From positions 125,493 through 189,492 of the forward strand of contig JAHDID010000005.1 in NCBI GenBank assembly GCA_020630975.1: DNA of 64,000 nucleotides, written 5' to 3'. The notes below the pieces were generated by a model. The model saw nothing but the letters and a program-made list of their open reading frames with translations. It made no database searches and had not been told where the DNA came from. The DNA comes from Verrucomicrobiota bacterium (GTDB lineage Bacteria; Verrucomicrobiota; Verrucomicrobiia; Verrucomicrobiales; DEV007). A program made the translations under genes and the position numbers. Of the stretch, positions 1-64,000 are shown piece by piece; positions within the stretch are counted from its first letter, which is position 1; the number at the start of each line of letters is the position of its first letter.

Positions 1-1
1 G

Positions 2-1156
2 GGGGAACATGCTCGGAGGCAGAATAATGGCTTAGCTAAAATGCCAAACACTCAAGAGGCGAAGAAACTCAATAGTCTCAACGAAGTGGCCACCATCACC
101 TACCTAAAGGGTGAGGCGCTATTCAAGAAGGGCGATCGAGAGGGGGCGCTGGCTGCTTACTACACGCTTTTGGCAGACTACAACTACGGTCAAATTTGGG
201 ACAATGGTGGCTGGTACTGGTCGCCGGCGAATGCCGCTCGTGAGCGGATCGCAGAGATCATGCCGGGTAGTCAAAAGGAGGTAGGTATCGATACCGAGCC
301 GCTGAGTGAAACACTCAGGCTGCCGGGCAAGAAGGGGATTTGCTTCACTCTGCGAGAGTCGGGCGATGGTGGAGCCAACAGAAATCTCCCCAGAATCGAG
401 GCCACCAATTCCTACTGGAATTACTCCTGGGGTTCTCAGCGGATCGCTCAGCAACCCGAGGACTTGGAGTTTATGCCGATGACCTGGGGCGCTTGGAGCA
501 ATGAGGGATTTGCCAAAGATATCGCCAAAAATATCAAACCCCAGATCGAAGCCGGTCAGGCAAAGCGAATACTCGGTTTCAACGAGCCGGATAAAAAAGA
601 GCAGGCCAATATGCCCTACCAAGCGGCTCTGAAATATTGGCCCATGCTGGAGGAGCTGGGCCTGCCTCTGTGTAGCCCGGCGTGTGCCAATCCGTTGAGT
701 GATATCGATGAAAGTACCCAGGGCGTGCGTGGCACCTGGATGCGCGACTTCATGCGCGAGGCCGATAAGCGAAACTATCGAATCGACTATATCGGGGTGC
801 ACTGGTACGGCAGTACCAATGCTCGATCTTTCAAAGAAAGAATGGTGCAAGTCTACGAAGCCTATGGTCGACGCCCGCTATTGATCTCCGAGTTTGCCGT
901 GGCCGACTGGAATGCCAAGCGGCCCGAGGATAATCAGCACCAGCGTGCCGATGTGCTGAAATTCATGAAAGACGTCATCCCCTGGATGGAAAAGCAAAAT
1001 TGGATCGCTGGGTATTGCTGGTTCTCATTCGAGGATGGCGATCGCAATGGAACTTGCTCAGCTCTATTTGATAAGGACGAAAAACTGACTGCTTTGGGTA
1101 GATATTACCAGAGTGTCACTGTAGAAAACCCAGATGGAGATCAATCCATCAAGTAA
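2..1156 (+). CDS. GH128-like glycoside hydrolase, 5' end outside window
   Basis: Probable endo-beta-1,3-glucanase-type enzyme of the Asl1/GH128 fold. The reading frame is open all the way back to base 2, so the ATG at 41 is probably internal and the gene is cut by the window edge. Numbering from that ATG, residues 20-75 are a short helical TPR-like stretch (KGEALFKKGDREGALAAYY). The catalytic barrel starts near residue 98 with a KKGICFTLR strand. GFNEPD near 180 should hold the acid/base Glu182, and LLISEFAVADW near 281 the nucleophile Glu284; both are in the usual places for this family. The ORF ends 22 bp before the MoxR gene, so it could belong to the same transcript. The family assignment is good; the glucan substrate is inferred. 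Confidence 0.8.
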   Translation, partial: GEHARRQNNGLAKMPNTQEAKKLNSLNEVATITYLKGEALFKKGDREGALAAYYTLLADYNYGQIWDNGGWYWSPANAARERIAEIMPGSQKEVGIDTEPLSETLRLPGKKGICFTLRESGDGGANRNLPRIEATNSYWNYSWGSQRIAQQPEDLEFMPMTWGAWSNEGFAKDIAKNIKPQIEAGQAKRILGFNEPDKKEQANMPYQAALKYWPMLEELGLPLCSPACANPLSDIDESTQGVRGTWMRDFMREADKRNYRIDYIGVHWYGSTNARSFKERMVQVYEAYGRRPLLISEFAVADWNAKRPEDNQHQRADVLKFMKDVIPWMEKQNWIAGYCWFSFEDGDRNGTCSALFDKDEKLTALGRYYQSVTVENPDGDQSIK

Positions 1157-1177
1157 CTAACTAAACGTGTCATAACT

Positions 1178-2212
1178 ATGGAACAAGCACCCATACCACC
1201 AGCTGCCGGACCTGTGTCCGACGAGGTGGCTATCAATAACCTGATGGAGTCCTGTGCAGCCGTGCGACAGGAGCTGTCGAAGGTGATCGTAGGTCAGGAG
1301 GAGGTCGTCGAGCAGCTGATGACCGTGTTGCTAGCCCGCGGTCACGCACTACTAGAGGGGGTGCCCGGTCTTGCCAAAACCCTACTGATCAGCACGCTTG
1401 CCGATTGTATGCATTTGGGATTCAAACGGGTCCAGTTTACCCCCGATCTGATGCCCAGCGATATCCTCGGCTCCGAGGTGCTGCAGGATGATCCTGAGAC
1501 TGGCGAGCGCCGGTTCAAGTTTGTCAAAGGGCCGATCTTTACCAACATCATGCTCGCGGACGAGATCAATCGTACGCCACCCAAGACTCAGGCCGCACTA
1601 CTCGAGGCGATGGCTGAGAAGCGAGTATCGGCTGGTAGTGAAGAGTTTCAGTTAGCGCCGCCGTTCTTTGTACTGGCTACGCAGAACCCTGTGGAGCAGG
1701 AGGGGACCTACCCATTGCCTGAGGCGCAGCTGGACCGATTTCTCTACAAGATCATGGTCGACTACCCAGTGCGCGACGAGGAGATCGCTATCGTCAAGCA
1801 AGTCAGTAACGATGGTGGCGAAAGGCCGTCTGCGGTGATGAGTCAGCAGCAAGTACTAGAGGCGCAGAATGTAGTCCGCCGAGTGGTGGTGCCCGATGCG
1901 ATCGTCGGCTATGCCACTGACTTGATTCGTGCCACGCGGATTCGACAGGACTCGGCGCCAGATTTTGTCAAGGAGACGGTATCCTGGGGGGCGGGTCCTC
2001 GTGCCAGTATCAGTCTGGTCGTAGCGGCCAAGGTGCGGGCAGCGATCAATGGCCGCTACCATGTCGGAGTCGACGATATCCGTGCGGTCGCTCACCCGAT
2101 CTTGAGACATCGCATTATTACCAACTTCACCGCTCAGGCAAAAGGACTGACCAGCGACGATATCATTACCCAAATCATCGAAGCCACACCGGCTCCTGGA
2201 GCATCTGCATGA
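1178..2212 (+). CDS. MoxR-family AAA+ ATPase
   Basis: MoxR ATPases act as chaperone-like partners for VWA-domain proteins encoded beside them. The 344-residue length is typical. Visible motifs are Walker A GVPGLAKT (61-68), Walker B LADEIN (126-131), and the MoxR signature with sensor-1 Asn in LATQNPVEQEGTYPLPEAQ (166-184) followed by LDRF with the arginine. The C-terminal lid domain (about 210-335) contains SWGAGPRASISL, also typical. It heads a nine-gene run in which the next gene (DUF58) overlaps by ATGA at 2209-2212, so translational coupling is expected. No strong Shine-Dalgarno precedes the ATG at 1178. Family and role in assembling the downstream VWA proteins are well supported by context; the actual client is unknown. 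Confidence 0.95.
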   Translation: MEQAPIPPAAGPVSDEVAINNLMESCAAVRQELSKVIVGQEEVVEQLMTVLLARGHALLEGVPGLAKTLLISTLADCMHLGFKRVQFTPDLMPSDILGSEVLQDDPETGERRFKFVKGPIFTNIMLADEINRTPPKTQAALLEAMAEKRVSAGSEEFQLAPPFFVLATQNPVEQEGTYPLPEAQLDRFLYKIMVDYPVRDEEIAIVKQVSNDGGERPSAVMSQQQVLEAQNVVRRVVVPDAIVGYATDLIRATRIRQDSAPDFVKETVSWGAGPRASISLVVAAKVRAAINGRYHVGVDDIRAVAHPILRHRIITNFTAQAKGLTSDDIITQIIEATPAPGASA

Positions 2213-3126
2213 GTGATCCCAGTGCCATCCTAGACGCTAAGTGCATCGATACGGCTACTCTCGAGGAGGTCGCCGGATTGGAGCTGGCTGCGCGTGGTGC
2301 CGTGGAGGGCACTCGTATTGGTCGGCATCGCAGTTTGCTGTCGGGTCTGAGCACGAATTTCACTCATCACCGTGCCTATGTGCCGGGTGATGAGATTCGT
2401 CACATTGATTGGCGAGTCTACAGTCGATCCGAGAAATATTTCGTCCGCAAGTACGAGGCCGAGACGAATTACGAAGCCTATATCCTGGTCGATGCCAGTG
2501 CCTCGATGACCTATACCGGTAGTAAAGGTGGCAGCAAGCTCGACTACGCAAAACTGCTCGCTGCCACTCTAGCCTATCGGATCGTCGAGGATCGCGATTC
2601 TGCAGGCTTGGCTATTTTCGACGACGAGCTGCGCGCCATGGTACCGCCTAAAGGGTCGAAGACGGTACTAGTCGATCTGGTACGCGAGCTCAATCAGGTC
2701 GAAAATGCGCCGCGAACCAATACTGGTAAAGCGCTGGAGCAGATCGCCGGTCGCATGACTCGAAAAGGATTTGTGATATTGATCAGCGACCTACTCACCG
2801 ACGAGGAGGAGTGTCTGGCCGGTATTCATCAGCTGGTGTGCGCGGGCAATAATGTGATCGTTTTTCAGACCTTAGATCACGATGAACTCACCTTCCCGTT
2901 TAGCGATAGTACCCGTTTTGTCGGTCTAGAGTCTGATGATGAATTCGCCACCGAGCCCGATCAGCTTCGTCAGGACTACCTACAGGCGATGAGCGATCTG
3001 ATCGACCGGTATCGGATCGGACTAGGAAATGTCGGTGTCGATCACGTGCTGGTCGATACGAGTGAACCCGTCGGAGGTATGCTGTCTTCTTACCTCGCAG
3101 CCCGTTCCGAACCTATTGGTAGATAA
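2209..3126 (+). CDS. DUF58 domain protein with VWA-like MIDAS
   Basis: DUF58 proteins are near-universal partners of MoxR ATPases. The family signature YVPGDEIRHIDWRVYSRS lies at about 58-74. A metal-ion-dependent adhesion site DASAS (95-99) follows after the VRKYEAETN strand. The rest (100-290) reads as a von Willebrand A fold, with KGFVILISDLLTD near 184. There is no signal peptide or membrane segment, so it is probably cytoplasmic, presenting substrate to the MoxR ATPase. The start ATG overlaps the MoxR stop codon and the next gene begins 2 bp after its stop. Function beyond MoxR partnership is not established for the family. Confidence 0.93.
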   Translation: MSDPSAILDAKCIDTATLEEVAGLELAARGAVEGTRIGRHRSLLSGLSTNFTHHRAYVPGDEIRHIDWRVYSRSEKYFVRKYEAETNYEAYILVDASASMTYTGSKGGSKLDYAKLLAATLAYRIVEDRDSAGLAIFDDELRAMVPPKGSKTVLVDLVRELNQVENAPRTNTGKALEQIAGRMTRKGFVILISDLLTDEEECLAGIHQLVCAGNNVIVFQTLDHDELTFPFSDSTRFVGLESDDEFATEPDQLRQDYLQAMSDLIDRYRIGLGNVGVDHVLVDTSEPVGGMLSSYLAARSEPIGR

Positions 3127-3128
3127 AT

Positions 3129-4100
3129 ATGCCCGCAATCAAATCCATCATCGCTGCTGTTCTACTATCTGCTTCGAGCTTTTCGATAGCCGTGGAGAAA
3201 CAGTTAGTCACCGGTAGTCATGCTTCTGTAGGCGCTAAGCACGCTGTCCGCTTGACTGATGGTCAGGTATATCTGGGTGTGGTGACGGGTGCTGCTGCGG
3301 GTACTATCAGCATGCGACTAGAGCCATGGGGGGAGGTACAAGAAATCGATCGATCGAGAATAGCTGAGATCGTATTTTTCCGTCGCGACTCACGTGCGGT
3401 AGCTAGCCCGATCCCGTTTAGCGAGGGGATGGGTATGCTGTATCGCTCGGGTAGCGATCCGGTGCCCTGCCGCTTGGATGGTGTATCTAGCCAACAGGTG
3501 CGAGTTTCTTCGAGGATTGGTCAGTTTAGTCTGCCGATCGATACCGTCAGTCGCTATGTATTCGTGTCTTACTCGGCTGCCATTGCCAAGCCTAGCGGCA
3601 CTCACGAAGTCGGTTTGACCGATGGATCGATCTTCCAGGGTAGAGCCAGTATCGATGGCGATGTGATTCAACTTGACCCAAAAGGACAACCTTCTCTATC
3701 CCTAAAGAAGTCTCAGGTTCGCTACATTCGAAACCTCACGAGTGGTCACTGGCTCCCACTATGGAAGACAGGGAAAGCTATCCAGGATGGTATGGATTAT
3801 TCGACTCCCTCGGCATGGGCCAAAGGCCTGCAACTTTCCGTAGGCGAGGTGGTGAGCCTACCGGCTAGGCTATCAGGACAGCTGACCTTGGTAGCTCAAG
3901 TGACTAATCAGACGGAGGCGCGATTGATCGTGGTGCGCGGTGGCAAGGAACTGAAAAGCCTACCCCTAACTCGCGACCTGAGTGAAATCTCGATAGACCT
4001 ACCCGCAGGCGAGACGGTCACCTTTAGTATCGAGAGTGACGATCAGTCGACTCAGGCAGTGATTGCAGATCTCTTTATCTCTGGAAAGGGGGCGCGTTGA
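3129..4100 (+). CDS. secreted hypothetical protein of the MoxR operon
   Basis: The 323-residue product has a cleavable-looking signal peptide (MPAIKSIIAAVLLSASSFSIA) and is otherwise soluble, so it should be periplasmic. Two similar beta-rich segments can be seen: VRLTDGQVYLGVVTG near 40 and VGLTDGSIFQGRASI near 157, each followed by a stretch ending in a short hydrophobic strand (IAEIVFF, VRYIRNL). This suggests an internally duplicated small barrel. The C-terminal 90 residues look like a beta-sandwich (LTLVAQVTNQTEARLIVV). I do not recognise a named family. Placement between DUF58 and BatA-type genes, with 2-bp and overlapping junctions, ties it to the MoxR/VWA complex. Confidence 0.8.
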   Translation: MPAIKSIIAAVLLSASSFSIAVEKQLVTGSHASVGAKHAVRLTDGQVYLGVVTGAAAGTISMRLEPWGEVQEIDRSRIAEIVFFRRDSRAVASPIPFSEGMGMLYRSGSDPVPCRLDGVSSQQVRVSSRIGQFSLPIDTVSRYVFVSYSAAIAKPSGTHEVGLTDGSIFQGRASIDGDVIQLDPKGQPSLSLKKSQVRYIRNLTSGHWLPLWKTGKAIQDGMDYSTPSAWAKGLQLSVGEVVSLPARLSGQLTLVAQVTNQTEARLIVVRGGKELKSLPLTRDLSEISIDLPAGETVTFSIESDDQSTQAVIADLFISGKGAR

Positions 4101-6238
4101 CCGTACTCAATTCATTACCTCTGTGGGGTGCTCTGGCAGCACTGGGCGTGATTGTTCCTATATTGATTCATTTGCTCAATAAGGCTCGTCCCAAAAAAGT
4201 GCAGTGGGCAGCCATGGAGCTGCTCCAGCGTGTCTCTCAGCAGAAGTCCCGCAATATCAAGCTGAAGGATTTGCTACTGATGGCGTTGCGCAGTCTTACC
4301 CTACTGTTGGCTGCTTTGGCGATGATGCGGCTGGTGTTTACGGGGAGTGCAGAGTTGGCCGATGGTACGCCTAGGGATCTGGTGCTGGCGATTGATGCCT
4401 CCTATAGCATGAATCACGGTCAGTTTGAGAGTCGTCTGTCTCAGGCAAAGAGGCAGGCGGTACAGATCGTGAAATCTCTACCATCCGGTAGCCAGCTATC
4501 GCTGGTGGTCATGGGTAGCGAGCCAGAGGTGCTGATGAGGCACAGCGATCCCGATGTGGAGGTACTACAGGATAGGCTGGATACCCTAGAGGCGCAGCCG
4601 GTCAGTTTGGCACTCGCCGATTCGTTAGAGGCTATCGATAGTTTGCTCAAGGAGTCCGACGGCTCGCGCAAGGAGTTGATCCTGATCACCGACACTCAGC
4701 AGCAAGACTGGACGGACTTGACCGAAGGTGCAAAGAGACTACTGAAGCAGCTAGGTGAGACATCGACAGCATCGATACTGCAGGTGTCTGATGAGGCCGT
4801 GGAGAATCTCGCCATCTCCGATCTACAGATGGTATCTGGCGTGCGTCGGCTAGATGGTTTTGCCAGTCTCACCGCTAGCGTGGTGAACTATGGAAATAAG
4901 GCTGCAGCCTCATCGGTGCAGCTGTCTCACAATGATCAAGAAATCGATTCGGTAGCAGTCGGTCCGCTGCAGCCGGGCGAGCGCCAGATCGTCAGGCTCG
5001 GGTCGCATCTCGATCAGGCGGGACCGAATCGATTCGTCGCTAGTTTGGCACCGGATAGTCTGGGTGATGATAATCAAACCTATCTGGCTCTGGATATACC
5101 CGAGCGTCTATCGGTGCTGATGGTCGAAGGCCGCGACCAGGAGAGTCGTTACTTAGATTTGGCGCTACAGCTGCAGCGTAGTGGCTATGCCAGTGGTTTG
5201 GATGTTTCGACTGTCTTGTCAGCTTCGGTAGGTGTAGCAGATATCGAGCAGGCGGATATCATCGTCTTGGCGAATGTCAGCGACCTGCCAGACGATGTCA
5301 TCGACAGTCTGGAGTCCCGAGTCGCTGCTGGAGCCGGTTTGCTGGTCTACGGGGGCGATCAGGTCGATGACTTTTCCGCCGAGCGAGTTCTGGGGCAGTT
5401 TTTACCATTTACTTGGGGTGCTAATGTACTGCCAGATGCCGGGGAAAAACATACCATCCAGCTAGCCTCGCAGACGCATCGCCTCGCGCCGGAGCTGGTG
5501 AGGATCGAGCCAGAGCTGGCCGACTCAGTGGTGTCTGCCTATCACCCGGTGGAGGTAGATGATCAGTCGTCGGTACTACTGAACCTATCCAATGGATCAC
5601 CTCTACTGGTGACTCGCGATTACCAAGCGGGCAGGGTCGCCTTTGTCGCGACGGGGCCCGGGCGACAGTGGAGTTCTCTGCCGCTCAGTCCAGCTGGGCC
5701 CATCGTCTTTCACCTGCTACTGGATGAGCTGTCAGCCGGCGGCGAGAGGAGGAGCTATCAGGTAGGTGAAAGTATGGAATTCTCGGCTTCGGTATCTGAT
5801 CTGGGAGCGGAGCCGAAACTCCTGCATCCGGATGGTCAATCGAGTGCCCCTCAGCGAATGGCCGAGCAGAGTGATGTATCTGATATCCTCCTAGATCTGG
5901 GCAAAAGCGAAGTCGAGGGATTCTACCAGCTGGATCTAGGCGGTCATGGTGAGATTGAGTTGGTAGCGGCCAATCTCGATACTAGAGAGAGCGCGGTGCA
6001 GCCGACTAGCGTGGAAGATTTGCAACTCGCATTGGCTGATACCGGTATTCAAATCCGTGGTAATGAGCAGGCGGCAGAGCCGTCGACGGCGCAGACTCAT
6101 ACAGGTAGTTACTTTGCTCTGGCGGCCCTGCTGATGATGATAGCTCAGGCGGCTTTATCGTCGGAGATGACTAGGAGGAAACAACGTAAAGCGACCACTA
6201 TCCGTACCGGCTATGGAGTGGGTGTGGGAGCTGATTGA
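4097..6238 (+). CDS. BatA-type membrane protein with VWA domain
   Basis: It starts with TTG at 4097, overlapping the previous stop (TTGA), with a GGGGG stretch just upstream. This start gives a textbook BatA N-terminus (LWGALAALGVIVPILIHLLN), and no ATG is available nearby. Residues 1-80 form the BatA double-membrane-span domain with RPKKVQWAAMELL between the spans. A VWA domain follows with MIDAS DASYS (100-104) and ILITDTQQQDW near 194. From about 330 there is a glutamine-amidotransferase-like fold (VLMVEGRDQESRYLDLALQL, then ADIIVLANVSDLPDDVIDSL). A last membrane span is near 675-695. The 713-residue size matches the long planctomycete/verrucomicrobial form. The role is inferred: an envelope-anchored VWA client of the MoxR ATPase. 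Confidence 0.9.
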   Translation: MTVLNSLPLWGALAALGVIVPILIHLLNKARPKKVQWAAMELLQRVSQQKSRNIKLKDLLLMALRSLTLLLAALAMMRLVFTGSAELADGTPRDLVLAIDASYSMNHGQFESRLSQAKRQAVQIVKSLPSGSQLSLVVMGSEPEVLMRHSDPDVEVLQDRLDTLEAQPVSLALADSLEAIDSLLKESDGSRKELILITDTQQQDWTDLTEGAKRLLKQLGETSTASILQVSDEAVENLAISDLQMVSGVRRLDGFASLTASVVNYGNKAAASSVQLSHNDQEIDSVAVGPLQPGERQIVRLGSHLDQAGPNRFVASLAPDSLGDDNQTYLALDIPERLSVLMVEGRDQESRYLDLALQLQRSGYASGLDVSTVLSASVGVADIEQADIIVLANVSDLPDDVIDSLESRVAAGAGLLVYGGDQVDDFSAERVLGQFLPFTWGANVLPDAGEKHTIQLASQTHRLAPELVRIEPELADSVVSAYHPVEVDDQSSVLLNLSNGSPLLVTRDYQAGRVAFVATGPGRQWSSLPLSPAGPIVFHLLLDELSAGGERRSYQVGESMEFSASVSDLGAEPKLLHPDGQSSAPQRMAEQSDVSDILLDLGKSEVEGFYQLDLGGHGEIELVAANLDTRESAVQPTSVEDLQLALADTGIQIRGNEQAAEPSTAQTHTGSYFALAALLMMIAQAALSSEMTRRKQRKATTIRTGYGVGVGAD

Positions 6239-8499
6239 GGAATATGTTGGATACCATATACAGCACCTTGGGAGAGATTTTCGGGATCCACGAGATCAGC
6301 GGCACTCAGTGGCGTCTGGGGAATCCTCTGCCATCGACGCTGTTGGCGTTCATTCTCATCGCCGCGCTGGTATTTGCCGTGTGGTCGTACCGCAGAGAGC
6401 AGGTCAGTAAATTCAGGGGGCTATTGATGACGCTTCGCTTGTTAGGCGTCATCATTCTGCTGCTGCTACTGCTGCAGCCGAGTCTATCTCTACAGCACGA
6501 GGAGAAAGGCGAGAGCCGTGTCTATGCGGTGCTCGATCGCTCGCAGAGTATGTCGATCACCGATCATGAATCTGATAAGAATCGCTGGGAATATGCGACA
6601 TCTGCCTTGGTCGACGAGGTCGATGGTATCGTCAAAAAACTCGAAGCCGATCATGTAGTGGAAATCCTGACGGTGGGAGATGACGTGACTCCGAGCAGCG
6701 TTGATGATCTAGCAGGCCAGGCTCCCGATGCCAAATCATCGGCGATCGGTCTGGCTCTAGATGAGCTAAAGGAAAAGGAAGCCACCGCAGTAGTCCTGCT
6801 CAGTGATATGGCGTGGAATGCAGGGGACGATCCGGTGAATGTAGCGGGGCGTTTAGGTAATCGAGGGATAGCAGTATTTCCGATACCGATTGGCCAGTCT
6901 AATTCTCCAGATGCATCGATACTATCGGCGAATATTCGCGATCGAGTTTTTCCCGGTGAAGACCTGCCGTTGAAAGTACAGATTTCCTCTACCCCCCAGC
7001 TAGAGGGTATGACCACTGACCTGGTGGTACGGTTCGATGATGACGAGGTCGCTCGCCACCCCGTGACGCTGTCTCCCGGACAGCAGGTGATCGAAATACC
7101 GATGAAAGGGCCAAATCTAAAAGGTCGAGCCGACCTGAGCTTAGAGCTTGAGGCTCTGGACGAAGAGGTCTCGACGGTCAATAATCTCCACGAGCGCTCG
7201 GTGACATTCCTCGAGCAGAAAGTAAAGGTGCTCTATGTGGAGGGCGCGCCCCGATGGGAGTATCGATATCTGCGCACTGTATTGATGCGCGATGAGCGTC
7301 TCGATGTGAAGTTTCTCATGACCCAGGGCGACCCCGATCTAGCTACCTATTCTCCGGAATATATAGCTGAGTTTCCCGCTGTCGGGCAGTCGACGCTCGA
7401 TTTTGATATGGTTATCCTGGGGGATGTGCCTGCTAGTTATTTCGAGACCAGCCAGATGGAGTGGATGGTGCAGCAGGTCAGTCGTCTCGGGGCCTCTCTG
7501 CTGATGCTGGGTGGCTCGTCTCACAGTCCGCAGAGCTATGTAGGAACTCCGCTGGAGCCATTGCTACCCATCAATGTCGAGGGTAGCTCGTGGGTGCCGG
7601 TGACGGATGATGTGGTGGCCTCGCCTACCGATGAGGGACTAGCCGGACAGATCGCTCTACTAGGTGTGGAGGCAGATCAGGCGCGAAAGCTGTGGGCGCA
7701 GATATCGCCACTCTACGATGCTCCACCGGTATCAGCTCGGCCTGGGGCCAATGTGCTAGTCACACTCGGGCGCAAACGAGTCGATGGCCTGCCATACCCG
7801 CTGGTCGCCTGGCAGCGCTATGGGTCGGGGAAGTCAATGTTTGTCGGTACTGAGCTGCTATGGCGGCTGCGCAAGACGGTAGGTCGCCGGTATCATGAAT
7901 CGTTTTGGTCGACATCGATTCAGTTTATGGCCTTGTCTCGATTGCTCGGCGGCAACGAGCGCATCACCCTAGAGGCGGATCGCAATCGTTATCCTGTAGG
8001 TGATTCATTTCGACTACATGCGGATGTGCTGAATGATTACCTAGAGCCAGTGGAAGCAGATAGCTACACCATCGTAGTGAAAAAGGTAGATGACGATGAA
8101 TTCGAGCCAGTCGAGTTGACGCTACGACCTGCTCAGGGTACGCCAGGGTTTTACCAGGGCTTTTATCTGCCACCTAGTGTGGGGGAGTATGGGATTACTG
8201 CTCTGGGCGATGATGAGGAACAGGCCAATACACTGACGATGAGTGTCTATGAAGAGTCTTTGGAAATGCGTCGGCCAGAAGCTCGTATCGATACGGCGGA
8301 GCAGATCGCGCGACAATCATCGGGGGCCGTCGTTTCGCTCGATCAGCTCGCATCACTACCGGAAAAGATAGAGCAGCAGCGTCCTCGCTACCAGCGCGAG
8401 CTATCGATACGGCTTTGGGATCACCCTGCTTTGTATATTCTTTTACTATTGGCGACCTGCTGGGAGTGGTGGCTACGGCGTAGGCTGCGCCTGGTGTAG
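6235..8499 (+). CDS. large VWA-domain membrane protein
   Basis: Second VWA membrane protein of the operon, 754 residues. The start used is TTG at 6235, overlapping the previous stop as TTGA; ATG at 6244 is a real alternative with GAGG only 3 nt upstream. Two membrane spans lie at about 33-52 and 62-82. The VWA MIDAS is DRSQS (101-105), and AVVLLSDMAWNAGDD near 178 is the second VWA strand. A glutamine-amidotransferase-like region begins with VKVLYVEGAPRWEYRYLRTV near 330 and runs to about 560 (YGSGKSMFVGTELLWRLR). A beta-sandwich follows, then a single C-terminal span (LYILLLLATCWEWWL). It probably pairs with the product of the preceding gene in the inner membrane. Confidence 0.88.
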   Translation: MRNMLDTIYSTLGEIFGIHEISGTQWRLGNPLPSTLLAFILIAALVFAVWSYRREQVSKFRGLLMTLRLLGVIILLLLLLQPSLSLQHEEKGESRVYAVLDRSQSMSITDHESDKNRWEYATSALVDEVDGIVKKLEADHVVEILTVGDDVTPSSVDDLAGQAPDAKSSAIGLALDELKEKEATAVVLLSDMAWNAGDDPVNVAGRLGNRGIAVFPIPIGQSNSPDASILSANIRDRVFPGEDLPLKVQISSTPQLEGMTTDLVVRFDDDEVARHPVTLSPGQQVIEIPMKGPNLKGRADLSLELEALDEEVSTVNNLHERSVTFLEQKVKVLYVEGAPRWEYRYLRTVLMRDERLDVKFLMTQGDPDLATYSPEYIAEFPAVGQSTLDFDMVILGDVPASYFETSQMEWMVQQVSRLGASLLMLGGSSHSPQSYVGTPLEPLLPINVEGSSWVPVTDDVVASPTDEGLAGQIALLGVEADQARKLWAQISPLYDAPPVSARPGANVLVTLGRKRVDGLPYPLVAWQRYGSGKSMFVGTELLWRLRKTVGRRYHESFWSTSIQFMALSRLLGGNERITLEADRNRYPVGDSFRLHADVLNDYLEPVEADSYTIVVKKVDDDEFEPVELTLRPAQGTPGFYQGFYLPPSVGEYGITALGDDEEQANTLTMSVYEESLEMRRPEARIDTAEQIARQSSGAVVSLDQLASLPEKIEQQRPRYQRELSIRLWDHPALYILLLLATCWEWWLRRRLRLV

Positions 8500-8502
8500 A
8501 TC

Positions 8503-10182
8503 ATGAGTTCACATTCTAAAGATACCGATCGACTGCACGGCAAGCTCAAGGGAGTTTGGCGGCGGCATCGTAGCGCCATTCATATCGGCGGTATCGCTTG
8601 GGCGTTGGCTCTATTGGCGCCATTGGTGATTGCTCTATTCTTTCTAGACCGAATGCTCGACCTACCTCGTCTCGCTAGATGGGGGCTGCTATTGGCTGCG
8701 ATCGCAGTATTCGTCTGGCAGTTGCGCAAACGATGGTTTACCCGTCTCCGGCCCTACGATGGGCTCACCTGGGCGTCGAGGGTGGAGACTACCTTTCCGC
8801 AGTTGAATTCACTACTGGTTAGCTTTGTGCAGCTGTCCCAGCCATCCCCAGCCGCGACGGGGTCTGAGGAATTGTTTTCGATGGTGAAAAATCAGGCGTT
8901 ACAGGAATCGAAGCCGCTCGATTTCAGTCAGAGTGTCGACTTTCGAGATCTCAGGCCGATCATCAAGTGGGCGGTGATTTCGGTGTTAGTTCTGTTGCTC
9001 GTCGGCTTTCTGATGACTAGTTCGCTCTGGGTAGCCGGGCAGCGCTATTTGGGTATCGATATTCCCTATCCGACTGCGACTGAGTTGGCCAATATTCCGA
9101 GTGATCAAACCATCGCTGAGGGCAGCTCGATATCGCTACAGGTCGATGCTCAGGGCAAGGTGCCCAAGTCTGGTGCGATCTGGGTGCGCAGTGAGCCTAG
9201 TGAGCAGTGGCGTCGGATCGATGTGCCACAGTCGGATGAGCCTGGTGTCTTTCGCTACGAAGTCGCTAGTGCTAGTGAGAGTTTTGAGTATCGATTTGAG
9301 ATCGGTGATGCGTCGTCTCATACCAAACGAGCACCGGGAAAGATCACCGTCGTATCGCCGCCTAAGGTAGTAGGAGAGACTCTGCTGGTCACTCCGCCAG
9401 AGTACACGGGATTGCAGCCCTATTCGGCCGACAGTTTGGCCAGCACGGTGCCCAGTGGTTCGGCACTGAAGTGGACGGTGACACTGGATTCGCAGGTAGA
9501 CGAGGGAGAGGTGCAGGGGCCGGATGATTGGAGTCAGGCGGGGACACTATCCGCCGATGGTAAGACGCTGGAGTTCGATTGGACGTCTCACTCGGCAGGT
9601 ATGTATCGTCTGCAGTCGACAGGAGGCGAACTCGGCCTGACGGTGAGTGGTGATGATTATCGTTTGCGACTGCGCGAGGATCAGGAGCCGCGTGCCTATC
9701 TAGTAGCTCCGAGTAGCAGTGTGAAAGCCACGCCCAATAAAAATCTGAATCTGACAGTGCGAGCCTCGGATGACTACGGACTCAGTGAGATGGCGATCGT
9801 CTATCGACTGAATGGCGAAGAGACAGAGCAGCGCATCCCGCTAGGCCCGCCACCGTCGAATGATAGCCAGCAAGAGTTAGAGCACCCTCGCTCGGGTACC
9901 TGGCCGCTGCAGTGGAATATACCTGAGCAACTACCGAATCTAAAGAGTGGCGACCTGATCGAAGTCGCCCTGGAGGTGACCGAGGTGGCGGCACATCCAG
10001 ATCAGGCTCGTCGGGCGGTGACTCGCTCCTGCGAGATCGAGATATTGTCGCTCACCGATTACCAGGCCTACATCACCAGCCGATTCGATCAGTTACAATC
10101 GAATATCGCCGAGGCCGAGCGACGAGAGACTTTGATCAAACACGCCCTCGATACATCCCAAAATAAAACAACCAGCGAATGA
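8503..10182 (+). CDS. DUF4175-like membrane protein
   Basis: The 559-residue product has three hydrophobic segments near the N-terminus (about 25-48, 56-73, 145-170) and a long beta-rich periplasmic part. The part from about 275 (VVSPPKVVGETLLVTPPEYTG) and the segment LNLTVRASDDYGLSEMAIVYR near 405 are characteristic of the large proteins that close MoxR/VWA operons in planctomycetes and verrucomicrobia. I call it DUF4175-like by architecture, not by a decisive motif. The start ATG lies 3 nt after the previous stop and the gene overlaps the next by ATGA. The C-terminal 50 residues are helical and charged, and may contact the following coiled-coil protein. Confidence 0.78.
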   Translation: MSSHSKDTDRLHGKLKGVWRRHRSAIHIGGIAWALALLAPLVIALFFLDRMLDLPRLARWGLLLAAIAVFVWQLRKRWFTRLRPYDGLTWASRVETTFPQLNSLLVSFVQLSQPSPAATGSEELFSMVKNQALQESKPLDFSQSVDFRDLRPIIKWAVISVLVLLLVGFLMTSSLWVAGQRYLGIDIPYPTATELANIPSDQTIAEGSSISLQVDAQGKVPKSGAIWVRSEPSEQWRRIDVPQSDEPGVFRYEVASASESFEYRFEIGDASSHTKRAPGKITVVSPPKVVGETLLVTPPEYTGLQPYSADSLASTVPSGSALKWTVTLDSQVDEGEVQGPDDWSQAGTLSADGKTLEFDWTSHSAGMYRLQSTGGELGLTVSGDDYRLRLREDQEPRAYLVAPSSSVKATPNKNLNLTVRASDDYGLSEMAIVYRLNGEETEQRIPLGPPPSNDSQQELEHPRSGTWPLQWNIPEQLPNLKSGDLIEVALEVTEVAAHPDQARRAVTRSCEIEILSLTDYQAYITSRFDQLQSNIAEAERRETLIKHALDTSQNKTTSE

Positions 10183-12584
10183 AAATGATGATATCAAAAC
10201 TAGTAGCTGTATTTCTATTGATCTGGCTACCCACTATCTATGTGATGGCCCAGTCCGAAGTCGATAGTGATTTACTCTCCCAATCCCGCTCCCAGCAGTC
10301 AGTCGGTAGATCGGTGCAGTCTACGATAGCGGATCTAGAGGCTCTAATCGCCGATCTGGAAAGCAATGGGCTGATCCAGGAAAGCATGGCTGATAAAATG
10401 CGCGAATCCCAAACGGTGCTCAACCGTATCAGTGAAGATAGTATACCGGCAGCCACGGCTAAGCTGAGAGCCGCAGCACTGAGTAGCGTCGGCAGGTCGG
10501 AGAATCTGGCCGATGCGACAGTCGCGGTCGATCGTATCCTAGCAGAGCTGGAAAAGACCGCAGAGGAAGTCAGTATCGAGCAGAAGCGGTCTGCCTACGA
10601 GCAGATCCTATCGGAGCTGATGACCAATAGCCAAAACCTACAGGACGAAACTCAGCAATGGGGAGAGGAGCAACTAACGGATCCCAATCAAGCCCAAGAA
10701 ACTCGCGACCAAGTGATGGATCGCCAGACCGAGATGGAGGCGCAGCTAGAGGCGCTGGCAGAGATGCTGGAGAATGAGATAGAGAAACCCGAAGGCGATC
10801 TCGAGCTGAAGGAGGAACTACAGGATATCCTCGATGCTCTGGAGGGCGAGGAATTCGAAATGCCTCAGCCTACCGAGAACGAGGAGTTCTCTTTTACCGA
10901 GAATCCCGAGACCCCGGTGGAGCAGCCGCCGACAGAAATGCCGGAGCCGAATTTTCCGCAGCCAATGGCGCAGAATATGCCGCAAGCTCAGCTACCTCAG
11001 ACCAAGTCAACGAATCAGCCAATGGCGAAGGCCAATAATCCTGCGCAACAGCAGCCAGAGGCTACTGAAACACTAGAAGCCAAAACGAGTGAGGAGATGG
11101 CAGCTACAGATAATGCTGGTGGTAAGCCTGAAGCGCCCGATGAGAAGCAGGCCGGTGAGGAGATGGCTGCTACCGGCGGTGGTAAAGAAGAACCGAAGAC
11201 GCCTGCAGGTGAAAAACCTGAGCCTAAGGAGAAGACAGAAGGCGGCGAGATGGCAGCTACTGGTGAATCGAAAGACGAGCAGAAAAAGGCTGAGCCGAAG
11301 GAAAAGCAGGAGGGGAAGGAGATGGCTGCAGCTGGCGGTGGTAAAGAAGAGCCGAAGGCGCCCGCAGGTGACAAACCTGAGCCTAAGGAGAAAACTGAAG
11401 GCGGCGAGATGGCAGCTGCTGGCGACTCGAAAGACGAGCAGAAAAAGGCTGAGCCGAAGGAAAAGCGGGAGGGTGAGGAGATGGCTGCAGCTGGCGGTGG
11501 CAAAGAAGAGCCTAAAGCGCCAGGTGCGGAAAAGTCTGATGCTAATGAGGAGAAAAGCGGTGGTGAGCAAATGGCTAAAACGGAGCAACCAGGCAAACCA
11601 AAGACCGAGCAAGAGACCAAAGGTGGTGAGAAACCCAATGCAGCTACTGAAGTAGCAAAAACGGATACCAAAGGCGAAGAAGAAGTGGGGCAAGCTGGAG
11701 GTGAGAAAGCCAAGGCAGAGACATCCGCTGAGTCCGATCTGAAAAAGAGCGGCGAAGCTATTCTGGCCAACGATGCTGGCTCAGCTCTAGAGTCGCAAAA
11801 GGACTTTCAGGAAAAGCTGGCCAATGCCCTGTCGGCTATGGGCTCCGCTATGGCCGCTAATCTACCTAGCGGCGATGACTCGGCTGAGGGTAGCCAAGCC
11901 ATGGCCGGTGGCGCGATGGGTTTACCGATGGAGCTGGCATTTGGGATTCCCGAAGCGATGGGCGACCCCATGGCTGGTATGGAGTTTGGTAGTGAGGCCG
12001 TAGGTAGTGAAGTATCCGATATGGATTTGGACGCTCTGCTCAGTGGTGAAAGCATGGAGGACGCTTCAGGGGGCGGTAGCGAGGCGCTAGCCAATAATAC
12101 CAGCCCGCCACCAGGCCAAATGCAGAATGGTCCTCCTGGTAGTCAAAGCAACTCGGGACAGGGGAGTCCTGAGCAGCAGAAAAAATCAGAGCCCGGAGAC
12201 AAGTCGAGTCAGACCCAACCTAATAACCAAAGCGGCCAGGGTAGTAGTGGGCAGCAAATGGCTCAGCAGTCGGCATCTGCTACAGGCGGAGCCTTTGCCC
12301 CGCCGATGATGTCTTCCTCCATGATGGGGAATAAAGCGGGTGAAGGTAGTGGTAATGGAGCTGCGGCATTCGATAAGCCACACGGCACTCACTACGAAAC
12401 CACAATGATCAAAAGCGGTGGCGGAGCAGTAGTTGGTAACTACACAAAAACCGACCAGTCGAAACGAAATATCGCCGAAGTCGCCCGGCAAAAGATCCAG
12501 CAAGATTACCAGCGACAGCTGCCTGCTGAGTATCGTGCGATGACGGCGGAGTATTTTGAGTTGTTAGGTTCGATGCAGGAGTGA
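10179..12584 (+). CDS. secreted coiled-coil and Lys/Glu/Pro repeat protein
   Basis: The start overlaps the previous stop (ATGA). A signal peptide (MKMMISKLVAVFLLIWLPTI, cut after VMA) leads into about 200 residues of predicted coiled coil rich in Glu and Gln. Residues about 230-530 are low complexity, including two full and one partial 53-residue repeats (GGGKEEPKAPAGDKPEPKEK type). A Met/Gly/Ser-rich stretch follows. The last 60 residues (IAEVARQKIQQDYQRQLPAE then YRAMTAEYFELLG) are compact and match the conserved end of the big proteins in such operons. I infer a fibrous or stalk-like periplasmic component with a folded C-terminal end. No enzymatic motif is visible. Confidence 0.78.
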   Translation: MKMMISKLVAVFLLIWLPTIYVMAQSEVDSDLLSQSRSQQSVGRSVQSTIADLEALIADLESNGLIQESMADKMRESQTVLNRISEDSIPAATAKLRAAALSSVGRSENLADATVAVDRILAELEKTAEEVSIEQKRSAYEQILSELMTNSQNLQDETQQWGEEQLTDPNQAQETRDQVMDRQTEMEAQLEALAEMLENEIEKPEGDLELKEELQDILDALEGEEFEMPQPTENEEFSFTENPETPVEQPPTEMPEPNFPQPMAQNMPQAQLPQTKSTNQPMAKANNPAQQQPEATETLEAKTSEEMAATDNAGGKPEAPDEKQAGEEMAATGGGKEEPKTPAGEKPEPKEKTEGGEMAATGESKDEQKKAEPKEKQEGKEMAAAGGGKEEPKAPAGDKPEPKEKTEGGEMAAAGDSKDEQKKAEPKEKREGEEMAAAGGGKEEPKAPGAEKSDANEEKSGGEQMAKTEQPGKPKTEQETKGGEKPNAATEVAKTDTKGEEEVGQAGGEKAKAETSAESDLKKSGEAILANDAGSALESQKDFQEKLANALSAMGSAMAANLPSGDDSAEGSQAMAGGAMGLPMELAFGIPEAMGDPMAGMEFGSEAVGSEVSDMDLDALLSGESMEDASGGGSEALANNTSPPPGQMQNGPPGSQSNSGQGSPEQQKKSEPGDKSSQTQPNNQSGQGSSGQQMAQQSASATGGAFAPPMMSSSMMGNKAGEGSGNGAAAFDKPHGTHYETTMIKSGGGAVVGNYTKTDQSKRNIAEVARQKIQQDYQRQLPAEYRAMTAEYFELLGSMQE
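11175..11550 (+). repeat. 159-bp in-frame tandem repeat inside the Lys/Glu-rich protein gene
   Basis: The units begin with GGCGGTGG at 11175, 11334 and 11493, exactly 159 bp (53 codons) apart. The third unit is incomplete and diverges after about 11525. Each unit encodes GGGKEEPK, KPEPKEKTEGGEMAA and SKDEQKKAEPKEK blocks. The reading frame is kept, so copy number can vary by slippage or recombination without frameshift. Confidence 0.9.
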
Positions 12585-12590
12585 TTGGGT

Positions 12591-14171
12591 ATGAAGAATC
12601 GATTTAGACATCAACATTCGCGTCAAGGAGGGGCTGCCTTCAGCTGCCCGGCAACCTTGGCCGAAGCAAGTGGCTCAGCCTGTCGGGCAGCTAAAAGCAG
12701 CCCCTCCTTGAGCGAGAGTTTCCGGCGAGAAGCGAAGCGTCCCAAGGAGCGGCGGCGTCTCGCCGCTGGGCAATCTGAGCCGTCGGGCTGGTGCGCCATA
12801 CCCGCCGCCTTAGGTACTGTGCTCGATTCTCTGGCTCAGCCTGCCGGGCGACGAGACGTGCGCCCCTCCTTGGGCGGGAGTCTCCGGTTGCATAGGTGGT
12901 TTCAGAGTATCAAGCGTCAAGGAGGGGCTGCCTTCAGCTGCCCGGCAACCTTGGCCGAAGCAAATGGCTCAGCCTGCCGGGCAGCTAAAGGCAGCCCCTC
13001 CTTGAGCGAGAGTTTCCGGCGAGAAGCGAAGCGTCCCAAGGAGCGGCGGCGTCTCGCCGCTGGGCAATCTGAGCCGTCGGGCTGGTGCGCCATACCCGCC
13101 GCCTTAGGTACTGTGCTCGATTCTCTGGCTCAGCCTGCCGGGCGACGAGACGTGCGCCCCTCCTTGGTCGCATGCGTGTTATTCATCTTCTCTATCCTTT
13201 CATCCCACGCCGAGGAGCAGCGAGTCAGCTCCATCGAGCTGACACCTCACGCTCGGCGTGCTATCGATCGCGCTTTGGTCTATCTCGAGCGTGAGCAACG
13301 TCCTGATGGTAGCTGGGGGCTGGAGCGCTACTGGGTGGCGAATACTTCGCTGGCGACGATGGCGTTTATGGTGCAGGGCCATGTGCCTGGCAAAGGCAAA
13401 TATGGCGAGACGATCGAGGATGGCGTTGAATACCTAGTCAGTCAGGCACAGAAAAGTCCGGATGGCTATATCGTCGATATCTCTAGTGGTACCTTTTACC
13501 AGCATGCTCTGGCAGTGATGGCTCTATCAGAGGCCTGGGGGCAATCGAAGAATCTTCAGGTCGGCCCCGCGGTGCGCAAGGCTACCAATGTGATACTGAA
13601 AAGCCAGAACCAGGAAGGTGGCTGGGGCTACAATCCCGATGCTCGCCAGCCGGGAGATCTGTCGATCACCATCATGGGCATCGAGGCGCTGGTCTCGGCG
13701 AAGGAGGCCGGTGTGCTGGTGCCTGATAGTGCACTGGAGCGAGCCAAAAACTTTATCTACGCTTGTCAGAGTAAAGAGACCGGTGCCTTTTGGTACAAAC
13801 CGAGCCGACAGGACGAAACCAATGCCTACCGAATGGGCGCTGGTCTATTGGGGCTGCAGCTGGCAGGCGACCTCGACTCCGATGCTCTGAAGCAGGGCTG
13901 GAAATTCCTCATGAACGAGGGCGTCAAAGATGGCTGGGCATTCAAGGAACGAAACGATTGGTTGGATCAGTTTTACTGTGTGCAGGCCTGTTATCAGTCA
14001 GGCGATCAATATATCAATTTCTGGTACCCCAAGGCTGCCGAAAAGATTATTAGTCGACAGGAGCCTAGCGGCAAGATCGCTGGCGATGGCAATATGCCTC
14101 ACGGCGGAACGGCTGTCGCTACCCTAGTCCTAGCGGTTCCCTATCGATTTCTACCTATTTTCCAGCGATGA
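12591..14171 (+). CDS. prenyltransferase/squalene-oxidase-like repeat protein with disrupted signal peptide region
   Basis: The ATG at 12591 is chosen because GGAG lies 9 nt upstream; TTG at 12585 is also possible. The functional part begins after residue about 205 with ARRAIDRALVYLEREQRPDG and continues with alpha/alpha repeats (QNQEGGWGYNPD, DLSITIMGIEALV), a fold shared by prenyltransferases, terpene cyclases and many PVC operon proteins of unknown function. A signal-peptide core LVACVLFIFSILSSHA sits immediately before it. Between the basic start (MKNRFRHQHS) and this core lie about 180 residues encoded by a duplicated palindromic repeat (12621-13167). If translation starts at 12591 the export signal would be split; TTG 13164 or GTG 13176 could restart translation just before the core. 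The gene overlaps the next by ATGA. Confidence 0.75.
   Translation: MKNRFRHQHSRQGGAAFSCPATLAEASGSACRAAKSSPSLSESFRREAKRPKERRRLAAGQSEPSGWCAIPAALGTVLDSLAQPAGRRDVRPSLGGSLRLHRWFQSIKRQGGAAFSCPATLAEANGSACRAAKGSPSLSESFRREAKRPKERRRLAAGQSEPSGWCAIPAALGTVLDSLAQPAGRRDVRPSLVACVLFIFSILSSHAEEQRVSSIELTPHARRAIDRALVYLEREQRPDGSWGLERYWVANTSLATMAFMVQGHVPGKGKYGETIEDGVEYLVSQAQKSPDGYIVDISSGTFYQHALAVMALSEAWGQSKNLQVGPAVRKATNVILKSQNQEGGWGYNPDARQPGDLSITIMGIEALVSAKEAGVLVPDSALERAKNFIYACQSKETGAFWYKPSRQDETNAYRMGAGLLGLQLAGDLDSDALKQGWKFLMNEGVKDGWAFKERNDWLDQFYCVQACYQSGDQYINFWYPKAAEKIISRQEPSGKIAGDGNMPHGGTAVATLVLAVPYRFLPIFQR
12621..13167. repeat. tandemly duplicated palindromic (REP-like) element within a coding sequence
   Basis: Copy 1 is 12621-12914 and copy 2 is 12915-13167; they are 294 bp apart (98 codons) and differ at only three positions over 253 bp. 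Each copy opens with CAAGGAGGGGCTGCC and about 75 bp later has the complement GGCAGCCCCTCCTTG, forming a long stem. A second small hairpin (GCGGCGTCTCGCCGC) and a further partial copy of the CCGGGC...GCCCCTCCTTG arm follow. The same core occurs twice at 41874-42060. The insertion contains no stop in the host frame. Confidence 0.92.
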
Positions 14172-15598
14172 AGTTTAGCTGTTTATCTCTACTCGTGATT
14201 TTCGCCTTTTGCCTGATGGCAAAAGGCGAAACGGTGATTCACCCTGCTGGCCAAAAAATCGTGCTGGATGGAGTCTCTGGTGAATGGCCATCTCTCGAGG
14301 GCGCGGCGAAGCTGGAACCAAAAAACGGAGTCGAGCTACAGGTGTCGCACGATCGAAAACACGTGCTACTACTCGCGACTGTCCCCGATCTATCTCACCG
14401 CCCTCTGCCTCACGATCGATTGGTCGTGAAGCTCCACTGGGAAAAGCCACCTAGGGCATCGGGTCGCTTTGTCGAGTGGGAGATCGGTCAAAACAGCCAT
14501 GCCCAGATCGATGGTAAAGAATCGGTGCAGCTCCATGCCGCAGTCAGGCATGACCTATTGGCTGGTGAGACCACCTACGAGTGTGCGATACCTCTATCCT
14601 CTATACCGTCGAACTACCAGGGCCTATCGCTGAGTGCGCAGGTGTGGGATGAGAGCGCTACTGACAAACCAATCGCGGAGTGGACTGAGCAGCCGATCTC
14701 TCTCAATGAATTCACCAAAGCTCAGGAGGAGGCAGGACGTATTCTCAATAATACCGATTTCGACACGCTGACTCCAGAGCAGGCTCATGATCTTCTCACT
14801 CATACCATTCCCTCGGTTGGCAATACAAGTAGCGGGTTCCGAGCCTTTAGAGAGGCGCTGAATCGCACCGACTACAGCGATGTGGATAAAGCCAAGACGA
14901 TCGCTCGCTTTCTACACCAGCACCCAGACAATCCCAATGCCAATGGCATTATCCTGATGCTATTCCGATCGCGCCTAGGAACTCTGGGCTGGCCCAAAAG
15001 TCTCAATGTGGTGAAAGCAGTCTCGCAATCCGCCAAAGTGCCAAGAGAACAGGTCTACCAGGGCCTACGTGGACACTACATCGGCAAACCCGAGCTAGTC
15101 TTGAGAGGCTGGAAAGTGATCGGGCCATTTCCCTACGACGAAGACGCGACTCAGAGGAACTCCACTCTACCGCCGAGCCTGAAAAAGATCACCCTGCAGG
15201 AGCGCTACACCATCGATAACCAAACGATCACTTGGCGCCCCATCCAATATACCGAAGAACATTTCTGCGATATCCGCAAAAGCCTAGCCACCGAGGGCCA
15301 CGGCAAAGCCTATGCCGTGACTTGGGTCAACTCTGCCAAAACTCAGCTCGCCGCTATGGAGTTTTTCAGCCAGAGCCCTACTCAAGTATGGATCAACGGT
15401 CGTAGCGTTCGAGTATCCATTCAGTCCAAAGACGAAATCCCCATCTACCTAAATGCCGGTTGGAATCAAATTTTGGTAGAGAATGAGTCGGTGTCTACCG
15501 GCAAAAACGCCGATGCCGAGTCCTGGCAGTTCAAGCTGCTGCTGCTCCATCCTCTAGGTATGGGTGAAGTGCCAGACATGCAGATGATGGCTGATTGA
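14168..15598 (+). CDS. secreted CBM9-like protein
   Basis: Last gene of the MoxR operon; the start overlaps the previous stop (ATGA). It has a signal peptide (MKFSCLSLLVIFAFCLMAKG). Residues about 25-180 look like the N-terminal CBM9-type beta-sandwich (VIHPAGQKIVLDGVSGEWPS, then HDRKHVLLLATVPDLS). A helical middle (190-310) is followed by a second beta domain with WKVIGPFPYDE near 316 and AGWNQILVENESV near 435, a pattern common in verrucomicrobial secreted proteins. No catalytic motif is seen. It probably binds carbohydrate or another envelope ligand; that is inference from the fold. The signal-peptide codons also encode a perfect 14-bp inverted repeat. Confidence 0.75.
   Translation: MKFSCLSLLVIFAFCLMAKGETVIHPAGQKIVLDGVSGEWPSLEGAAKLEPKNGVELQVSHDRKHVLLLATVPDLSHRPLPHDRLVVKLHWEKPPRASGRFVEWEIGQNSHAQIDGKESVQLHAAVRHDLLAGETTYECAIPLSSIPSNYQGLSLSAQVWDESATDKPIAEWTEQPISLNEFTKAQEEAGRILNNTDFDTLTPEQAHDLLTHTIPSVGNTSSGFRAFREALNRTDYSDVDKAKTIARFLHQHPDNPNANGIILMLFRSRLGTLGWPKSLNVVKAVSQSAKVPREQVYQGLRGHYIGKPELVLRGWKVIGPFPYDEDATQRNSTLPPSLKKITLQERYTIDNQTITWRPIQYTEEHFCDIRKSLATEGHGKAYAVTWVNSAKTQLAAMEFFSQSPTQVWINGRSVRVSIQSKDEIPIYLNAGWNQILVENESVSTGKNADAESWQFKLLLLHPLGMGEVPDMQMMAD
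14200..14231 (+). other. perfect 14-bp stem hairpin inside a signal-peptide coding region
   Basis: TTTCGCCTTTTGCC at 14200-14213 is followed by the loop TGAT and the exact complement GGCAAAAGGCGAAA at 14218-14231. It lies 32 nt after the ATG of the last operon gene and is not followed by a U-tract, so it is not a standard terminator. It could slow translation or act as an mRNA processing or stability element. Confidence 0.7.
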
Positions 15599-15608
15599 TC
15601 GATCGCTA

Positions 15609-18113
15609 TCACTTTTTATCCTTCGGAGTCAGCACCCCGTCTTTGTCACTGTCCAGTCCGTCGAACTGAGGCTCATACACACCTCGATGCTCCTCTCTGC
15701 TGAGCTTGCCATCGCCATTCTTATCGGCGCCTTTCAGTGCACCTTCGTGCGGGAATTCGCCTAGATCGAGTAGACCATCTTCATTCTCATCAGATGGGCC
15801 GAATTGGGCAGTCCAGAAGGCTAGGAATTCAGCTTTGGTGATCTGATTGTCGACGTTGGTATCCATGGCTTGCACCATGTGGTCGGGCAGCACGGTGATG
15901 GGATCTGGTGCGGGCTCGGATACCACGAAGGAGTTGGGCACATTGCCGAAGTTGCTACGAAAGGCATCTAGCTCCTGATCGTAGTCGACATCGTCGATGA
16001 TCCATAGATTACGGAATGATACGCCTGTGCCCTTGTGGTCTTGGATCATCAGAGGGCGTTTGCCATGTTTTCGGTAGGCCTTGCCGACCTCGCCATAGAT
16101 CCAGACATCGTCGTGGATGAGTATGCCATTGTGAAAAATCGTGGCTCGCATCGGCTCTTCTACCGTGCCATCGTCGGCAAAGATAGGAGCCTTCATGAGG
16201 ATATCGTAGGCCTGCCACTCGCCGGGCTGGCGGCTGGCATTGACGCGGGGTGGGTGCTGGCCGTAGATCGCTCCACACATGCCATCGGCTATGGTTGGGT
16301 TTTGGTAGCTATTGACCACCTGCAGCTCGTAGCCAGACATCAGAAAGACGCCGGAGTTGCCATAGAGTTGTCCTGTCCATTTGGGATCGTCCGATGGGTC
16401 GAATCGAAACTCTAGGTGGATCCTAGCATTACCGTAGGCTTGTTTGGTGGAGTTGTTACCTTTGCCTCGTGGCATCACGCCATCGCTATCGATTACCCAG
16501 TTTTCATTACTCCACTGGCTGGCATCTAGCTCGGTGGCAGCCTCGGGAGCCGGTAGGGCAAAGTCGGCCTCGGGCAATGGCTTGGCGACTGGAGGTATGG
16601 GGCGGCGGCCATCGTTTCGATACCAGCTGGAGCCGACGAGATCCCAGCCGACATTGCGGCCTTTCTTGGGCTCCTTGGCAGGGCGCAGTTGATTGGCGGT
16701 GTAGTAGATGGTGTCAAAGTCGAGCAGCTTGGACTCGGTGTTTTTCTGTTCGGGAAATTGGATGCTATACACTTTTCCTGCAGTCAGAGGCACGTCGAAG
16801 GTGACTGTCTGGCGATCTTGGCTGAGCTGGTAGTTGGTGACTTCTAGCTCTACCTCGTCGACGCGAGGCGAGCCGTAGGTGCTGTAGTAGTGGTAGTGAT
16901 AGCTCTTCACCACTGGGGTGATCTTTCTACCGATCCGCTCGGTGAACTCGACGGAGAATCCAGTCTTGGTCAGTGATGCAGAGTGCAGGGCAAACGGTGT
17001 GGTCTCGCCATCCCACTCGGCGTACTGGAGCGCTGTGCGCTTGCCGCCTTTGCTATACCAGCCACGACCGACCTGCGAGGACCAGAGACGCCCCTCAGCA
17101 TCGAAAGATAGCTTCACTGTACCGGACGAAGTGCCGCGTAGAAAGTCGACACACCAGCCCTGTAGATCGCCATTGACGGTCTCGACTCCGCAGCGGAAAA
17201 AATTCGACTGCGTCTGGTCGCCGATAAACATTTGCCCCTGGAATGGCCCAAACTTGCCGCCAGTGGTATCCCAGACTGGGCTGCCGGGCGAGTTGCAGAT
17301 CACTTCGCGGGGAAACCACACGGCGGGGAGAGTGCGGATTTTGGCGAAATCTGCGGCGGTCATCGACTGGACCTTTTCTTTACCATAGCCGGGGTGGGCC
17401 ACGAGGGATGCGGGGTGACCATAGAAATTGCCCTCGCGCACGTGGTAGAGACAGCAGTCGGCTACCCAGTCGCCCTGATTGTCGGTGATGAATAGCTGAT
17501 CGTCTGGGCTCATACCGATACCGCATGGCGAGCGAAAGCCCGATGCCAGTGGCTGAAAGTGACCGGCCCGATCGGAGCGATAGACCCAGCCGCGCCATGG
17601 AGCGGTGTAGGCCATATTGCCACCGCCCACGCCCTGGGGTTTGCCATCGGGCACGGTGAAAGCCCCGCGTGCAGCGAGGTTTAGCGAGGCATATTTCCTA
17701 CCTAGAGAGTCGACTACCGGTCCGTAGTGATACTCGTGATACTCGCCGGTGATGCCGAATCCATCGGTGACACACTCGTAGCGGTCGCAGATACCGTCAT
17801 TGTTACTATCGATTAGCCGAGTCAGTTCTGGCTTTTGTGCCACGTAGTAGGCGGCCTCTTTGGCATCGTAATAGATACCATTGGGTTCCATGAGATTCTC
17901 GGCAAACTTGGTCCAGACGCCTTCTTTGTGTTCCCACACCTCGCCTTCCCAGCTGACGATGGCTAGCGTGCCGTCTGGTTTGTGGCATAGGCCGAGTAGG
18001 GTGATAGCTCCTTTGGGTAGCTCGACTGTCTCTAGGCGGTAGCCTGCTGGTATCTGGGCGATCAGCTGGCTGCTGGTGAGTAGAGAAAAGAGTAAGAATA
18101 GAAATGCTTTCAT
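15609..18113 (-). CDS. secreted beta-propeller / DUF1080 / EF-hand protein
   Basis: The 834-residue product has a signal peptide (MKAFLFLLFSLLTSSQLIAQ). Residues about 20-360 form a sorbosone-dehydrogenase-like beta-propeller (VAQKPELTRLIDSNNDGICD, ASGFRSPCGIGMSPDDQLFI). Residues about 525-705 are a DUF1080 (3-keto-disaccharide-hydrolase-like) lectin fold (GNSGVFLMSGYELQVVNSYQ). The end carries EF-hand-like calcium loops (DTNVDNQITKAEF, DKNGDGKLSREE, DSDKDGVLTPKDK). The gene lies 23 bp downstream of the cytochrome c gene, so the two are probably co-transcribed. The context suggests periplasmic oxidation or cleavage of a carbohydrate linked to an electron carrier. The exact reaction is not visible. 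Confidence 0.85.
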   Translation of the reverse strand: MKAFLFLLFSLLTSSQLIAQIPAGYRLETVELPKGAITLLGLCHKPDGTLAIVSWEGEVWEHKEGVWTKFAENLMEPNGIYYDAKEAAYYVAQKPELTRLIDSNNDGICDRYECVTDGFGITGEYHEYHYGPVVDSLGRKYASLNLAARGAFTVPDGKPQGVGGGNMAYTAPWRGWVYRSDRAGHFQPLASGFRSPCGIGMSPDDQLFITDNQGDWVADCCLYHVREGNFYGHPASLVAHPGYGKEKVQSMTAADFAKIRTLPAVWFPREVICNSPGSPVWDTTGGKFGPFQGQMFIGDQTQSNFFRCGVETVNGDLQGWCVDFLRGTSSGTVKLSFDAEGRLWSSQVGRGWYSKGGKRTALQYAEWDGETTPFALHSASLTKTGFSVEFTERIGRKITPVVKSYHYHYYSTYGSPRVDEVELEVTNYQLSQDRQTVTFDVPLTAGKVYSIQFPEQKNTESKLLDFDTIYYTANQLRPAKEPKKGRNVGWDLVGSSWYRNDGRRPIPPVAKPLPEADFALPAPEAATELDASQWSNENWVIDSDGVMPRGKGNNSTKQAYGNARIHLEFRFDPSDDPKWTGQLYGNSGVFLMSGYELQVVNSYQNPTIADGMCGAIYGQHPPRVNASRQPGEWQAYDILMKAPIFADDGTVEEPMRATIFHNGILIHDDVWIYGEVGKAYRKHGKRPLMIQDHKGTGVSFRNLWIIDDVDYDQELDAFRSNFGNVPNSFVVSEPAPDPITVLPDHMVQAMDTNVDNQITKAEFLAFWTAQFGPSDENEDGLLDLGEFPHEGALKGADKNGDGKLSREEHRGVYEPQFDGLDSDKDGVLTPKDKK

Positions 18114-18136
18114 TACGCTAGGAGAAGTTGAGAAAT

Positions 18137-19264
18137 TTACTGAACGGTGACGGAGTAGCTGTTATCTCCCTGTGGGCTGATGGTGACGGTCTTTTCGATA
18201 CCATCGAGTTTTGAGACGATGACGGCATCGGTACCGCTGATCTCGTAGTGCAGTAGCTGCACGAGTTGGCTATCGATGCCTGTAGCAGGAGGGTTAGTGA
18301 CTTCCTCGCCATTGATTTGCGAGGGATTGGCGCTGCGGTCGGGTAGCGACGGAGTTTGATTGACCTCGGCAGTGTGCCAGGCTTTGGCGATCTGCCCGTC
18401 CACCGGATTGTAGGCGACGATGACTTGGTTGGGCAGTAGGCAGAGTAGCGATCTAGGTGGTATATCTTTTATCCATTTGCGGATGATCTGGGCAGTTGGC
18501 GTTGCTTTGATTATTTTTGGTACATTGCCCTGTAGGCTGCGCCCGTTGAGCGCAAATTGCTTGCCGCTTTTGTTGTGGCGCAGTCTGCCGTGTAGTCGGT
18601 AGCTGTGTTTGCGGGGCTCGTCGTGGAGGATGTCTACTTCGTGGATGCCAGGCTCGAGCTGGATCTTTTTGTTATACTGTCCGTCAGCTTTGTTGCTTTG
18701 GTTGGAGTAATGTACTTCCTCGCCATTCACGTACACCGTGGTGCGACCGATTTTGCTGATATTGAATTGATACTCACCGCCCTCGCGGATGTAGAGTTTT
18801 GAGTGGCCGCGCAGCACACCATCGACACCGCGGTCCATGTAGTAGACATTCTCCGGTAGTAGGCGCTGCGAGTCGGACTCGACATTGGTGAATTGATCGA
18901 GGGTCAGCTTTTGGGTGGTGTCTTGGAAAAATTCCTTCGGGTAGACCGAACGCATCACTTCGCGCAGGCCCTCCTGCTGGGAGAGGATGTAGTCGCGCAC
19001 GGCCAGTCGATCGGCCTCGGGAAAGACGGCCTCGTAGCCGATCATCTCAGAGCCAGGCACCCCCTTATTGATGATCTCTAGGATCGCCTCGGGAGAGGAG
19101 CCATGGTGCCAGTAGTCATCCTTTAGGGCAGGGCCCTTACCGCCCTCTAGATTGGGGCCGTGGCAGACGAAGCACAGCTGAGCATACAGCTGCTGGCCGC
19201 GCTCTAGGTCAGCTGCGTGGGCGTAGCCTGCGAGACAGGCGATCAGACATATCAGTTTCCTCAT
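18137..19264 (-). CDS. secreted cytochrome c with PA14-like domain
   Basis: A signal peptide (MRKLICLIACLAGYAHA) is followed by a monohaem cytochrome c domain with CFVCH near 31-35 and an axial-ligand candidate Met in GVPGSEMIGYE near 75. Residues about 140-235 look like a PA14-type beta-sandwich (GEYQFNISKIGRTTVYVNGE). The C-terminal 90 residues are unassigned. It is the first gene of a two-gene minus-strand unit with the propeller/DUF1080 gene and is transcribed away from the AraC gene across an 80-bp gap. A likely role is shuttling electrons from a periplasmic sugar dehydrogenase; this is inference from context. Confidence 0.83.
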   Translation of the reverse strand: MRKLICLIACLAGYAHAADLERGQQLYAQLCFVCHGPNLEGGKGPALKDDYWHHGSSPEAILEIINKGVPGSEMIGYEAVFPEADRLAVRDYILSQQEGLREVMRSVYPKEFFQDTTQKLTLDQFTNVESDSQRLLPENVYYMDRGVDGVLRGHSKLYIREGGEYQFNISKIGRTTVYVNGEEVHYSNQSNKADGQYNKKIQLEPGIHEVDILHDEPRKHSYRLHGRLRHNKSGKQFALNGRSLQGNVPKIIKATPTAQIIRKWIKDIPPRSLLCLLPNQVIVAYNPVDGQIAKAWHTAEVNQTPSLPDRSANPSQINGEEVTNPPATGIDSQLVQLLHYEISGTDAVIVSKLDGIEKTVTISPQGDNSYSVTVQ

Positions 19265-19344
19265 AGGTGTGGCTACTGTCCGGCGCGAGATGAGAATGGA
19301 AATGCACGGTACTGCGGTTATTTTTATCTAATCTTGCACCATGT
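19265..19344. promoter_or_regulatory. divergent promoter region between cytochrome c and AraC genes
   Basis: Only 80 bp separates the two start codons, so both promoters and any AraC operator must lie here. The stretch is AT-rich near 19318-19332 (TTATTTTTATCTAATC). I could not define -35/-10 boxes or a clear direct repeat. Confidence 0.45.
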
Positions 19345-20169
19345 ATGAGCGCAGAGCCCGAGCCACACTCCTTTTCCAATCCCGGCGGATCGATCGTGGG
19401 CACCCAGCTAGTGGAGCAGAGCGTCGGTGGTATCGAGGTGCTGCTGCATCGCTGTGTGGCGCTAAAGAAATGGCAGATCACAGGGCCTGGGTCGCCATTC
19501 TGGAGGCTCTACTATCCGCTCAGCGATGGTGCCGAGGTGCTCTGTGGCGATATGCGCCAGCTGTTGAGGGCGGGCGAGGTTTATCTGATACCGCCTCACT
19601 CTAGATTGAGTTTCGAGGCACATCTGCCGTTCACCAAATGGTACCTCCATTTCACCCTCAAAGGCGACCTGCAGCAGCAGGAGACAGGCATGTATCTGGT
19701 GCAGCGGACCGAGCCGATCGATCACTTGCTGGCGAGGGTGTGCCCGCTACCAGACTCCGCTGACGAGCCGTGCCAGCCTTTCGACACCATCGGGCTGATT
19801 GCCCTTTGTCTGTCACATTGTACGGCGGTGCTGGGGGACGAGCAGCAGAGCGATGCTCGGCTACAGAGGGCCGTCCAGTTAATGCATGCGCGGCTGACGG
19901 AAAAGCTGACCTTGGCCGATATTTGCACGGTGACGGGTCTGCGAGAGCGAGCGCTGAACCACCTGTTTCTGCGGCACACCGGGCTATCGCCGATCCGCTA
20001 TTTGATCGAGCTGCGTCTCAATGAAGCCTGTCGACTCCTACGCTACACTGATGCCTCGGTGGAAGAGGTGGCTGAGAGCAGCGGCTTTGCCAATCGTTTC
20101 TACCTCGACCGGATGATGAAAAAGCACCGCCACCTAACCGCTGCAGGCTTCCGCAGAGCAGGGAAATAG
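19345..20169 (+). CDS. AraC-family transcriptional regulator
   Basis: The 274-residue protein has an N-terminal cupin-like sensor domain (about 40-110, QLLRAGEVYLIPPHSRLSFE) and a C-terminal double helix-turn-helix (about 180-270). Helix-turn-helix 1 is LTLADICTVTGLRERALNHL and the second contains VEEVAESSGFANRFYLDRMM, the AraC signature position. It is divergent from the cytochrome c/DUF1080 pair and is probably its activator, responding to a sugar. Another ATG 4 nt upstream opens a different frame and is not used. Confidence 0.9.
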   Translation: MSAEPEPHSFSNPGGSIVGTQLVEQSVGGIEVLLHRCVALKKWQITGPGSPFWRLYYPLSDGAEVLCGDMRQLLRAGEVYLIPPHSRLSFEAHLPFTKWYLHFTLKGDLQQQETGMYLVQRTEPIDHLLARVCPLPDSADEPCQPFDTIGLIALCLSHCTAVLGDEQQSDARLQRAVQLMHARLTEKLTLADICTVTGLRERALNHLFLRHTGLSPIRYLIELRLNEACRLLRYTDASVEEVAESSGFANRFYLDRMMKKHRHLTAAGFRRAGK

Positions 20170-20175
20170 GCCGAT

Positions 20176-20217
20176 TCAATAGGGTACAATTTTCACTCAA
20201 TAGGGTACAATCGTGGC
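20176..20217 (+). repeat. two 21-bp iteron-like units (AATAGGGTAC core)
   Basis: TCAATAGGGTACAAT occurs at 20176 and again at 20197, 21 bp apart. The same pair, with four differences over 39 bp, is present in inverse orientation at 42938-42975, and a three-unit version is at 43838-43896. It lies between the 3' end of the AraC gene and the DUF1552 gene. Confidence 0.85.
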
Positions 20218-20319
20218 CTAGGGGTGCTTCTGTCGAGCCTCCGGCTCTTTGCTTGGGCTTTTGCATCGGGAGGTGCAAAGTGCCTGATTGTGGGCTAGTC
20301 TCTAGCTGCAGCCGTAGCC

Positions 20320-21624
20320 ATGATCCTAAAAAATCAGTCTCTATCTAGGCGCACAATGCTTCGTAGTGCAGGTGCGAGTTTAGCTCTACCGTGGTTGGAG
20401 ATCATGCAGCCGAGTTCGGCGATGGCGATGTCTCGCAGTGCTGCGCCACCGATGCGCTGTGCGTTTTTCTACATCCCGAATGGCGTGGTACAGTCGGCGT
20501 GGAATCCGTCCGAGACCGGTAGGGGCTTCGCGCTGAGCCCGACACTGCGTCCGCTGGAGGCGGTGCGCGAGCACATCGCAGTGTATACGCAGCTAGATCG
20601 GATCAAGGTAAACGGCACCGATGGCCATGCTCAGGCTAGCTCCTGCTGGCTCAGTAGTGCGGCGCCCGATGAGCTATCGCCAGCAGGCTACCCGCTGAAG
20701 CGGACGGTGGATCAGATCATGGCTGAGCATACCGGCCAGCACACACCCTTTCGCTCGCTGGAGCTGAGCTGCAATCCCTACGAAGACAATCGCGAGTCGG
20801 TGTATTTCGACAATATCTCTTGGTATGGCCACGGCCATGTCGCCCAGTCGCAGCGCGATCCTCAGGCTGTGTTTGATCGATTGTTTGCGGTGAAAGACCA
20901 TGCCGCTCAGGGCAGTGTGCTCGACCTAGTGATGGGCGAGGCACGGGCTCTGGATCGTCGGCTAGGGCGTGTCGACCGCGAGAAGCTCGGTGAGTATATG
21001 GACTCGGTGCGTGCTGTGGAGCAGCAGATCGAGCGGGTGCGAGATCGGCAGGGAGAGCTGGCGGCACTAGACCTACAGCGCCCGGCCCGCCCGTGGCAGG
21101 CGATGCGCCGCGAGGAGCATATCCAGCTGATGGGCGACCTGATGGTGCTGGCTCTGCAGACCGATCTGACCCGAGTGGCATCGATCATGTCTGGACCAGA
21201 GCGCTGGGGCTCACCGCTGCGGGTGCATGGTTTGTTCGGCGATCGGACGATCCAGCACCACGGTATGTCGCACCAGCAGGGCAAAGATGCGGTGCGCACC
21301 GAGCTAGAGGCGCTCGATCGATTTCATGTCGAGCAGTTTGCCGCCATCGTGCAGAAGATGGCAGCCGTGCCCGAGGGCGAGGGCACACTGCTGGATAATT
21401 CGATGTTCCTACTAGGCTCTGGCATCAGCAATGGTGCGCTGCATGTCTACAATAACCTACCAACTGTGATGGCGGGTAATGCCCAAGGCACGATTGCCAA
21501 CAACCAACACATCCGCTCAAAAGAGGGCACCCCGATCGCCAATCTATGGCTGGCGATGCTAGAGCGGATGGGTGTGCAACAGCAAGTTATAGGTGATAGC
21601 ACTGGCAAGATGGAGCTGGGGTAA
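20320..21624 (+). CDS. Tat-exported DUF1552 protein
   Basis: DUF1552 proteins are abundant in planctomycetes and verrucomicrobia and usually sit beside DUF1588/1592 cytochrome-type proteins. The N-terminus has a twin-arginine signal (SLSRRTMLRSAGASLALPWL). The body shows the family pattern: MRCAFFYIPNGVVQSAWNPS near 47, HAQASSCWLSSAAP near 103, SLELSCNPYEDNRESVYFDN near 145 and FLLGSGISNGALHVYNNLPT near 368. Length (434) is normal. No DUF1592 partner lies next to it, which is unusual. No enzymatic role is established for the family. Confidence 0.92.
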   Translation: MILKNQSLSRRTMLRSAGASLALPWLEIMQPSSAMAMSRSAAPPMRCAFFYIPNGVVQSAWNPSETGRGFALSPTLRPLEAVREHIAVYTQLDRIKVNGTDGHAQASSCWLSSAAPDELSPAGYPLKRTVDQIMAEHTGQHTPFRSLELSCNPYEDNRESVYFDNISWYGHGHVAQSQRDPQAVFDRLFAVKDHAAQGSVLDLVMGEARALDRRLGRVDREKLGEYMDSVRAVEQQIERVRDRQGELAALDLQRPARPWQAMRREEHIQLMGDLMVLALQTDLTRVASIMSGPERWGSPLRVHGLFGDRTIQHHGMSHQQGKDAVRTELEALDRFHVEQFAAIVQKMAAVPEGEGTLLDNSMFLLGSGISNGALHVYNNLPTVMAGNAQGTIANNQHIRSKEGTPIANLWLAMLERMGVQQQVIGDSTGKMELG

Positions 21625-21682
21625 AGTGCTATAAGTCAAATAGGGCCTATACGACCTATAGCTGAAGCTTTTGAGAAAAGCC

Positions 21683-24283
21683 CTACTCAAAGGTAATCGG
21701 CCGTGGTCTAGGCAGCTGCACACGGCGGGTCGGATTGTCGGAGAATGAATCTAGTTTCACTTTGGGGCGCGCGATCGGTAGACCGTTTTTGCCTACTTCG
21801 GTATCGACGGTGCTGCCACCGACGACTGGCATGGCTACCAGGGACTTTACGGCGGCTTTCATCGTGTTGTAGGGATCGTCACCGATGATGGTGGGGCCTT
21901 TGGGCAGGATGGGGTCTGCTTTGGCGATGTCGAAGATACGACTGGTATTCCGAGGTGAGCGAGACGAGATCGATGAATTGCGTAGATCGCGCAGCGCGCC
22001 GCCCTTGGAGTGGACGTGACAGAAAGAGCTGAGCGATGTGCCGGGGCGGAGATACTCGATGTAGGTGCTGCGCAGCTGCGAGGTGAGCCCATCTTTGCCC
22101 TCCACGGTCTGGTAGCAGTCGTCGCAGGCCAGCTCGCCGGATTTTAGGCAGATCTCGGCTTTCTCGGCGTCGGCTGGCGCGCGGAATGGCTGTGGATCGG
22201 TGATTTTGGCTGCAGCATTCATGACCTTGGTCCAGATCGGTAGAGCGGTATCGGAGCTAAAGGCACCATCGTAGATACGTTTGCGCTGGTCGAAGCCGAC
22301 CCAAGCCACACAGGTGACCTCGCTGGTGAAGCCGGAAAACCAGTTGTCGGTAAAGTTGTATTCGGTCCCTGTTTTGCCAGCCACTGGGAAATTGCCGAGA
22401 CCGTAGCGGTCGATGGCTTTGCGCCCCGTTCCGCTCTTGATACAGTCGGCGAGGATGCTGCTGACCTGATAGGCGGTGTAGCGATCGACGACTTCAGTGT
22501 TAGCTTTTCCGATAGTCGGCTGGTAGACGATATTTCCGTCGGAATCGCGGATGTTGGAAATGATGTGAGTTTGATCGACACGCTTGCCTTCGTTGGCAAA
22601 GGCGGAGTAGGCCAGAGCCATCTCGGAGACGGTGGCAGGATTTCGGCCCAGCATGGTAGCGTTGTATTTTTGCAGGTCGCCTTTGAAGCTAAAGCCGGCT
22701 GCCTCGGCGATTTCGACAATATTTTTCAACCCTGCTTGGGTGCCCATGCGGACGGTTGCCGCGTTTTTCCCTTTCGAGAGAGCGGTGCGGGCGGTCACTT
22801 GGTTGTCGTAGCGATTGGCGGGATTCTCGGTACCCCACTCACCGAGGATACCGGAGGTGCCACCGACCATGACCATGTTGTTGTTCATCGGCGTGTCGCT
22901 GATCAGCGTGCCGGGGAAGAATCCTTTCTCAAACGCAGTAGCATAGACGAATGGCTTGAAGCCTGTGCCAGTAGGGTAGCGGCCGAGGCTGGTCCGGTCG
23001 AACATACTGTCTTGGAAGTCGCGTCCACCGACCTGGGCGAGCACGGCACCGGTCTTGTTGTCGATCACCATCAGAGCGCCTTGCACGTATTTCGGCGCAG
23101 CGAGGATCGCGGTGCTGTCGTTGGCCTCGCGGAAGGCACGCTTCTTCTCCTTATATTCGTCGAATCTCTCAGCTGTGTAGCCGGGCTGCTCTTCGATGAT
23201 GGTCAGCTGGTCTTTGATCGCTTGGTTGGCCACGCTCTGCAGGCGGCTGTCGATGGTGGTCTCGATGACGTAGCCGCCAGAGTTCACATCGTCCGAGCCG
23301 AGGATGTCGATCACCTCCTGGCGGACTTTGTCATAAACGTAGCCGGACTTACCGATGAGGCTGGCTTTGTCGACGGTGCGGATCGGCTGAGCCTGGGCGC
23401 GCTCCATGGTCTCGCGGTCGATGTAGTCGTCGCGGCGCATCAGGGAGAGCACGTGGTCGCGAGTTTTTTTACAGGCATCGGGGTAGCGGCGAGGCGAGCG
23501 GTAAAAGGGGTTTCGGATGACGCCTGCGAGGGTGGCTGATTCGACGATGTTGAGATCTTTGGCCTCTTTGCCAAAGAAGCCCTCGGAGGCGGCGGCGATA
23601 CCGTAGTAACCACTGCCGAAGTAGATGCGGTTTAGATAAAGCTCGAGCACGCGCTGTTTGTCGCCCAGCTCTTTCTCGATCCGGCGGGCTAGGAATGCCT
23701 CGGTGACCTTACGGCTGATAGTCCGGTCGCGTAGCTCGAAGGTATTTCGCGCCAGCTGTTGGGTGATGGTCGACGCACCCGACTTCACGTCTTTGGCCTT
23801 GGTATTCAGGTAGACCGAGCGGATCACACCTTTGTAGTCGACACCATCGTGGTTGTAGAAATTGCCGTCCTCAGCCGAGACCAGGGCATTGATGAAGTGC
23901 TCGGACACTTCGTCGATGGAGATCGGGCGGCGGTTTTGCACAAAGATCCGGCCCAGCTCCATGCCATTGCGGTCGACGATACGGCTAGCTACCTCGAGTT
24001 TTTCGAGATCTTTTAGATCGAAGGTCTGGGCGAGATTGTAGCGGGGCTTGCAGTAGAGATAGGCGCCAAACATACCGATCAGAGCTACGACAAGCCCGAG
24101 GATGATGATGAAGCCGAAAAACTTGAACCAACCGATGAGGATGCGGCGCTTTTTCGCTCGGCGCTCGATCTCCTGGCTCAGAGTCGGTAGATCGACGTTT
24201 TTCTGGTTTTCGGATAGGATCGGAGACTGCACAGGTTTCTTGCGCTTGTTCTTATCACTAAAGATGTCGTCTAGATCTGCCAT
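21683..24283 (-). CDS. class A penicillin-binding protein (PBP1A-like) with altered transpeptidase motifs
   Basis: The start at 24283 (MADLDDIFSDKNK) is preferred, because the longer frame back to 24358 runs into the next gene's start at 24333. A cytoplasmic tail and a membrane span (FIIILGLVVALIGMFGAYLY) precede a full GT51 glycosyltransferase domain: EDGNFYNHDG with catalytic Glu, GASTITQQLARN, and RRIEKELGDKQRVLELYLN. The transpeptidase domain follows. Its SxxK position reads PTGTGFKPF, with Thr (codon 22964-22966) where the acylated Ser is expected. The SxN position reads SKGKN, with Gly (22769-22771) in the Ser place. KTGTE is intact. A C-terminal Cys-containing tail (LACDDCYQTVEG, FCHVH) is unusual. 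Glycan polymerase activity looks secure; transpeptidase activity is uncertain. Confidence 0.92.
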   Translation of the reverse strand: MADLDDIFSDKNKRKKPVQSPILSENQKNVDLPTLSQEIERRAKKRRILIGWFKFFGFIIILGLVVALIGMFGAYLYCKPRYNLAQTFDLKDLEKLEVASRIVDRNGMELGRIFVQNRRPISIDEVSEHFINALVSAEDGNFYNHDGVDYKGVIRSVYLNTKAKDVKSGASTITQQLARNTFELRDRTISRKVTEAFLARRIEKELGDKQRVLELYLNRIYFGSGYYGIAAASEGFFGKEAKDLNIVESATLAGVIRNPFYRSPRRYPDACKKTRDHVLSLMRRDDYIDRETMERAQAQPIRTVDKASLIGKSGYVYDKVRQEVIDILGSDDVNSGGYVIETTIDSRLQSVANQAIKDQLTIIEEQPGYTAERFDEYKEKKRAFREANDSTAILAAPKYVQGALMVIDNKTGAVLAQVGGRDFQDSMFDRTSLGRYPTGTGFKPFVYATAFEKGFFPGTLISDTPMNNNMVMVGGTSGILGEWGTENPANRYDNQVTARTALSKGKNAATVRMGTQAGLKNIVEIAEAAGFSFKGDLQKYNATMLGRNPATVSEMALAYSAFANEGKRVDQTHIISNIRDSDGNIVYQPTIGKANTEVVDRYTAYQVSSILADCIKSGTGRKAIDRYGLGNFPVAGKTGTEYNFTDNWFSGFTSEVTCVAWVGFDQRKRIYDGAFSSDTALPIWTKVMNAAAKITDPQPFRAPADAEKAEICLKSGELACDDCYQTVEGKDGLTSQLRSTYIEYLRPGTSLSSFCHVHSKGGALRDLRNSSISSRSPRNTSRIFDIAKADPILPKGPTIIGDDPYNTMKAAVKSLVAMPVVGGSTVDTEVGKNGLPIARPKVKLDSFSDNPTRRVQLPRPRPITFE

Positions 24284-24332
24284 AGTGCTTGCCGATTGGT
24301 TTTCGTTTTGGAAATAATCGAGATGCTGACTT

Positions 24333-25502
24333 ATGAGTGCTCGGGTGGACCCAGACACTTCAGATCAGCATGCCTCTCGTTCAGCGGATGATACGCCGCT
24401 TTCGGATTTTATCTTTCAAACTTTGAGTGAAAAAAATCCGCCTGCAACCATGCGCTTTGATGAGGTGATGGAGCTGGCGCTCTATCACCCTATCCACGGC
24501 TATTATGCCTCCGCTATTGGGCGAAAGATTGGTCGAAAGGGCGATTTTTACACCAGTGTCTCGGTGGGAGACACCTTTGGCCTGCTGCTGAGTCACACCA
24601 TAGAGCAGCGCTGGCTGGCGATGGAGCCTGAGGCGGGCTGCCAGCTGGTGGTGGTCGAGCAGGGGGCGCACGATCTGCAGCTGGCGCGCGATATACTGGC
24701 AGGCTTCGCCGAGCGGCAGAGTCCGCTGCTGGAGCAGCTCTGCTATCGGGTGGTGGCGCCGCGCGAGAGCAGTCGGGTGGAGATGCAGCAGATCGCTGCG
24801 GAGAGCGATTTTTCCGATCAGCTGGAGATCGTCGAAAGCCTAGCCGATGCCCGAGCAGAGCAGGGGGTCTATCTGTGCAATGAGCTGCTCGATGCCTTTG
24901 CCGTGCGGAGGCTATCGTGGCGAGATGGGCAGTGGCATGATAGCCACGTGATCGCCGATGCCGAGTCCGGGCAGCTGCGAGAGACCTATCTGCCAGCGAC
25001 CCAGGATGCAGCCTATGGGCGATTTCTGCAGATGGTCGAGGGCCGCGAGCTACCCGATGGCTACACCACAGAGTACTGCCCGGGTGTGTGGCAGTGGACT
25101 CAGGAGGTGGCAGGAGTCTTTGCCCAGCAGGGATGCTGGCTGGTGATCGACTATGGGCTCGGTGCGGATAGTTATTTCCGAGAAAACCGCACGACTGGGA
25201 CTCTCAAAGCTATCGAAAACCACCAAAGTCACGAAGCCTATCTACGGCGTCTAGGCGAGCTAGATCTGACAGCCCATGTGAACTGGAGTGATCTAGCCGC
25301 TGCCGGTGAGGCTGCGGGGCTGAGTCTAGTCGCGGAGAAAGATCAGTGCCGATTTCTGACCCGATCGGCGGAAAGCTGGCTCCTATCGCTGGAGGGCCAG
25401 CCGCCATCTGCCGAGAACGCACAGCGGCTACGACAGTTTCAGACATTGACACACCCCGAGATCATGGGGCGCAGTTTTCAGGTAGTGGAGTTTAGTAAGT
25501 AA
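24333..25502 (+). CDS. MidA-like SAM-dependent methyltransferase
   Basis: The 389-residue protein matches COG1565 (MidA/NDUFAF7) arginine methyltransferase-type proteins. The signature LALYHPIHGYYASAIGRKIG then RKGDFYTSVSVGDTFGLLL spans about residues 48-90. A Rossmann-type strand CQLVVVEQGAHDLQLARDIL follows, where family members have EhGaG-type motifs; here Gln-Gly-Ala replaces the classical Gly pattern. Later, VYLCNELLDAFAVRRL near 180 and WLVIDYGLGADSYFRENRT near 270 are typical. It is divergent from the PBP gene by about 50 bp. In eukaryotes the homologue methylates a complex I subunit; the bacterial target is unknown. Confidence 0.88.
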   Translation: MSARVDPDTSDQHASRSADDTPLSDFIFQTLSEKNPPATMRFDEVMELALYHPIHGYYASAIGRKIGRKGDFYTSVSVGDTFGLLLSHTIEQRWLAMEPEAGCQLVVVEQGAHDLQLARDILAGFAERQSPLLEQLCYRVVAPRESSRVEMQQIAAESDFSDQLEIVESLADARAEQGVYLCNELLDAFAVRRLSWRDGQWHDSHVIADAESGQLRETYLPATQDAAYGRFLQMVEGRELPDGYTTEYCPGVWQWTQEVAGVFAQQGCWLVIDYGLGADSYFRENRTTGTLKAIENHQSHEAYLRRLGELDLTAHVNWSDLAAAGEAAGLSLVAEKDQCRFLTRSAESWLLSLEGQPPSAENAQRLRQFQTLTHPEIMGRSFQVVEFSK

Positions 25503-25521
25503 AGATGGGGAGGGGCGGTGC

Positions 25522-25547
25522 GCTGCCTTAGGCGGCAGCGGCTTTTT
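25522..25547 (+). terminator. probable rho-independent terminator after the MidA-like gene
   Basis: GCTGCC at 25522-25527 pairs with GGCAGC at 25534-25539 around a 6-nt loop, followed by GGCTTTTT. It lies 20 nt after the methyltransferase stop and overlaps the 3' end of the convergent response-regulator gene, so it is shared sequence. Confidence 0.6.
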
Positions 25548-26310
25548 GCTCGTCTAGGATATCGACGAAATCTTTGGAAACCTCGCGCAGACGGGTGAAA
25601 CCCTGTGTCGCGTCGTCGGATAGATCAGGCTCCATGAGTAGCAGCTCGGAGAAACCTGTGACCGAACCGATCATATTGCGGAAGTCATGACGTAGATTTT
25701 TGTCAGCCAGATCAGACACTGCGATTGTGCCCAGCTTATCTCTGATGTCGCCGCTCGAGGAAGTGATGTATTCGAATAGCTCTGGGCCTTCATCGCCAAA
25801 TTCACCGACACGTGCCTTTAGGCGGTCGGCGATCTCGGCTACCTCAGCAGAGATATTAAGCAGTCGGTTTAGCGAGCCCTCTCCGCCGCCTGTGGCAGGC
25901 GAGGCAGCTGCAGGTGCCGCAGGTTGTGTGGTGTTGTCTGGCTGGGATGCTGTCATGATCTGGTTTACTGTCGAAATCAAAGTGTTGATGTCTGTCTGCT
26001 TGGGGAGCATACCGCTCAGGCCACTGTCCTGAGCTTTCTGCAGAGCCATAGGGCTCGTGTCATTAGACACACCGAGGATCGGCATATTCGCCAAATCTCG
26101 GATAGTTTTTACATACTGCACTGCACCCCATACATCATTGCCTGGCATATCGAGGTCTAGAATAGTGAAGTCGGGCGAGTGGATTTGGCAAAATTCCACC
26201 ATCGGCTGTACTCCGAGGACGACAGCGGTGTGAAAGCCTCTCTCGACCATAGTACGCTGGAGGTAGTCGCCAGTCGCTTGATCATCGATCACTATTAAGA
26301 GTTTATTCAT
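25528..26310 (-). CDS. response regulator receiver fused to DHp-like H-box domain, no kinase domain
   Basis: Residues 1-120 are a receiver domain: IDDQATGDYLQ near 8 (acidic pair), phospho-acceptor Asp in FTILDLDMPGNDVWG near 52-56, and the Lys in GMLPKQTD near 105. A Pro/Ala linker follows. Residues about 150-255 are helical and contain LRHDFRNMIGSVTGFSELLL, which resembles a histidine-kinase H-box with a candidate phospho-His. No HATPase domain follows, as the protein ends at 260. It may therefore be a phosphotransfer or dimerisation protein taking phosphate from a kinase elsewhere. Upstream lies an AT-rich region shared with the next, divergent receiver gene, which suggests a common signalling task. 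Confidence 0.85.
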   Translation of the reverse strand: MNKLLIVIDDQATGDYLQRTMVERGFHTAVVLGVQPMVEFCQIHSPDFTILDLDMPGNDVWGAVQYVKTIRDLANMPILGVSNDTSPMALQKAQDSGLSGMLPKQTDINTLISTVNQIMTASQPDNTTQPAAPAAASPATGGGEGSLNRLLNISAEVAEIADRLKARVGEFGDEGPELFEYITSSSGDIRDKLGTIAVSDLADKNLRHDFRNMIGSVTGFSELLLMEPDLSDDATQGFTRLREVSKDFVDILDEQKAAAA

Positions 26311-26536
26311 TATGGGTAATTATCGACCAAGGTTTTTTGCGAAGCAGATTCTTTTGTGCGGTCTAAAATCTTTAGTAAAATAAAGGAGTATTAAGTATAT
26401 TCCAGTATAAAATTTTAAAAACTTAGGGAAGTTTTTAACTAAAGTTGATTTTAATTAAAATTTTGGTAAAACTGCTATATTTTCCATAATAATGAGGTAA
26501 TTTTAGTAGAGGCACCTCGTTTGCAGCCTCCTTTGC
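26311..26536. promoter_or_regulatory. AT-rich divergent intergenic region between two receiver genes
   Basis: The 226-bp stretch is much more AT-rich than its neighbours (for example 26395-26480). It must hold promoters for both divergent genes. ATATTTTCCATAA at 26477-26489, 47 nt before the plus-strand start, is repeated exactly at 46418-46430, 49 nt before the pseudopilin gene. TAGTAAAATAAAGGAG near 26373 is another promoter-like AT stretch. Confidence 0.5.
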
Positions 26537-27307
26537 ATGAAAAACCGGATCTTAATCGTCGACGACAATGTGAGTCTCACCACTCTGCTTGGCAAAACGC
26601 TGGGCAAGTTCGACTATGATGTGGAGGTCGAGAACGATTCAGAATTCGCTCTAGACACCACACGTAAGGTAAATCCGGATCTGATCTTGCTCGATGTCAT
26701 GATGCCGCACCGCAATGGTGGCGAGGTACTCGCAGAGCTCCGCAATGACCTCGCTCTGCGAAATATCCCTGTGATTTTGCTCACTGGTCTGGCCCGCGAG
26801 GCGCAAAGCATCGCGAATACCGGTGGTATTCAGAGTCTGATTTTCTCCAAGCCGGTCGAGCTAAAGCCTTTGATCCTAGCGATCGATGAGCAGATCGCCG
26901 CAGCACGCACCTACCGCGAGCAAGTATCCGACCGTATGGAGCAGATGACGGGTGCTCCCGTCGAGGAGGTGCAGAGCCATGCTTTCGGCGCTGGCGGGCG
27001 GACACCAGGTCCCGCACCGAGCGCGCCTGCACCGATGCCATCTGTCCCTGATCGGGGTGGTGCCTTTGGCGGGCCTGTAGCCCCAGCAGCGGCTGCTGGA
27101 GAGTCTCGTGCCGGTCGAGCATTTGGTGGTATGCCGCCTATGGCGGTGCCAAACCAGAGCCGTGCTGGCCGTGGATTCGGTGGTGGAGGTGGGCCTCAGG
27201 CTGCAGCTGCGGCTAGCGAGGGACCATCATCCTTTGGCTTCACCCCTAGGCCGGAAAAGCCTCAGGCGGCTGTCGGCGAAGAGGCAGCATCTGTGTTGCC
27301 GCGTTAG
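26537..27307 (+). CDS. receiver-domain protein with Gly/Pro-rich tail
   Basis: Residues 1-125 form a CheY-type receiver: LIVDDNVS (acidic pair near 8-9), phospho-acceptor Asp in LILLDVMMP near 54, Thr in VILLTGL near 85 and Lys in LIFSKPVE near 106. The other 130 residues are low complexity (Pro, Ala, Gly) with near-repeats SRAGRAFGGMPPM and SRAGRGFGGGGG, and no DNA-binding domain. It is likely a single-domain phosphorelay or protein-interaction output. It is divergent from the receiver/H-box gene, which is a plausible partner. The tail could be a linker or phase-separating segment; that is speculation. Confidence 0.88.
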   Translation: MKNRILIVDDNVSLTTLLGKTLGKFDYDVEVENDSEFALDTTRKVNPDLILLDVMMPHRNGGEVLAELRNDLALRNIPVILLTGLAREAQSIANTGGIQSLIFSKPVELKPLILAIDEQIAAARTYREQVSDRMEQMTGAPVEEVQSHAFGAGGRTPGPAPSAPAPMPSVPDRGGAFGGPVAPAAAAGESRAGRAFGGMPPMAVPNQSRAGRGFGGGGGPQAAAAASEGPSSFGFTPRPEKPQAAVGEEAASVLPR

Positions 27308-27353
27308 AGCGCGCTTGTCATCACAGCAGCTCTCGGGCACTATCTCGGTGCTT

Positions 27354-28100
27354 ATGGATTTACAAATGGAGGGCCGAGTGTGCCTGGTTTCAGGTGGTGC
27401 CAGTGGTATCGGAGCTGCGATCTGCGAGGGGCTACGTGCCGAGGGCGTCGCTGCTGTATCTCTAGACCTGAAGCCTGCCGAGCATGCTGGCAGTTATCAA
27501 GTCGATCTCTGCGATCCCGAGGCCGTCGCCGCGACCATCGACCAGGTCAGGTCGGATCATGGGCCTATCGCCGGAGTGGTGAACAATGCGGGGATCAACG
27601 ATGGTGTCGCGCTGGGGCAGCCGGTGTCAGCTTTTGTCGAGTCTCTGCAGAAAAATTTGGTGCAGTGCTACGGTCTGGTACAGGCCGTTCTAGATGATTT
27701 GAAGTCTCAAAATGGCGCTATCGTGAATATCGGCAGCAAAGTCTACAGCACGGGGCAGGGGGGCACCTCTGGCTACGCCGCTGCTAAAGGCGGTCTGATG
27801 GCACTGACTCGCGAGTGGGCGCTCGATTTGGCGGCCGATCAGGTGCGCTGCAATGCTGTGATCCCCGCCGAGGTATGGACAGAGATGTATGCTGACTACC
27901 TGTCGCGCCACCCCGATCCTGAGCAGCGGCGTGCTGAGATAGAATCGACGATCCCGCTGGGACAGCGCATGACTCGTGTCGAGGAGATTGCGGCCATGGT
28001 GTGCTTTCTCCTGTCGCCGGTATCGGCCCATACTACAGGCCAGATTATCCATGTCGATGGCGGCTACACTCATCTGGATCGGGCCTATCAGCCAGGCTAG
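27354..28100 (+). CDS. SDR oxidoreductase, L-fucose dehydrogenase-like
   Basis: The frame is open further upstream but the SDR fold starts at ATG 27354 (27366 is an alternative). The cofactor motif is SGGASGIG (about 13-20), the NNAGIND motif is near 78, and the active-site group is IGSK then Y-AAAK in TSGYAAAKGGLMALTREWAL near 140-160. VIPAEVWTEMYADYL near 177 and HTTGQIIHVDGGYTHLDRA at the end closely follow bacterial L-fucose dehydrogenases, which make L-fuconolactone. This would fit fucoidan use together with the sulfatase 2 kb away. Family is certain; substrate is a fair inference from the C-terminal signature. Confidence 0.85.
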   Translation: MDLQMEGRVCLVSGGASGIGAAICEGLRAEGVAAVSLDLKPAEHAGSYQVDLCDPEAVAATIDQVRSDHGPIAGVVNNAGINDGVALGQPVSAFVESLQKNLVQCYGLVQAVLDDLKSQNGAIVNIGSKVYSTGQGGTSGYAAAKGGLMALTREWALDLAADQVRCNAVIPAEVWTEMYADYLSRHPDPEQRRAEIESTIPLGQRMTRVEEIAAMVCFLLSPVSAHTTGQIIHVDGGYTHLDRAYQPG

Positions 28101-28173
28101 GAGGGGAGAAAACTTCGCCGATTTCTGCTCGCTTTCAGTTAGGGTACTATTCACATTATAGCGGTAGATAGAA

Positions 28174-28659
28174 ATGGATCAGTCGATCAAAGAGCGCTTT
28201 GATGAGCACATCAGAAAGCGGGGCCTGCGTCGCACGGCTCAGCGCGACCTGATCGTGGAGGCGGCCTTTTCTACCGATGAGCACTTCACCGCGGAGGAGC
28301 TCTGGGCCCGTGCTCGCAAGCTAGATCCCAAAGCATCGCGAGCCACAGTCTACCGGACCATCGCTCTACTGGAGGAGTGCGAGCTACTGCGCGAGATCGA
28401 TCTCGGTAGGGATGAGAGGGTCTACGATCCGAATTTTCTCGATTCGCCCGACCACAACCACTTGATCTGTGTGGACTGTGGCAAGGTCTTGGAGTTCGAG
28501 GATCAAAACTCGGCTCTGTTGATCGATTGCATCACTCGGAGGCTCGGCTTTCGCCCATCGAGCAAGTCCATGCGTATCGAGGCCTGCTGCGATCAGCTGC
28601 GCAAAGATGGTTTTTGCCCGACGCTGGTGGAGATGCGTCTCGGAAAAGGGGCTGACTAG
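28174..28659 (+). CDS. Fur-family metalloregulator
   Basis: The 161-residue protein has a winged helix with RRTAQRDLIVEAAFSTDEHF and the family signature SRATVYRTIALLEECELLRE. The metal-binding region HNHLICVDCGKVLEF (about 90-104) contains the His-x-His and first CxxC, as in Fur rather than Zur/PerR lineages, but the second C-terminal CxxC is missing; the later cysteines are in EACCDQL and FCP. Which metal it senses cannot be decided. It lies 73 bp after the SDR gene and is probably a separate unit. Confidence 0.92.
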   Translation: MDQSIKERFDEHIRKRGLRRTAQRDLIVEAAFSTDEHFTAEELWARARKLDPKASRATVYRTIALLEECELLREIDLGRDERVYDPNFLDSPDHNHLICVDCGKVLEFEDQNSALLIDCITRRLGFRPSSKSMRIEACCDQLRKDGFCPTLVEMRLGKGAD

Positions 28660-28732
28660 TGAGGGGTGTGTGTGGGCAGCGCAAAACCTCTCTTGAATTC
28701 AGGGAGCTATCAGCAGATGGTCCCATACATCT

Positions 28733-30088
28733 ATGGTCTCTGCTATGATCAATCGCCTCTACCTGCTCGCAGCTCTCCTTCTCGGCCTCTCTGTGTGGCA
28801 GTCCGACTCCTATGCCCAACAACCTGCAGCTGAGGAACTGGCGGCAGACGACGGCTATGAGGAGATCAAACTTTTCACCTATGTCCTCGAAACCATTCGT
28901 GAGCAATACGTCGATCCCGAGAAGGCGACCTACGAAAAGCTCATCAATAGCGCGCTGAAAGGCATGCTGGCAGATCTCGACCCGCACTGCCAGTTCATGC
29001 AGCCGCAGGTTTTTGAGAAGCTGAAGCAGTCGACTGATAGCACCTATGAGGGCATCGGTGTGACCGTCTCGAGCAAAAACGAGAAACTCACTGTGATCAC
29101 CGTGCGCGAGGATGGGCCGGCTGGTCGTGCCGGTGTGTTGCCCGGCGATCACATCCTGAAGGTGAACGATAGTCTGACTGAAGATGTCGGCCTGACCGAG
29201 GCGGTCGAGATGCTGCGCGGCAAGCCTGGCGAGAGTCTCAAGCTAACGGTGCGTCGCCCGACTGGTGAGCTGCTTGAGCTGGAGATGGTGCGCGAGGTAA
29301 TCCAGCAGAGTTCGGTGAAAGACATCATGCTACTCGACGAGCGCTACGCGGGCGATCGCAAGATCGGCTATGCGCGTGTGCTGCAGTTTTCCGCACCCAC
29401 GACAGAGGAGCTGGCCAATGGTCTGGATAAGCTCGAGCAGGAGGGTATGGAGGCGATGATTCTCGATCTCCGCAATAATCCCGGTGGCTTGCTGAATACC
29501 GCGATCGATATGTGCGGGCTGTTTGTGGATCCTGGAGATGTGGTGCTGACTACTGAAGGTAAACCTGGCTCTGGTAGACCGAGTAAGACCTATCGTACTT
29601 CCAAGAAGAAGCAGCGCCGTCCTCGCGAGTATCCATTGATCATTCTTTTGAATCACTCCTCCGCTAGTGCCTCGGAGGTGGTGGCCGGAGCATTGCAAGA
29701 TCTCCAGCGTTGTATCGTGCTCGGCACGACTTCTTTTGGCAAAGGCTCGGTTCAGACGATTTTGCCGATCGAGAATAGCGGTGGTAAAGCCATCCGCCTG
29801 ACCACCGCGAAATACTACACACCCAACCACGTGACTATCCACGAAAAGGGAGTCGAGCCAAATATCCGAGTCGGCCTGCAGCCAGCCGAGGAAAAAGCGC
29901 TGATGCGCTGGTTCAACCGCGAAAATCTCTCACCCGAGGCCCGCAAGCAGGCCGAGCGCTTCACCGATCCCCAAGTGGCTCGTGCGGCAGACACCCTGAA
30001 GGGCATCCTGATCTACGCTGACCGAGCTGAGCCTGCCAAGGTGAAGCCACAAGAGGAGGCAGATGCTGCCGAGGCTGCCGAAGAGTAG
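28733..30088 (+). CDS. S41 C-terminal processing protease (CtpA-like)
   Basis: A signal peptide (INRLYLLAALLLGLSVWQSD) precedes the protease; ATG 28745 is an equally good start. The order is the N-terminal helix region (LETIREQYVDPEKATYEKLI), a PDZ domain (about 110-190, YEGIGVTVSSKNEKLTVITV), and the S41 core with strand LDLRNNPGGLLNTAIDMC. The catalytic pair is Ser in NHSSASASEVVAGAL near 310 and Lys in TSFGKGSVQTI near 335. It processes or degrades periplasmic proteins, often from their C-termini, and can control peptidoglycan hydrolases. The last 50 residues are charged and low complexity. Confidence 0.95.
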   Translation: MVSAMINRLYLLAALLLGLSVWQSDSYAQQPAAEELAADDGYEEIKLFTYVLETIREQYVDPEKATYEKLINSALKGMLADLDPHCQFMQPQVFEKLKQSTDSTYEGIGVTVSSKNEKLTVITVREDGPAGRAGVLPGDHILKVNDSLTEDVGLTEAVEMLRGKPGESLKLTVRRPTGELLELEMVREVIQQSSVKDIMLLDERYAGDRKIGYARVLQFSAPTTEELANGLDKLEQEGMEAMILDLRNNPGGLLNTAIDMCGLFVDPGDVVLTTEGKPGSGRPSKTYRTSKKKQRRPREYPLIILLNHSSASASEVVAGALQDLQRCIVLGTTSFGKGSVQTILPIENSGGKAIRLTTAKYYTPNHVTIHEKGVEPNIRVGLQPAEEKALMRWFNRENLSPEARKQAERFTDPQVARAADTLKGILIYADRAEPAKVKPQEEADAAEAAEE

Positions 30089-30094
30089 GAGCCC

Positions 30095-30175
30095 CGGGAC
30101 CGCCGACGTCCTCGTCGGCTGCATCGGGTAGAGCACACTAGCAATGGTGCCGACGAGGACATCGGCGGTCCCAAG
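30095..30175. repeat. inverted pair of hairpin repeats (GCCGACGTCCTCGTCGGC family)
   Basis: GGGACCGCCGACGTCCTCG begins at about 30097 and its near-complement (CCGACGAGGACATCGGCGG) is at 30150-30168, giving two arms of about 24 bp with one mismatch and a 30-bp spacer. Each arm itself folds (GCCGACG, loop TCCT, CGTCGGC). A single copy of the same arm is at 36925-36949. It lies between the protease and the sulfatase and may also act as a terminator. Confidence 0.88.
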
Positions 30176-30238
30176 GGGCGAAACCTCCTTATAATTACGT
30201 GATTTACAATCCGCCGATATTGCCGCTAGGCTCGGGCT

Positions 30239-31723
30239 ATGTCCAGATCCTTCGTTACGATGCTATTCGCTCTTTTCTCCCTGCCATGGCTAGCTGTGGC
30301 AGAGACTGCTGAAAAGAAAAAGCAGCCCAACATCCTGTGGCTAGTCGGTGAAAACCAGAAGCTCGACCTAGGCTGCTACGGCGCGGAGAATGTAAAGACG
30401 CCCAATCTCGATGCTCTAGCGGAGAAAGGCGTGCGCTACACGCATGTGTTTTCCACATCGCCAGTCTGTGCGCCGAGTCGCAGTGCCTTTTTTGTAGGAA
30501 TGTACCAGAGCTCTAGCGATACCCACAATATGCGCTCGCATCGCGAGGATGGCTACCGTCTGCCCGAGGGCGTGCGCCCGATCACTCACCGGCTGAAAGA
30601 TGCTGGCTACTACACCTCGAACCTCAAGACCCTGAATGGCGAGGAAGTCGGCTCGGGGAAGCTGGACCTCAATTTTGTAAATGAAGGCAAGCTCTACGAT
30701 GGCGATACCTGGGAGGAGCTAAAGGACAATCAGCCCTTCTTTGCCCAGCTCAATACGCTGGAGGCCGAGTACGATATCTACGATCGCCAGACGTGGCGCC
30801 AGCCGCGTGTGAAGTGGAAGGGCGAGGATCAGCACGAAAAGATCGCCACACCAGAGAATGTGACCCCTCCGCCGTACTACCCCGATCATCCGATCGTACG
30901 CGAGGAGTGGGCCCGCTACCTAAACTCGATCTCAGGTATGGACAAGACGATAGGCAAAGTCTTGCGCCAGCTAGAGGCTGATGGCCTGGCAGATGATACC
31001 ATCGTGATGTTTTTCGGCGACAATGGCCGTATCGAGCCGCGCGGTATTCACTGGTGCTACGATACGGGTATCCATGTGCCGATGATCATCCACTGGCCTA
31101 AAAACTACCCGGCACCGGCCAACTACGCACCGGGCACGGTGAAGGACGAAGTGGTCAGTCTGATCGACATCACCCCCACGACATTAGGGTTTGCCGGTAT
31201 CGATCGCCCGCTCGGTATGCATGGCCGTATCTTTATGGGGGATCGTCTCGGGCCTGAGCGGAAGTATGCTTTCTCTGGACGAGATCGTGTCGACGAGACG
31301 GTGAATCATGTCCGCAGCGTGAGGGGGCAGAAGTATCACTACATCCGAAATTTTTACCCCGACCGGCATTTTGCCTCACTGAATCGGTATAAAGAAAAGT
31401 GTTTCCCCATCAAGCCGCTGATGCGCGATCTGATGGCAAAGGGTGAACTAACAGGGCCGCCCGCAGCGCTTATGTCGCCGACTGTGCCGCCAGAGCAGTT
31501 ATTCGATACTGAAGCTGACCCGCACGAGATCAATAATCTAGCTGGCTCTACCGATCCCGAGCATGTCGAAGCTCTGATCAAGATGCGTACGGCGCTGGAG
31601 GTGTGGATGGTCGAGACACAAGATCAGGGCGTATTCCCCGAGCCAGAAGAGATCGTGGCGCCTTTTGATAAAGAGATGCACGACTGGTTTGGTACACCGG
31701 AGTGGTATAAGCCAGGAGAGTGA
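30239..31723 (+). CDS. secreted formylglycine-dependent sulfatase
   Basis: It has a signal peptide (MSRSFVTMLFALFSLPWLAV). The active-site signature CAPSRSAFFVG near 79 gives the Cys that becomes formylglycine (CxPSR). Metal-binding strands NILWLVGENQKLDLGCYG near 29 and VMFFGDNGR near 258 are present, although the first has Glu-Asn where many sulfatases have Asp-Asp. The 494-residue length is typical of type I sulfatases. A likely substrate is a sulfated algal or host glycan (fucoidan, carrageenan or similar); the subfamily cannot be fixed by eye. It stands alone with a terminator directly after it. Confidence 0.93.
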   Translation: MSRSFVTMLFALFSLPWLAVAETAEKKKQPNILWLVGENQKLDLGCYGAENVKTPNLDALAEKGVRYTHVFSTSPVCAPSRSAFFVGMYQSSSDTHNMRSHREDGYRLPEGVRPITHRLKDAGYYTSNLKTLNGEEVGSGKLDLNFVNEGKLYDGDTWEELKDNQPFFAQLNTLEAEYDIYDRQTWRQPRVKWKGEDQHEKIATPENVTPPPYYPDHPIVREEWARYLNSISGMDKTIGKVLRQLEADGLADDTIVMFFGDNGRIEPRGIHWCYDTGIHVPMIIHWPKNYPAPANYAPGTVKDEVVSLIDITPTTLGFAGIDRPLGMHGRIFMGDRLGPERKYAFSGRDRVDETVNHVRSVRGQKYHYIRNFYPDRHFASLNRYKEKCFPIKPLMRDLMAKGELTGPPAALMSPTVPPEQLFDTEADPHEINNLAGSTDPEHVEALIKMRTALEVWMVETQDQGVFPEPEEIVAPFDKEMHDWFGTPEWYKPGE

Positions 31724-31746
31724 GGGCCGTGAGTTGGCCCTCTTTA
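31722..31746. terminator. bidirectional-type terminator between convergent genes
   Basis: GAGGGCC at 31722-31728 pairs perfectly with GGCCCTC at 31736-31742 around a 7-nt loop and is followed by TTTAT. It overlaps the sulfatase stop codon and abuts the stop of the next, convergent gene. Confidence 0.75.
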
Positions 31747-32706
31747 TCTGGTGTGTTCTCTAATAAGCTCTATGATGCGGTAGTTGGTGGCTGCGATTGA
31801 TTCTCCGCTATCGGTGCGACCGTTTTCGTTAGTTACAGCTTGACGATAGATTCTATCAAAATCATCTGGGCTGTTTCTGTAAAGGTATAGACTTTGAGCG
31901 TAATAGTTTACTTGGGCGTTATAGGTGTCGTAGTTGGTGGTGGCTGCAGCTAGGTTGTCTTGCAGCTGGTTGAGGTCCGCTTTCCATGCGTCGTCGTCTT
32001 CTAGATCTGGCAGGATACTTTGCGCATATTGTAGAGCGATTTCACCTCGTTGGCGTGCAGCGTTCATGCTATTGCCAAAATCAAAAGCAGTGTCTGCGAT
32101 GAGACGACCTCGCTTTTCGGTTAAAGAGCCGGGACTTGTGTCTTGGTAAGAATTTTGATGGAGTCTTCTAGTGCGCTTCACATCCTCTAGGAGTGCTGCC
32201 ATTTCATCAGCAAAGGCGTCCATTTTCTGGCGTCTTTCCGCTCGCTCTTCGTCGTCATCATCATCGTCGTCTAGGCCATCGTTGTCGCGATTATCGTCGT
32301 CGCCCTTTCCTTTGCCCTTTCCTTTGCCAGAGCCTTTACGTCCTTTTTTCTTGTCTTTCTCTTCCTTGTCCTCCTCGGGTTGGCGTGGTCTGGTTTCATT
32401 TTCCCAGCCAGGTGGGTCATCGTCGGGAGGGGAGTTTCCGGGAGGTGGGGGATCAGCCACATCCGGTGGGGAATTTGCAGGATTAGGGCTCGTCGGTGTA
32501 AATATGCGCTCGAGTTGCTCAGGGGAATATTGAGAGAGGGTTTTATTCAGCTTTCTAGCGTAGCGCTGAAAGTTAGCTGGGTTTGCGGTGCCACCGCTAT
32601 CATTGACGATGGCTTGAATGATTTTTTCTGCCGAAATATCCTGAGCGTGAACAGTTGTGACGGATATCGATAGGAGAATGATCGCTATGAGGTATTTCGG
32701 GAGCAT
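31744..32706 (-). CDS. secreted low-complexity hypothetical protein
   Basis: The 320-residue product has a signal peptide (MLPKYLIAIILLSISVTTVH, cut after AQA-like residues). Residues 70-105 are Pro-rich (DVADPPPPGNSPPDDDPPGW). The next 50 residues are charged: a KKGRKGSGKGKGKGKG run followed by an Asp-rich run with seven consecutive Asp. The C-terminal half is helical (QYAQSILPDLEDDDAWKADL). No family is recognised. It is probably periplasmic or surface-exposed. The region upstream of its start (32707-32760) is AT-rich and likely contains the promoter. Confidence 0.75.
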   Translation of the reverse strand: MLPKYLIAIILLSISVTTVHAQDISAEKIIQAIVNDSGGTANPANFQRYARKLNKTLSQYSPEQLERIFTPTSPNPANSPPDVADPPPPGNSPPDDDPPGWENETRPRQPEEDKEEKDKKKGRKGSGKGKGKGKGDDDNRDNDGLDDDDDDDEERAERRQKMDAFADEMAALLEDVKRTRRLHQNSYQDTSPGSLTEKRGRLIADTAFDFGNSMNAARQRGEIALQYAQSILPDLEDDDAWKADLNQLQDNLAAATTNYDTYNAQVNYYAQSLYLYRNSPDDFDRIYRQAVTNENGRTDSGESIAATNYRIIELIREHTR

Positions 32707-32824
32707 TGAGTCCTGACAATATAGCGTTTTTTTAAAAAATTAACAAATCTTAATAAAATATCGGGCGCGGAAATTTTGGAGGCATGTCAGCCTCCGCTCT
32801 GCTTCAGTTTTGCGGTTTGGTTCG

Positions 32825-33385
32825 CTATTGAGTTTCGGAGTTTCGCTTCATCAATACCCCAGCGATGATGCCGCCTACGACTCCGCCGATGTAGCCCATG
32901 TTGTGGATGTAGCCGACTCTGGCAAAGGCAGGCAGGTCTGATAGGCCATAGGCCTCTCGCCACTCAGCCCAGCGCACCTCTGCTGTCTGCCAGGTGAGTG
33001 TGCCGTAGACATAGCCTATCGCACCTGAGAGGGCAGACACACCCAGCATGGTGAGCAAGCTGACTATGACCAAGCGCATCTGCGGGGTCTCACTGCCAGG
33101 TTTTAGCGAGACTCGACCGAGGATCCAGCCTGCCAGCGTGCCGATCCAAAAGGTCGCTAGAAATCCGACTGTGCCAGCAAAGACCCGATCGCCCAGACCG
33201 AGGTCGGCGTAGTCAAATTGGTCGAATTTGAAGTGGGTGTAGTACTCTGGTGCCAGAGTGTAGGTGATCTGATCGTGGATGATGCCGTAGGCACCGGCCA
33301 GCAGGCAACCATACAGAGCCAGCAGTAGGATCTGCGGCAGAGCCCGTACAGGCACGTGTGGATAGATCAGCCGCTGCCAGCGCAT
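32825..33385 (-). CDS. small integral membrane protein, unknown
   Basis: The 186-residue product has four predicted membrane spans: ILLLALYGCLLAGAYGII (about 20-37), AGTVGFLATFWIGTLAGWIL (about 72-91), LVIVSLLTMLGVSALSGAIG near 105-124 and MGYIGGVVGGIIAGVLM at the end. A conserved-looking charged loop sits between spans 1 and 2 (HFKFDQFDYADLGLGDR). I do not recognise the family. It lies 12 bp downstream of the desaturase gene on the same strand, so it is probably co-transcribed and may relate to membrane lipids. A hairpin GGAGGC/GCCTCC at 32778-32795 lies just after its stop. Confidence 0.72.
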   Translation of the reverse strand: MRWQRLIYPHVPVRALPQILLLALYGCLLAGAYGIIHDQITYTLAPEYYTHFKFDQFDYADLGLGDRVFAGTVGFLATFWIGTLAGWILGRVSLKPGSETPQMRLVIVSLLTMLGVSALSGAIGYVYGTLTWQTAEVRWAEWREAYGLSDLPAFARVGYIHNMGYIGGVVGGIIAGVLMKRNSETQ

Positions 33386-33397
33386 GCGGAGAGCCTA

Positions 33398-34525
33398 TCA
33401 GACCGGTAGTGGCACAGGCAAGCGCAGGCTGCGAATCGTGGCGATATCGTCTAGCACCGACTTGATGCGGGCGCTGCGGCGTAGCATCCAGCTGCGCGAG
33501 ACTTCGGCGCGGTGTTTCAGCGCTTCCTCGAGTTCCTCGCTGATCACTTGGATACGCTCGATCAGGGCATTGAGAGCAGTGGTCGCTTTCTCGCGCCACT
33601 CGGCATTCTCAGACTTGGAGACTCGCAGTAGCTCCTCCTCGGCGCTGTGCCTAGCAGCAGTCATCTCGGCTAGTAGGATCTTGCTGGGCGAGACTCGCTT
33701 GAGATTGGAGGCTAGGCCGGCTTTCTCCAGTGCCCAGATCGCCCACTTAGTCGGGTCGAAGTTCCACGGCTTCACACCATTGCGATAGTCGTGCTGAAAA
33801 CGGTGATGATAGTTGTGATAGCCCTCGCCAAAGGTAAACAGCGACATGATGAAGCTGTCGCGTGCGCTGCACTTGGAGGAGTAGGGCTGCTTGCCGATGG
33901 TGTGGCAGAGCGAATTGATGAAGAAGGTGCTCTGCTGGACAATGAAGATACGCAGCACTCCAGCGATGAGAAAGGCACCTAGAGCACCCTGCCAGCCACT
34001 CCAGAGGAAACCGAGCGCTGTCGGTAGCAGCAGGCCTACGGTGATGGCGATGAGCTTATCCCAGCGGTGCTGCCACATCACGAGGCGGTCTTTTTTCAAG
34101 TCGGGCACATTGTCATACGGTGGCTCGGGATCGATCTTAAATAGGATCCAGCCGATATGAGCCCATAGAAAGCCATTGCTGATATCGTAGGGATCGCCTT
34201 CGTGGTCGGTGTGCTTGTGGTGTCTGCGGTGGTCGCAGCACCACTTGAGGGCAGAATTTTCAAAGGCGCAGGCTCCGAAGACCAGCGTAAACAGGCGGAC
34301 TGGCCACTTGGCCTTGAAAGACAGGTGCGAAAATAGCCTGTGATAGCCGAGCGTGATGCTCATACCCGTGGCTACCCCATAGAAACAGAAAAGTGCGATC
34401 TGAAACCAATCGATGCCAAAGAAAATCAGGTATAACGGTGCTCCGATGAGAGCGGTGAGAGCGATCGAGAGGAGAAAAATAGAATTCACCCAGTTTACCC
34501 GATCAAAGGGTATGTTAGAGATCAT
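33398..34525 (-). CDS. fatty acid (acyl-CoA type delta-9) desaturase
   Basis: All three histidine boxes of membrane di-iron desaturases are present: GYHRLFSH near 60 (HxxxxH), DHRRHHKHTDHEGDP near 97 (HxxHH) and EGYHNYHHRFQHDYRNG near 235 (HxxHH). Membrane spans flank them (FLLSIALTALIGAPLYLIFF at the start). The box spacing fits the acyl-CoA/acyl-lipid delta-9 group. The C-terminal 110 residues form an additional charged coiled-coil-like extension (SAEEELLRVSKSENAEWREK) that most bacterial desaturases lack. It introduces a double bond in fatty acyl chains to tune membrane fluidity. It leads a two-gene unit with the small membrane protein downstream. Confidence 0.94.
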   Translation of the reverse strand: MISNIPFDRVNWVNSIFLLSIALTALIGAPLYLIFFGIDWFQIALFCFYGVATGMSITLGYHRLFSHLSFKAKWPVRLFTLVFGACAFENSALKWCCDHRRHHKHTDHEGDPYDISNGFLWAHIGWILFKIDPEPPYDNVPDLKKDRLVMWQHRWDKLIAITVGLLLPTALGFLWSGWQGALGAFLIAGVLRIFIVQQSTFFINSLCHTIGKQPYSSKCSARDSFIMSLFTFGEGYHNYHHRFQHDYRNGVKPWNFDPTKWAIWALEKAGLASNLKRVSPSKILLAEMTAARHSAEEELLRVSKSENAEWREKATTALNALIERIQVISEELEEALKHRAEVSRSWMLRRSARIKSVLDDIATIRSLRLPVPLPV

Positions 34526-34624
34526 GTGGAAATAGCTTGGGATGAGTAGCGGCTTTGTCAGGATTCGTCAAATTATCGGTTCTGACGCATTTACCACTCG
34601 GTCTAGGAGGGGCTTGATCAGGCT

Positions 34625-35368
34625 TTAGTATTCGTTGGACGTGCCGCTCTCATTGTCAACGGCATCGGTCCACCAGTAGAGCATACGTCCACAGTTTTCA
34701 CAGTGGGTAAGTTCATTGGCGGCTTTTACTGCCACTACGGTCGATTTTACCACCTTCATGTGGCAGCCAGTGCACTGGCCGTCGGTCAGCCCGACCACGG
34801 CTTTACCGTTTTTGGCATTAAAGATGCGCTCGTAGTTGGATACCAGGTCCTCGTCTAGACCAGAGATAGCCTCGCTGCGGCTGCTTTTCTCCTCGGCCAT
34901 TTCTTTTTCCCAGTTGGCCTTGGTCTGGTGCAGGTCGGCGATGTCGGACTCGACCGATTCTTCGCTCTCGGAGAGCACACCACGAGCGGAGTCGAGTATC
35001 TCAGTGAGGCCCTCTAGCTTCTCCATCAGCTCGATCTCTTGGTCCTCGAGCGTGGCGATTTCTTCCTCGTAGCGCTCGATTTCCTTGCCCATGGCTTGGA
35101 ATTCTTCGTTCTTTTTCGTCTCAAACTGCTGCACCTTCAGCTTGGCGATGGAGTCGCGCCGGGTCTGCACATCGAGCTCGATGTTTTTTATCTCCACCTC
35201 GACAGACTGCACATCGGCCAGAGCAGCCTCGACTGCTTTTTTCTCTGTGGATAGCCTGTCCCGGATGTCTTCCTCCTCGACAGGGATGTTGGCTATCTTC
35301 TTTTCCAGCGCCTTTATGGTTTGGTCGCGGTGCTGGACGACGAGTAGTTTAGTGATTTCTGGCAACAT
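34625..35368 (-). CDS. coiled-coil protein with C4 zinc ribbon (COG1579-like)
   Basis: Residues 1-180 are a long coiled coil (KALEKKIANIPVEEEDIRDR, then KNEEFQAMGKEIERYEEEIA). The end holds a zinc ribbon with CTGC near 203 and CENC near 227. This arrangement matches the bacterial zinc-ribbon coiled-coil family (COG1579), whose members are linked to nucleic acid or ribosome-associated roles but remain uncharacterised. No signal or membrane segment is present. The gene stands alone between the desaturase and rodA. Confidence 0.9.
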   Translation of the reverse strand: MLPEITKLLVVQHRDQTIKALEKKIANIPVEEEDIRDRLSTEKKAVEAALADVQSVEVEIKNIELDVQTRRDSIAKLKVQQFETKKNEEFQAMGKEIERYEEEIATLEDQEIELMEKLEGLTEILDSARGVLSESEESVESDIADLHQTKANWEKEMAEEKSSRSEAISGLDEDLVSNYERIFNAKNGKAVVGLTDGQCTGCHMKVVKSTVVAVKAANELTHCENCGRMLYWWTDAVDNESGTSNEY

Positions 35369-35436
35369 GAGGTGGGACTAGGGTGGCGGAAAAAATCACT
35401 TAACGATAGTAAAATATCAATAAATATGAGACCTGA

Positions 35437-36615
35437 CTACGTGCTGGGTATCTCGGTGTCTGGACGCTCGATGATCTCCTCGTGCTCGATCCGGTGCACC
35501 CACACACTCTGGACTAGGCCGAGTAGGAACATAGTAATCACCACAAAGGTACCGCCATAGCTGATCAGTGGCAGCGGGATACCAGTGATCGGTGTCAGCA
35601 GCACATTCATCCCGACATTTTGAAAGATGTGGGCAAACACAAGGGCTACCACGCCACCCACGACCAGGCGACCGAGCACATCGCGGCTGTAGAATGCCAC
35701 AAACAGGCTCTGCAGCAGCATCAGCATAAAGCCCGCCAGTAGGAATAACCCGCCGCGAAAGCCCTGCTCCTCGGCAAACACGACGAAGATGAAGTCATTG
35801 ATCGCCGTATCCGGAGTGATGAATCCCTTGTTATTGATGGTGTCCTCGTTCTTAAAGCCTTTTCCGGTCCAGCCGGCACTACCGATGGCCATCAAGTTAT
35901 TGTGGGCGCTGTAGGCCTCGTCGCGGATGTTCACTTTCTCTCCCCGCAGCATCTTATACTGCACGGTGATCCGGTCTTTCTGGTAATCTTTCAGACCGAA
36001 GAAGAACAAATACGGCATGAACAGAGTGCCCACCAGCAGCACCACGATGATGTAGCGGAAAGGGATATTCCCCAGCAGGATCATCACCGCTGTCACTGGG
36101 ATCCACACGAAAGCCGAGCCAAAGTCGCCCTGAGCCAGCACCATTAGCAGTGGCACACTGGCGATACAGCCAGTCACCATCAGGCGGATGAAGGGATTCC
36201 TCAGCACGGGGTGCAGCTTGTGCAGGTAGGCGAGTACCACCGCCATGCCAGTGATGCCCCCGCAGATGGCGATCTGCGAGGTCTGCACCGTCACAGGCCC
36301 GACCTGCAGCCAGCTCTTCGAGTTGTGGATCTCAGTACCGACCAGGACTGTCAGCAGCAGAGCGATAATGCCCAGTAGATAGAATGGAATGCCCAGCTTT
36401 TTTACCCATTTATAATCAATCAGCGCTGTCGCAAAAAACGCCACAAACCCCGCTAGGATATACACCACCTGGGTGCGCCATTTGACCACGAGAAAGCTCT
36501 CCTCTCGCATCCAAGAGGCAGAGTAGATCGCAAAAACACCGACGATGAGCAGGGCGACCATGTTGGCAAAGAGCAACCAATTGAGCCCGAGAAATTTCCT
36601 GAAAAGAGGAGTCAT
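35437..36615 (-). CDS. rodA: RodA-type SEDS peptidoglycan glycosyltransferase
   Basis: The 392-residue product has about ten membrane spans and SEDS-family signatures: IYSASW at the start, VGPVTVQTSQIAICGGITGM near 105 (the usual QPSE position reads QTSQ), GSAFVWIPVT, GSAGWTGKGF near 245, and FITPDTAINDFIFVVFAEEQ near 268 (the NDFIF/EE element of RodA). It ends with ITGIPLPLISYGGTFV, the classic SEDS motif. RodA polymerises glycan for cell elongation with a class B PBP. No PBP2 or mreBCD gene is adjacent. A rod or elongating cell is implied, not proven. Confidence 0.95.
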   Translation of the reverse strand: MTPLFRKFLGLNWLLFANMVALLIVGVFAIYSASWMREESFLVVKWRTQVVYILAGFVAFFATALIDYKWVKKLGIPFYLLGIIALLLTVLVGTEIHNSKSWLQVGPVTVQTSQIAICGGITGMAVVLAYLHKLHPVLRNPFIRLMVTGCIASVPLLMVLAQGDFGSAFVWIPVTAVMILLGNIPFRYIIVVLLVGTLFMPYLFFFGLKDYQKDRITVQYKMLRGEKVNIRDEAYSAHNNLMAIGSAGWTGKGFKNEDTINNKGFITPDTAINDFIFVVFAEEQGFRGGLFLLAGFMLMLLQSLFVAFYSRDVLGRLVVGGVVALVFAHIFQNVGMNVLLTPITGIPLPLISYGGTFVVITMFLLGLVQSVWVHRIEHEEIIERPDTEIPST

Positions 36616-36980
36616 AAAAAACCCTTAATAAACCCGTAATTTATGGAAACAATAACACCTGAGAATGCCACACTGGCAAGGGATTTTGTCGGAGGATGTA
36701 GAGACTAAACGTGGCAGTGGGGGAGACGTTAGATGCGAAGGCTGGCGATTGCTGGGGAGGGGGAACAGATTTGAGTCGCAGATTGTGCCACTGGGAGCGG
36801 CGATTTTCTATCGCCGGACTACCCCAGCCATCAGACTGAGCAGCGATTCATTAGATTTATTCTCGTTTGCCAGTGTAGACGGACTAGGCCTGATGCGTAT
36901 GTTAGGGCAGGCTCAGTGCCCCCCGGGGACCGCCGACGTCCTCGTCGGCTAACAGGCTGAGCCCACGAGTTTACACAAAC
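36616..36980. other. 365-bp intergenic region between rodA and moaA
   Basis: It holds promoters for two divergent genes. The only repeat recognised is the hairpin element at 36925-36949. No credible ORF is present: the frames here lack family features and overlap the repeat. I looked for a molybdenum-cofactor riboswitch upstream of moaA and could not identify one. Confidence 0.6.
36925..36949 (+). repeat. single copy of hairpin repeat
   Basis: GGACCGCCGACGTCCTCG matches the arm at about 30098 with only flank differences and folds on itself (GCCGACG, TCCT, CGTCGGC). It lies 32 nt before the moaA start, so it will be in the moaA leader if transcription begins upstream. Confidence 0.85.
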
Positions 36981-37991
36981 ATGGAAGACCGCTATGGCCA
37001 TCGCATCAGTTACCTGCGCGTATCGATCACCGATCGGTGCAACGAGCGCTGCCACTACTGCATGCCTACAGAGGATCAGCAGTGGCTGCCTAGGGAGGAG
37101 GTGCTCAGCTACGAGGAGATGCTGCGTGTCGTCCGTGTCGGCGCCGAGCTGGGTATCTCGAAGATCCGCGTCACCGGTGGCGAGCCGCTTACCCGCAAAA
37201 ATGCTCTCTCTTTCATCTCCGAGCTGAAGACCATAGATGGTATCGAAGAGGTCGGCATCTCGACTAATGGCACACTACTCACCCGCCGTGCCTACCCAGA
37301 CTCCGATCAGCACTATGCCTCTGCGCTGCGCCAGGCTGGCGTCGATACCGTGAACATATCGCTAGATACCCTAGATCGCGAGGCCTACCACAAGGCCACT
37401 GGGCGAGATCTGCTCGATCAGGTCGTCGCGGGTATCCAGGCTGCCGTCGCCGAGGGCTTTGATAAGGTAAAACTAAATGCCGTGCTCATGCGCCATCGCA
37501 ATGAGCACGAGATCTGGGATCTCATCGAGTTTGCCCGGGAGCAGGGCTGTCTGCTCCGCTTCATCGAGCTCATGCCAGTGAGCACCTCCGAGGTCCTCAG
37601 TGAGGAAAATTTCATGTCCACGGGTGAGGCCAGAAAGTTGATCGAGTTCAAATACGGTGCTCTCCAGCCGCTTCCAGATTTCAAGACCAACGGCCCTGCC
37701 AGCTACTACGAGCTACCAGACACTGGTCAGCGCATCGGCTTCATCGGCGCGATGACCAATTTTCACTTCTGCGAGACCTGCAACAAGCTACGCCTGACCT
37801 GCGATGGCAAGCTGCGCCCCTGCCTAGGGAGTCATCTCGAGTTCGACATGCGCCAGGTCCTGCGCGAGCCGGATATGACCGACGAGGATGTGAAACGCTT
37901 CTTCCTAAACGTGGTCGATAGCAAGCCTGAGCAGCACGACTTCCGCGATCAGTATCAGCCAAATCGCCGGATGATCGCTATCGGGGGCTGA
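36981..37991 (+). CDS. moaA: GTP 3',8-cyclase MoaA
   Basis: First enzyme of molybdenum cofactor synthesis, a radical SAM protein that rearranges GTP. The N-terminal cluster motif CNERCHYC (about 19-26, CxxxCxxC) and the SAM-binding TGGEPLTRKN near 65 are present. The C-terminal second cluster motif is CETCNKLRLTCDGKLRPCL (about 263-281, CxxC plus the later Cys). The product is 336 residues, as expected, but ends FRDQYQPNRRMIAIGG rather than with exactly the canonical tail that keeps the GG. No other moa/moe genes lie in the window. Confidence 0.96.
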   Translation: MEDRYGHRISYLRVSITDRCNERCHYCMPTEDQQWLPREEVLSYEEMLRVVRVGAELGISKIRVTGGEPLTRKNALSFISELKTIDGIEEVGISTNGTLLTRRAYPDSDQHYASALRQAGVDTVNISLDTLDREAYHKATGRDLLDQVVAGIQAAVAEGFDKVKLNAVLMRHRNEHEIWDLIEFAREQGCLLRFIELMPVSTSEVLSEENFMSTGEARKLIEFKYGALQPLPDFKTNGPASYYELPDTGQRIGFIGAMTNFHFCETCNKLRLTCDGKLRPCLGSHLEFDMRQVLREPDMTDEDVKRFFLNVVDSKPEQHDFRDQYQPNRRMIAIGG

Positions 37992-38055
37992 TTTCTCATA
38001 GTTTTCACATTCGCTTCAGCAGGTCTTCACAGGGCTGGAGTTTGTTCTGGGTAGT

Positions 38056-38877
38056 ATGACTGTTAAATCTTTCTCCAGAAGAAGCGCCCTGCTAGCCGCA
38101 GGGGGAGCGATTTCCTCCTTTGCCTACGGATCGCTCATCGAGCGGAATTTCCTCAATGTGGAGCGTGTCGATCTGCCGTGGCCAGAGCGCTTTCGCGATC
38201 ATCCACCGATCAAGCTGGCGTTGCTATCAGACTTTCATTACGACGATTTTGGCAATCGGCAGCTAGTCGAGGCCGCAGTCGAGGCGATCAATCAGGAGCA
38301 AGTCGATCTGGTCATGCTCGGCGGCGACTTCTTTTCTCACGATGGCAGCTACCTCGAGCCACTCGGCGAGATCCTGCAGAATGCCAAGTCGCGACTCGGT
38401 ACCTACTCAGTATTTGGCAATCATGACCGCTGGCATGGCGACGAGGTCAAAGTCCCTAAGCAGCTGGATAGCTATGGCATCCGCCACCTCACCAATGAGT
38501 CGGTGAATCTAGATGGCTGCTCGGTGATGGGTGTCGACAGTGTCTGGGGTGGGCGCCCGCGCCTCGACAAGCCGCTCAACCAGCTGTCTCGCGATCAGCC
38601 CGCCTTCTCCATCTGGCACGAGCCCGATACCTTCGATTTCTACGATGACTCACGCGTGGTCCTACAGATGTCCGGCCACACCCACGGCGGCCAAGTCTGC
38701 GCCCCATTCAAAGGCGAACTGCTGCTGCCCAAATATGGCCAAGAATACGCCGCCGGCCTATACCAGAAAGACCAGCGCTCCCTCTACGTCAATCGAGGCC
38801 TCGGTGTGATCGGAGTGCCCACCCGCTTTCTCTGTCCTCCAGAGCTGACCATCATCCAGATGGCTCCAGTGGTTTGA
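38056..38877 (+). CDS. Tat-exported metallophosphoesterase
   Basis: A calcineurin-like phosphoesterase with a twin-arginine-type leader (FSRRSALLAAGGAISSFAYG). The metal ligand motifs are LLSDFHYDDFG (DxH, about 55-65), LGGDFFSH (GD, near 95), FGNHDRW (GNHD, near 123) and SGHTHGGQ (GHTH, near 213). The order and spacing match the YkuE/YaeI-like membrane-associated group that acts on phospholipids or related phosphoesters. Length is 273 residues. It lies 64 bp after moaA and just upstream of a toxin-antitoxin pair without clear functional linkage. Confidence 0.9.
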   Translation: MTVKSFSRRSALLAAGGAISSFAYGSLIERNFLNVERVDLPWPERFRDHPPIKLALLSDFHYDDFGNRQLVEAAVEAINQEQVDLVMLGGDFFSHDGSYLEPLGEILQNAKSRLGTYSVFGNHDRWHGDEVKVPKQLDSYGIRHLTNESVNLDGCSVMGVDSVWGGRPRLDKPLNQLSRDQPAFSIWHEPDTFDFYDDSRVVLQMSGHTHGGQVCAPFKGELLLPKYGQEYAAGLYQKDQRSLYVNRGLGVIGVPTRFLCPPELTIIQMAPVV

Positions 38878-38940
38878 CGGGGCAGGGGAGTGGTATTTTC
38901 AGGTTTTCGTTTAGTCTTTGTACTGCTAAGCTATTCTTTA

Positions 38941-39144
38941 ATGACGGTGGAAGCGATTCAAAATGAGTTGTCCGAGCTTTCTCAAATCGAGAGAGGCCAG
39001 ATCCTTGAATTTTTGCAGAATTTGGAATCTGATTGCAGCGAGGAAACTCGATTAGAAGAGAGCGTGAATGATTTTAAAAAGGGGCGCACAGTGGGGGCTT
39101 CAGATCTTCATGCCGAGCTGAAAGATCGTCTCGCTAGCCGATGA
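38941..39144 (+). CDS. putative antitoxin of a RelE/ParE-type module
   Basis: The 67-residue product starts at ATG 38941; a GTG further upstream at 38890 is less likely. It is acidic and helical (QNELSELSQIERGQILEFLQ) and ends with AELKDRLASR, like many short antitoxins that pair with ParE. It overlaps the toxin gene by ATGA. Identification rests mainly on this linkage, as the antitoxin family itself is not recognised. Confidence 0.7.
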   Translation: MTVEAIQNELSELSQIERGQILEFLQNLESDCSEETRLEESVNDFKKGRTVGASDLHAELKDRLASR

Positions 39145-39464
39145 CCTACCCTGTAGAGTATACGGAGCGTGCCAGGGCGCACATTGTCGATGCATTGGAT
39201 TGGATAGCGGACCGCTCGCTCATGGCTGCGGAGCAGTGGTTAGAGGATTTGGAGGGTGCTATTGATTCACTCTCAGTAAATCCAGAGCGATTTCTCTTCG
39301 CCTCCGAAAATGCAACTCACGATATTGAGATTCGTCAGATGTTGTTTCGCAAGGGAAGGGGGCAATACCGAGTGTTGTTTACCATTGGGGCTGGGACAGT
39401 GGTTGTTTTGGATGTTCGGCATTCCATGCAGAACTGGTTAGCACCCGGAGAGCTCGACTCATGA
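39141..39464 (+). CDS. RelE/ParE-family toxin
   Basis: The 107-residue toxin shows the ParE/RelE pattern: YPVEYTERARAHIVDALDWI at the start, an acidic helix (AAEQWLEDLEGAIDSLSVNP), then RQMLFRKGRGQYRVLFTIGA and the last strand VVVLDVRHSMQNW. ParE members poison gyrase and RelE members cleave mRNA; by eye the residues cannot separate the two. The start overlaps the antitoxin stop, so translation is coupled and the antitoxin comes first, as usual. Confidence 0.88.
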   Translation: MTYPVEYTERARAHIVDALDWIADRSLMAAEQWLEDLEGAIDSLSVNPERFLFASENATHDIEIRQMLFRKGRGQYRVLFTIGAGTVVVLDVRHSMQNWLAPGELDS

Positions 39465-39539
39465 GCTGAGAAAAATCCGTTGCACCCCTATCATATTGGT
39501 GTCGAGTGCGGGTGAAACTACTTAAGAATACCGAGACAT

Positions 39540-39941
39540 ATGGCTAGTGGATTTTCTCTAGAAGGCAAAATACATCTGATTAACGAAGTTCAGACATTCC
39601 CCAGCGGGTTTAGCAAGCGCGAGTTCGTCGTCGAGACGATGGATGGTCAATACCCTCAGCAGATCAAATTCGAACTGATGAAGGAGAAGACCGCTCTCAC
39701 GGATGGTCTGAACACCGGCGATCCTGTGCACGTGCACTTCGACATCCGCGGCAATGAGTATCAGGGCAAATACTATGTGAACCTGAACTGCTGGAAGCTC
39801 GATCGTCCCGGTGCAGGCGGCGCTCCTGCCGGAGCTATGGCTGCCGGTGCGGCTCCTGCTGCTGCGGCACCATCTGCCGAGCCATATCCCACCGAGGCCC
39901 CTGCGGGCTTCGACGATGGCGACGAGGATATCCCATTCTAG
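39540..39941 (+). CDS. DUF3127 protein with SSB-like C-terminal tip
   Basis: Residues 1-88 follow the DUF3127 pattern (LEGKIHLINEVQTFPSGFSK, then QIKFELMKEKTALTDGLNTG and GKYYVNLNCWKLDR), which is probably an OB-like beta barrel. The tail is Ala/Pro/Gly-rich and ends in DDGDEDIPF, closely matching the DDDIPF tip through which single-stranded DNA-binding proteins recruit partners. Length is 133 residues. It could be an accessory ssDNA-binding or SSB-mimicking protein; the family is functionally undescribed, so this is inference. It lies upstream of an unrelated enolase-family gene. Confidence 0.87.
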   Translation: MASGFSLEGKIHLINEVQTFPSGFSKREFVVETMDGQYPQQIKFELMKEKTALTDGLNTGDPVHVHFDIRGNEYQGKYYVNLNCWKLDRPGAGGAPAGAMAAGAAPAAAAPSAEPYPTEAPAGFDDGDEDIPF

Positions 39942-39956
39942 AGCCGAGGAGGGACG

Positions 39957-41351
39957 ATGCCGAGCCCGGTAAAAGTCTCTGCTGTATCGCTGCACTTCCT
40001 ACCCGTAGAGATGCGGGTACCGCTGAAGTTTGGCAGCCAGACGCTCACCGCCGTTACCTGCGCTCGTGCCAAGGTGACGGTCACCAGCCCAGATGGCCAG
40101 ACGGCCGTCGGCTGGGGCGAGACCCCACTATCTGTCGGCTGGGTCTGGCCTGCCGATATCGACTACGACGAGCGTCATACTGCTCTGCAAGATTTTACTC
40201 TCTCGATCGCCGCCGCTCTCGAGGCCAGCGATAGGGCTGGCCACCCGATGGAGATCGGTGTCGGCTTTATCGATCACGATCTGCCAGCTCTACAGGCAGC
40301 GTTTAATGCATCGCGCCCAGCAGAGGCTGCACTGCCTCATCTAGCGGCGCTAGTGTGCTACTCGCTCTTCGACATCGCTGTGCACGATGCGTATGCTCGT
40401 CTGCACCAAGTACCAGTCTATCATATCTACGGACGCGACTACCTCGAGCAGGATCTCAGTCACTTCCTAGAGCCGGCCGAGGGCAGTGGCGTCAGCTTTG
40501 AGGGCGTGCATTTCAGTGACTTTCTACAGATCGGCACTGCACCCGAGCGGTTACCCGTGTGGCACCTAGTCGGTGGGCTAGACCCTGTCGATGAGTCGGA
40601 GCTGACCGGCGATGAGCCAGATGATGGCTACCCTGTGCTCCTGCGTGACTGGATCGAGACCGATGGGCTCGATTGTCTAAAAGTGAAGCTGCGAGGCAAT
40701 GATCGCGACTGGGACTACCAGAGACTGCTCTCGATCGGCCAGATCTGCCGAGATCTAGATGTCACCTGGCTCACCACAGATTTCAACTGCACCGTCACCG
40801 ACCCCGACTACGTCAATGGCATCCTCGATCAGCTACGCGATGAGGATCCGCTGACCTATCAAAAGATACTCTACGTCGAGCAGCCCTTTCCCTACGATCT
40901 CGAGGCCCATCAGATCGATGTGCACAGCGTCTCCGCTCGCAAGCCGCTCTTCATGGATGAGAGTGCACACGATTGGCGCTACGTGCGCATGGGCTATGAG
41001 CTAGGCTGGAATGGTGTGGCTCTCAAAACCTGCAAGACCCAGACCGGCGCGCTACTCTCCGCTGCCTGGGCCAAGGCTCATGGTATGACCCTGATGGTGC
41101 AGGATCTCACCAATCCCATGCTAGCTCAGGTACCGCACTTTCAGCTGGCCGCCCACGTCGGCACCATCATGGGGGTCGAGAGCAATGGTATGCAATTTTA
41201 CCCCGAAGCCAGTGCACCTGAGCGCCAGGTCCACCCAGGGCTCTATCGCCGGACTGGTGGCGTGCTCGATGCCTCCACACTAGGCGAGGTAGGGTTTGGC
41301 TATCGCGAGGATCAGATCGACCGCCAGCTACCCGAGGCAGCGTATGGCTAG
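39957..41351 (+). CDS. enolase-superfamily (mandelate racemase/MLE-like) enzyme
   Basis: The 464-residue product has the capping domain (LPVEMRVPLKFGSQTLTAVT, GWGETPLSVGW) and the (beta/alpha)7-beta barrel. Candidate catalytic or metal residues are the KVKLRGND strand-2 Lys pair near 234, an Asp in TTDFNC near 263, Glu in YVEQPFPYD near 303, and MDESAHDW near 323, with a further Lys in VALKTCKTQTG near 345. Length is about 100 residues above typical, mainly through an inserted region (about 150-220). The gene overlaps gluconokinase by 8 bp, which suggests a sugar-acid dehydratase or epimerase. The substrate is not assigned. Confidence 0.85.
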   Translation: MPSPVKVSAVSLHFLPVEMRVPLKFGSQTLTAVTCARAKVTVTSPDGQTAVGWGETPLSVGWVWPADIDYDERHTALQDFTLSIAAALEASDRAGHPMEIGVGFIDHDLPALQAAFNASRPAEAALPHLAALVCYSLFDIAVHDAYARLHQVPVYHIYGRDYLEQDLSHFLEPAEGSGVSFEGVHFSDFLQIGTAPERLPVWHLVGGLDPVDESELTGDEPDDGYPVLLRDWIETDGLDCLKVKLRGNDRDWDYQRLLSIGQICRDLDVTWLTTDFNCTVTDPDYVNGILDQLRDEDPLTYQKILYVEQPFPYDLEAHQIDVHSVSARKPLFMDESAHDWRYVRMGYELGWNGVALKTCKTQTGALLSAAWAKAHGMTLMVQDLTNPMLAQVPHFQLAAHVGTIMGVESNGMQFYPEASAPERQVHPGLYRRTGGVLDASTLGEVGFGYREDQIDRQLPEAAYG

Positions 41352-41856
41352 GCTCATCGTCATCATGGGGGTATCCGGCTGTGGCAAGTCCACCATCGGG
41401 CAGATGCTCGCCGACCGCCTCGGCGTCACCTACCTAGAGGGCGACGAACTCCACCCCGCCGAAAACGTCGCCAAAATGAGCGCCGGTACACCCCTCACAG
41501 ATGCCGACCGAGCCCCATGGTTCGATGCCATCCTCCGCACAGCCCAGCGAGAGAGTGAAAGCGGAAGTGATGGTGCCACCGATGTCGTGCTCGGCTGCTC
41601 AGCCCTCAAAGCCAGCTACCGCCAGTATCTGCTAAAAGGTTTTCCCGAAAGTCGATTCATCTACCTAAAAGGCGACTTCGAGATCATCCGCGCCCGCATG
41701 GAGCAGCGCCAACACTTCATGCCCCCCGAGCTACTGAGAAGCCAATTTGATACCCTCGAAGAGCCCACCGAGTTAAGTTCAGACCAGTGCCTAAAACTCG
41801 ATATCCAGCTAGCCACCCAATCGATCGTAGATCACTGCCAGCAGTGGCTAAGCTAG
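41344..41856 (+). CDS. gluconokinase (GntK-type)
   Basis: The start ATG at 41344 overlaps the end of the enolase-family gene by 8 bp; a longer upstream frame is not credible. It has the P-loop GVSGCGKST (about 9-17), LEGDELHP near 31 and APWFDAI near 58, all typical of small gluconate kinases, plus ARMEQRQHFMPPELLRSQFD near 118. It phosphorylates gluconate to 6-phosphogluconate. At 170 residues it is the normal size. Context with the enolase-family enzyme points to a sugar-acid pathway. Confidence 0.93.
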   Translation: MARLIVIMGVSGCGKSTIGQMLADRLGVTYLEGDELHPAENVAKMSAGTPLTDADRAPWFDAILRTAQRESESGSDGATDVVLGCSALKASYRQYLLKGFPESRFIYLKGDFEIIRARMEQRQHFMPPELLRSQFDTLEEPTELSSDQCLKLDIQLATQSIVDHCQQWLS

Positions 41857-41873
41857 AGTCACTCAACCTCAGA

Positions 41874-42060
41874 ACCAAAGCATCCCGCACTGGGAGGGGC
41901 TGTTTTAACTGCCCGGCTACCCCGACCACCCTTCGAGCCCAACCTCAGAAACCGTGGATTCGACTTCAGTCGAAATCATCACACCCCGGCCAAAGCATCC
42001 CGCTCAAGGAGGGGCTGTTTTTAACTGCCCGGCTACCTCGGCCAACCTTCGAGCCCCAAC
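41874..42060. repeat. two copies of the AGGGGCTG...CTGCCCGGC palindromic repeat family
   Basis: Copy 1 (about 41874-41940) and copy 2 (about 41989-42060) share CCAAAGCATCCCGC, AGGGGCTGTTTT, AACTGCCCGGCTACC and TTCGAGCCC. Copy 2 begins CAAGGAGGGGCTG as in the element at 12621, and the match to that element continues through CTGCCCGGC and GGCCRA over about 43 bp. Between the copies, TTCGACTTCAGTCGAA (41960-41975) is a small palindrome. It lies directly downstream of gluconokinase and forms the left edge of a repeat-rich accessory island. Confidence 0.85.
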
Positions 42061-42240
42061 TCACACAGAGCAACCACTCTCCTCTCTATTCAATTTACTA
42101 GACGGAGGTATCTAATACGACTACCCACCCAGCTCTTCCTCCATGTTGATACCAGAAATCTCAGGGTCACTCTAAATATATTGCCAGACCTAGGTGCTTA
42201 TGGTCTGTTAGACTTCCTATGCCCAATCAGAATTTTTCCG

Positions 42241-42441
42241 ATGAAACTTTTCGTTACATTCATTATTACGATTGCGAATTCTGCGCTAGCATCGCCAGTT
42301 TGGATTTCCATTTATTCAACTCCTGATTCTACTCAAGATGAGCTTCGGGACCAACTTACCAAGCTACAAAAGGCTGAACAGGATGCAGGAATTAAAGTAT
42401 TGCCCTCCGCTTCGTTGCGTCTATCACCAGCCTTACCTTGA
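42241..42441 (+). CDS. small secreted hypothetical protein
   Basis: The start ATG at 42241 gives a signal peptide (MKLFVTFIITIANSALASPV) followed by a 45-residue helical segment (TQDELRDQLTKLQKAEQDAG). The upstream frame to 42181 is less likely. At 66 residues it could be a complete small protein or a broken remnant of a larger one, since it sits in a decayed-looking, AT-richer island. No family is recognised. Confidence 0.45.
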   Translation: MKLFVTFIITIANSALASPVWISIYSTPDSTQDELRDQLTKLQKAEQDAGIKVLPSASLRLSPALP

Positions 42442-42457
42442 ACCTTAGTCAGAAGAA

Positions 42458-42883
42458 ATGAGCCTCAAGACATTTGAAGAAGAAGACGAAGACGTTTGGG
42501 TTGTGAAATGCTGCCAGCTTCCCGATCCTCGGCCACCGATCCGTATATCTGTGAACAAGGAGGGTTCTCCGCCATCGATTAACGAAATTGCTAAGATCGA
42601 AAAGATCACGGCAGGCATTGAACCGCTGATTCTACGGGCGGCAGAACTGATTCTCGACAGCTACTCTTACGATCACTTTAAGAAACTGGGCATTGATGAG
42701 AGCAAGTTAGTAGAGGAGGTGCCTGCAGCGATCGCGGCCGCTGTAACACTCACTGGGTTATCCTTCTTCGACGTTGAAGGTGGAGGATTTGAGGCGTCGT
42801 TTACTGCGCCATGGGATCCCCATCATTCGTTCGACGTTGAGCACGAAGAGGGCGAGCCAATTTACTGCGCCGTTAACGGCTAA
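42458..42883 (+). CDS. hypothetical protein, possibly DUF6985/immunity-like
   Basis: The 141-residue soluble protein has an acidic start (MSLKTFEEEDEDVWVVKCCQ), a helical middle (ITAGIEPLILRAAELILDSY) and a strand-rich end (GGGFEASFTAPWDPHHSFDV) with a W-D-P-x-H pattern. The ending recalls small DUF6985/DUF2262-type proteins often found near polymorphic toxins, and the unrelated-sequence neighbour at 44068 has a similar D-E-E-H ending. The match is by pattern only. No toxin gene is next to it. Confidence 0.6.
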   Translation: MSLKTFEEEDEDVWVVKCCQLPDPRPPIRISVNKEGSPPSINEIAKIEKITAGIEPLILRAAELILDSYSYDHFKKLGIDESKLVEEVPAAIAAAVTLTGLSFFDVEGGGFEASFTAPWDPHHSFDVEHEEGEPIYCAVNG

Positions 42884-42937
42884 TAATTCGTCTCATACCA
42901 AGTCGTATCCATCAGTTGTATTTCTGCCTTGTCGACG

Positions 42938-42975
42938 ACTGTACCCTATTCAGTCAAAACTGTACCCTATTGAAT
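42938..42975 (-). repeat. two 21-bp iteron-like units (inverse orientation)
   Basis: ACTGTACCCTATT occurs twice with CCCTATT at 42945 and 42966, exactly 21 bp apart. Read on the minus strand the pair matches 20176-20217 at 35 of 39 positions. It lies 55 bp after the stop of the hypothetical gene. Confidence 0.85.
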
Positions 42976-43042
42976 TTGCCCTGGACCCAACTCACCCGCT
43001 CCGCATAAGGCATTGGGGAGATTCTTTCCGGCAGATCAAGCT

Positions 43043-43113
43043 CGGCGCTGTCAAGCCCGTCACCCGCTCCGTGTTGACACCGCCGAGTTTAGGGCCACTC
43101 TACACATGTAATC
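43043..43113. repeat. intergenic element with imperfect inverted repeat
   Basis: CGGCGCTGTCAA (43043-43054) pairs with TTGACACCGCCG (43074-43085) at 11 of 12 positions. GTTGACACC at 43073 is followed 18 nt later by AGGGCCACTCTA; the same two blocks with the same spacing (GTTGATACC, AGGGTCACTCTA) occur at 42145-42174. GTGTTGACA plus GTAATC spaced 35 nt is shared with 43658-43700. These are probably copies of one degenerate element preceding successive small genes. Confidence 0.55.
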
Positions 43114-43162
43114 TGGCTGCGACCCACACGGGCTGACAGGCCTTTCACGTTCTGCTGGAAAA

Positions 43163-43642
43163 ATGAAGCTCTCCGAATCACAGTTCATTCGCGAGCGATG
43201 CCTAAAGATGATTCGTGACTCATCAATGCACGAGGATTCTTGGGAGATGACCCTTTTGGATCGATGTCATTCTCCTATAGCATCAGAAGTGCCGCTAAAC
43301 GAAGGCGAATTCCCCCTCGTCTCGTTCTTTGCAGGCGAAGGAGATTGGACTATTTACACAACGCATCGAATGGTCGGAGAGGTGTCGAGTAATAGAACTG
43401 AGATAGAGCGATCAGATTTTGAATCGACCAATTTCGGAAATTTCAAGCAAGATTTTGACTCTCCTCGGGTGATTAAATCGACCGTACAAATTACGATAGG
43501 TTCACGCCCGTTTCTTTACGAGTCCGGATACGCTTCTATGGCGCCAATTCATTACTTTAAGTTCTGGAGACTGAAGTGGCCCGTTTGGAAGGAGACATAC
43601 CGTATCCAATCCGAAAAAGCAGAACAAATCGGCGCTGGCTAA
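43163..43642 (+). CDS. hypothetical protein in accessory island
   Basis: The 159-residue soluble protein has no signal peptide or membrane span. A helical start (MKLSESQFIRERCLKMIRDS) precedes a mixed alpha/beta body (GEFPLVSFFAGEGDWTIYTT, then IGSRPFLYESGYASMAPIHY). The composition is richer in AT codons than the core genes. No family is recognised. Its start is preceded by the intergenic element at 43043-43113. Like its neighbours it could be an immunity or defence-associated orphan, but nothing in the sequence proves that. Confidence 0.6.
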   Translation: MKLSESQFIRERCLKMIRDSSMHEDSWEMTLLDRCHSPIASEVPLNEGEFPLVSFFAGEGDWTIYTTHRMVGEVSSNRTEIERSDFESTNFGNFKQDFDSPRVIKSTVQITIGSRPFLYESGYASMAPIHYFKFWRLKWPVWKETYRIQSEKAEQIGAG

Positions 43643-44067
43643 GCGCTATCCCGTCGTGTGTTGACAGCGTCAGGATAGCTACTACCATTACTCTGTAATC
43701 GAGGTGGCGCTACCGGATACCGCTAGCTGGCCTCAAACGGTATGCCCATATAATGCACGGCTAGTTTCCTATAGGCTTCGCAACAAATCTATATCTATCC
43801 TGAGGAGTAGAGAGCGCTTCCGACTAGTCCACAGAGCATCGTACCCTATCTGATTTCGATCGTACCCTATTCGATTTTGATCGCACCCTATTGGATTGGG
43901 CTTTGCCCGCAGGCTTTGTGGCCTTCCGGCATGCTGTCCGTTTAGATTTCTGCTCGGCATACCACCACGCATCAGCCAACGAGGGTCTGTCTGAGTCGGC
44001 TAAGGCCGACACTAGACAGGCCCTCGCGGCTGTGCTAGGTACGTTCGCCCAAAAAGTTCTCTCACCT
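43643..44067. other. 425-bp intergenic region with iterons and possible gene remnant
   Basis: It contains an element with GTTGACAGC at 43660 and GTAATC at 43695, the three-unit iteron array at 43838-43896, and 43897-44067, where the frame of the next gene stays open. That open part (SESAKADTRQALAAVLGTFA) has no family features and may be remnant DNA. GCTATCC and GGATAGC around 43645-43679 can pair. Confidence 0.5.
43838..43896 (-). repeat. three 21-bp iteron-like units
   Basis: CCCTAT occurs at 43844, 43865 and 43886, exactly 21 bp apart, each inside GATCGTACCCTATT-like sequence (the third has CACCC). Read on the minus strand the units are AATAGGGTACGATCGAAAT-like. They share the AATAGGGTAC core with the two other arrays in this window. 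Confidence 0.87.
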
Positions 44068-44559
44068 ATGAATATCGATCATCAGTATATAACTATTACC
44101 GACCCCGAAGACCACAAATGGTATGCAGAAGACTCTCGGGGTTTTAACGCGTGGGGTATCACAGAAGATTTTGAATTTTTCTTCGTAATGGACGATGAAG
44201 AGGAAGTCGAAAACGAAAGCCCTATACTTCCCGCACAAATGGCAGCATACGATTTCCATTTCGAAAATCAGGATAGAATCAAAGGTATTATCCTTGATAA
44301 ATTCATTGAGGAGTATGAGGACCTGATCGATTTTGAGGGAGGCAATAGGGAGGAACTACCTGACAGCATTTCAACTAGAGAAGAGATGGCAAAGCTTCTA
44401 GACTTTTCTTGCATATGGGTTAAGAAGGCTAAAGGCGATTCGGGGCACAACCTAGTTGGTTACTCTTTTGAGTCACCAATCGATGAGGAGCATGGACATG
44501 GTTTGACTCTCGACGGCGACAAGATCGTTTCATTTGGTCACGAAGAGGAAGCTTGGTAG
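44068..44559 (+). CDS. hypothetical protein with DUF6985-like ending
   Basis: The ATG at 44068 (MNIDHQYITITDPEDHKWYA) is preferred over the longer open frame from 43891, because the upstream part overlaps repeat DNA. The 163-residue protein is acidic, with a helical centre (QDRIKGIILDKFIEEYEDLI) and the ending SPIDEEHGHGLTLDGDKIVS, the D-E-E-H-G pattern of DUF6985-type proteins. Such proteins are frequent in toxin-immunity loci. No toxin partner is visible here. Confidence 0.62.
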   Translation: MNIDHQYITITDPEDHKWYAEDSRGFNAWGITEDFEFFFVMDDEEEVENESPILPAQMAAYDFHFENQDRIKGIILDKFIEEYEDLIDFEGGNREELPDSISTREEMAKLLDFSCIWVKKAKGDSGHNLVGYSFESPIDEEHGHGLTLDGDKIVSFGHEEEAW

Positions 44560-44566
44560 CCTGAAT

Positions 44567-44710
44567 AACGAGATATGGTGTCAGGGAACGAGATATGGTG
44601 TAACGAGATATGGTGTAACGAGATATGGTGTCAGGTGAATTGAAGGGAAAATATCAACATTTCTCGAGATATGGTGTCAGGTGAATTGAAGGGAAAATAT
44701 CAACATTTCT
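44567..44710 (+). repeat. tandem AACGAGATATGGTGT repeats with perfect 46-bp duplication
   Basis: AACGAGATATGGTGT occurs at 44567, 44587, 44602 and 44617, and CGAGATATGGTGT again at 44665. The 46-bp unit 44619-44664 is repeated without change at 44665-44710 (CAGGTGAATTGAAGG and AAATATCAACATTTCT are its inner parts). It lies 180 bp from the 3' end of the Y1 transposase gene. The rest of the gap to 44886 shows nothing recognisable. Confidence 0.92.
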
Positions 44711-44886
44711 TAATGGGATCTAAAATATCTCCTATTTGAGCAAGGCTTATCCTCAACTAGGGATGTCTGCAGTAGGCAGGAGCGAGTATGAATCAATCTC
44801 AGTGATTATCCCTAGGCCTCTGTAATCCTAGTTAGCCTGCTCCGTGCACGAACAGGGCGCTGTCAGGTAGGCTGGATTTTCTATCC

Positions 44887-45948
44887 TCAGCCTGCTCTGC
44901 CGAGCGCGTTGAGTCGTAGATCTCTGAGAGTCACCATACCATCCCAGTCTGCTCCACGCATTGGGCGGGCACCGGTCTTTCTTACTGACGAGGGAGACGT
45001 TAACTTGCTCCGATGCGTCTGGAATGTCGATTCTACAAATCTAGCTGAACCAATGACCGCTCCGTCGGTGAAATACCGCACACGGTGCAACAGCACTTCA
45101 CCCTTAGACAGTTTGCCGTTGCGACTGATTTCTTCATCCACTTGCTCGGCGGTAAAGCCTAAGCGGCCCTTCATACCGCTATTGGGATCTTCCAGCAGCT
45201 CGATTCCTTTCTCGTAGAGCAGTTGCCGATAGGCAGAGCTAATTGATCTCCAGCTGGGCGATGAAGTCGGCCTACCACCTCGGTGAGAATAGAGGCTAGC
45301 TAGACCCTTTTGAGCTAATTTGTTTCCGCCCAGTGCTGCCGCGTAGCCGCACCAGCGATAATCCTCTGGCTTATCGACGATACCGGCCCGTATAGGATTA
45401 AGGTCGATGTAGGCAGATAACTCAGAGAGAGCTTTTAGTGTGTTCTCCACAACTGGGCTTTTGAAGCGTCCATCCCAGAGCACACCCTTACGTTTGTGCT
45501 CTTTATTGATGTAGTCGCCGATCCTTTTCTGAACCTCTTGCATGAAGTTAGACAAACTGCCCCGACGATGTTCATACCGATCGATGACCTGTTGAGTGTG
45601 CCAAGTATCACCAGTTTTCTTATCGACCTTTTCGGCACGAGCGAACTCGTCTTTCAGATCCCGCAGATAGTCATCACGATACAGGGCGGAAGAGATCTTC
45701 ATCAATTTCTCTTTGTTCAAAGGCTCCCGAGATGTCTCGCTGACGATGCTCACCAATAAGTGAATATGGTTCGACATGACGCAAAAATTAATCAGTTGGA
45801 CACCATAAAGCGCACTAGCAGCGCGGATGATCTTTACGATCCGGTCACGACGTTCCGGGGTGTCGAAGTACCACTTCTTATCGATAGTTCTGGCAATACA
45901 ATGGTACGCGCAAGCATCGGGTTCCAAGATAAGTCGCGGTAATCTCAT
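44887..45948 (-). CDS. REP-associated Y1 (RAYT/IS200-like) transposase
   Basis: A Y1 HUH single-strand transposase of the REP-associated type. The start at 45948 (MRLPRLILEPDACAYHCIAR) is preferred; the frame also opens at 45987. The HUH motif is MSNHIHLLVSIV near 56, and the conserved catalytic-Tyr region is LSELSAYIDLNPIRAGIVD near 190, giving the single Tyr nucleophile. DYRWCGYAAALGG is also typical. A C-terminal extension (about 230-353) carries a helical domain with a charged tail. Such proteins mobilise or maintain short palindromic repeats. No IS200 terminal ends or TnpB were seen, so it is domesticated or RAYT-like rather than a standard IS. Confidence 0.88.
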   Translation of the reverse strand: MRLPRLILEPDACAYHCIARTIDKKWYFDTPERRDRIVKIIRAASALYGVQLINFCVMSNHIHLLVSIVSETSREPLNKEKLMKISSALYRDDYLRDLKDEFARAEKVDKKTGDTWHTQQVIDRYEHRRGSLSNFMQEVQKRIGDYINKEHKRKGVLWDGRFKSPVVENTLKALSELSAYIDLNPIRAGIVDKPEDYRWCGYAAALGGNKLAQKGLASLYSHRGGRPTSSPSWRSISSAYRQLLYEKGIELLEDPNSGMKGRLGFTAEQVDEEISRNGKLSKGEVLLHRVRYFTDGAVIGSARFVESTFQTHRSKLTSPSSVRKTGARPMRGADWDGMVTLRDLRLNALGRAG

Positions 45949-46479
45949 GTGTACGTCCACCAGAATGTGATCTGAAATTTTGAACACATCAATATTATTT
46001 GTTCAAAAAAGCACTTTTTAAGGAGATTGTTAAGAAAAGCTGATATCTTTCTCGAAATTCGCCTGTCACCCTGTGCCTTTTGTCACCCTGTGCCTTTTTG
46101 ATGCCTTTTCTCCTTAATCTGCCTGTCACCGTGATGTGACCCTGTGATGCGGTCACCCTTTGATGCGTGTGCATCAGTGATCGGCGAGCCGTAGTAGGTG
46201 GATAAACTTGTAGCGCTGGTCGACGATCAGACGTCCGTGGCTTTGTTCTGTGCGTGCAGGTAGTGGAGACCAGATAAGAGGTGGTTGGTATCTTCGTATC
46301 CTGCGGGAGTGTTGCTGGGGTAGTCTTTAGGATGGGATGAAAGAACGTTTGGAGCTGGCGGAGAGATTGAAAGGTGAAGCAGAAAATGCAAAGCGCTCTA
46401 AAATATTTATAATTGCAATATTTTCCATAACAAGTTAAGTTTGAGTCCCTTTTTTTCACTTAAACTAAAACTAGAAAAC
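45949..46479. other. 531-bp region with short repeats, upstream of the transposase and pseudopilin genes
   Basis: TGTCACCCTGTGCCTTT is present twice in exact tandem (46064-46080, 46081-46097), with related GTCACC and ACCCTGTGATGC pieces to about 46165. 46180-46400 contains frames such as GRLIVDQRYKFIHLLRLADH on the minus strand that look like decayed coding DNA but do not form a gene. The last 70 bp are AT-rich and include ATATTTTCCATAA at 46418-46430, likely the promoter of the pseudopilin gene. No complete gene is supported. Confidence 0.6.
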
Positions 46480-49251
46480 ATGAAATCGATTCGCTTGGGG
46501 GGCTATAAGGCCTTCTCAATGGTGGAGATCGTGACGATTGTCGCGATCATAATGATAATCGCGGCCATTTGTGTCGTGTTACTTGGGAACTTTCGACAAT
46601 CGACCGAGAGAGCAAAACTGGAGAATGAGGTGAAGATCCTCAATTCAGCAGTTGGCACGTTCAGGTCTGTGGGAGGTGATTTGAGTGGTGTCACAGATCC
46701 TGTGGATGTGATCGACCAACTCAAGGCCATGCGGATGGATAATCCTGCTTTAAAGGACCTGTCGATCACCATTGGTTCCAATGGAATTATCGATGCGCGA
46801 ATCGAGTGTGAGGTGCAGACGGCAGCGGAAGCGGCTACTGATCAGCCTCGTATCCTGTGGGACACTGCTAATCAGCAGTTTATCCTTGAGACTTCGGGTC
46901 CTGTGGGTATTTGCCGTATCAATTTAGGGAAGCCAACTTCCATTGCAAATCTTGCTACGATCAAGATCGATAACAGTGCGGGGAAAAATGGCTTCTTTCG
47001 TGACGATGAAGACTATTTTGCTAGTGCGGCTCCTCCAGTAGCGGCTCCGCCGACCGGCCCTGCTCCAGCAGGTGGCCAGCTCGAACCTGCAGGACCGGGT
47101 ACTCCAACTATCACTAATACACCACCGACTGTGCCGACTGTGTACTGTTATCCTAAGTTTATCCTTGTGAAGGATAGTTCGGCATTTCAGCCAACTGGGG
47201 GAGCTTGTGTGAATGCTCTAGAAGACGCCAAAGACGCAGATAATGACCCAATAACGATGGGTAAGGTGACCTTGACTAATAATCCTTTTCCCATGGAGAT
47301 CACTTCCGATGCCGGAGGGATGTTGTGCGTGAAGGCGATCTACCCAATGACTGGCACTCCGAACCAACCCGCCTCGGAGTGGGTGGATTTTTTCGCGAAT
47401 CCAGAGAACTACACCAATCAGGAGTGCACAGGCACCATTGTGGTCACTGCAGGTCCTCATACGGTGGAGTGTGATCTGGTGATCAAGCCGACAATCGATG
47501 TCGTTGATAATCCAGATAATACGCCTCCTGTCTGTATCCCACCTGCGCCTCCAGAGACAAAATTTGTCAGTAAGTGTATCGGTGATTATGCCGTGCCTCG
47601 TGATAGTGATCCCAAGTGTGTGAATGTACTCGACTACACGACTGATGCCGATGGTGACCAGTTGAAAGTCGTAGGTGCTCAGCTGCTTACGACTCAGTAT
47701 CCTCTGGATATCACATTTAAAGAAAACGGTGAGGTCTGTCTGGTGCCTATTCCTACAGATGGTAAGTCATTCCCTGTAGGTGAGCTGTCTGTGATCGTGG
47801 CGATGGTATCGATCTCTGATGGAGTGAACACGATTATTGGTGAGTTCGCTTGGAATTGTATGCCGGTTTGTGCAAATGATCCGCCGGATTGTAATAAAGA
47901 AGAGGTATTCATCACGATGCGTCTCGATCAAGGGCCTGCGGAGTTTTATCCTGTAGGTGATGCGTGTGTCAATGTGCTGGAGAATGCGTTTGATCCCGAT
48001 GGGGATGAAGTCACGCTGGAGTCAGCTACTCTGGCTGATAGTTCCTTGCCTCTTGAGATCTCGTTTGAAAGTAATGGCAGGATTTGTGTGAAATCTAAGT
48101 TTCCTAGAGACGGTGGTGTCAGGCCTACCGGTAGGTGGTTGGACTTCTTCAATAATCCGCCAACGGGCTTATTCACTGCCACGGTACAGACTGTATTGTC
48201 AGATGGTACAGATACTCGCCCGTGCTCTCTCACGATCAAAGGTAATGTCGATATGATCCCAGGGAATCCTATTGATCCCTCTAATCCGGCAGACCCTTCA
48301 AACCCAAGTGATCCCAGCGATCCTGGCTCACCGACTGACCCCACGATGAACCATGAACCCGAGTGTGTCCCACACGACATCAAGAAGATGTATAAAATGA
48401 AGGTTTATTGGAAGACTTTCATGATTAAGGATGTGGCAGCTTTCAATCTGCTGCAGGGCGTCAATGATAAGGATGGAGATCCACTACAGCTCGTGTCGGT
48501 GAGGAGGCTGACTAACAAGTATCCTTATACGATATCTTTTACACCTGATGGTATGGTTTGGTTTAAGGATATCTACACCGTCAGAGGAGGGAATGTAAGT
48601 GGACAGTGGGTGAAGTTTTTTGGTAGAGATCTCTACCCTGATCCTCCTCAGGAGCAGATGATGCCTAGATTCCACCATGTATTGAATCTGCTAGCCAACC
48701 TAGGACCTGACGAGTTTGAGTATACGGTCACTGATGGCAAGGATAGTTCGACTTGTCGATTCACGATGACTCCGAGAGTCAATGCGGATACGTCGCCGCT
48801 GGCGATAGATCTCGATGGCGACGGTCAGATTGGTCTGACTGATCGTGCTGTGCGTTTCGATATCGATGGAGATGGTGAGAAGGAGCTATTGTCGGAGTGG
48901 TTCGGCAGCGAAGATGGGATTTTGATCCGAAAGCCAGCTGGGGACGAGCCGTTGAGTGGTGAGCATCTTTTTGGTGATCAGGGTATGATGTATAGCGACG
49001 GCTTCGTGAAGCTAGCCCGCCGCGATACAGATGCTGATGGTCAGATCTCTGGAGACGAACTTGATGGTTTAGCGATCTGGCAGGATCGCAATAGCGATGC
49101 TGAGTTAACTCCTGATGAGATCATCAGCCTAGAAGCGGCAGACATCACCAAGCTGAGCACGGATCATGTTGATTTCGTCAGTCGAGCTTGGCGGAGTGAT
49201 GGCAGCAGCGTCCACTTCGAAGATATCTGGTTGCCTATGCTGGTAAACTAG
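46480..49251 (+). CDS. pseudopilin-headed multidomain surface protein
   Basis: The ATG at 46480 gives a type IV pilin-like N-terminus: a short basic leader (MKSIRLGGYKA), then FSMVEIVTIVAIIMIIAAIC with Glu at +5. The residue before the cleavage point is Ala rather than the usual Gly. An assembly-helix region follows (TERAKLENEVKILNSAVGTF). Four similar beta domains with a D-x-D-x-D-type turn come next: CVNALEDAKDADNDP, CVNVLDYTTDADGDQ, CVNVLENAFDPDGDE and FNLLQGVNDKDGDP. A Pro/Asp/Ser linker (IDPSNPADPSNPSDPSDPGS) and C-terminal calcium-loop motifs (DLDGDGQIGLTDRA, DTDADGQISGDELD) complete the 923-residue protein. It probably projects from the cell surface as an adhesin or a filament-tip protein. 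A terminator follows. Confidence 0.88.
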   Translation: MKSIRLGGYKAFSMVEIVTIVAIIMIIAAICVVLLGNFRQSTERAKLENEVKILNSAVGTFRSVGGDLSGVTDPVDVIDQLKAMRMDNPALKDLSITIGSNGIIDARIECEVQTAAEAATDQPRILWDTANQQFILETSGPVGICRINLGKPTSIANLATIKIDNSAGKNGFFRDDEDYFASAAPPVAAPPTGPAPAGGQLEPAGPGTPTITNTPPTVPTVYCYPKFILVKDSSAFQPTGGACVNALEDAKDADNDPITMGKVTLTNNPFPMEITSDAGGMLCVKAIYPMTGTPNQPASEWVDFFANPENYTNQECTGTIVVTAGPHTVECDLVIKPTIDVVDNPDNTPPVCIPPAPPETKFVSKCIGDYAVPRDSDPKCVNVLDYTTDADGDQLKVVGAQLLTTQYPLDITFKENGEVCLVPIPTDGKSFPVGELSVIVAMVSISDGVNTIIGEFAWNCMPVCANDPPDCNKEEVFITMRLDQGPAEFYPVGDACVNVLENAFDPDGDEVTLESATLADSSLPLEISFESNGRICVKSKFPRDGGVRPTGRWLDFFNNPPTGLFTATVQTVLSDGTDTRPCSLTIKGNVDMIPGNPIDPSNPADPSNPSDPSDPGSPTDPTMNHEPECVPHDIKKMYKMKVYWKTFMIKDVAAFNLLQGVNDKDGDPLQLVSVRRLTNKYPYTISFTPDGMVWFKDIYTVRGGNVSGQWVKFFGRDLYPDPPQEQMMPRFHHVLNLLANLGPDEFEYTVTDGKDSSTCRFTMTPRVNADTSPLAIDLDGDGQIGLTDRAVRFDIDGDGEKELLSEWFGSEDGILIRKPAGDEPLSGEHLFGDQGMMYSDGFVKLARRDTDADGQISGDELDGLAIWQDRNSDAELTPDEIISLEAADITKLSTDHVDFVSRAWRSDGSSVHFEDIWLPMLVN

Positions 49252-49290
49252 GGTTTACGGATCTATTTTCTATAAGTTTTCCGATTTTGG

Positions 49291-49328
49291 ACACCGAGGG
49301 AGCTTTGCCTCTCTCGGTGTTTTTTTTC
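49291..49328 (+). terminator. rho-independent terminator after the pseudopilin-like gene
   Basis: ACACCGAGGGAG pairs with CTCTCTCGGTGT (49291-49320, one bulge) around a TTTGC-type loop, followed by TTTTTTTT at 49320-49327. It is 40 bp after the stop. Confidence 0.9.
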
Positions 49329-49338
49329 GTTAGCCAGT

Positions 49339-52221
49339 CTATTTTTGTACGAAACCAGACCCTGCTTGGCCGCCAATCACTGGAGTGAACTTTGGTGCCG
49401 ATCTTTCGGGATATTGTTTCAGATCCACCGGTTTCAGCCAGGGCTCTAGATCTGGGCCATAGATCACAAATGGGCCTTTGGGTTTGTGTTCTGGTTGAGA
49501 GGAGGCACTAAACCAAGTGAGATAGGCGCCCCATTTTGGGTGCCAGGCCATGTCGCTATCGTGCGATAGGATCGCTGAGATCATCAGAGCATGGTTGATA
49601 TCGGGTTTGGCGGTGTCCTGCCACCACGACAGGCGCGCTCGAGAGCTGTGCATGCCGGTCGGCGACGTGCCAAATCGCATCATAGCTGTACGATTGTCGG
49701 TGTAGCGGATAGCGGATAGGCCATACTTATTATCCATAGCCCACTCGAGTCTCACGTTGGTGTCTTCTTGCCAAGTCGAGAGATCCCGGCTGAGCCAGCG
49801 AGAGCTGTAGCAGAAATTGGGACCAAAATTGTTTCCAAATCTATCTTTCCAATGCAGTCCTTTTTGCACGGCTACGATTTCGTAGCTACCGCTTTGATTG
49901 GGAGGTAATAGCTGTAGGTGAACGACGGGGTATTGAAAAGAAAACTCGCCTATTTGGTGGAATTGAAAGTAATCATCAGGTTGCCAGAGTGATACCTCCG
50001 CATCGGCAGCCTCGGCTAAGACCAATCGACCACTGATGGGGTCATTGATAAAGTCGTAGTCTTCGACGTAGCGTTCTCTGACTTGTTTGGGAGCAGTCCA
50101 ATTGATAAAATCGCGCGACCAGGTCATATACAGGCGCTGCACTCTGTCTTTATTGCGATCCGAGCGAAATGCCAGCACGTACCTGCCCTGATGGTCTATC
50201 CGACAGCGTGGGCGGTTTTCTTCCCAGGCGGTGGATACTGGTAGTGCTAGGTGGCGCCGATTAGTGAAGGTCTTGCCATCTAGGCTTTCGCAGGTCCAGA
50301 TATCGCCACCCTCACTCCATAGAAGCCGGATCCGGTCATCTTCCATCAGGATCTGCGGGCGGTGATCAGGATTTGTGGACTCGAGATCTACAAGGAGAGG
50401 GGCTGGAGTCGCTGCATGGACCTCTGCCACCTGCCAGTCCTGAAATCGAACCGGATCTTTCCATGGGAATGAGACTTTGCACGGGGTTGTTTGACCGGCT
50501 TTTACTTCTACCTCGACTTCGAAGTCTGCATAGGGGATCTCAGCGCATAGCTGGCGGAACTGAGACAGGTAAGCGCGGCTATGGGGCAGAAATCTCAGCG
50601 TGTGTCTACCGGGCTCTAGAAAAGCAATGGTGCCATTGCCAGAGCGAAGCATTTGGTCGCCGGAGAAGACTCTAAAGTCATCGCTGTTGTCGCATATGAT
50701 TTCGACTTTTCCGGACTCTTTCGGGATGTCTCGATACTCAGCTAAGACTCGGATCCCAGAGTAGGTGGTATTTTTGTCCAATGGCTGCATGCCGTCGTAG
50801 CAGAGTATGCTCATCTCCACGAAGGGCACATTCGGTAGCGAAGGGACCAAGTAGCCATCCTCGGGAAATTTGTGATACTGCGGGTACTGAGAAGAGGTCA
50901 CATACACATCGGACCGTTTCACCTGTTGAATATTGAGTTGGTAGACCGTGTTGTATCCATTCGGCGCGTCTATCCATACTCGAAGAGTCTTGAATAGTTT
51001 GCCGCTAGGCGGGATCAGATGATAAGAACCCCAGCGGCGCGGTCTGCGGTAGTTTACGGCTAGCTCTGGACTCTCTTCGGTGAATTCCATAACATCGCCC
51101 CAGGGTAGATCGACAGTTTTCGGCCACGTGTGAGCAGACTCCGTGGAGCGTTTTGCGTAGATGCGGCTCCATTGGTCCCCAAGGCTGCGTCCATTAGTGA
51201 TCGTCCGGCCATTTAGGTGCTCCAGTGCTTTGTGGTAATCGCCTTGTTCGCCAAATATACGGCCCATTTTCCAGGCCGTCAGTTCCTCTGTGGTGAGGGT
51301 AGCATTTCTGAGGCGATGTTTAGCATCCGGGGCGACTTGTCTGATGTTATGGTATAGCTCCGAGAGTTCATTCGGAGCTCGGGTGAATCGTTCGAAGGTG
51401 TGTATGTATTCTTTGACGGCACCATCAGCGCTGGGATGTGTACTATGGGTGGCGAGGAAGTCCTCAAATGTAAGGCGCGCGTGCTGGTAGCGATCGGAGA
51501 AGTACTCCATCCGCCCCTGCCAGTACAGAGCGTCTGCGAAGTCGGAGGTGCTGCCTCTCGCTTGGCGGAACTTTAGCCAGGCTTCTGAGTAAATGCCTCG
51601 GTCGAATAAATCAATCCCCTCGTAAAAAGCCTTCAACGAGTCTACGCTTTCGCTCCAGGGAACTGGTCGATATGATTCTAGATTGGGTAAATTGCCTGAG
51701 TCAGATTGTTTTACTAGGAAAGCCGCGATTTCACTGGATAGCTGTTTTCGCAGTGCTAACACATCGCTCAGGTCGCTAGTGTGGTGAAATGCTTGAAGAA
51801 CCTCTCCCTGGTCTAGGTGAACGATTTGTGTGTCTATTTTTACCTGCTGAGTGGCGAGGTCGATCTGGTAGGTGCCGCTGACTAGTAGCTCTATTTTTAG
51901 AGACTTTTTGATCTCTGCCATTGGCCAGCCATAGGCTTTACGCATCATCTCTTCAGCCTTCCACTGGGTGATCATGGCGATGGATTGCATCTCCTCTCGT
52001 GCGATCACAGGGAGGTGGCTGGCGATCAAGTCGTGGGTGATCATATCGGCCAGGCCTTTTTCTAGCCAGTCCCAATCCGAATGCCCATCGGTCATTTCAA
52101 AATTGAAAACCGAAACGCCTGACTGGTCTTGGGCGTGGGCGATTTGTGCTGCGAGGAGGGCCGCGACTGCAAAAGTAACGACAGCTAAGAATGCTTTATG
52201 GCTGTGTGTGGGGTGGTCCAT
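49339..52221 (-). CDS. secreted CsgG/FlgO-like, TPR and sialidase-like multidomain protein
   Basis: The 960-residue product has a signal peptide (FLAVVTFAVAALLAAQIAHA). Residues about 35-165 resemble CsgG/FlgO-type domains (SVFNFEMTDGHSDWDWLEKG, LLVSGTYQIDLATQQVKIDT), which in other bacteria work at the outer membrane or in curli/flagellar export. Residues about 185-350 hold TPR-like helices (LKAFYEGIDLFDRGIYSEAW). Residues 390-600 are a beta-sandwich. The C-terminal 330 residues have Asp-box-like repeats of a sialidase or glycosidase propeller (RIRLLWSEGGDIWTCESLDG, RLYMTWSRDFINWTAP). It is convergent with the pseudopilin gene and could help handle a surface structure. That is inference. Confidence 0.78.
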   Translation of the reverse strand: MDHPTHSHKAFLAVVTFAVAALLAAQIAHAQDQSGVSVFNFEMTDGHSDWDWLEKGLADMITHDLIASHLPVIAREEMQSIAMITQWKAEEMMRKAYGWPMAEIKKSLKIELLVSGTYQIDLATQQVKIDTQIVHLDQGEVLQAFHHTSDLSDVLALRKQLSSEIAAFLVKQSDSGNLPNLESYRPVPWSESVDSLKAFYEGIDLFDRGIYSEAWLKFRQARGSTSDFADALYWQGRMEYFSDRYQHARLTFEDFLATHSTHPSADGAVKEYIHTFERFTRAPNELSELYHNIRQVAPDAKHRLRNATLTTEELTAWKMGRIFGEQGDYHKALEHLNGRTITNGRSLGDQWSRIYAKRSTESAHTWPKTVDLPWGDVMEFTEESPELAVNYRRPRRWGSYHLIPPSGKLFKTLRVWIDAPNGYNTVYQLNIQQVKRSDVYVTSSQYPQYHKFPEDGYLVPSLPNVPFVEMSILCYDGMQPLDKNTTYSGIRVLAEYRDIPKESGKVEIICDNSDDFRVFSGDQMLRSGNGTIAFLEPGRHTLRFLPHSRAYLSQFRQLCAEIPYADFEVEVEVKAGQTTPCKVSFPWKDPVRFQDWQVAEVHAATPAPLLVDLESTNPDHRPQILMEDDRIRLLWSEGGDIWTCESLDGKTFTNRRHLALPVSTAWEENRPRCRIDHQGRYVLAFRSDRNKDRVQRLYMTWSRDFINWTAPKQVRERYVEDYDFINDPISGRLVLAEAADAEVSLWQPDDYFQFHQIGEFSFQYPVVHLQLLPPNQSGSYEIVAVQKGLHWKDRFGNNFGPNFCYSSRWLSRDLSTWQEDTNVRLEWAMDNKYGLSAIRYTDNRTAMMRFGTSPTGMHSSRARLSWWQDTAKPDINHALMISAILSHDSDMAWHPKWGAYLTWFSASSQPEHKPKGPFVIYGPDLEPWLKPVDLKQYPERSAPKFTPVIGGQAGSGFVQK

Positions 52222-52390
52222 TATTTCTAGATCGTAGCAAATGTCGTGGTATAACTGTTGGATAGGAGTTTGCTACCCTATTGACGGTCTGTCTACTTTT
52301 GCAGGAGGGGAGGGCGGCTGCGCGTGAGGTGAGCGTCTCTTGCTCTCGACATTCCTTTCTAAATAATCTAGAAGACCATATTGTGGGAAA

Positions 52391-52792
52391 ATGTTTCGTC
52401 TGAATGAGATAGATCCTCTCTCTGTTGCGAGATGGATGTGGCGTGAGGATAGTGATCGCGATTCAGAGATGATCGATTTAGTGCTGCTATCTGAGCATAT
52501 TGATTTTCTAAAATTGCTGTCGGTTTTGGCTTACCACCCGAAATCTTCCTTTATTCCATGGTGTTTTTCGATGAATCGGTTGATCGTTGGCCAGAAAAAG
52601 GATTTTATCGTGATCTACTGGTATAGTCCTGAAGAGACCGTTACTGTTGGCTATCACATGAATGGGAAGACGGAGCCATTCGAGATTTTTTCAGGGGCCG
52701 CTTCAGAGGCTCAAGTAGTGGTTTCTAGATTTCTCGAGCTTTTTGTATCGCGGCACAAACGCCTCGCTAAAAACGGTTTAGGGAGGCAATAG
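52391..52792 (+). CDS. hypothetical protein, unknown
   Basis: The 133-residue soluble protein has a helical start (MFRLNEIDPLSVARWMWRED) and a strand-rich centre (DFIVIYWYSPEETVTVGYHM) and ends with a basic helix (RFLELFVSRHKRLAKNG). No signal peptide and no family are recognised. It stands alone between the CsgG-like gene and the DUF3060 gene. The region upstream (52222-52390) holds a solitary TACCCTATTGA (52274-52284) that matches the iteron core. Confidence 0.6.
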   Translation: MFRLNEIDPLSVARWMWREDSDRDSEMIDLVLLSEHIDFLKLLSVLAYHPKSSFIPWCFSMNRLIVGQKKDFIVIYWYSPEETVTVGYHMNGKTEPFEIFSGAASEAQVVVSRFLELFVSRHKRLAKNGLGRQ

Positions 52793-52864
52793 GCGGCGGC
52801 CCACTGTAGGCCACTGCAATTTTCTGCTGACCTAGTTGAGGCGATTTTTGATCGTGATTTCCTG

Positions 52865-53212
52865 CTACGCCACCATGGACACAGAGTTGCCATCGCCGTC
52901 GATGTTTAGCATGGGGCAGGGGCTGCCAGCGGCGGATTTGCTCCAGGCTAGGTCGTTGTCTTCGCCGCGGACTTTGGCGGCACCTAGGCTATTGACTTGG
53001 ATCTCGTTTCGAGAGCCTTGGATCCCTAGTGTTTCTACGCCTTCGGCGGAGATGCGATGACCTTCGCCGATGACGCGTACTTCATTGCAATGGCCTGTTA
53101 GGTTGACTTGGCACTCTCTGCCTGTGATCAGGACATCGCGCCCATCAGCTGGCACGAATTCGGCTGTCGGAGTGCCCGAAGTGATGACTAATTTTCCCGT
53201 GTTGTCGTTCAT
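52865..53212 (-). CDS. DUF3060 domain protein
   Basis: The 115-residue product follows the DUF3060 pattern, a right-handed beta-helix with alternating short strands: DVLITGRECQVNLTGHCNEV, RVIGEGHRISAEGVETLGI, QGSRNEIQVNSLGAAKVRG and NIDGDGNSVSMV. No signal peptide is seen, so unlike many relatives it may be cytoplasmic. Function is unknown for the family. It is separated from the next gene by a 179-bp gap that becomes AT-rich (53280-53390). Confidence 0.83.
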   Translation of the reverse strand: MNDNTGKLVITSGTPTAEFVPADGRDVLITGRECQVNLTGHCNEVRVIGEGHRISAEGVETLGIQGSRNEIQVNSLGAAKVRGEDNDLAWSKSAAGSPCPMLNIDGDGNSVSMVA

Positions 53213-53391
53213 GTGTGTGTTGAGGGGGAGGTTAGTAGAGGAGCTCTCACGAAGCAGCCCTTCGGGTAAGGCGCTTCATAAAATTATTAGATGATTTCGC
53301 ATAATCTTTTTAGGTTTTCAATCATTCCTTAGCTAAGAGAAGTTAAACATTTTATTCTGGTAAATTTCTAGACTCACCAGATCTTTCTAGT

Positions 53392-54012
53392 ATGCCGACG
53401 CTGAAGCTGGAATACCAAGGAGACCCAATCGAGTGTGGGATCAGCAAAGTCGATCGTAGTAAGCTCTACGGATATCGAAAGACGGAGATCCTAGATGAGC
53501 AGGATAGGCTGTGTCAGGCGGCGACTCTGGCTAGTGATGGGCGCACGCTGATACCGGCAGGCGGGGTGGCGCTGGCTTACCTGTCGCCTAGTGGCTCTTG
53601 GCGCGAGAAATCCGAGCTGACAGCCACTGATATGAGTGGCAATGCCATCGAGGGTGTCACTTCGACTTTTAAAGAAATCGTCGATCTCTCGACTGAGGCG
53701 ACGGCGGAAGATTTTCTCGATCACAATATCCGCATGGTCTACCAGCTGTCGCCTGAGGAGGGTTTCGATTTTCCTGCAGCCTTGCTGGAGGCGTTGGAGG
53801 CGGGCAAGATTTTCACCTTTCCGTTCAGCTATCGAGGCGGGCTGACAGCGGACACCGCGTTTCTCCTGACGGCTAGCGATGGTGGGGTATGGATGCTGAT
53901 CGGCAACAAGACCGACGTGCATCATCTGTCCTACGAGCAGAGCAAAGGAGTAGCTGTGGAGGAAGGCGAAACGGACGAGGACGAAGAAGACTTAGATTTT
54001 AACTTATTCTAA
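53392..54012 (+). CDS. conserved-looking hypothetical protein with acidic tail
   Basis: The 206-residue soluble protein has an N-terminal mixed domain (MPTLKLEYQGDPIECGISKV, LIPAGGVALAYLSPSG), a central helical stretch and a final 25-residue acidic tail (EEGETDEDEEDLDFNLF). No family is recognised. It is upstream of accD by 135 bp, on the same strand. The acidic tail could be an interaction module, but no function can be claimed. Confidence 0.72.
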   Translation: MPTLKLEYQGDPIECGISKVDRSKLYGYRKTEILDEQDRLCQAATLASDGRTLIPAGGVALAYLSPSGSWREKSELTATDMSGNAIEGVTSTFKEIVDLSTEATAEDFLDHNIRMVYQLSPEEGFDFPAALLEALEAGKIFTFPFSYRGGLTADTAFLLTASDGGVWMLIGNKTDVHHLSYEQSKGVAVEEGETDEDEEDLDFNLF

Positions 54013-54147
54013 CTATCAGGAAGCGTTAGATTTGCGCCACATTAGCGAGAGGTTTTTCGTTTGTGAAACGTGGTTTCTCCGCTATGGTCCTCCAAGATTT
54101 CACCCTCGTAGAAACACTCAAACTATACAGGAAAGGCCTCTCATACC

Positions 54148-54999
54148 ATGCCAATTTTCAAGCGCAGATCGATCAGCCAGCTCGGGAAGAAAAAGGATAA
54201 CGTCCCTGAGGGATTGTGGAAGAAGTGCCCTTCCTGTAGCGAGATGGTCGACGAGATCACCCTGAAGCAGCGCCACCGCGTCTGTCACAAGTGCGATTAC
54301 CACTTCACGCTGTCGGCTCCTGAGCGTATCGAGATGCTTTGCGATCCGGATACATTCGAGGAGATCGATGCCAATCTGGAGACGGTCAACACTCTCGGTT
54401 TCAAGGATTACCTCGAGAAGGTAAAGGGCTACCAGAAGAAGACAGGCCTGAAAGAAGCTGTCGTGACTGGTCGCTGTGAGATCGCCGGAGCGCCTACAGC
54501 GATCGGTATCATGGATTTTCGCTTCCTAGCATCGAGCATGGGTTCGGTCGCTGGAGAGAAGATCACTCGCGCCATCGAGATGGCGACCGCTGAGCGTCGC
54601 GGTTTGGTTCTAGTCTGTGCATCGGGTGGGGCTCGCATGCACGAGGGCATCCTGAGTCTCATGCAGATGGCTAAGACTAGTGGAGCACTGGCACGTCACG
54701 CTGATGCGGGTTTGCCCTATATCACAGTGCTGACTCATCCTACCACTGGTGGTGTGACTGCGAGTTTTGCGACTTTGGGCGATGTGATCGTAGCTGAGCC
54801 CAAGTGTATGATCGGTTTCGCTGGTCCTCGCGTGGTGAAAGAGACCACTCACCAGGATCTGCCTCCGGGCTTCCAGACCGCAGAATTCCTCAAGGAGCAT
54901 GGTTTGGTCGATATGATCCTCGATCGTAGCAACATGCGCGATACCCTTGGCTTCCTACTGAACTTCATGCTGAAGGGCAGTAACAAGAAGGCGGCTTAA
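54148..54999 (+). CDS. accD: acetyl-CoA carboxylase carboxyltransferase subunit beta
   Basis: Makes malonyl-CoA for fatty acid synthesis together with AccA, AccB and AccC. The N-terminal zinc finger CPSC...CHKC (about 28-50) is followed by the crotonase-fold carboxyltransferase domain: MDFRFLASSMGSVAGEKITR near 113, LVLVCASGGARMHEGILSLM near 150, and THPTTGGVTASFATLGD near 190. The length (283) is normal for the beta subunit. The gene is monocistronic on this strand and its stop overlaps the convergent ABC1 gene by 4 bp. Confidence 0.97.
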   Translation: MPIFKRRSISQLGKKKDNVPEGLWKKCPSCSEMVDEITLKQRHRVCHKCDYHFTLSAPERIEMLCDPDTFEEIDANLETVNTLGFKDYLEKVKGYQKKTGLKEAVVTGRCEIAGAPTAIGIMDFRFLASSMGSVAGEKITRAIEMATAERRGLVLVCASGGARMHEGILSLMQMAKTSGALARHADAGLPYITVLTHPTTGGVTASFATLGDVIVAEPKCMIGFAGPRVVKETTHQDLPPGFQTAEFLKEHGLVDMILDRSNMRDTLGFLLNFMLKGSNKKAA

Positions 55000-56333
55000 A
55001 AATAGTCCAGTACAGGCTTCTCCGTTTTTACTCTGGCTCCTAGTAGACCCATCAGAGAGTAGAGGCCGAAGTAGGCTCTATTGAGGTAGATGGAGTGGGC
55101 GGAGCCGCGGGCGGTTTTCATGCTGCGCATCTCTTCGTTTTGGCTGTGCTCTTCGCCCATTTGGTAGATTTCGGCCATGTAGCTCTCGTCGCCGAAATCG
55201 AAGCTGCCGTGGTGAAAGGGGCGTCCTAGTAGCTCGGTGCCGCGCATGGCATTTTCGATGATGACTTGTCGCTCTCGCTCGGAGTCCTCGTCGCTGACGA
55301 TTTCTAGGGTGCGTAGGGCGGCTTCGAATCTGGCGGGATCGTCGAGTAGGTCGGCATCGAGAAACTCGAAGTAGTCGCGATGGAAATCATCGGGGATTTG
55401 CTTGGTGCAGCCAAAGTCGAGGACTACCACTTGGTCGTCGGCATCGACGAGAAAATTTCCCGGATGAGGGTCGGCGTGGAAGAGCTTGAGGATGTGGATC
55501 TGGTGATGGTAGAAATCCCAGATCGCCTGGCCGACTCGGTCGCGGGTGGGTTGGTCGGGATCGCGAGCTACGAACTGATCGAGTGGCAAGCCATCGATCC
55601 AGTCCATGGTGATGATGCGGCTACTGCTATACTCGGGGTAGTAGCTGGGGAAGCGCACGCCTGAGACTTGCTGAGTCTGCTGCGATAGCTCGATGGAGCG
55701 CTCTAGCTCGGTGGTGTAGTCGGTCTCTTCGAGCAGTTTGGCCTGCACTTCGCGGAAGTAGGGTTCCACATCGGCATCCTTTAGGCCGAGTATCTGCAGG
55801 GCGATCGGCTTGACCACGGCTAGGTCGCTATTCAGGCTGTCGGCCACGCCAGGGTACTGCACCTTCACAGCGTAGGTGTGTTCGCCTTTGGTGGCTCGGT
55901 GGACTTGGCCGATCGAGGCGCCGTGGATGGCGGATTGGGAGAACGTATCGAAGATCTCGCTGGGACCTTTGCCAAACTCTCGGCGAAAGGTTTTTACCAC
56001 CAAGGGATAGGAAAGGGGTGGGGCGGAGTATTGCGCCTGGGCGAAGTGCTGCCGGTAGGCATCGGGGAGCATGTTTTTGTCGATGCTGAGCATCTGGGCG
56101 ACCTTCAGTGGGCCGCCTTTTAGCTTGGAAAAGGTCCGATACACGGTGGAGGCATTGGCCTCGTGCAGATCGTCGATCGCAGGTTCGGCGCCGACGGCGC
56201 GTTTGCCGTAGTGTTTCAGGTAGTTTACGCCGACTTGTGCGCCAGCACCGGCGAGTGCTGCGACTCGAGTGACTTTGCCGGAGGTGATTTTTTCTTGGTC
56301 GCCGGTATCCGAGATCGGGGTGGTGGAGCTCAT
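54996..56333 (-). CDS. ABC1/UbiB-family atypical kinase
   Basis: The 445-residue product carries the ABC1 family motifs: KxGQ-like segment LKGGPLKVAQMLSIDKNMLP (about 73-92), AYAVKVQYPGVADSLNSDL near 150 (Val-Lys of the ATP site), the catalytic-loop equivalent LFHADPHPGNFLVD near 287 and VVLDFGCTKQIPDDF (DFG) near 303. UbiB-like members bind ATP and support quinone synthesis or lipid transport. The 10-bp distance to the TetR gene upstream suggests one transcript. Its last 4 bp overlap accD convergently. Confidence 0.92.
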   Translation of the reverse strand: MSSTTPISDTGDQEKITSGKVTRVAALAGAGAQVGVNYLKHYGKRAVGAEPAIDDLHEANASTVYRTFSKLKGGPLKVAQMLSIDKNMLPDAYRQHFAQAQYSAPPLSYPLVVKTFRREFGKGPSEIFDTFSQSAIHGASIGQVHRATKGEHTYAVKVQYPGVADSLNSDLAVVKPIALQILGLKDADVEPYFREVQAKLLEETDYTTELERSIELSQQTQQVSGVRFPSYYPEYSSSRIITMDWIDGLPLDQFVARDPDQPTRDRVGQAIWDFYHHQIHILKLFHADPHPGNFLVDADDQVVVLDFGCTKQIPDDFHRDYFEFLDADLLDDPARFEAALRTLEIVSDEDSERERQVIIENAMRGTELLGRPFHHGSFDFGDESYMAEIYQMGEEHSQNEEMRSMKTARGSAHSIYLNRAYFGLYSLMGLLGARVKTEKPVLDYF

Positions 56334-56343
56334 ATTTGGGTCG

Positions 56344-57003
56344 TTATGCGCTGGGTTGTTGGTCTTTTCCCCATGTCCGGCCTGAGAGAAAGCGTACCAG
56401 ATCGACGGCGGAGTCGAGGGCTGAGGTGCCGATCAGGTCGAAGCCGAGTTTCACCGACTTCTCGATGTAGGCATCGGTCCGCTCAAAGCCCTGGCTATCG
56501 TCGCGGAGATTGAAATCGATCGCTGATAGGAAGTGGAGAAACATCGCTCCCGGATAGGTGTGGGCCACCTTGCCACGGCAGGGTAGCTCGCCTCGATCGA
56601 CTCCTGTGGCGATGATCCTGCGGGCAAAGTCGCAAAACTCATCGTGCATCAGTCGCAGCTGGCTGGGTGGGGTCTGCAGTGGCTGCCTGCTGGGGCGAGG
56701 GAAGCGGACGAGAAAGAAGGAGCGATGATCGAGCACTTTCTCGAAGTAGGCGTAGTAGAAAGTGAGCAGTCGGTGGTGGGCGGAAAAGTCTGTCCACTCC
56801 TCGCCGGAGGATATCGCCTCGATGGTCGCGCGAGTCAGATCCCGCCAGATCCCTGCCTCCAGAGCCTCGAATGAGGCAAACTGCCCGAAAAACTCTCGCT
56901 CCGAGATGTCGAGATCCTTGGCGAAACGGTAAACGGACCCCGGTGGCTCGCCATGCTCGAGGACGGTCTCGATGTAGCGTTGGATGATTTGGTTCTTTTC
57001 CAT
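56344..57003 (-). CDS. TetR/AcrR-family regulator
   Basis: The 219-residue product has a TetR-like N-terminal helix-turn-helix (IIQRYIETVLEHGEPPGSVY, then RFAKDLDISEREFFGQFASF) and a helical ligand/dimer domain (EEWTDFSAHHRLLTFYYAYF). It precedes the ABC1 kinase gene by 10 bp, so it may control its own operon. The ligand is unknown. The intergenic gap to the SHD1 gene (57004-57135) holds its promoter on one side and the GntR operator on the other. Confidence 0.85.
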   Translation of the reverse strand: MEKNQIIQRYIETVLEHGEPPGSVYRFAKDLDISEREFFGQFASFEALEAGIWRDLTRATIEAISSGEEWTDFSAHHRLLTFYYAYFEKVLDHRSFFLVRFPRPSRQPLQTPPSQLRLMHDEFCDFARRIIATGVDRGELPCRGKVAHTYPGAMFLHFLSAIDFNLRDDSQGFERTDAYIEKSVKLGFDLIGTSALDSAVDLVRFLSGRTWGKDQQPSA

Positions 57004-57102
57004 CAGGACAGGATACGTATCGGCGTTTCAAAAAGCCCACGCCGACTGGCGGGAAAATCGAGGGCGGGTCTGAAAATTTAAAAAACTCACACTTAGGTGT
57101 TG

Positions 57103-57131
57103 CAAGTGTTACATGTATTGTGTAACACTTG
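57103..57131. promoter_or_regulatory. palindromic operator, GntR/YtrA-type, upstream of SHD1 gene
   Basis: CAAGTGTTACA (57103-57113) and TGTAACACTTG (57121-57131) are a perfect 11-bp inverted repeat with a 7-bp spacer. It ends 4 nt before the ATG at 57136. The operator-like repeat before the GntR gene (58155-58183) has the same arm and spacer lengths. TTGCAA upstream and TGTAAC may serve as -35/-10 boxes, giving a nearly leaderless mRNA. Confidence 0.82.
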
Positions 57132-57135
57132 TATC

Positions 57136-58020
57136 ATGATTGTTAATCCTATTATCTTCTGGTGTTGTAATTCTGGTTTTGAAAGCTTGATACAGGTTTG
57201 TCGAAATGCTCTTGTGAACAGGTGGTCCTGCGGTGTAGGTTTGCCTTCACTGTTTATTCTCTTGAGTTTGCTCGTTTTGAACGTCTCGGTGCCGGCTCAA
57301 GAACCGCGGATTTGGACTGATGCCAAAGGGAGACAGGTGGAGGCTAGCTTAGTTGGCTTTGAGGACCCTCGCACTATATTGCTGCAGCTTGGGGATGGGC
57401 GCACTCTGCCATTTCCGATTGCAAACCTAAACTCTAGCGATCATTCATTTGCCAAAAGCCAACACGTAGCTTTTGAAAAAAGAAAAAAGTCCGCAGAATC
57501 AAAGCCGACTCAGGCTATTGATTGGAATAAGCCGGCTAATTCGGATCGATTTTGCATACGAAGTATTAGGCGTTCGAATTCACCTGGTTATGTGGCGACC
57601 AAGGAGGGTGGTTGGCAATATCGGCAAAAATGTATCTGTGTTAGAATCCAGTATAAAGGGCGATCGGATGTCGAGCACCCAGTGGTAAAAGGGTATTTTT
57701 ATGATAGGGATGGCGAGCTCATTGAGACCTATGAAAAACCACCTAGCCAGCAAGAAGATAATGGTCAATACATTTCGCAACCAAGGTTTTTAAAAAGTCG
57801 AGATGATTATGAATTCTACTATCCTTTGACCCGTTTTCTTGAGGAGTCTGACTGGGCGACTTTTGTGATTGTATTTGGTTCAGGTAAGGAATTCTCGGTC
57901 GACAGTTTCCCTAAGCGGAGTTTTAAAACCTTGGCATTTGCAGAGAAATCCTTGGTTTTTCCAAAAGGGGAGACTGCTATATCTACCATGACTATGGTCA
58001 AGTCAGATGGGCGCAGATAG
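57136..58020 (+). CDS. secreted SHD1-domain protein
   Basis: ATG 57136 is chosen because the ATG at 57097 would place the start upstream of the operator. A signal-anchor-like stretch (LPSLFILLSLLVLNVSVPAQ) is preceded by about 35 residues with a Cys-rich start, so the signal is long. The SHD1 domain follows directly (RIWTDAKGRQVEASLVGFED, LQLGDGRTLPFPIANLNSSD), typical of planctomycete and verrucomicrobial secreted proteins. The C-terminal 130 residues form an unassigned beta-rich domain (GYFYDRDGELIETYEKPPSQ). It lies 168 bp before the GntR gene and has its own GntR-type operator, suggesting joint regulation with the transporter operon. Confidence 0.8.
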   Translation: MIVNPIIFWCCNSGFESLIQVCRNALVNRWSCGVGLPSLFILLSLLVLNVSVPAQEPRIWTDAKGRQVEASLVGFEDPRTILLQLGDGRTLPFPIANLNSSDHSFAKSQHVAFEKRKKSAESKPTQAIDWNKPANSDRFCIRSIRRSNSPGYVATKEGGWQYRQKCICVRIQYKGRSDVEHPVVKGYFYDRDGELIETYEKPPSQQEDNGQYISQPRFLKSRDDYEFYYPLTRFLEESDWATFVIVFGSGKEFSVDSFPKRSFKTLAFAEKSLVFPKGETAISTMTMVKSDGRR

Positions 58021-58154
58021 CTGGAGTATCGTGGTGAATCCGCTTAGCGGGTCTGCAGAGGTCAATTTGGTAATGAACGGTTTGGTTTTCGTAGTGAAAA
58101 GAAATTGTTCTATAAATTTAGAAGGTAACCCTGAAAAAAACTAAAAATTTCTTG

Positions 58155-58183
58155 CAGGTGTTACAGGTGTAATATAACAGTTA
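58155..58183. promoter_or_regulatory. operator-like repeat upstream of GntR gene
   Basis: CAGGTGTTACA (58155-58165), a 7-nt spacer and TATAACAGTTA (58173-58183) match the geometry of the operator at 57103-57131; the left arms agree at 10 of 11 positions. It ends 5 nt before the GTG start at 58189. TATAAC inside the right arm could be the -10 box. Autoregulation is expected for this family. Confidence 0.72.
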
Positions 58184-58188
58184 GTGTC

Positions 58189-58581
58189 GTGATTCCGTTT
58201 ATAATAACTCTTCGTCCTGGTAAGCCGGTTTTTGATCAACTAGTGCAAGCCTTTCATCATGCCCTTGTGAGTGGTCAGTTGCGCGATGGGGATAGTTTCC
58301 CATCGGTGCGGGCTCTTAGCCGAGAGCTAAAGATCAGTCCTACTACAGCGCACAAGGTCGTCGCACATCTAAAAGACCGAGGGTTCCTAGTATCGTTACC
58401 TGGTGTGGGGATGCAGGTGTCGGCTCCTCAGTTGCCTGACCTTGAGGCCCGATTGGTCTTGCTAGAAGGCTCGGCTCGGCGGGTGATTCGCGAGGCTCGA
58501 GACCTTTCTGTGTCGAAAGCGGAGCTGGCGCAGCTGTTGGACAGGCTTTGGTCTGAGGGTAGCCCAGACAATGATCAATAA
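58189..58581 (+). CDS. GntR-family regulator, YtrA subfamily
   Basis: Starts with GTG at 58189. The 130-residue size is that of YtrA-type regulators, which lack a large effector domain. The winged helix covers VFDQLVQAFHHALVSGQLRD, SFPSVRALSRELKISPTTAH and KVVAHLKDRGFLVSLPGVGM, followed by a 40-residue helical dimerisation tail. YtrA members repress ABC transporter operons, often cell-envelope stress-related. The next gene, an ABC ATPase, starts 38 bp downstream, which fits that arrangement. Confidence 0.93.
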   Translation: MIPFIITLRPGKPVFDQLVQAFHHALVSGQLRDGDSFPSVRALSRELKISPTTAHKVVAHLKDRGFLVSLPGVGMQVSAPQLPDLEARLVLLEGSARRVIREARDLSVSKAELAQLLDRLWSEGSPDNDQ

Positions 58582-58619
58582 CAAAACCTAAAAGGAATAA
58601 GAAAGTTAACAACAACGCT

Positions 58620-59543
58620 ATGGATATAAAATCAGAGGGCAATGCCATCCTTTTATCGGGTCTGAAAAAACACTTTGGACGAACGAGGGCTGTGGATGGG
58701 TTGAGTTTCGAAGTGCCGCGAGGGCAGGTGACTGCTTTTCTCGGTTCCAATGGAGCGGGAAAGTCGACCACGATTCAGACAATCATGAATCTACACAAAC
58801 CGACTGCTGGGAGTGTAGAGGTACTGGGTGTGGATTCGTGTCGACTCGGGCCTACGCAGCTCCAGCGGATTGGTTATGTGTCGGAAAATATGGAGCTCCC
58901 GCTATGGATGACGGTGAAGTCTTTTCTCGACTACTGTCGGCCATTTTACCCCAGTTGGGATCAGGCATTTGCGGAGCAATTATTGGAGGAGTTTCAGTTG
59001 CCGCTCGATAGAAAGTTGCGCAATCTGTCTCGAGGTATGCGGATGAAAGCGGCCCTGATCGGTGGCATTGCTTATCGTCCCGAGCTGGTGGTGCTGGATG
59101 AGCCATTCTCTGGTCTGGATCCGCTGGTGCGCGATGAGTTTATTCGTGGTCTGTTGCGGCTCACTGGGGAGGAGGGGTGGACGGTATTTCTCTCTTCCCA
59201 TGATATCGACGAAGTCGAGCGATTGGCGGATCGGGTGGTGTTGATCGATTCCGGGCAGAAGAAGATGGAGGAATCGGTCGAGCGGTTACTGGAGACCAGT
59301 AGGCAGGTGGAGGTGGCATGTGGTGATTTGCCGAAAGATTTTCAGCCTCATGAGGATTGGTTGGGCTACCGGCGAGCGGGGCGCAGTATTTCCTTTGCGG
59401 TATTTAGCTTCGATGGGGATGAGGCGGCTCTGCGTGCTGCCTTTCCGCCTAGCGCTGTTGATCGTTTGGCAGTGCGAGAGATGAGTCTGCGCGAGGTATT
59501 TGTATCGATGGCGGCGAGATGGCAGGGCAAGGAGGGCGTATGA
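58620..59543 (+). CDS. ABC transporter ATP-binding protein
   Basis: A 307-residue ATPase with Walker A GSNGAGKST (about 44-52), signature LSRGMRMKA near 140, Walker B LVVLDEPFSGLDP near 159 and the switch His in LSSHDID near 190. The C-terminal 90 residues are the extra domain common in ABC-2 type exporters (ALRAAFPPSAVDRLAVREMS). It overlaps the next gene by ATGA and works with the two downstream membrane proteins. Confidence 0.96.
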   Translation: MDIKSEGNAILLSGLKKHFGRTRAVDGLSFEVPRGQVTAFLGSNGAGKSTTIQTIMNLHKPTAGSVEVLGVDSCRLGPTQLQRIGYVSENMELPLWMTVKSFLDYCRPFYPSWDQAFAEQLLEEFQLPLDRKLRNLSRGMRMKAALIGGIAYRPELVVLDEPFSGLDPLVRDEFIRGLLRLTGEEGWTVFLSSHDIDEVERLADRVVLIDSGQKKMEESVERLLETSRQVEVACGDLPKDFQPHEDWLGYRRAGRSISFAVFSFDGDEAALRAAFPPSAVDRLAVREMSLREVFVSMAARWQGKEGV

Positions 59544-62146
59544 GTATGGTATTTCACGAGTTTCGTTATTTAGCATCACGCTATCGGTGGTTGATATTGC
59601 TATGGTTCATTTGGTGGGGTTTTTTAATCGTATCTCGAGGGGCTGGCAATTTTGTAGAAATTTGGATAGGGCTTTTAGTGGTGCCATCTGTGATATTCTT
59701 TGAGATATCGCCTGTCCGGAGTGGAGCTGCATTGCGAGTACGTCCGATGCTCGACCGGCAGAGGATTTGTGCTAGGTGGCTATTTCTGATGGTGGTTTGT
59801 GGACTGCCGATGTGGATCAGTGAATGGGCCTACCTCGGTGGTGCTCCCGATATGCCAGTGGACTTTCGCATGTGGGCAGTCCTGGAGCGGGTGGTGATAG
59901 TGTCGTTGATATGGGTATTGTTTGCGGCAGTGGGCTGGTGGAGTCGATCGATATGGCAGGGGGTGATATTGGGATTCCTCACCTTAGTTTTGTTTGCTGA
60001 ACCAGGAGTGCCAGGGTGGTATAATTTGAATAACCAAGTTCAAGCATGGCTACAGATCGAGGAGTATTTACGGATTCCGATAAAGAACTCACTGGCTGAT
60101 TTATTTGTATACAGTGTCGCGATAGCTGGGGCGTGGCTACTTGGTGGGTGGTTACGTCAGCGTCTTGGTGGCCTGACAGTTTACTATCAGTGGGTACTCG
60201 TTGGTTTGGCCGTAGTGGTATTGATTCCTTTGCGATTGCTTATTCTCCACGGGTATCAGGATGTGGTTCGGATATTATCGACCGACCAGCAGGCGATGGT
60301 GGAGATCGAGCAGTCTGTAAGTCATACCTTGCGTCCACCAGGGCCGAGTAGTTGCCGGATTAATCGCCGAGACGGTGAGCAAATCTATCAGGAATATTAC
60401 TCTCAGGTCGATACGGTAAACTTACCTAGCAGAGTTGTTGGTGAGACAGCTTCGACCAGTTCGCGTTGGCGCTGGGACGATGGTAGGAGTTTGTTTTTTG
60501 ACACAGAGTTTAGTGGTGTCGGCAGCCATAGTTCGGGGTATGTTGCGGGATCGGTAGCGAGGCAGATACAGGAGTCTGTGCAGAGATTTTTAGGGCGTAC
60601 TCCATTGTTAATAGCTGAAAGGGGGGCTGGTGCAGAACAGGAGTATCTCAAAAAGCCTGTAGAGTTACATGGCGAAAATGCATGTCTTCCTACTACGATA
60701 GAAGCCAATAACGAAATGGAGTACTCCAGGCTTGGTGAGTGGGTCGAGATACCTAGCGATGGAGGTTGGCATGCGACAGGGGCTCTGGGGTCCGTGCAGA
60801 TACAGGGTTGGGTGGTTGAGTCCTTTGAGCCAATTTTGCGGATTAACTACCATCGCCCGCACCTATTCTCAAAGCTATCGGGTGGGGTAATTCCGAAGGT
60901 GTGGATAGCTTTTTGGAACGAGGCTTCTAATCAGTGGTTTATTGTGAATGTCAGCAATCATGACTGGGTGCGAGAAGGTGGCTACAGTGCTAGTCCTAAA
61001 TTTCAATTTCACTTTAGTGAACATGTTCTTGGACAGTTTCGGCACGGGATTGCATCGGAGAGAGCAGAGCTTTTCGAGAAATTTAGAAACTCTCGGGTTT
61101 TTGTATTGGAGGGTGATTTTCTTGGTCGGCAGAGATTAAATCTCACAGCTGATTTGCCGGATGAACAGGATAGTACTTATCATAGCAATCACCTAGATCA
61201 TCGGAGATTGTTGGGAATCGATTCCCAGCTATACCAAAAATTGAAGCAGGGCGCTGATGGGGCTCATTCGGAGCAAAGCTTGCGCCAGTGGTGCTATCGT
61301 ATCGTTCAGGCGGCGTCTGCTGGTAACGGGATTTTACCCGATGGGGTGAGGAAGGCTGATGCGCTGACCTGGCCGCTGCCTAAGGAAGCGGATACAGAAA
61401 TTTGGCAGAACATTATTGAGAGAGAGTCAGGGCTTTTGAGTTTGTTCAGTAGTAATTTACAGAGGGATACTCATTATAATTGGTTGTTGAGAAATGCTTT
61501 GAGAGGGGCAGACCAGAGCAGGGCCTTTGCGGCTACTCTGGCACACCTCGGGTGGTTAGATGATGATCCAGATACAGCCAAACAGGTCCTGGGAAAATTC
61601 GACAACAAATGGGGCGCCCTACAGGACCTCGAGAACCGGTTGGGGCTCAAAGATGAGGCAGAGATTATGGCGCAGCGAGGGTTACAGCAGCGGCTTCGTA
61701 GAGATATTGGGAGTTTAGACTTTTCTATCGATCATACCTGGAAACACCTGGCGCCGGATCAGTGGCAGGCGGGTGTCGATGGCTATCGAAAAAGCTGGGC
61801 GAGGGAGCGGCCCTATCTCGCTTATTCACGAAGTCGAAGGGATTGGCATTCTGGTATTGCGTTGTCCAGGCTCACAGGTGATGAGCAGCCTCTGCGAGAC
61901 ATTTTAGAGGTTGTAGCGCGAGGGGCGATGCAGGACGATATCACTTTATGGGGTGGGGGGGATCTCATTTCTCCTCAGCACGTGTGGATCTATTTCTGTC
62001 GATTGTTTGGCGAAGATAAAGAGGTAGAGAAAATAACAGGTGAGGGGCGTGCCGTCCGGGCGAGATACTGGCTCGACCAAGAGTGGCAATACGTAGCCGA
62101 ACAGCACCGATTTGACATAAATCTTAACACTAACCATAAAAACTGA
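59540..62146 (+). CDS. large membrane protein of ABC transporter operon
   Basis: The start ATG at 59540 overlaps the previous stop (ATGA); a longer frame to 59519 is not used. The N-terminal 240 residues contain about six membrane spans (RWLILLWFIWWGFLIVSRGA, WAVLERVVIVSLIWVLFAAV, GLAVVVLIPLRLLILHGY), like an ABC-2 permease. The following 600 residues are soluble and of mixed alpha/beta character (LFSKLSGGVIPKVWIAFWNE, then helical repeats near 680-760 such as RGADQSRAFAATLAHLGWL). I do not recognise the soluble part; such a large domain is unusual for an ABC permease. The gene is AT-richer than neighbours and ends overlapping the next start by 1 bp. Confidence 0.72.
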   Translation: MSMVFHEFRYLASRYRWLILLWFIWWGFLIVSRGAGNFVEIWIGLLVVPSVIFFEISPVRSGAALRVRPMLDRQRICARWLFLMVVCGLPMWISEWAYLGGAPDMPVDFRMWAVLERVVIVSLIWVLFAAVGWWSRSIWQGVILGFLTLVLFAEPGVPGWYNLNNQVQAWLQIEEYLRIPIKNSLADLFVYSVAIAGAWLLGGWLRQRLGGLTVYYQWVLVGLAVVVLIPLRLLILHGYQDVVRILSTDQQAMVEIEQSVSHTLRPPGPSSCRINRRDGEQIYQEYYSQVDTVNLPSRVVGETASTSSRWRWDDGRSLFFDTEFSGVGSHSSGYVAGSVARQIQESVQRFLGRTPLLIAERGAGAEQEYLKKPVELHGENACLPTTIEANNEMEYSRLGEWVEIPSDGGWHATGALGSVQIQGWVVESFEPILRINYHRPHLFSKLSGGVIPKVWIAFWNEASNQWFIVNVSNHDWVREGGYSASPKFQFHFSEHVLGQFRHGIASERAELFEKFRNSRVFVLEGDFLGRQRLNLTADLPDEQDSTYHSNHLDHRRLLGIDSQLYQKLKQGADGAHSEQSLRQWCYRIVQAASAGNGILPDGVRKADALTWPLPKEADTEIWQNIIERESGLLSLFSSNLQRDTHYNWLLRNALRGADQSRAFAATLAHLGWLDDDPDTAKQVLGKFDNKWGALQDLENRLGLKDEAEIMAQRGLQQRLRRDIGSLDFSIDHTWKHLAPDQWQAGVDGYRKSWARERPYLAYSRSRRDWHSGIALSRLTGDEQPLRDILEVVARGAMQDDITLWGGGDLISPQHVWIYFCRLFGEDKEVEKITGEGRAVRARYWLDQEWQYVAEQHRFDINLNTNHKN

Positions 62147-63684
62147 TGAATCGTCCTTTTTTGCTAGTCGCGCGTACTCTTATTGCTCGTTATTGGGCAT
62201 TTGGATTGTTATTTCTGCTTCTATTGTGGAATGGAGGAGATGGAGATATTCATTATGTGACGGCTGTTGTTTTTTCTTTGATATTGGGTAGAACCTATAA
62301 TCTAAATCGAGTGACCCAGCACTGGCGGACTTTGCCAATTTCCTTTTCGAGTTGGCTATTGGGGAGCTTTCTGGCGGTAGGATTACTGTTTGCGCTTCCG
62401 ATCGCTATCAAGATAATATGGACGTTGGCCAATGCAGGGTTTAATGATTCGGTTGCTTGGGTTGGTGCGGTTGAAGCTGGCGCGTCCAGGTTGTTTCTCT
62501 GCTTTGTCAGTTTTGCGGTTTCAGCGTTGTGTCGTTCGGTGATTTGGCTTTTAGTGTTTGTTGTCACTACGCTTGTCATTGGATATTGGTCTTCTAATAT
62601 ATTAATTCCGGATGTGGACGAAGGCTCTAGCTGGCCGGAATTGCACTATGTAAGAGATACCGCATCTTGGGGTTGGATTATGGGTTTGTTGATTGCCTTG
62701 AGCGTGCCTATTTGGTTAAAACTAGCTTCTTTGCAGAAGAGGAACGGTTGGGCGATTGCTGGTTTAGCTATCACTGTAGGAGTCCTTCCCGCGTCTTTTA
62801 TGTGGGCGATCGAGAGTCGTTCTGGACCTGTGACTCTCAGTGGTGGTTTGAACGTTCAGGTATTATCCGGCACGAAGGCTTCGGTAGGGCAAAAGATATT
62901 CTCTGATTTGTCGGTTTCTGGTCTTCACGATGGCAGCTATCTAGAGTTGAATAATATTGAGATATTGGATATGGACAACGATCGTCAGATTGATGTGTTG
63001 TATCAGAGAAACGATGGTTCGCCGGATGATTCCAATTATGGATGGCTAGCGGCTAGTCAGATACGGTATGATGATAGTTGGGTTTTAGGTGGAAACTCGT
63101 GGCCGTCTTCTGGATTTTTTTATGGTTGGAGCTATGCGAACGATTCGAGTCAGTCGGTCGCGGATAGGTTTGATCTTGAGTTAGACCAGTCGGTCAAGGT
63201 AAGGTTGTTAGGTGGTGTGTTTTCATGGAGTGAGGTGGGGCGAGTCCCTTTTGATTCTGGTACCTATACATTGGATAGAGATATGGCCATGGGTTTGGAG
63301 TTGAAAATGGGCGACCAAGGTGTGCGAACCTGTCTTATCGAAATGCGCAGTCCACTTCTGTCTTCGTCTGGTAAAGAGACGCGATACCCAGACTCGACGA
63401 TTTGTAAGGGGCCCGGTTACGTAGTGCTAGTCGCTTATCATGCTGAGCTGCAGGAGCAGGTATTCCTAAAGATCGAGATGCGGGCTACGGATAGCTGGTC
63501 TGGTCGTAATCGTAAGTACCGCCAGCACTCATTCAGCTTCGAGTTAATGCCAGACCCGCGTTGGCAGATCTTGTGGTCTGACGAGGAGGATACTCTGGGC
63601 AAGTGGCTGGCTGGGGCTGAGCTGGTGGTCTATACGCCTGAGTTTCAGGGGGCTGTCGATCAGACCGTGAGTTATCCGAATTGA
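62146..63684 (+). CDS. second membrane protein of ABC transporter operon
   Basis: The start ATG overlaps the preceding TGA by 1 bp. The 512-residue product has about six membrane spans in the first 230 residues (YWAFGLLFLLLLWNGG, SSWLLGSFLAVGLLFALPIA, VIWLLVFVVTTLVIGYW, GLAITVGVLPASFMWAIE) including an RTLPIS segment typical of ABC-2 permeases. The C-terminal 280 residues are beta-rich (LELNNIEILDMDNDRQIDVL) and unassigned. It resembles its neighbour in layout (permease-like N-terminus plus extracytoplasmic-type domain), so the two may form a heterodimeric membrane part for the ATPase. Substrate unknown. Confidence 0.72.
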   Translation: MNRPFLLVARTLIARYWAFGLLFLLLLWNGGDGDIHYVTAVVFSLILGRTYNLNRVTQHWRTLPISFSSWLLGSFLAVGLLFALPIAIKIIWTLANAGFNDSVAWVGAVEAGASRLFLCFVSFAVSALCRSVIWLLVFVVTTLVIGYWSSNILIPDVDEGSSWPELHYVRDTASWGWIMGLLIALSVPIWLKLASLQKRNGWAIAGLAITVGVLPASFMWAIESRSGPVTLSGGLNVQVLSGTKASVGQKIFSDLSVSGLHDGSYLELNNIEILDMDNDRQIDVLYQRNDGSPDDSNYGWLAASQIRYDDSWVLGGNSWPSSGFFYGWSYANDSSQSVADRFDLELDQSVKVRLLGGVFSWSEVGRVPFDSGTYTLDRDMAMGLELKMGDQGVRTCLIEMRSPLLSSSGKETRYPDSTICKGPGYVVLVAYHAELQEQVFLKIEMRATDSWSGRNRKYRQHSFSFELMPDPRWQILWSDEEDTLGKWLAGAELVVYTPEFQGAVDQTVSYPN

Positions 63685-63733
63685 GTTTTTTCGGAGGATT
63701 CTTGCGCATCCTGATCGTATAATCCGTATCGGG

Positions 63734-64000
63734 ATGCGAACACAGATTATTACCACAGTCTGGGGGGCTTTTGCTCTGCTACTGTTGCTAGGGCTTTGCC
63801 ACGGGCAGGTGCCTATCGTGGTATCGCAAAAGTGTGGCACCTGTCATCTGGTGCCGCCGCCTCGATCGCTGGCCAAGTATGCCTGGCCAAAGGTCATCCA
63901 GTCGATGGTACCGCTGATCCAGGAGCAGGGGATGCCATTTAGCCAAGCGGAGGCGGATGAGATCGTAGCCTACTACATCCGCAATAGTCCTGAGGCGCTG
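63734..64000 (+). CDS. secreted cytochrome c-like protein, 3' end outside window
   Basis: The reading frame starts at ATG 63734 and runs off the window end. A signal peptide (TTVWGAFALLLLLGLCHGQ) is followed by a haem motif CGTCH near 35-39 and the helical pattern expected after it (KVIQSMVPLIQEQGMPFSQA, EADEIVAYYIRNSPEAL), with Met in GMPF as possible axial ligand. In planctomycetes and verrucomicrobia such domains are often joined to FG-GAP repeat proteins, but the rest is not visible. Confidence 0.75.
   Translation, partial: MRTQIITTVWGAFALLLLLGLCHGQVPIVVSQKCGTCHLVPPPRSLAKYAWPKVIQSMVPLIQEQGMPFSQAEADEIVAYYIRNSPEAL

Follow-up and report, generated by a model that had tools for sequence, protein, structure and literature searches.

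Tandem REP-like palindromes open in frame within the predicted signal peptide of a Verrucomicrobiota gene, and the same split in at least 11 further genes

A gene from a Verrucomicrobiota bacterium (assembly GCA_020630975.1, contig JAHDID010000005.1), which encodes a predicted secreted prenyltransferase/squalene-hopene-cyclase-like protein, has a palindromic repeat insert within its signal peptide. The insert of ∼182 codons lies between MKNRFRHQHS(R) and (L)VACVLFIFSILSSHA, and the reading frame is uninterrupted from either of two candidate start codons to the stop codon (Table 1). Positions are those of the window, which is the whole 64,000-nucleotide stretch of DNA that was analysed. The repeat is one of many, and at least 11 further genes of the genome are split likewise. 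A preliminary description of this DNA, whose view did not extend to these other genes, had placed the repeat in frame between a basic start and a hydrophobic core, and this arrangement is confirmed. It is quite likely that REP-type dimers arrayed in tandem make up the insert, that translation starts at the ATG and reads through them, and that such arrays are tolerated inside cleavable export leaders.

The insert consists of two 257-nt units (12620–12876 and 12914–13170), which are 98% identical and spaced 294 nt apart, in agreement with the ∼180 repeat-encoded residues and two near-identical copies 294 bp apart that were described initially. Each unit has two hairpins, designated H1 and H2, and an example of the peptide encoded by the insert is QGGAAFSCPATLAEANGSACR. 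Folding of the region 12585–13250 gave z = −11.9 when compared with 20 shuffles. The hydrophobic stretch as first read holds for its core, but its first leucine is encoded by TTG 13164, the last codon of the repeat itself.

The more likely start codon, ATG 12591, is situated 6 nt past the stop codon of the upstream gene and, as judged by eye, is preceded at 9 nt by AGGAG. The product is squalene-hopene-cyclase/prenyltransferase-like by Pfam, and the NCBIfam matches are below their cut-offs. Cleavage of the protein is predicted between SHA and EE. The upstream 801-aa protein displays imperfect K-, E-, P- and G-rich repeats (EEMAATGGGKEEPKAP-like) at about 11050–11750.

Table 1. Coordinates of the split gene, its insert and its neighbours in the window
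Feature	Position	Strand	Remarks
Upstream operon gene, 801 aa	10179–12584	+	Element core begins 39 nt past its stop
Host gene	12585–14171	+	Start TTG 12585 or, more likely, ATG 12591; stop 14169–14171
Start codon and N-terminal stub MKNRFRHQHS (basic, ten codons)	12591–12620	+	
Element H1 copy 1, 87-nt palindrome, 29 codons	12624–12710	+	Translated as QGGAAFSCPATLAEASGSACRAAKSSPSL
Element H2 copy 1, longer imperfect palindrome	12743–12872	+	Match to the same covariance model, E 1.8e-8
Inter-unit spacer	12873–12917	+	Comparable spacer ahead of elements at L051 and L047 (by eye)
Element H1 copy 2	12918–13004	+	
Element H2 copy 2	13037–13166	+	Final codon TTG 13164; terminal residues RRDVRPSL basic
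Hydrophobic core and cleavage region of the predicted signal peptide, VACVLFIFSILSSHA	13167–13211	+	Mean hydropathy 3.12 over 9 residues
Downstream gene	14168–15598	+	Overlaps host gene by 4 nt

The element has an 87-nt palindromic core with a mean column identity of 87% in an alignment of 27 copies. The sequence CAAGGAG at the foot of the palindrome is invariant in all 27, and each palindrome, viewed by eye, resembles two small hairpins in inverted order. The element ends (e.g. 12918–12925 and 12997–13004, CAAGGAGG / CCTCCTTG) have what we take to be the appearance of a ribosome-binding motif and its complement. The exact ends are uncertain because the palindrome seems to run on into some flanks. 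A covariance model found at least 111 matches on both strands of this genome, which merge to at least 67 places and at least 57 clusters. No target-site duplication was seen by eye in the flanks of the 67 places, and no exact empty site was found. Element counts here and in related genomes are lower bounds, since scoring covered 150 of the 3,923 first-look candidates of this genome and at most 135 per genome in relatives; one other locus (L048) and the H2 hairpins of the window are absent from the matches listed. A home-made hairpin finder detected a single hairpin across all sequences supplied and missed the known elements of L041, and it was discarded. Elsewhere in the window, 41998–42043 partially matches the element over a short stretch (34 nt at 91% and 40 nt at 85%).

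Relatives of this bacterium have palindromes whose ends are the same and whose arms differ. Their end pattern, defined by the CAAGGAG foot, is CAAGGAGNGGC followed after 35 to 65 bases by GCCNCTCCTTG. It is found in 9 of the 33 genus genomes and in 12 of 74 genomes of the family, these representing 4 of 18 genera; its reversed control had 0 matches. A search with the element DNA was positive in 3 of the 33 genus genomes, and the covariance model in at least 11 of the 33, mostly weakly. All these counts include the present genome. An exact 24-base pattern was found in one stretch of the genome_contigs collection, in a search that possibly excluded the window's own genome; the contig bears the label Akkermansia muciniphila MAG, and the element there is intergenic. 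On a contig with this label, a related element is positioned between exbB-like and exbD-like genes as judged by eye (L238, 3267–3358).

The gap context of the 57 clusters listed, assigned by script, is tandem in 31, convergent in 19 and divergent in one, and six clusters adjoin a called gene on just one of their sides; one cluster scored as convergent (L067, 1350) is really in a tandem pair. Gene calls came from a home-made hexamer score and are not an annotation. The nearest facing stop codon is 10–45 nt away in 28 of the 54 clusters listed, and no listed element of this genome is located deeper than 40 nt within a predicted coding segment. A gene at L051 matches the RAYT model NF047646 (83.2 bits, cut-off 80) and is adjoined by two elements, one right after its stop codon and the other overlapping its 5′ end (L041, 1309–1427 and 2064–2173); their best-scoring strands are opposite. 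The element thus resembles a REP/RAYT system, and it is probably mobile, mobilized by a RAYT transposase. The window also has a Y1_Tnp transposase match on the minus strand (about 45718–45915, in a 371-aa open frame), one of 16 such matches genome-wide, and the covariance model found no element within its locus (L043).

In at least 12 genes of this genome, the frame is open through an element situated between an ATG-led stub and a hydrophobic core. Eleven of these are among the 57 clusters listed, and the twelfth, L048, was found by BLAST and is outside the covariance-model census. The set comprises the window gene and those at L047, L048, L051, L053, L059, L067, L076, L083, L124, L128 and L130. 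Downstream of the element, the split genes show a hydrophobic core and a small-residue cleavage region; signal-peptide features were judged by hydropathy and by eye. Examples of stub and core are MRTFRQRSKFRD / GLILWLLLCVGLGAA (L059), MKRFFHNVIA / VIAAAIFLASSLHA (L083) and MKRSFRN / GAVALVLLFGPPTQA (L128), and ten stub and core pairs, when joined, have 18–34 residues, which is roughly ordinary signal-peptide size. With L052 in place of L048, the last 15 residues of the insert have a net charge of +2 to +4 in 10 of 12 genes, and therefore the core usually again follows basic residues. The insert ends in a non-basic stretch in the other two, and four of the 12 stubs are neutral or negative in net charge. 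Pfam searches on ten of the host proteins revealed six PSCyt/PSD proteins (one with WD40 repeats), one sulfatase and one member of the endonuclease/exonuclease/phosphatase family; two have no family. The frame is likewise open across an element in the RAYT gene, whose name implies a product that is not secreted. A diverged element variant at L048 (4032–5342) and L067 (1307–4087) encodes LRR.SLQLTDFPLP, which is common to both split genes.

The split genes mostly display a tight-operon geometry. In 11 of the 12, the distance from the upstream stop codon to the start codon is −4 to +10 nt; the second ATG was used for L124, and the upstream frame of L051 is only 79 aa long. The exception is L059, which is outside a tight operon (60-nt gap). 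The element of L047 starts ∼28 codons into the gene.

Genes related to the split genes have uninterrupted signal peptides, and the best support for the insertion reading, which stands, comes from two other split genes whose orthologues are without the insert. The L128 gene has 19 relatives, 69–73% identical overall, of which 18 have a short leader and no insert by eye and one is truncated. In 13 of the 19, as in this genome, the start codon and the upstream stop codon share a 4-nt overlap. Two relatives of the L059 gene (71% and, for a partial match, 76% identical) start with MRAIKLLSFVV and MRVIKLLSLFV and have no insert. The closest relatives of the L083 gene (67% and 65%) start with MKASHLLPFLLL and MNFKDISFLVF, and the L053 gene has seven relatives, 36–51% identical, with most starts unclear. 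The parts of a Sec signal peptide, namely an N-region, a hydrophobic core and a small-residue cleavage site, are found in relatives, and also across the two halves of the split leaders (hydropathy, by eye). A covariance-model scan of 64 loci from relatives (29 for the window gene) detected no element at E ≤ 1.

The comparison proposed earlier is weaker for the window gene itself. Its 29 relatives' loci have no element and most have ordinary short signal peptides by eye, but the mature parts of these proteins are 22–33% identical, and a search of the 29 loci for three genes adjacent to the window gene found none of them. With identities of at most 36% and no shared neighbours, the relatives of the window gene may be paralogues.

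Two readings of the window gene were offered in the preliminary description, one with translation through the repeat and the other with restart at TTG 13164 or GTG 13176. In the general form of the latter, the element would be a 5′ leader, translation would begin at its terminal TTG or a nearby GTG to give a short signal peptide, and the ATG stub would be a relic. Both candidate codons are present in the window gene. The element end ...CTCCTTG puts a TTG just before the core in most cases, and a TTG, GTG or ATG is found within or just after the element in 10 of the 11 split genes for which start codons were listed. In addition, Di Nocera and colleagues caution, in the accessible text of their paper (PMC3733652), that an extragenic location is possible for many N-terminal REPs. 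However, a start after the element would let out-of-frame insertions survive too, and about two thirds of insertions would then be out of frame. This was assessed in codirectional genes located downstream of an element, divided into those without an ATG between element and core and those with their own ATG. The no-ATG genes are open through the element in 12 of 12 cases versus 3 of 17 for own-ATG genes (p = 9e-6), i.e. frames are open beyond chance. The base set, genes within 400 nt downstream, gave 10 of 10 including the RAYT gene and L052 (versus 3 of 17, p = 3e-5), and L067 and L076, which had not passed the filters of that set, were added to make 12. Omitted from the main test is L074, a low-complexity array with N runs that has no ATG and is not open through the element; with L074 counted against, the result is 12 of 13 (p = 6e-5). 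L130, with an ATG three codons past the element, was assigned to neither group in the main test. Removal of the RAYT gene and L052 from the base rows leaves 8 of 8 versus 3 of 17 (p = 2e-4). In the strictest variant, where in addition L074 counts against and L130 joins the controls, the figures are 8 of 9 versus 4 of 18 (p = 0.002). Signal peptides were scored in 10 of 10 versus 8 of 17 (p = 0.005, Fisher), with classes assigned by eye and no weight placed on the difference. The frame test argues against restart past the repeat as a general rule. Furthermore, L067 has no ATG, GTG or TTG between stub and core. In the window gene, AGGAG precedes ATG 12591 and by eye no ribosome-binding motif is found ahead of the internal candidates. 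For these reasons reading through is favoured over restart, which appears unlikely.

Coincidence could also be considered, whereby elements are in intergenic gaps, the open frames are fortuitous and genes use ordinary downstream starts. Three control genes (L058, L060 and L125) are indeed open through the element with their own ATG after it, and the consensus element is open in three of six frames by eye. Against this, the split genes other than L130 are without an ATG between element and core (L048 being outside this check), and the start in relatives is located at the upstream stop codon; we regard coincidence as very improbable. An assembly error that duplicated the repeat would concern the window case alone. 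The assembly is a repeat-rich draft of 158 contigs, and some element copies are at contig ends. Yet the two copies differ at ∼2% of positions, a similar spacer is found ahead of elements at other loci, and the same split is seen elsewhere with single elements, so that such an error has little to recommend it. Restart as a general rule was rejected on the frame test, and pure chance and assembly error as the whole explanation were rejected too.

Elements in other species provide a few comparable cases. In one (G012), a sulfatase-like gene, so classified by eye, reads MRRAG, a 67-nt element and LILALVSVVQA, with its ATG overlapping the upstream stop codon; the element has a different sequence and the same ends. 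Two further genomes (G031 and G022) have possible split cases in which other start options are present. Elements are found in frame inside PSCyt/PSD-like proteins, at linker and loop positions by eye, in G029 (L245, 5355–5430) and G013 (L261, 1501–1562). No split signal peptide was found in 14 further element stretches, 12 from other genera and two from this genus.

The reading-through interpretation suggests how the arrangement may have arisen and persisted. The window insert would be a tandem array of REP-type palindromic dimers, probably mobilized by RAYT. Elements would be placed shortly past an upstream stop codon, which in tight operons corresponds to about codon 4–16 of the next gene. 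If the next gene encodes a secreted protein, an in-frame insertion between stub and hydrophobic core would survive: the element has no stop codon in that frame, and it usually ends in basic residues, which again place positive charge ahead of the core. Initiation would take place at the original ATG, and ribosomes would, at the present day, run through the hairpins. We infer that the export machinery uses the internal hydrophobic core and that the entire sequence ahead of it is cleaved off by signal peptidase, so that the mature enzyme is unaltered. Leader insertions may remain because of their placement with respect to the upstream stop codon and because insertions that damage other proteins are lost. 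A strict leader-only rule is contradicted by the RAYT gene and by the G029 and G013 cases. Perhaps the element family has adapted to coding sites, being stop-free in the frame used and usually having a basic end that serves as a replacement N-region, and could thereby enter the export signals of operon genes and leave these functional, but this seems doubtful.

If such an adaptation had nevertheless taken place, signal peptides of operon genes would constitute a safe harbour for a RAYT-driven element, and the resulting leaders of ∼50 to 200 residues may alter the targeting or expression of secreted enzymes. The split genes suggest why repeats persist inside genes at the signal-peptide boundary. 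They form a natural series of at least 12, with stub and hydrophobic core ∼29 to 182 residues apart, and raise the testable question of what distance between its parts a bacterial signal peptide tolerates. A second testable question is whether REP elements at gene 5′ ends are really translated, which is often doubted in the accessible text of PMC3733652.

The element shares several properties with REP/BIME sequences and their RAYT transposases. It is a small, dispersed palindrome present in many copies (at least 67 places here) and is located mostly in tandem and convergent gaps near 3′ ends, with few in divergent gaps; a RAYT-model gene is flanked by element copies. According to the accessible text of PMC3733652, REPs are likewise found near the 3′ end of the upstream gene in tandem and convergent gaps. 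Single REPs are described there as 20–40 bp long, in superfamilies tagged GTAG or CGTC. The 87-nt core of the present element is longer, and its foot is CAAGGAG instead of a published tag; therefore it is placed in neither superfamily. REPs inside genes have been reported, with most intragenic GTAG repeats in Opitutus terrae, a member of the Verrucomicrobia, and the term signal peptide has 0 occurrences in the main text of that paper (PMC3733652). The in-frame cases of the present genome, in contrast, concentrate at the signal-peptide boundary.

The Rickettsia palindromic elements are another close known system, and palindromic repeats reportedly occur in Wolbachia as well. The Rickettsia elements, about 105–150 bp in length, are found inside unrelated genes, as described in the accessible portions of PMC10969869 and PMC2229807. 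Compared by description, the present element is similar in being a coding palindrome inserted in frame into many unrelated genes (12 here) and differs in that its main target is the cleavable leader and its likely agent a RAYT. In the open-licence literature, as far as accessible, no description was found of palindromes at the signal-peptide boundary across many genes. The Yersinia palindromic repeat fusion YPO1552 (Delihas, PMC2229807) is similar in that a palindromic repeat is joined in frame within a signal peptide, and as far as the accessible text relates, it is one named gene in which a hydrophobic-rich repeat helps to form the predicted signal peptide. In the present genome, at least 12 genes have an existing signal peptide interrupted by a repeat that is mostly hydrophilic. 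What is new is thus a variant of the known intragenic REPs and Rickettsia palindromic elements.
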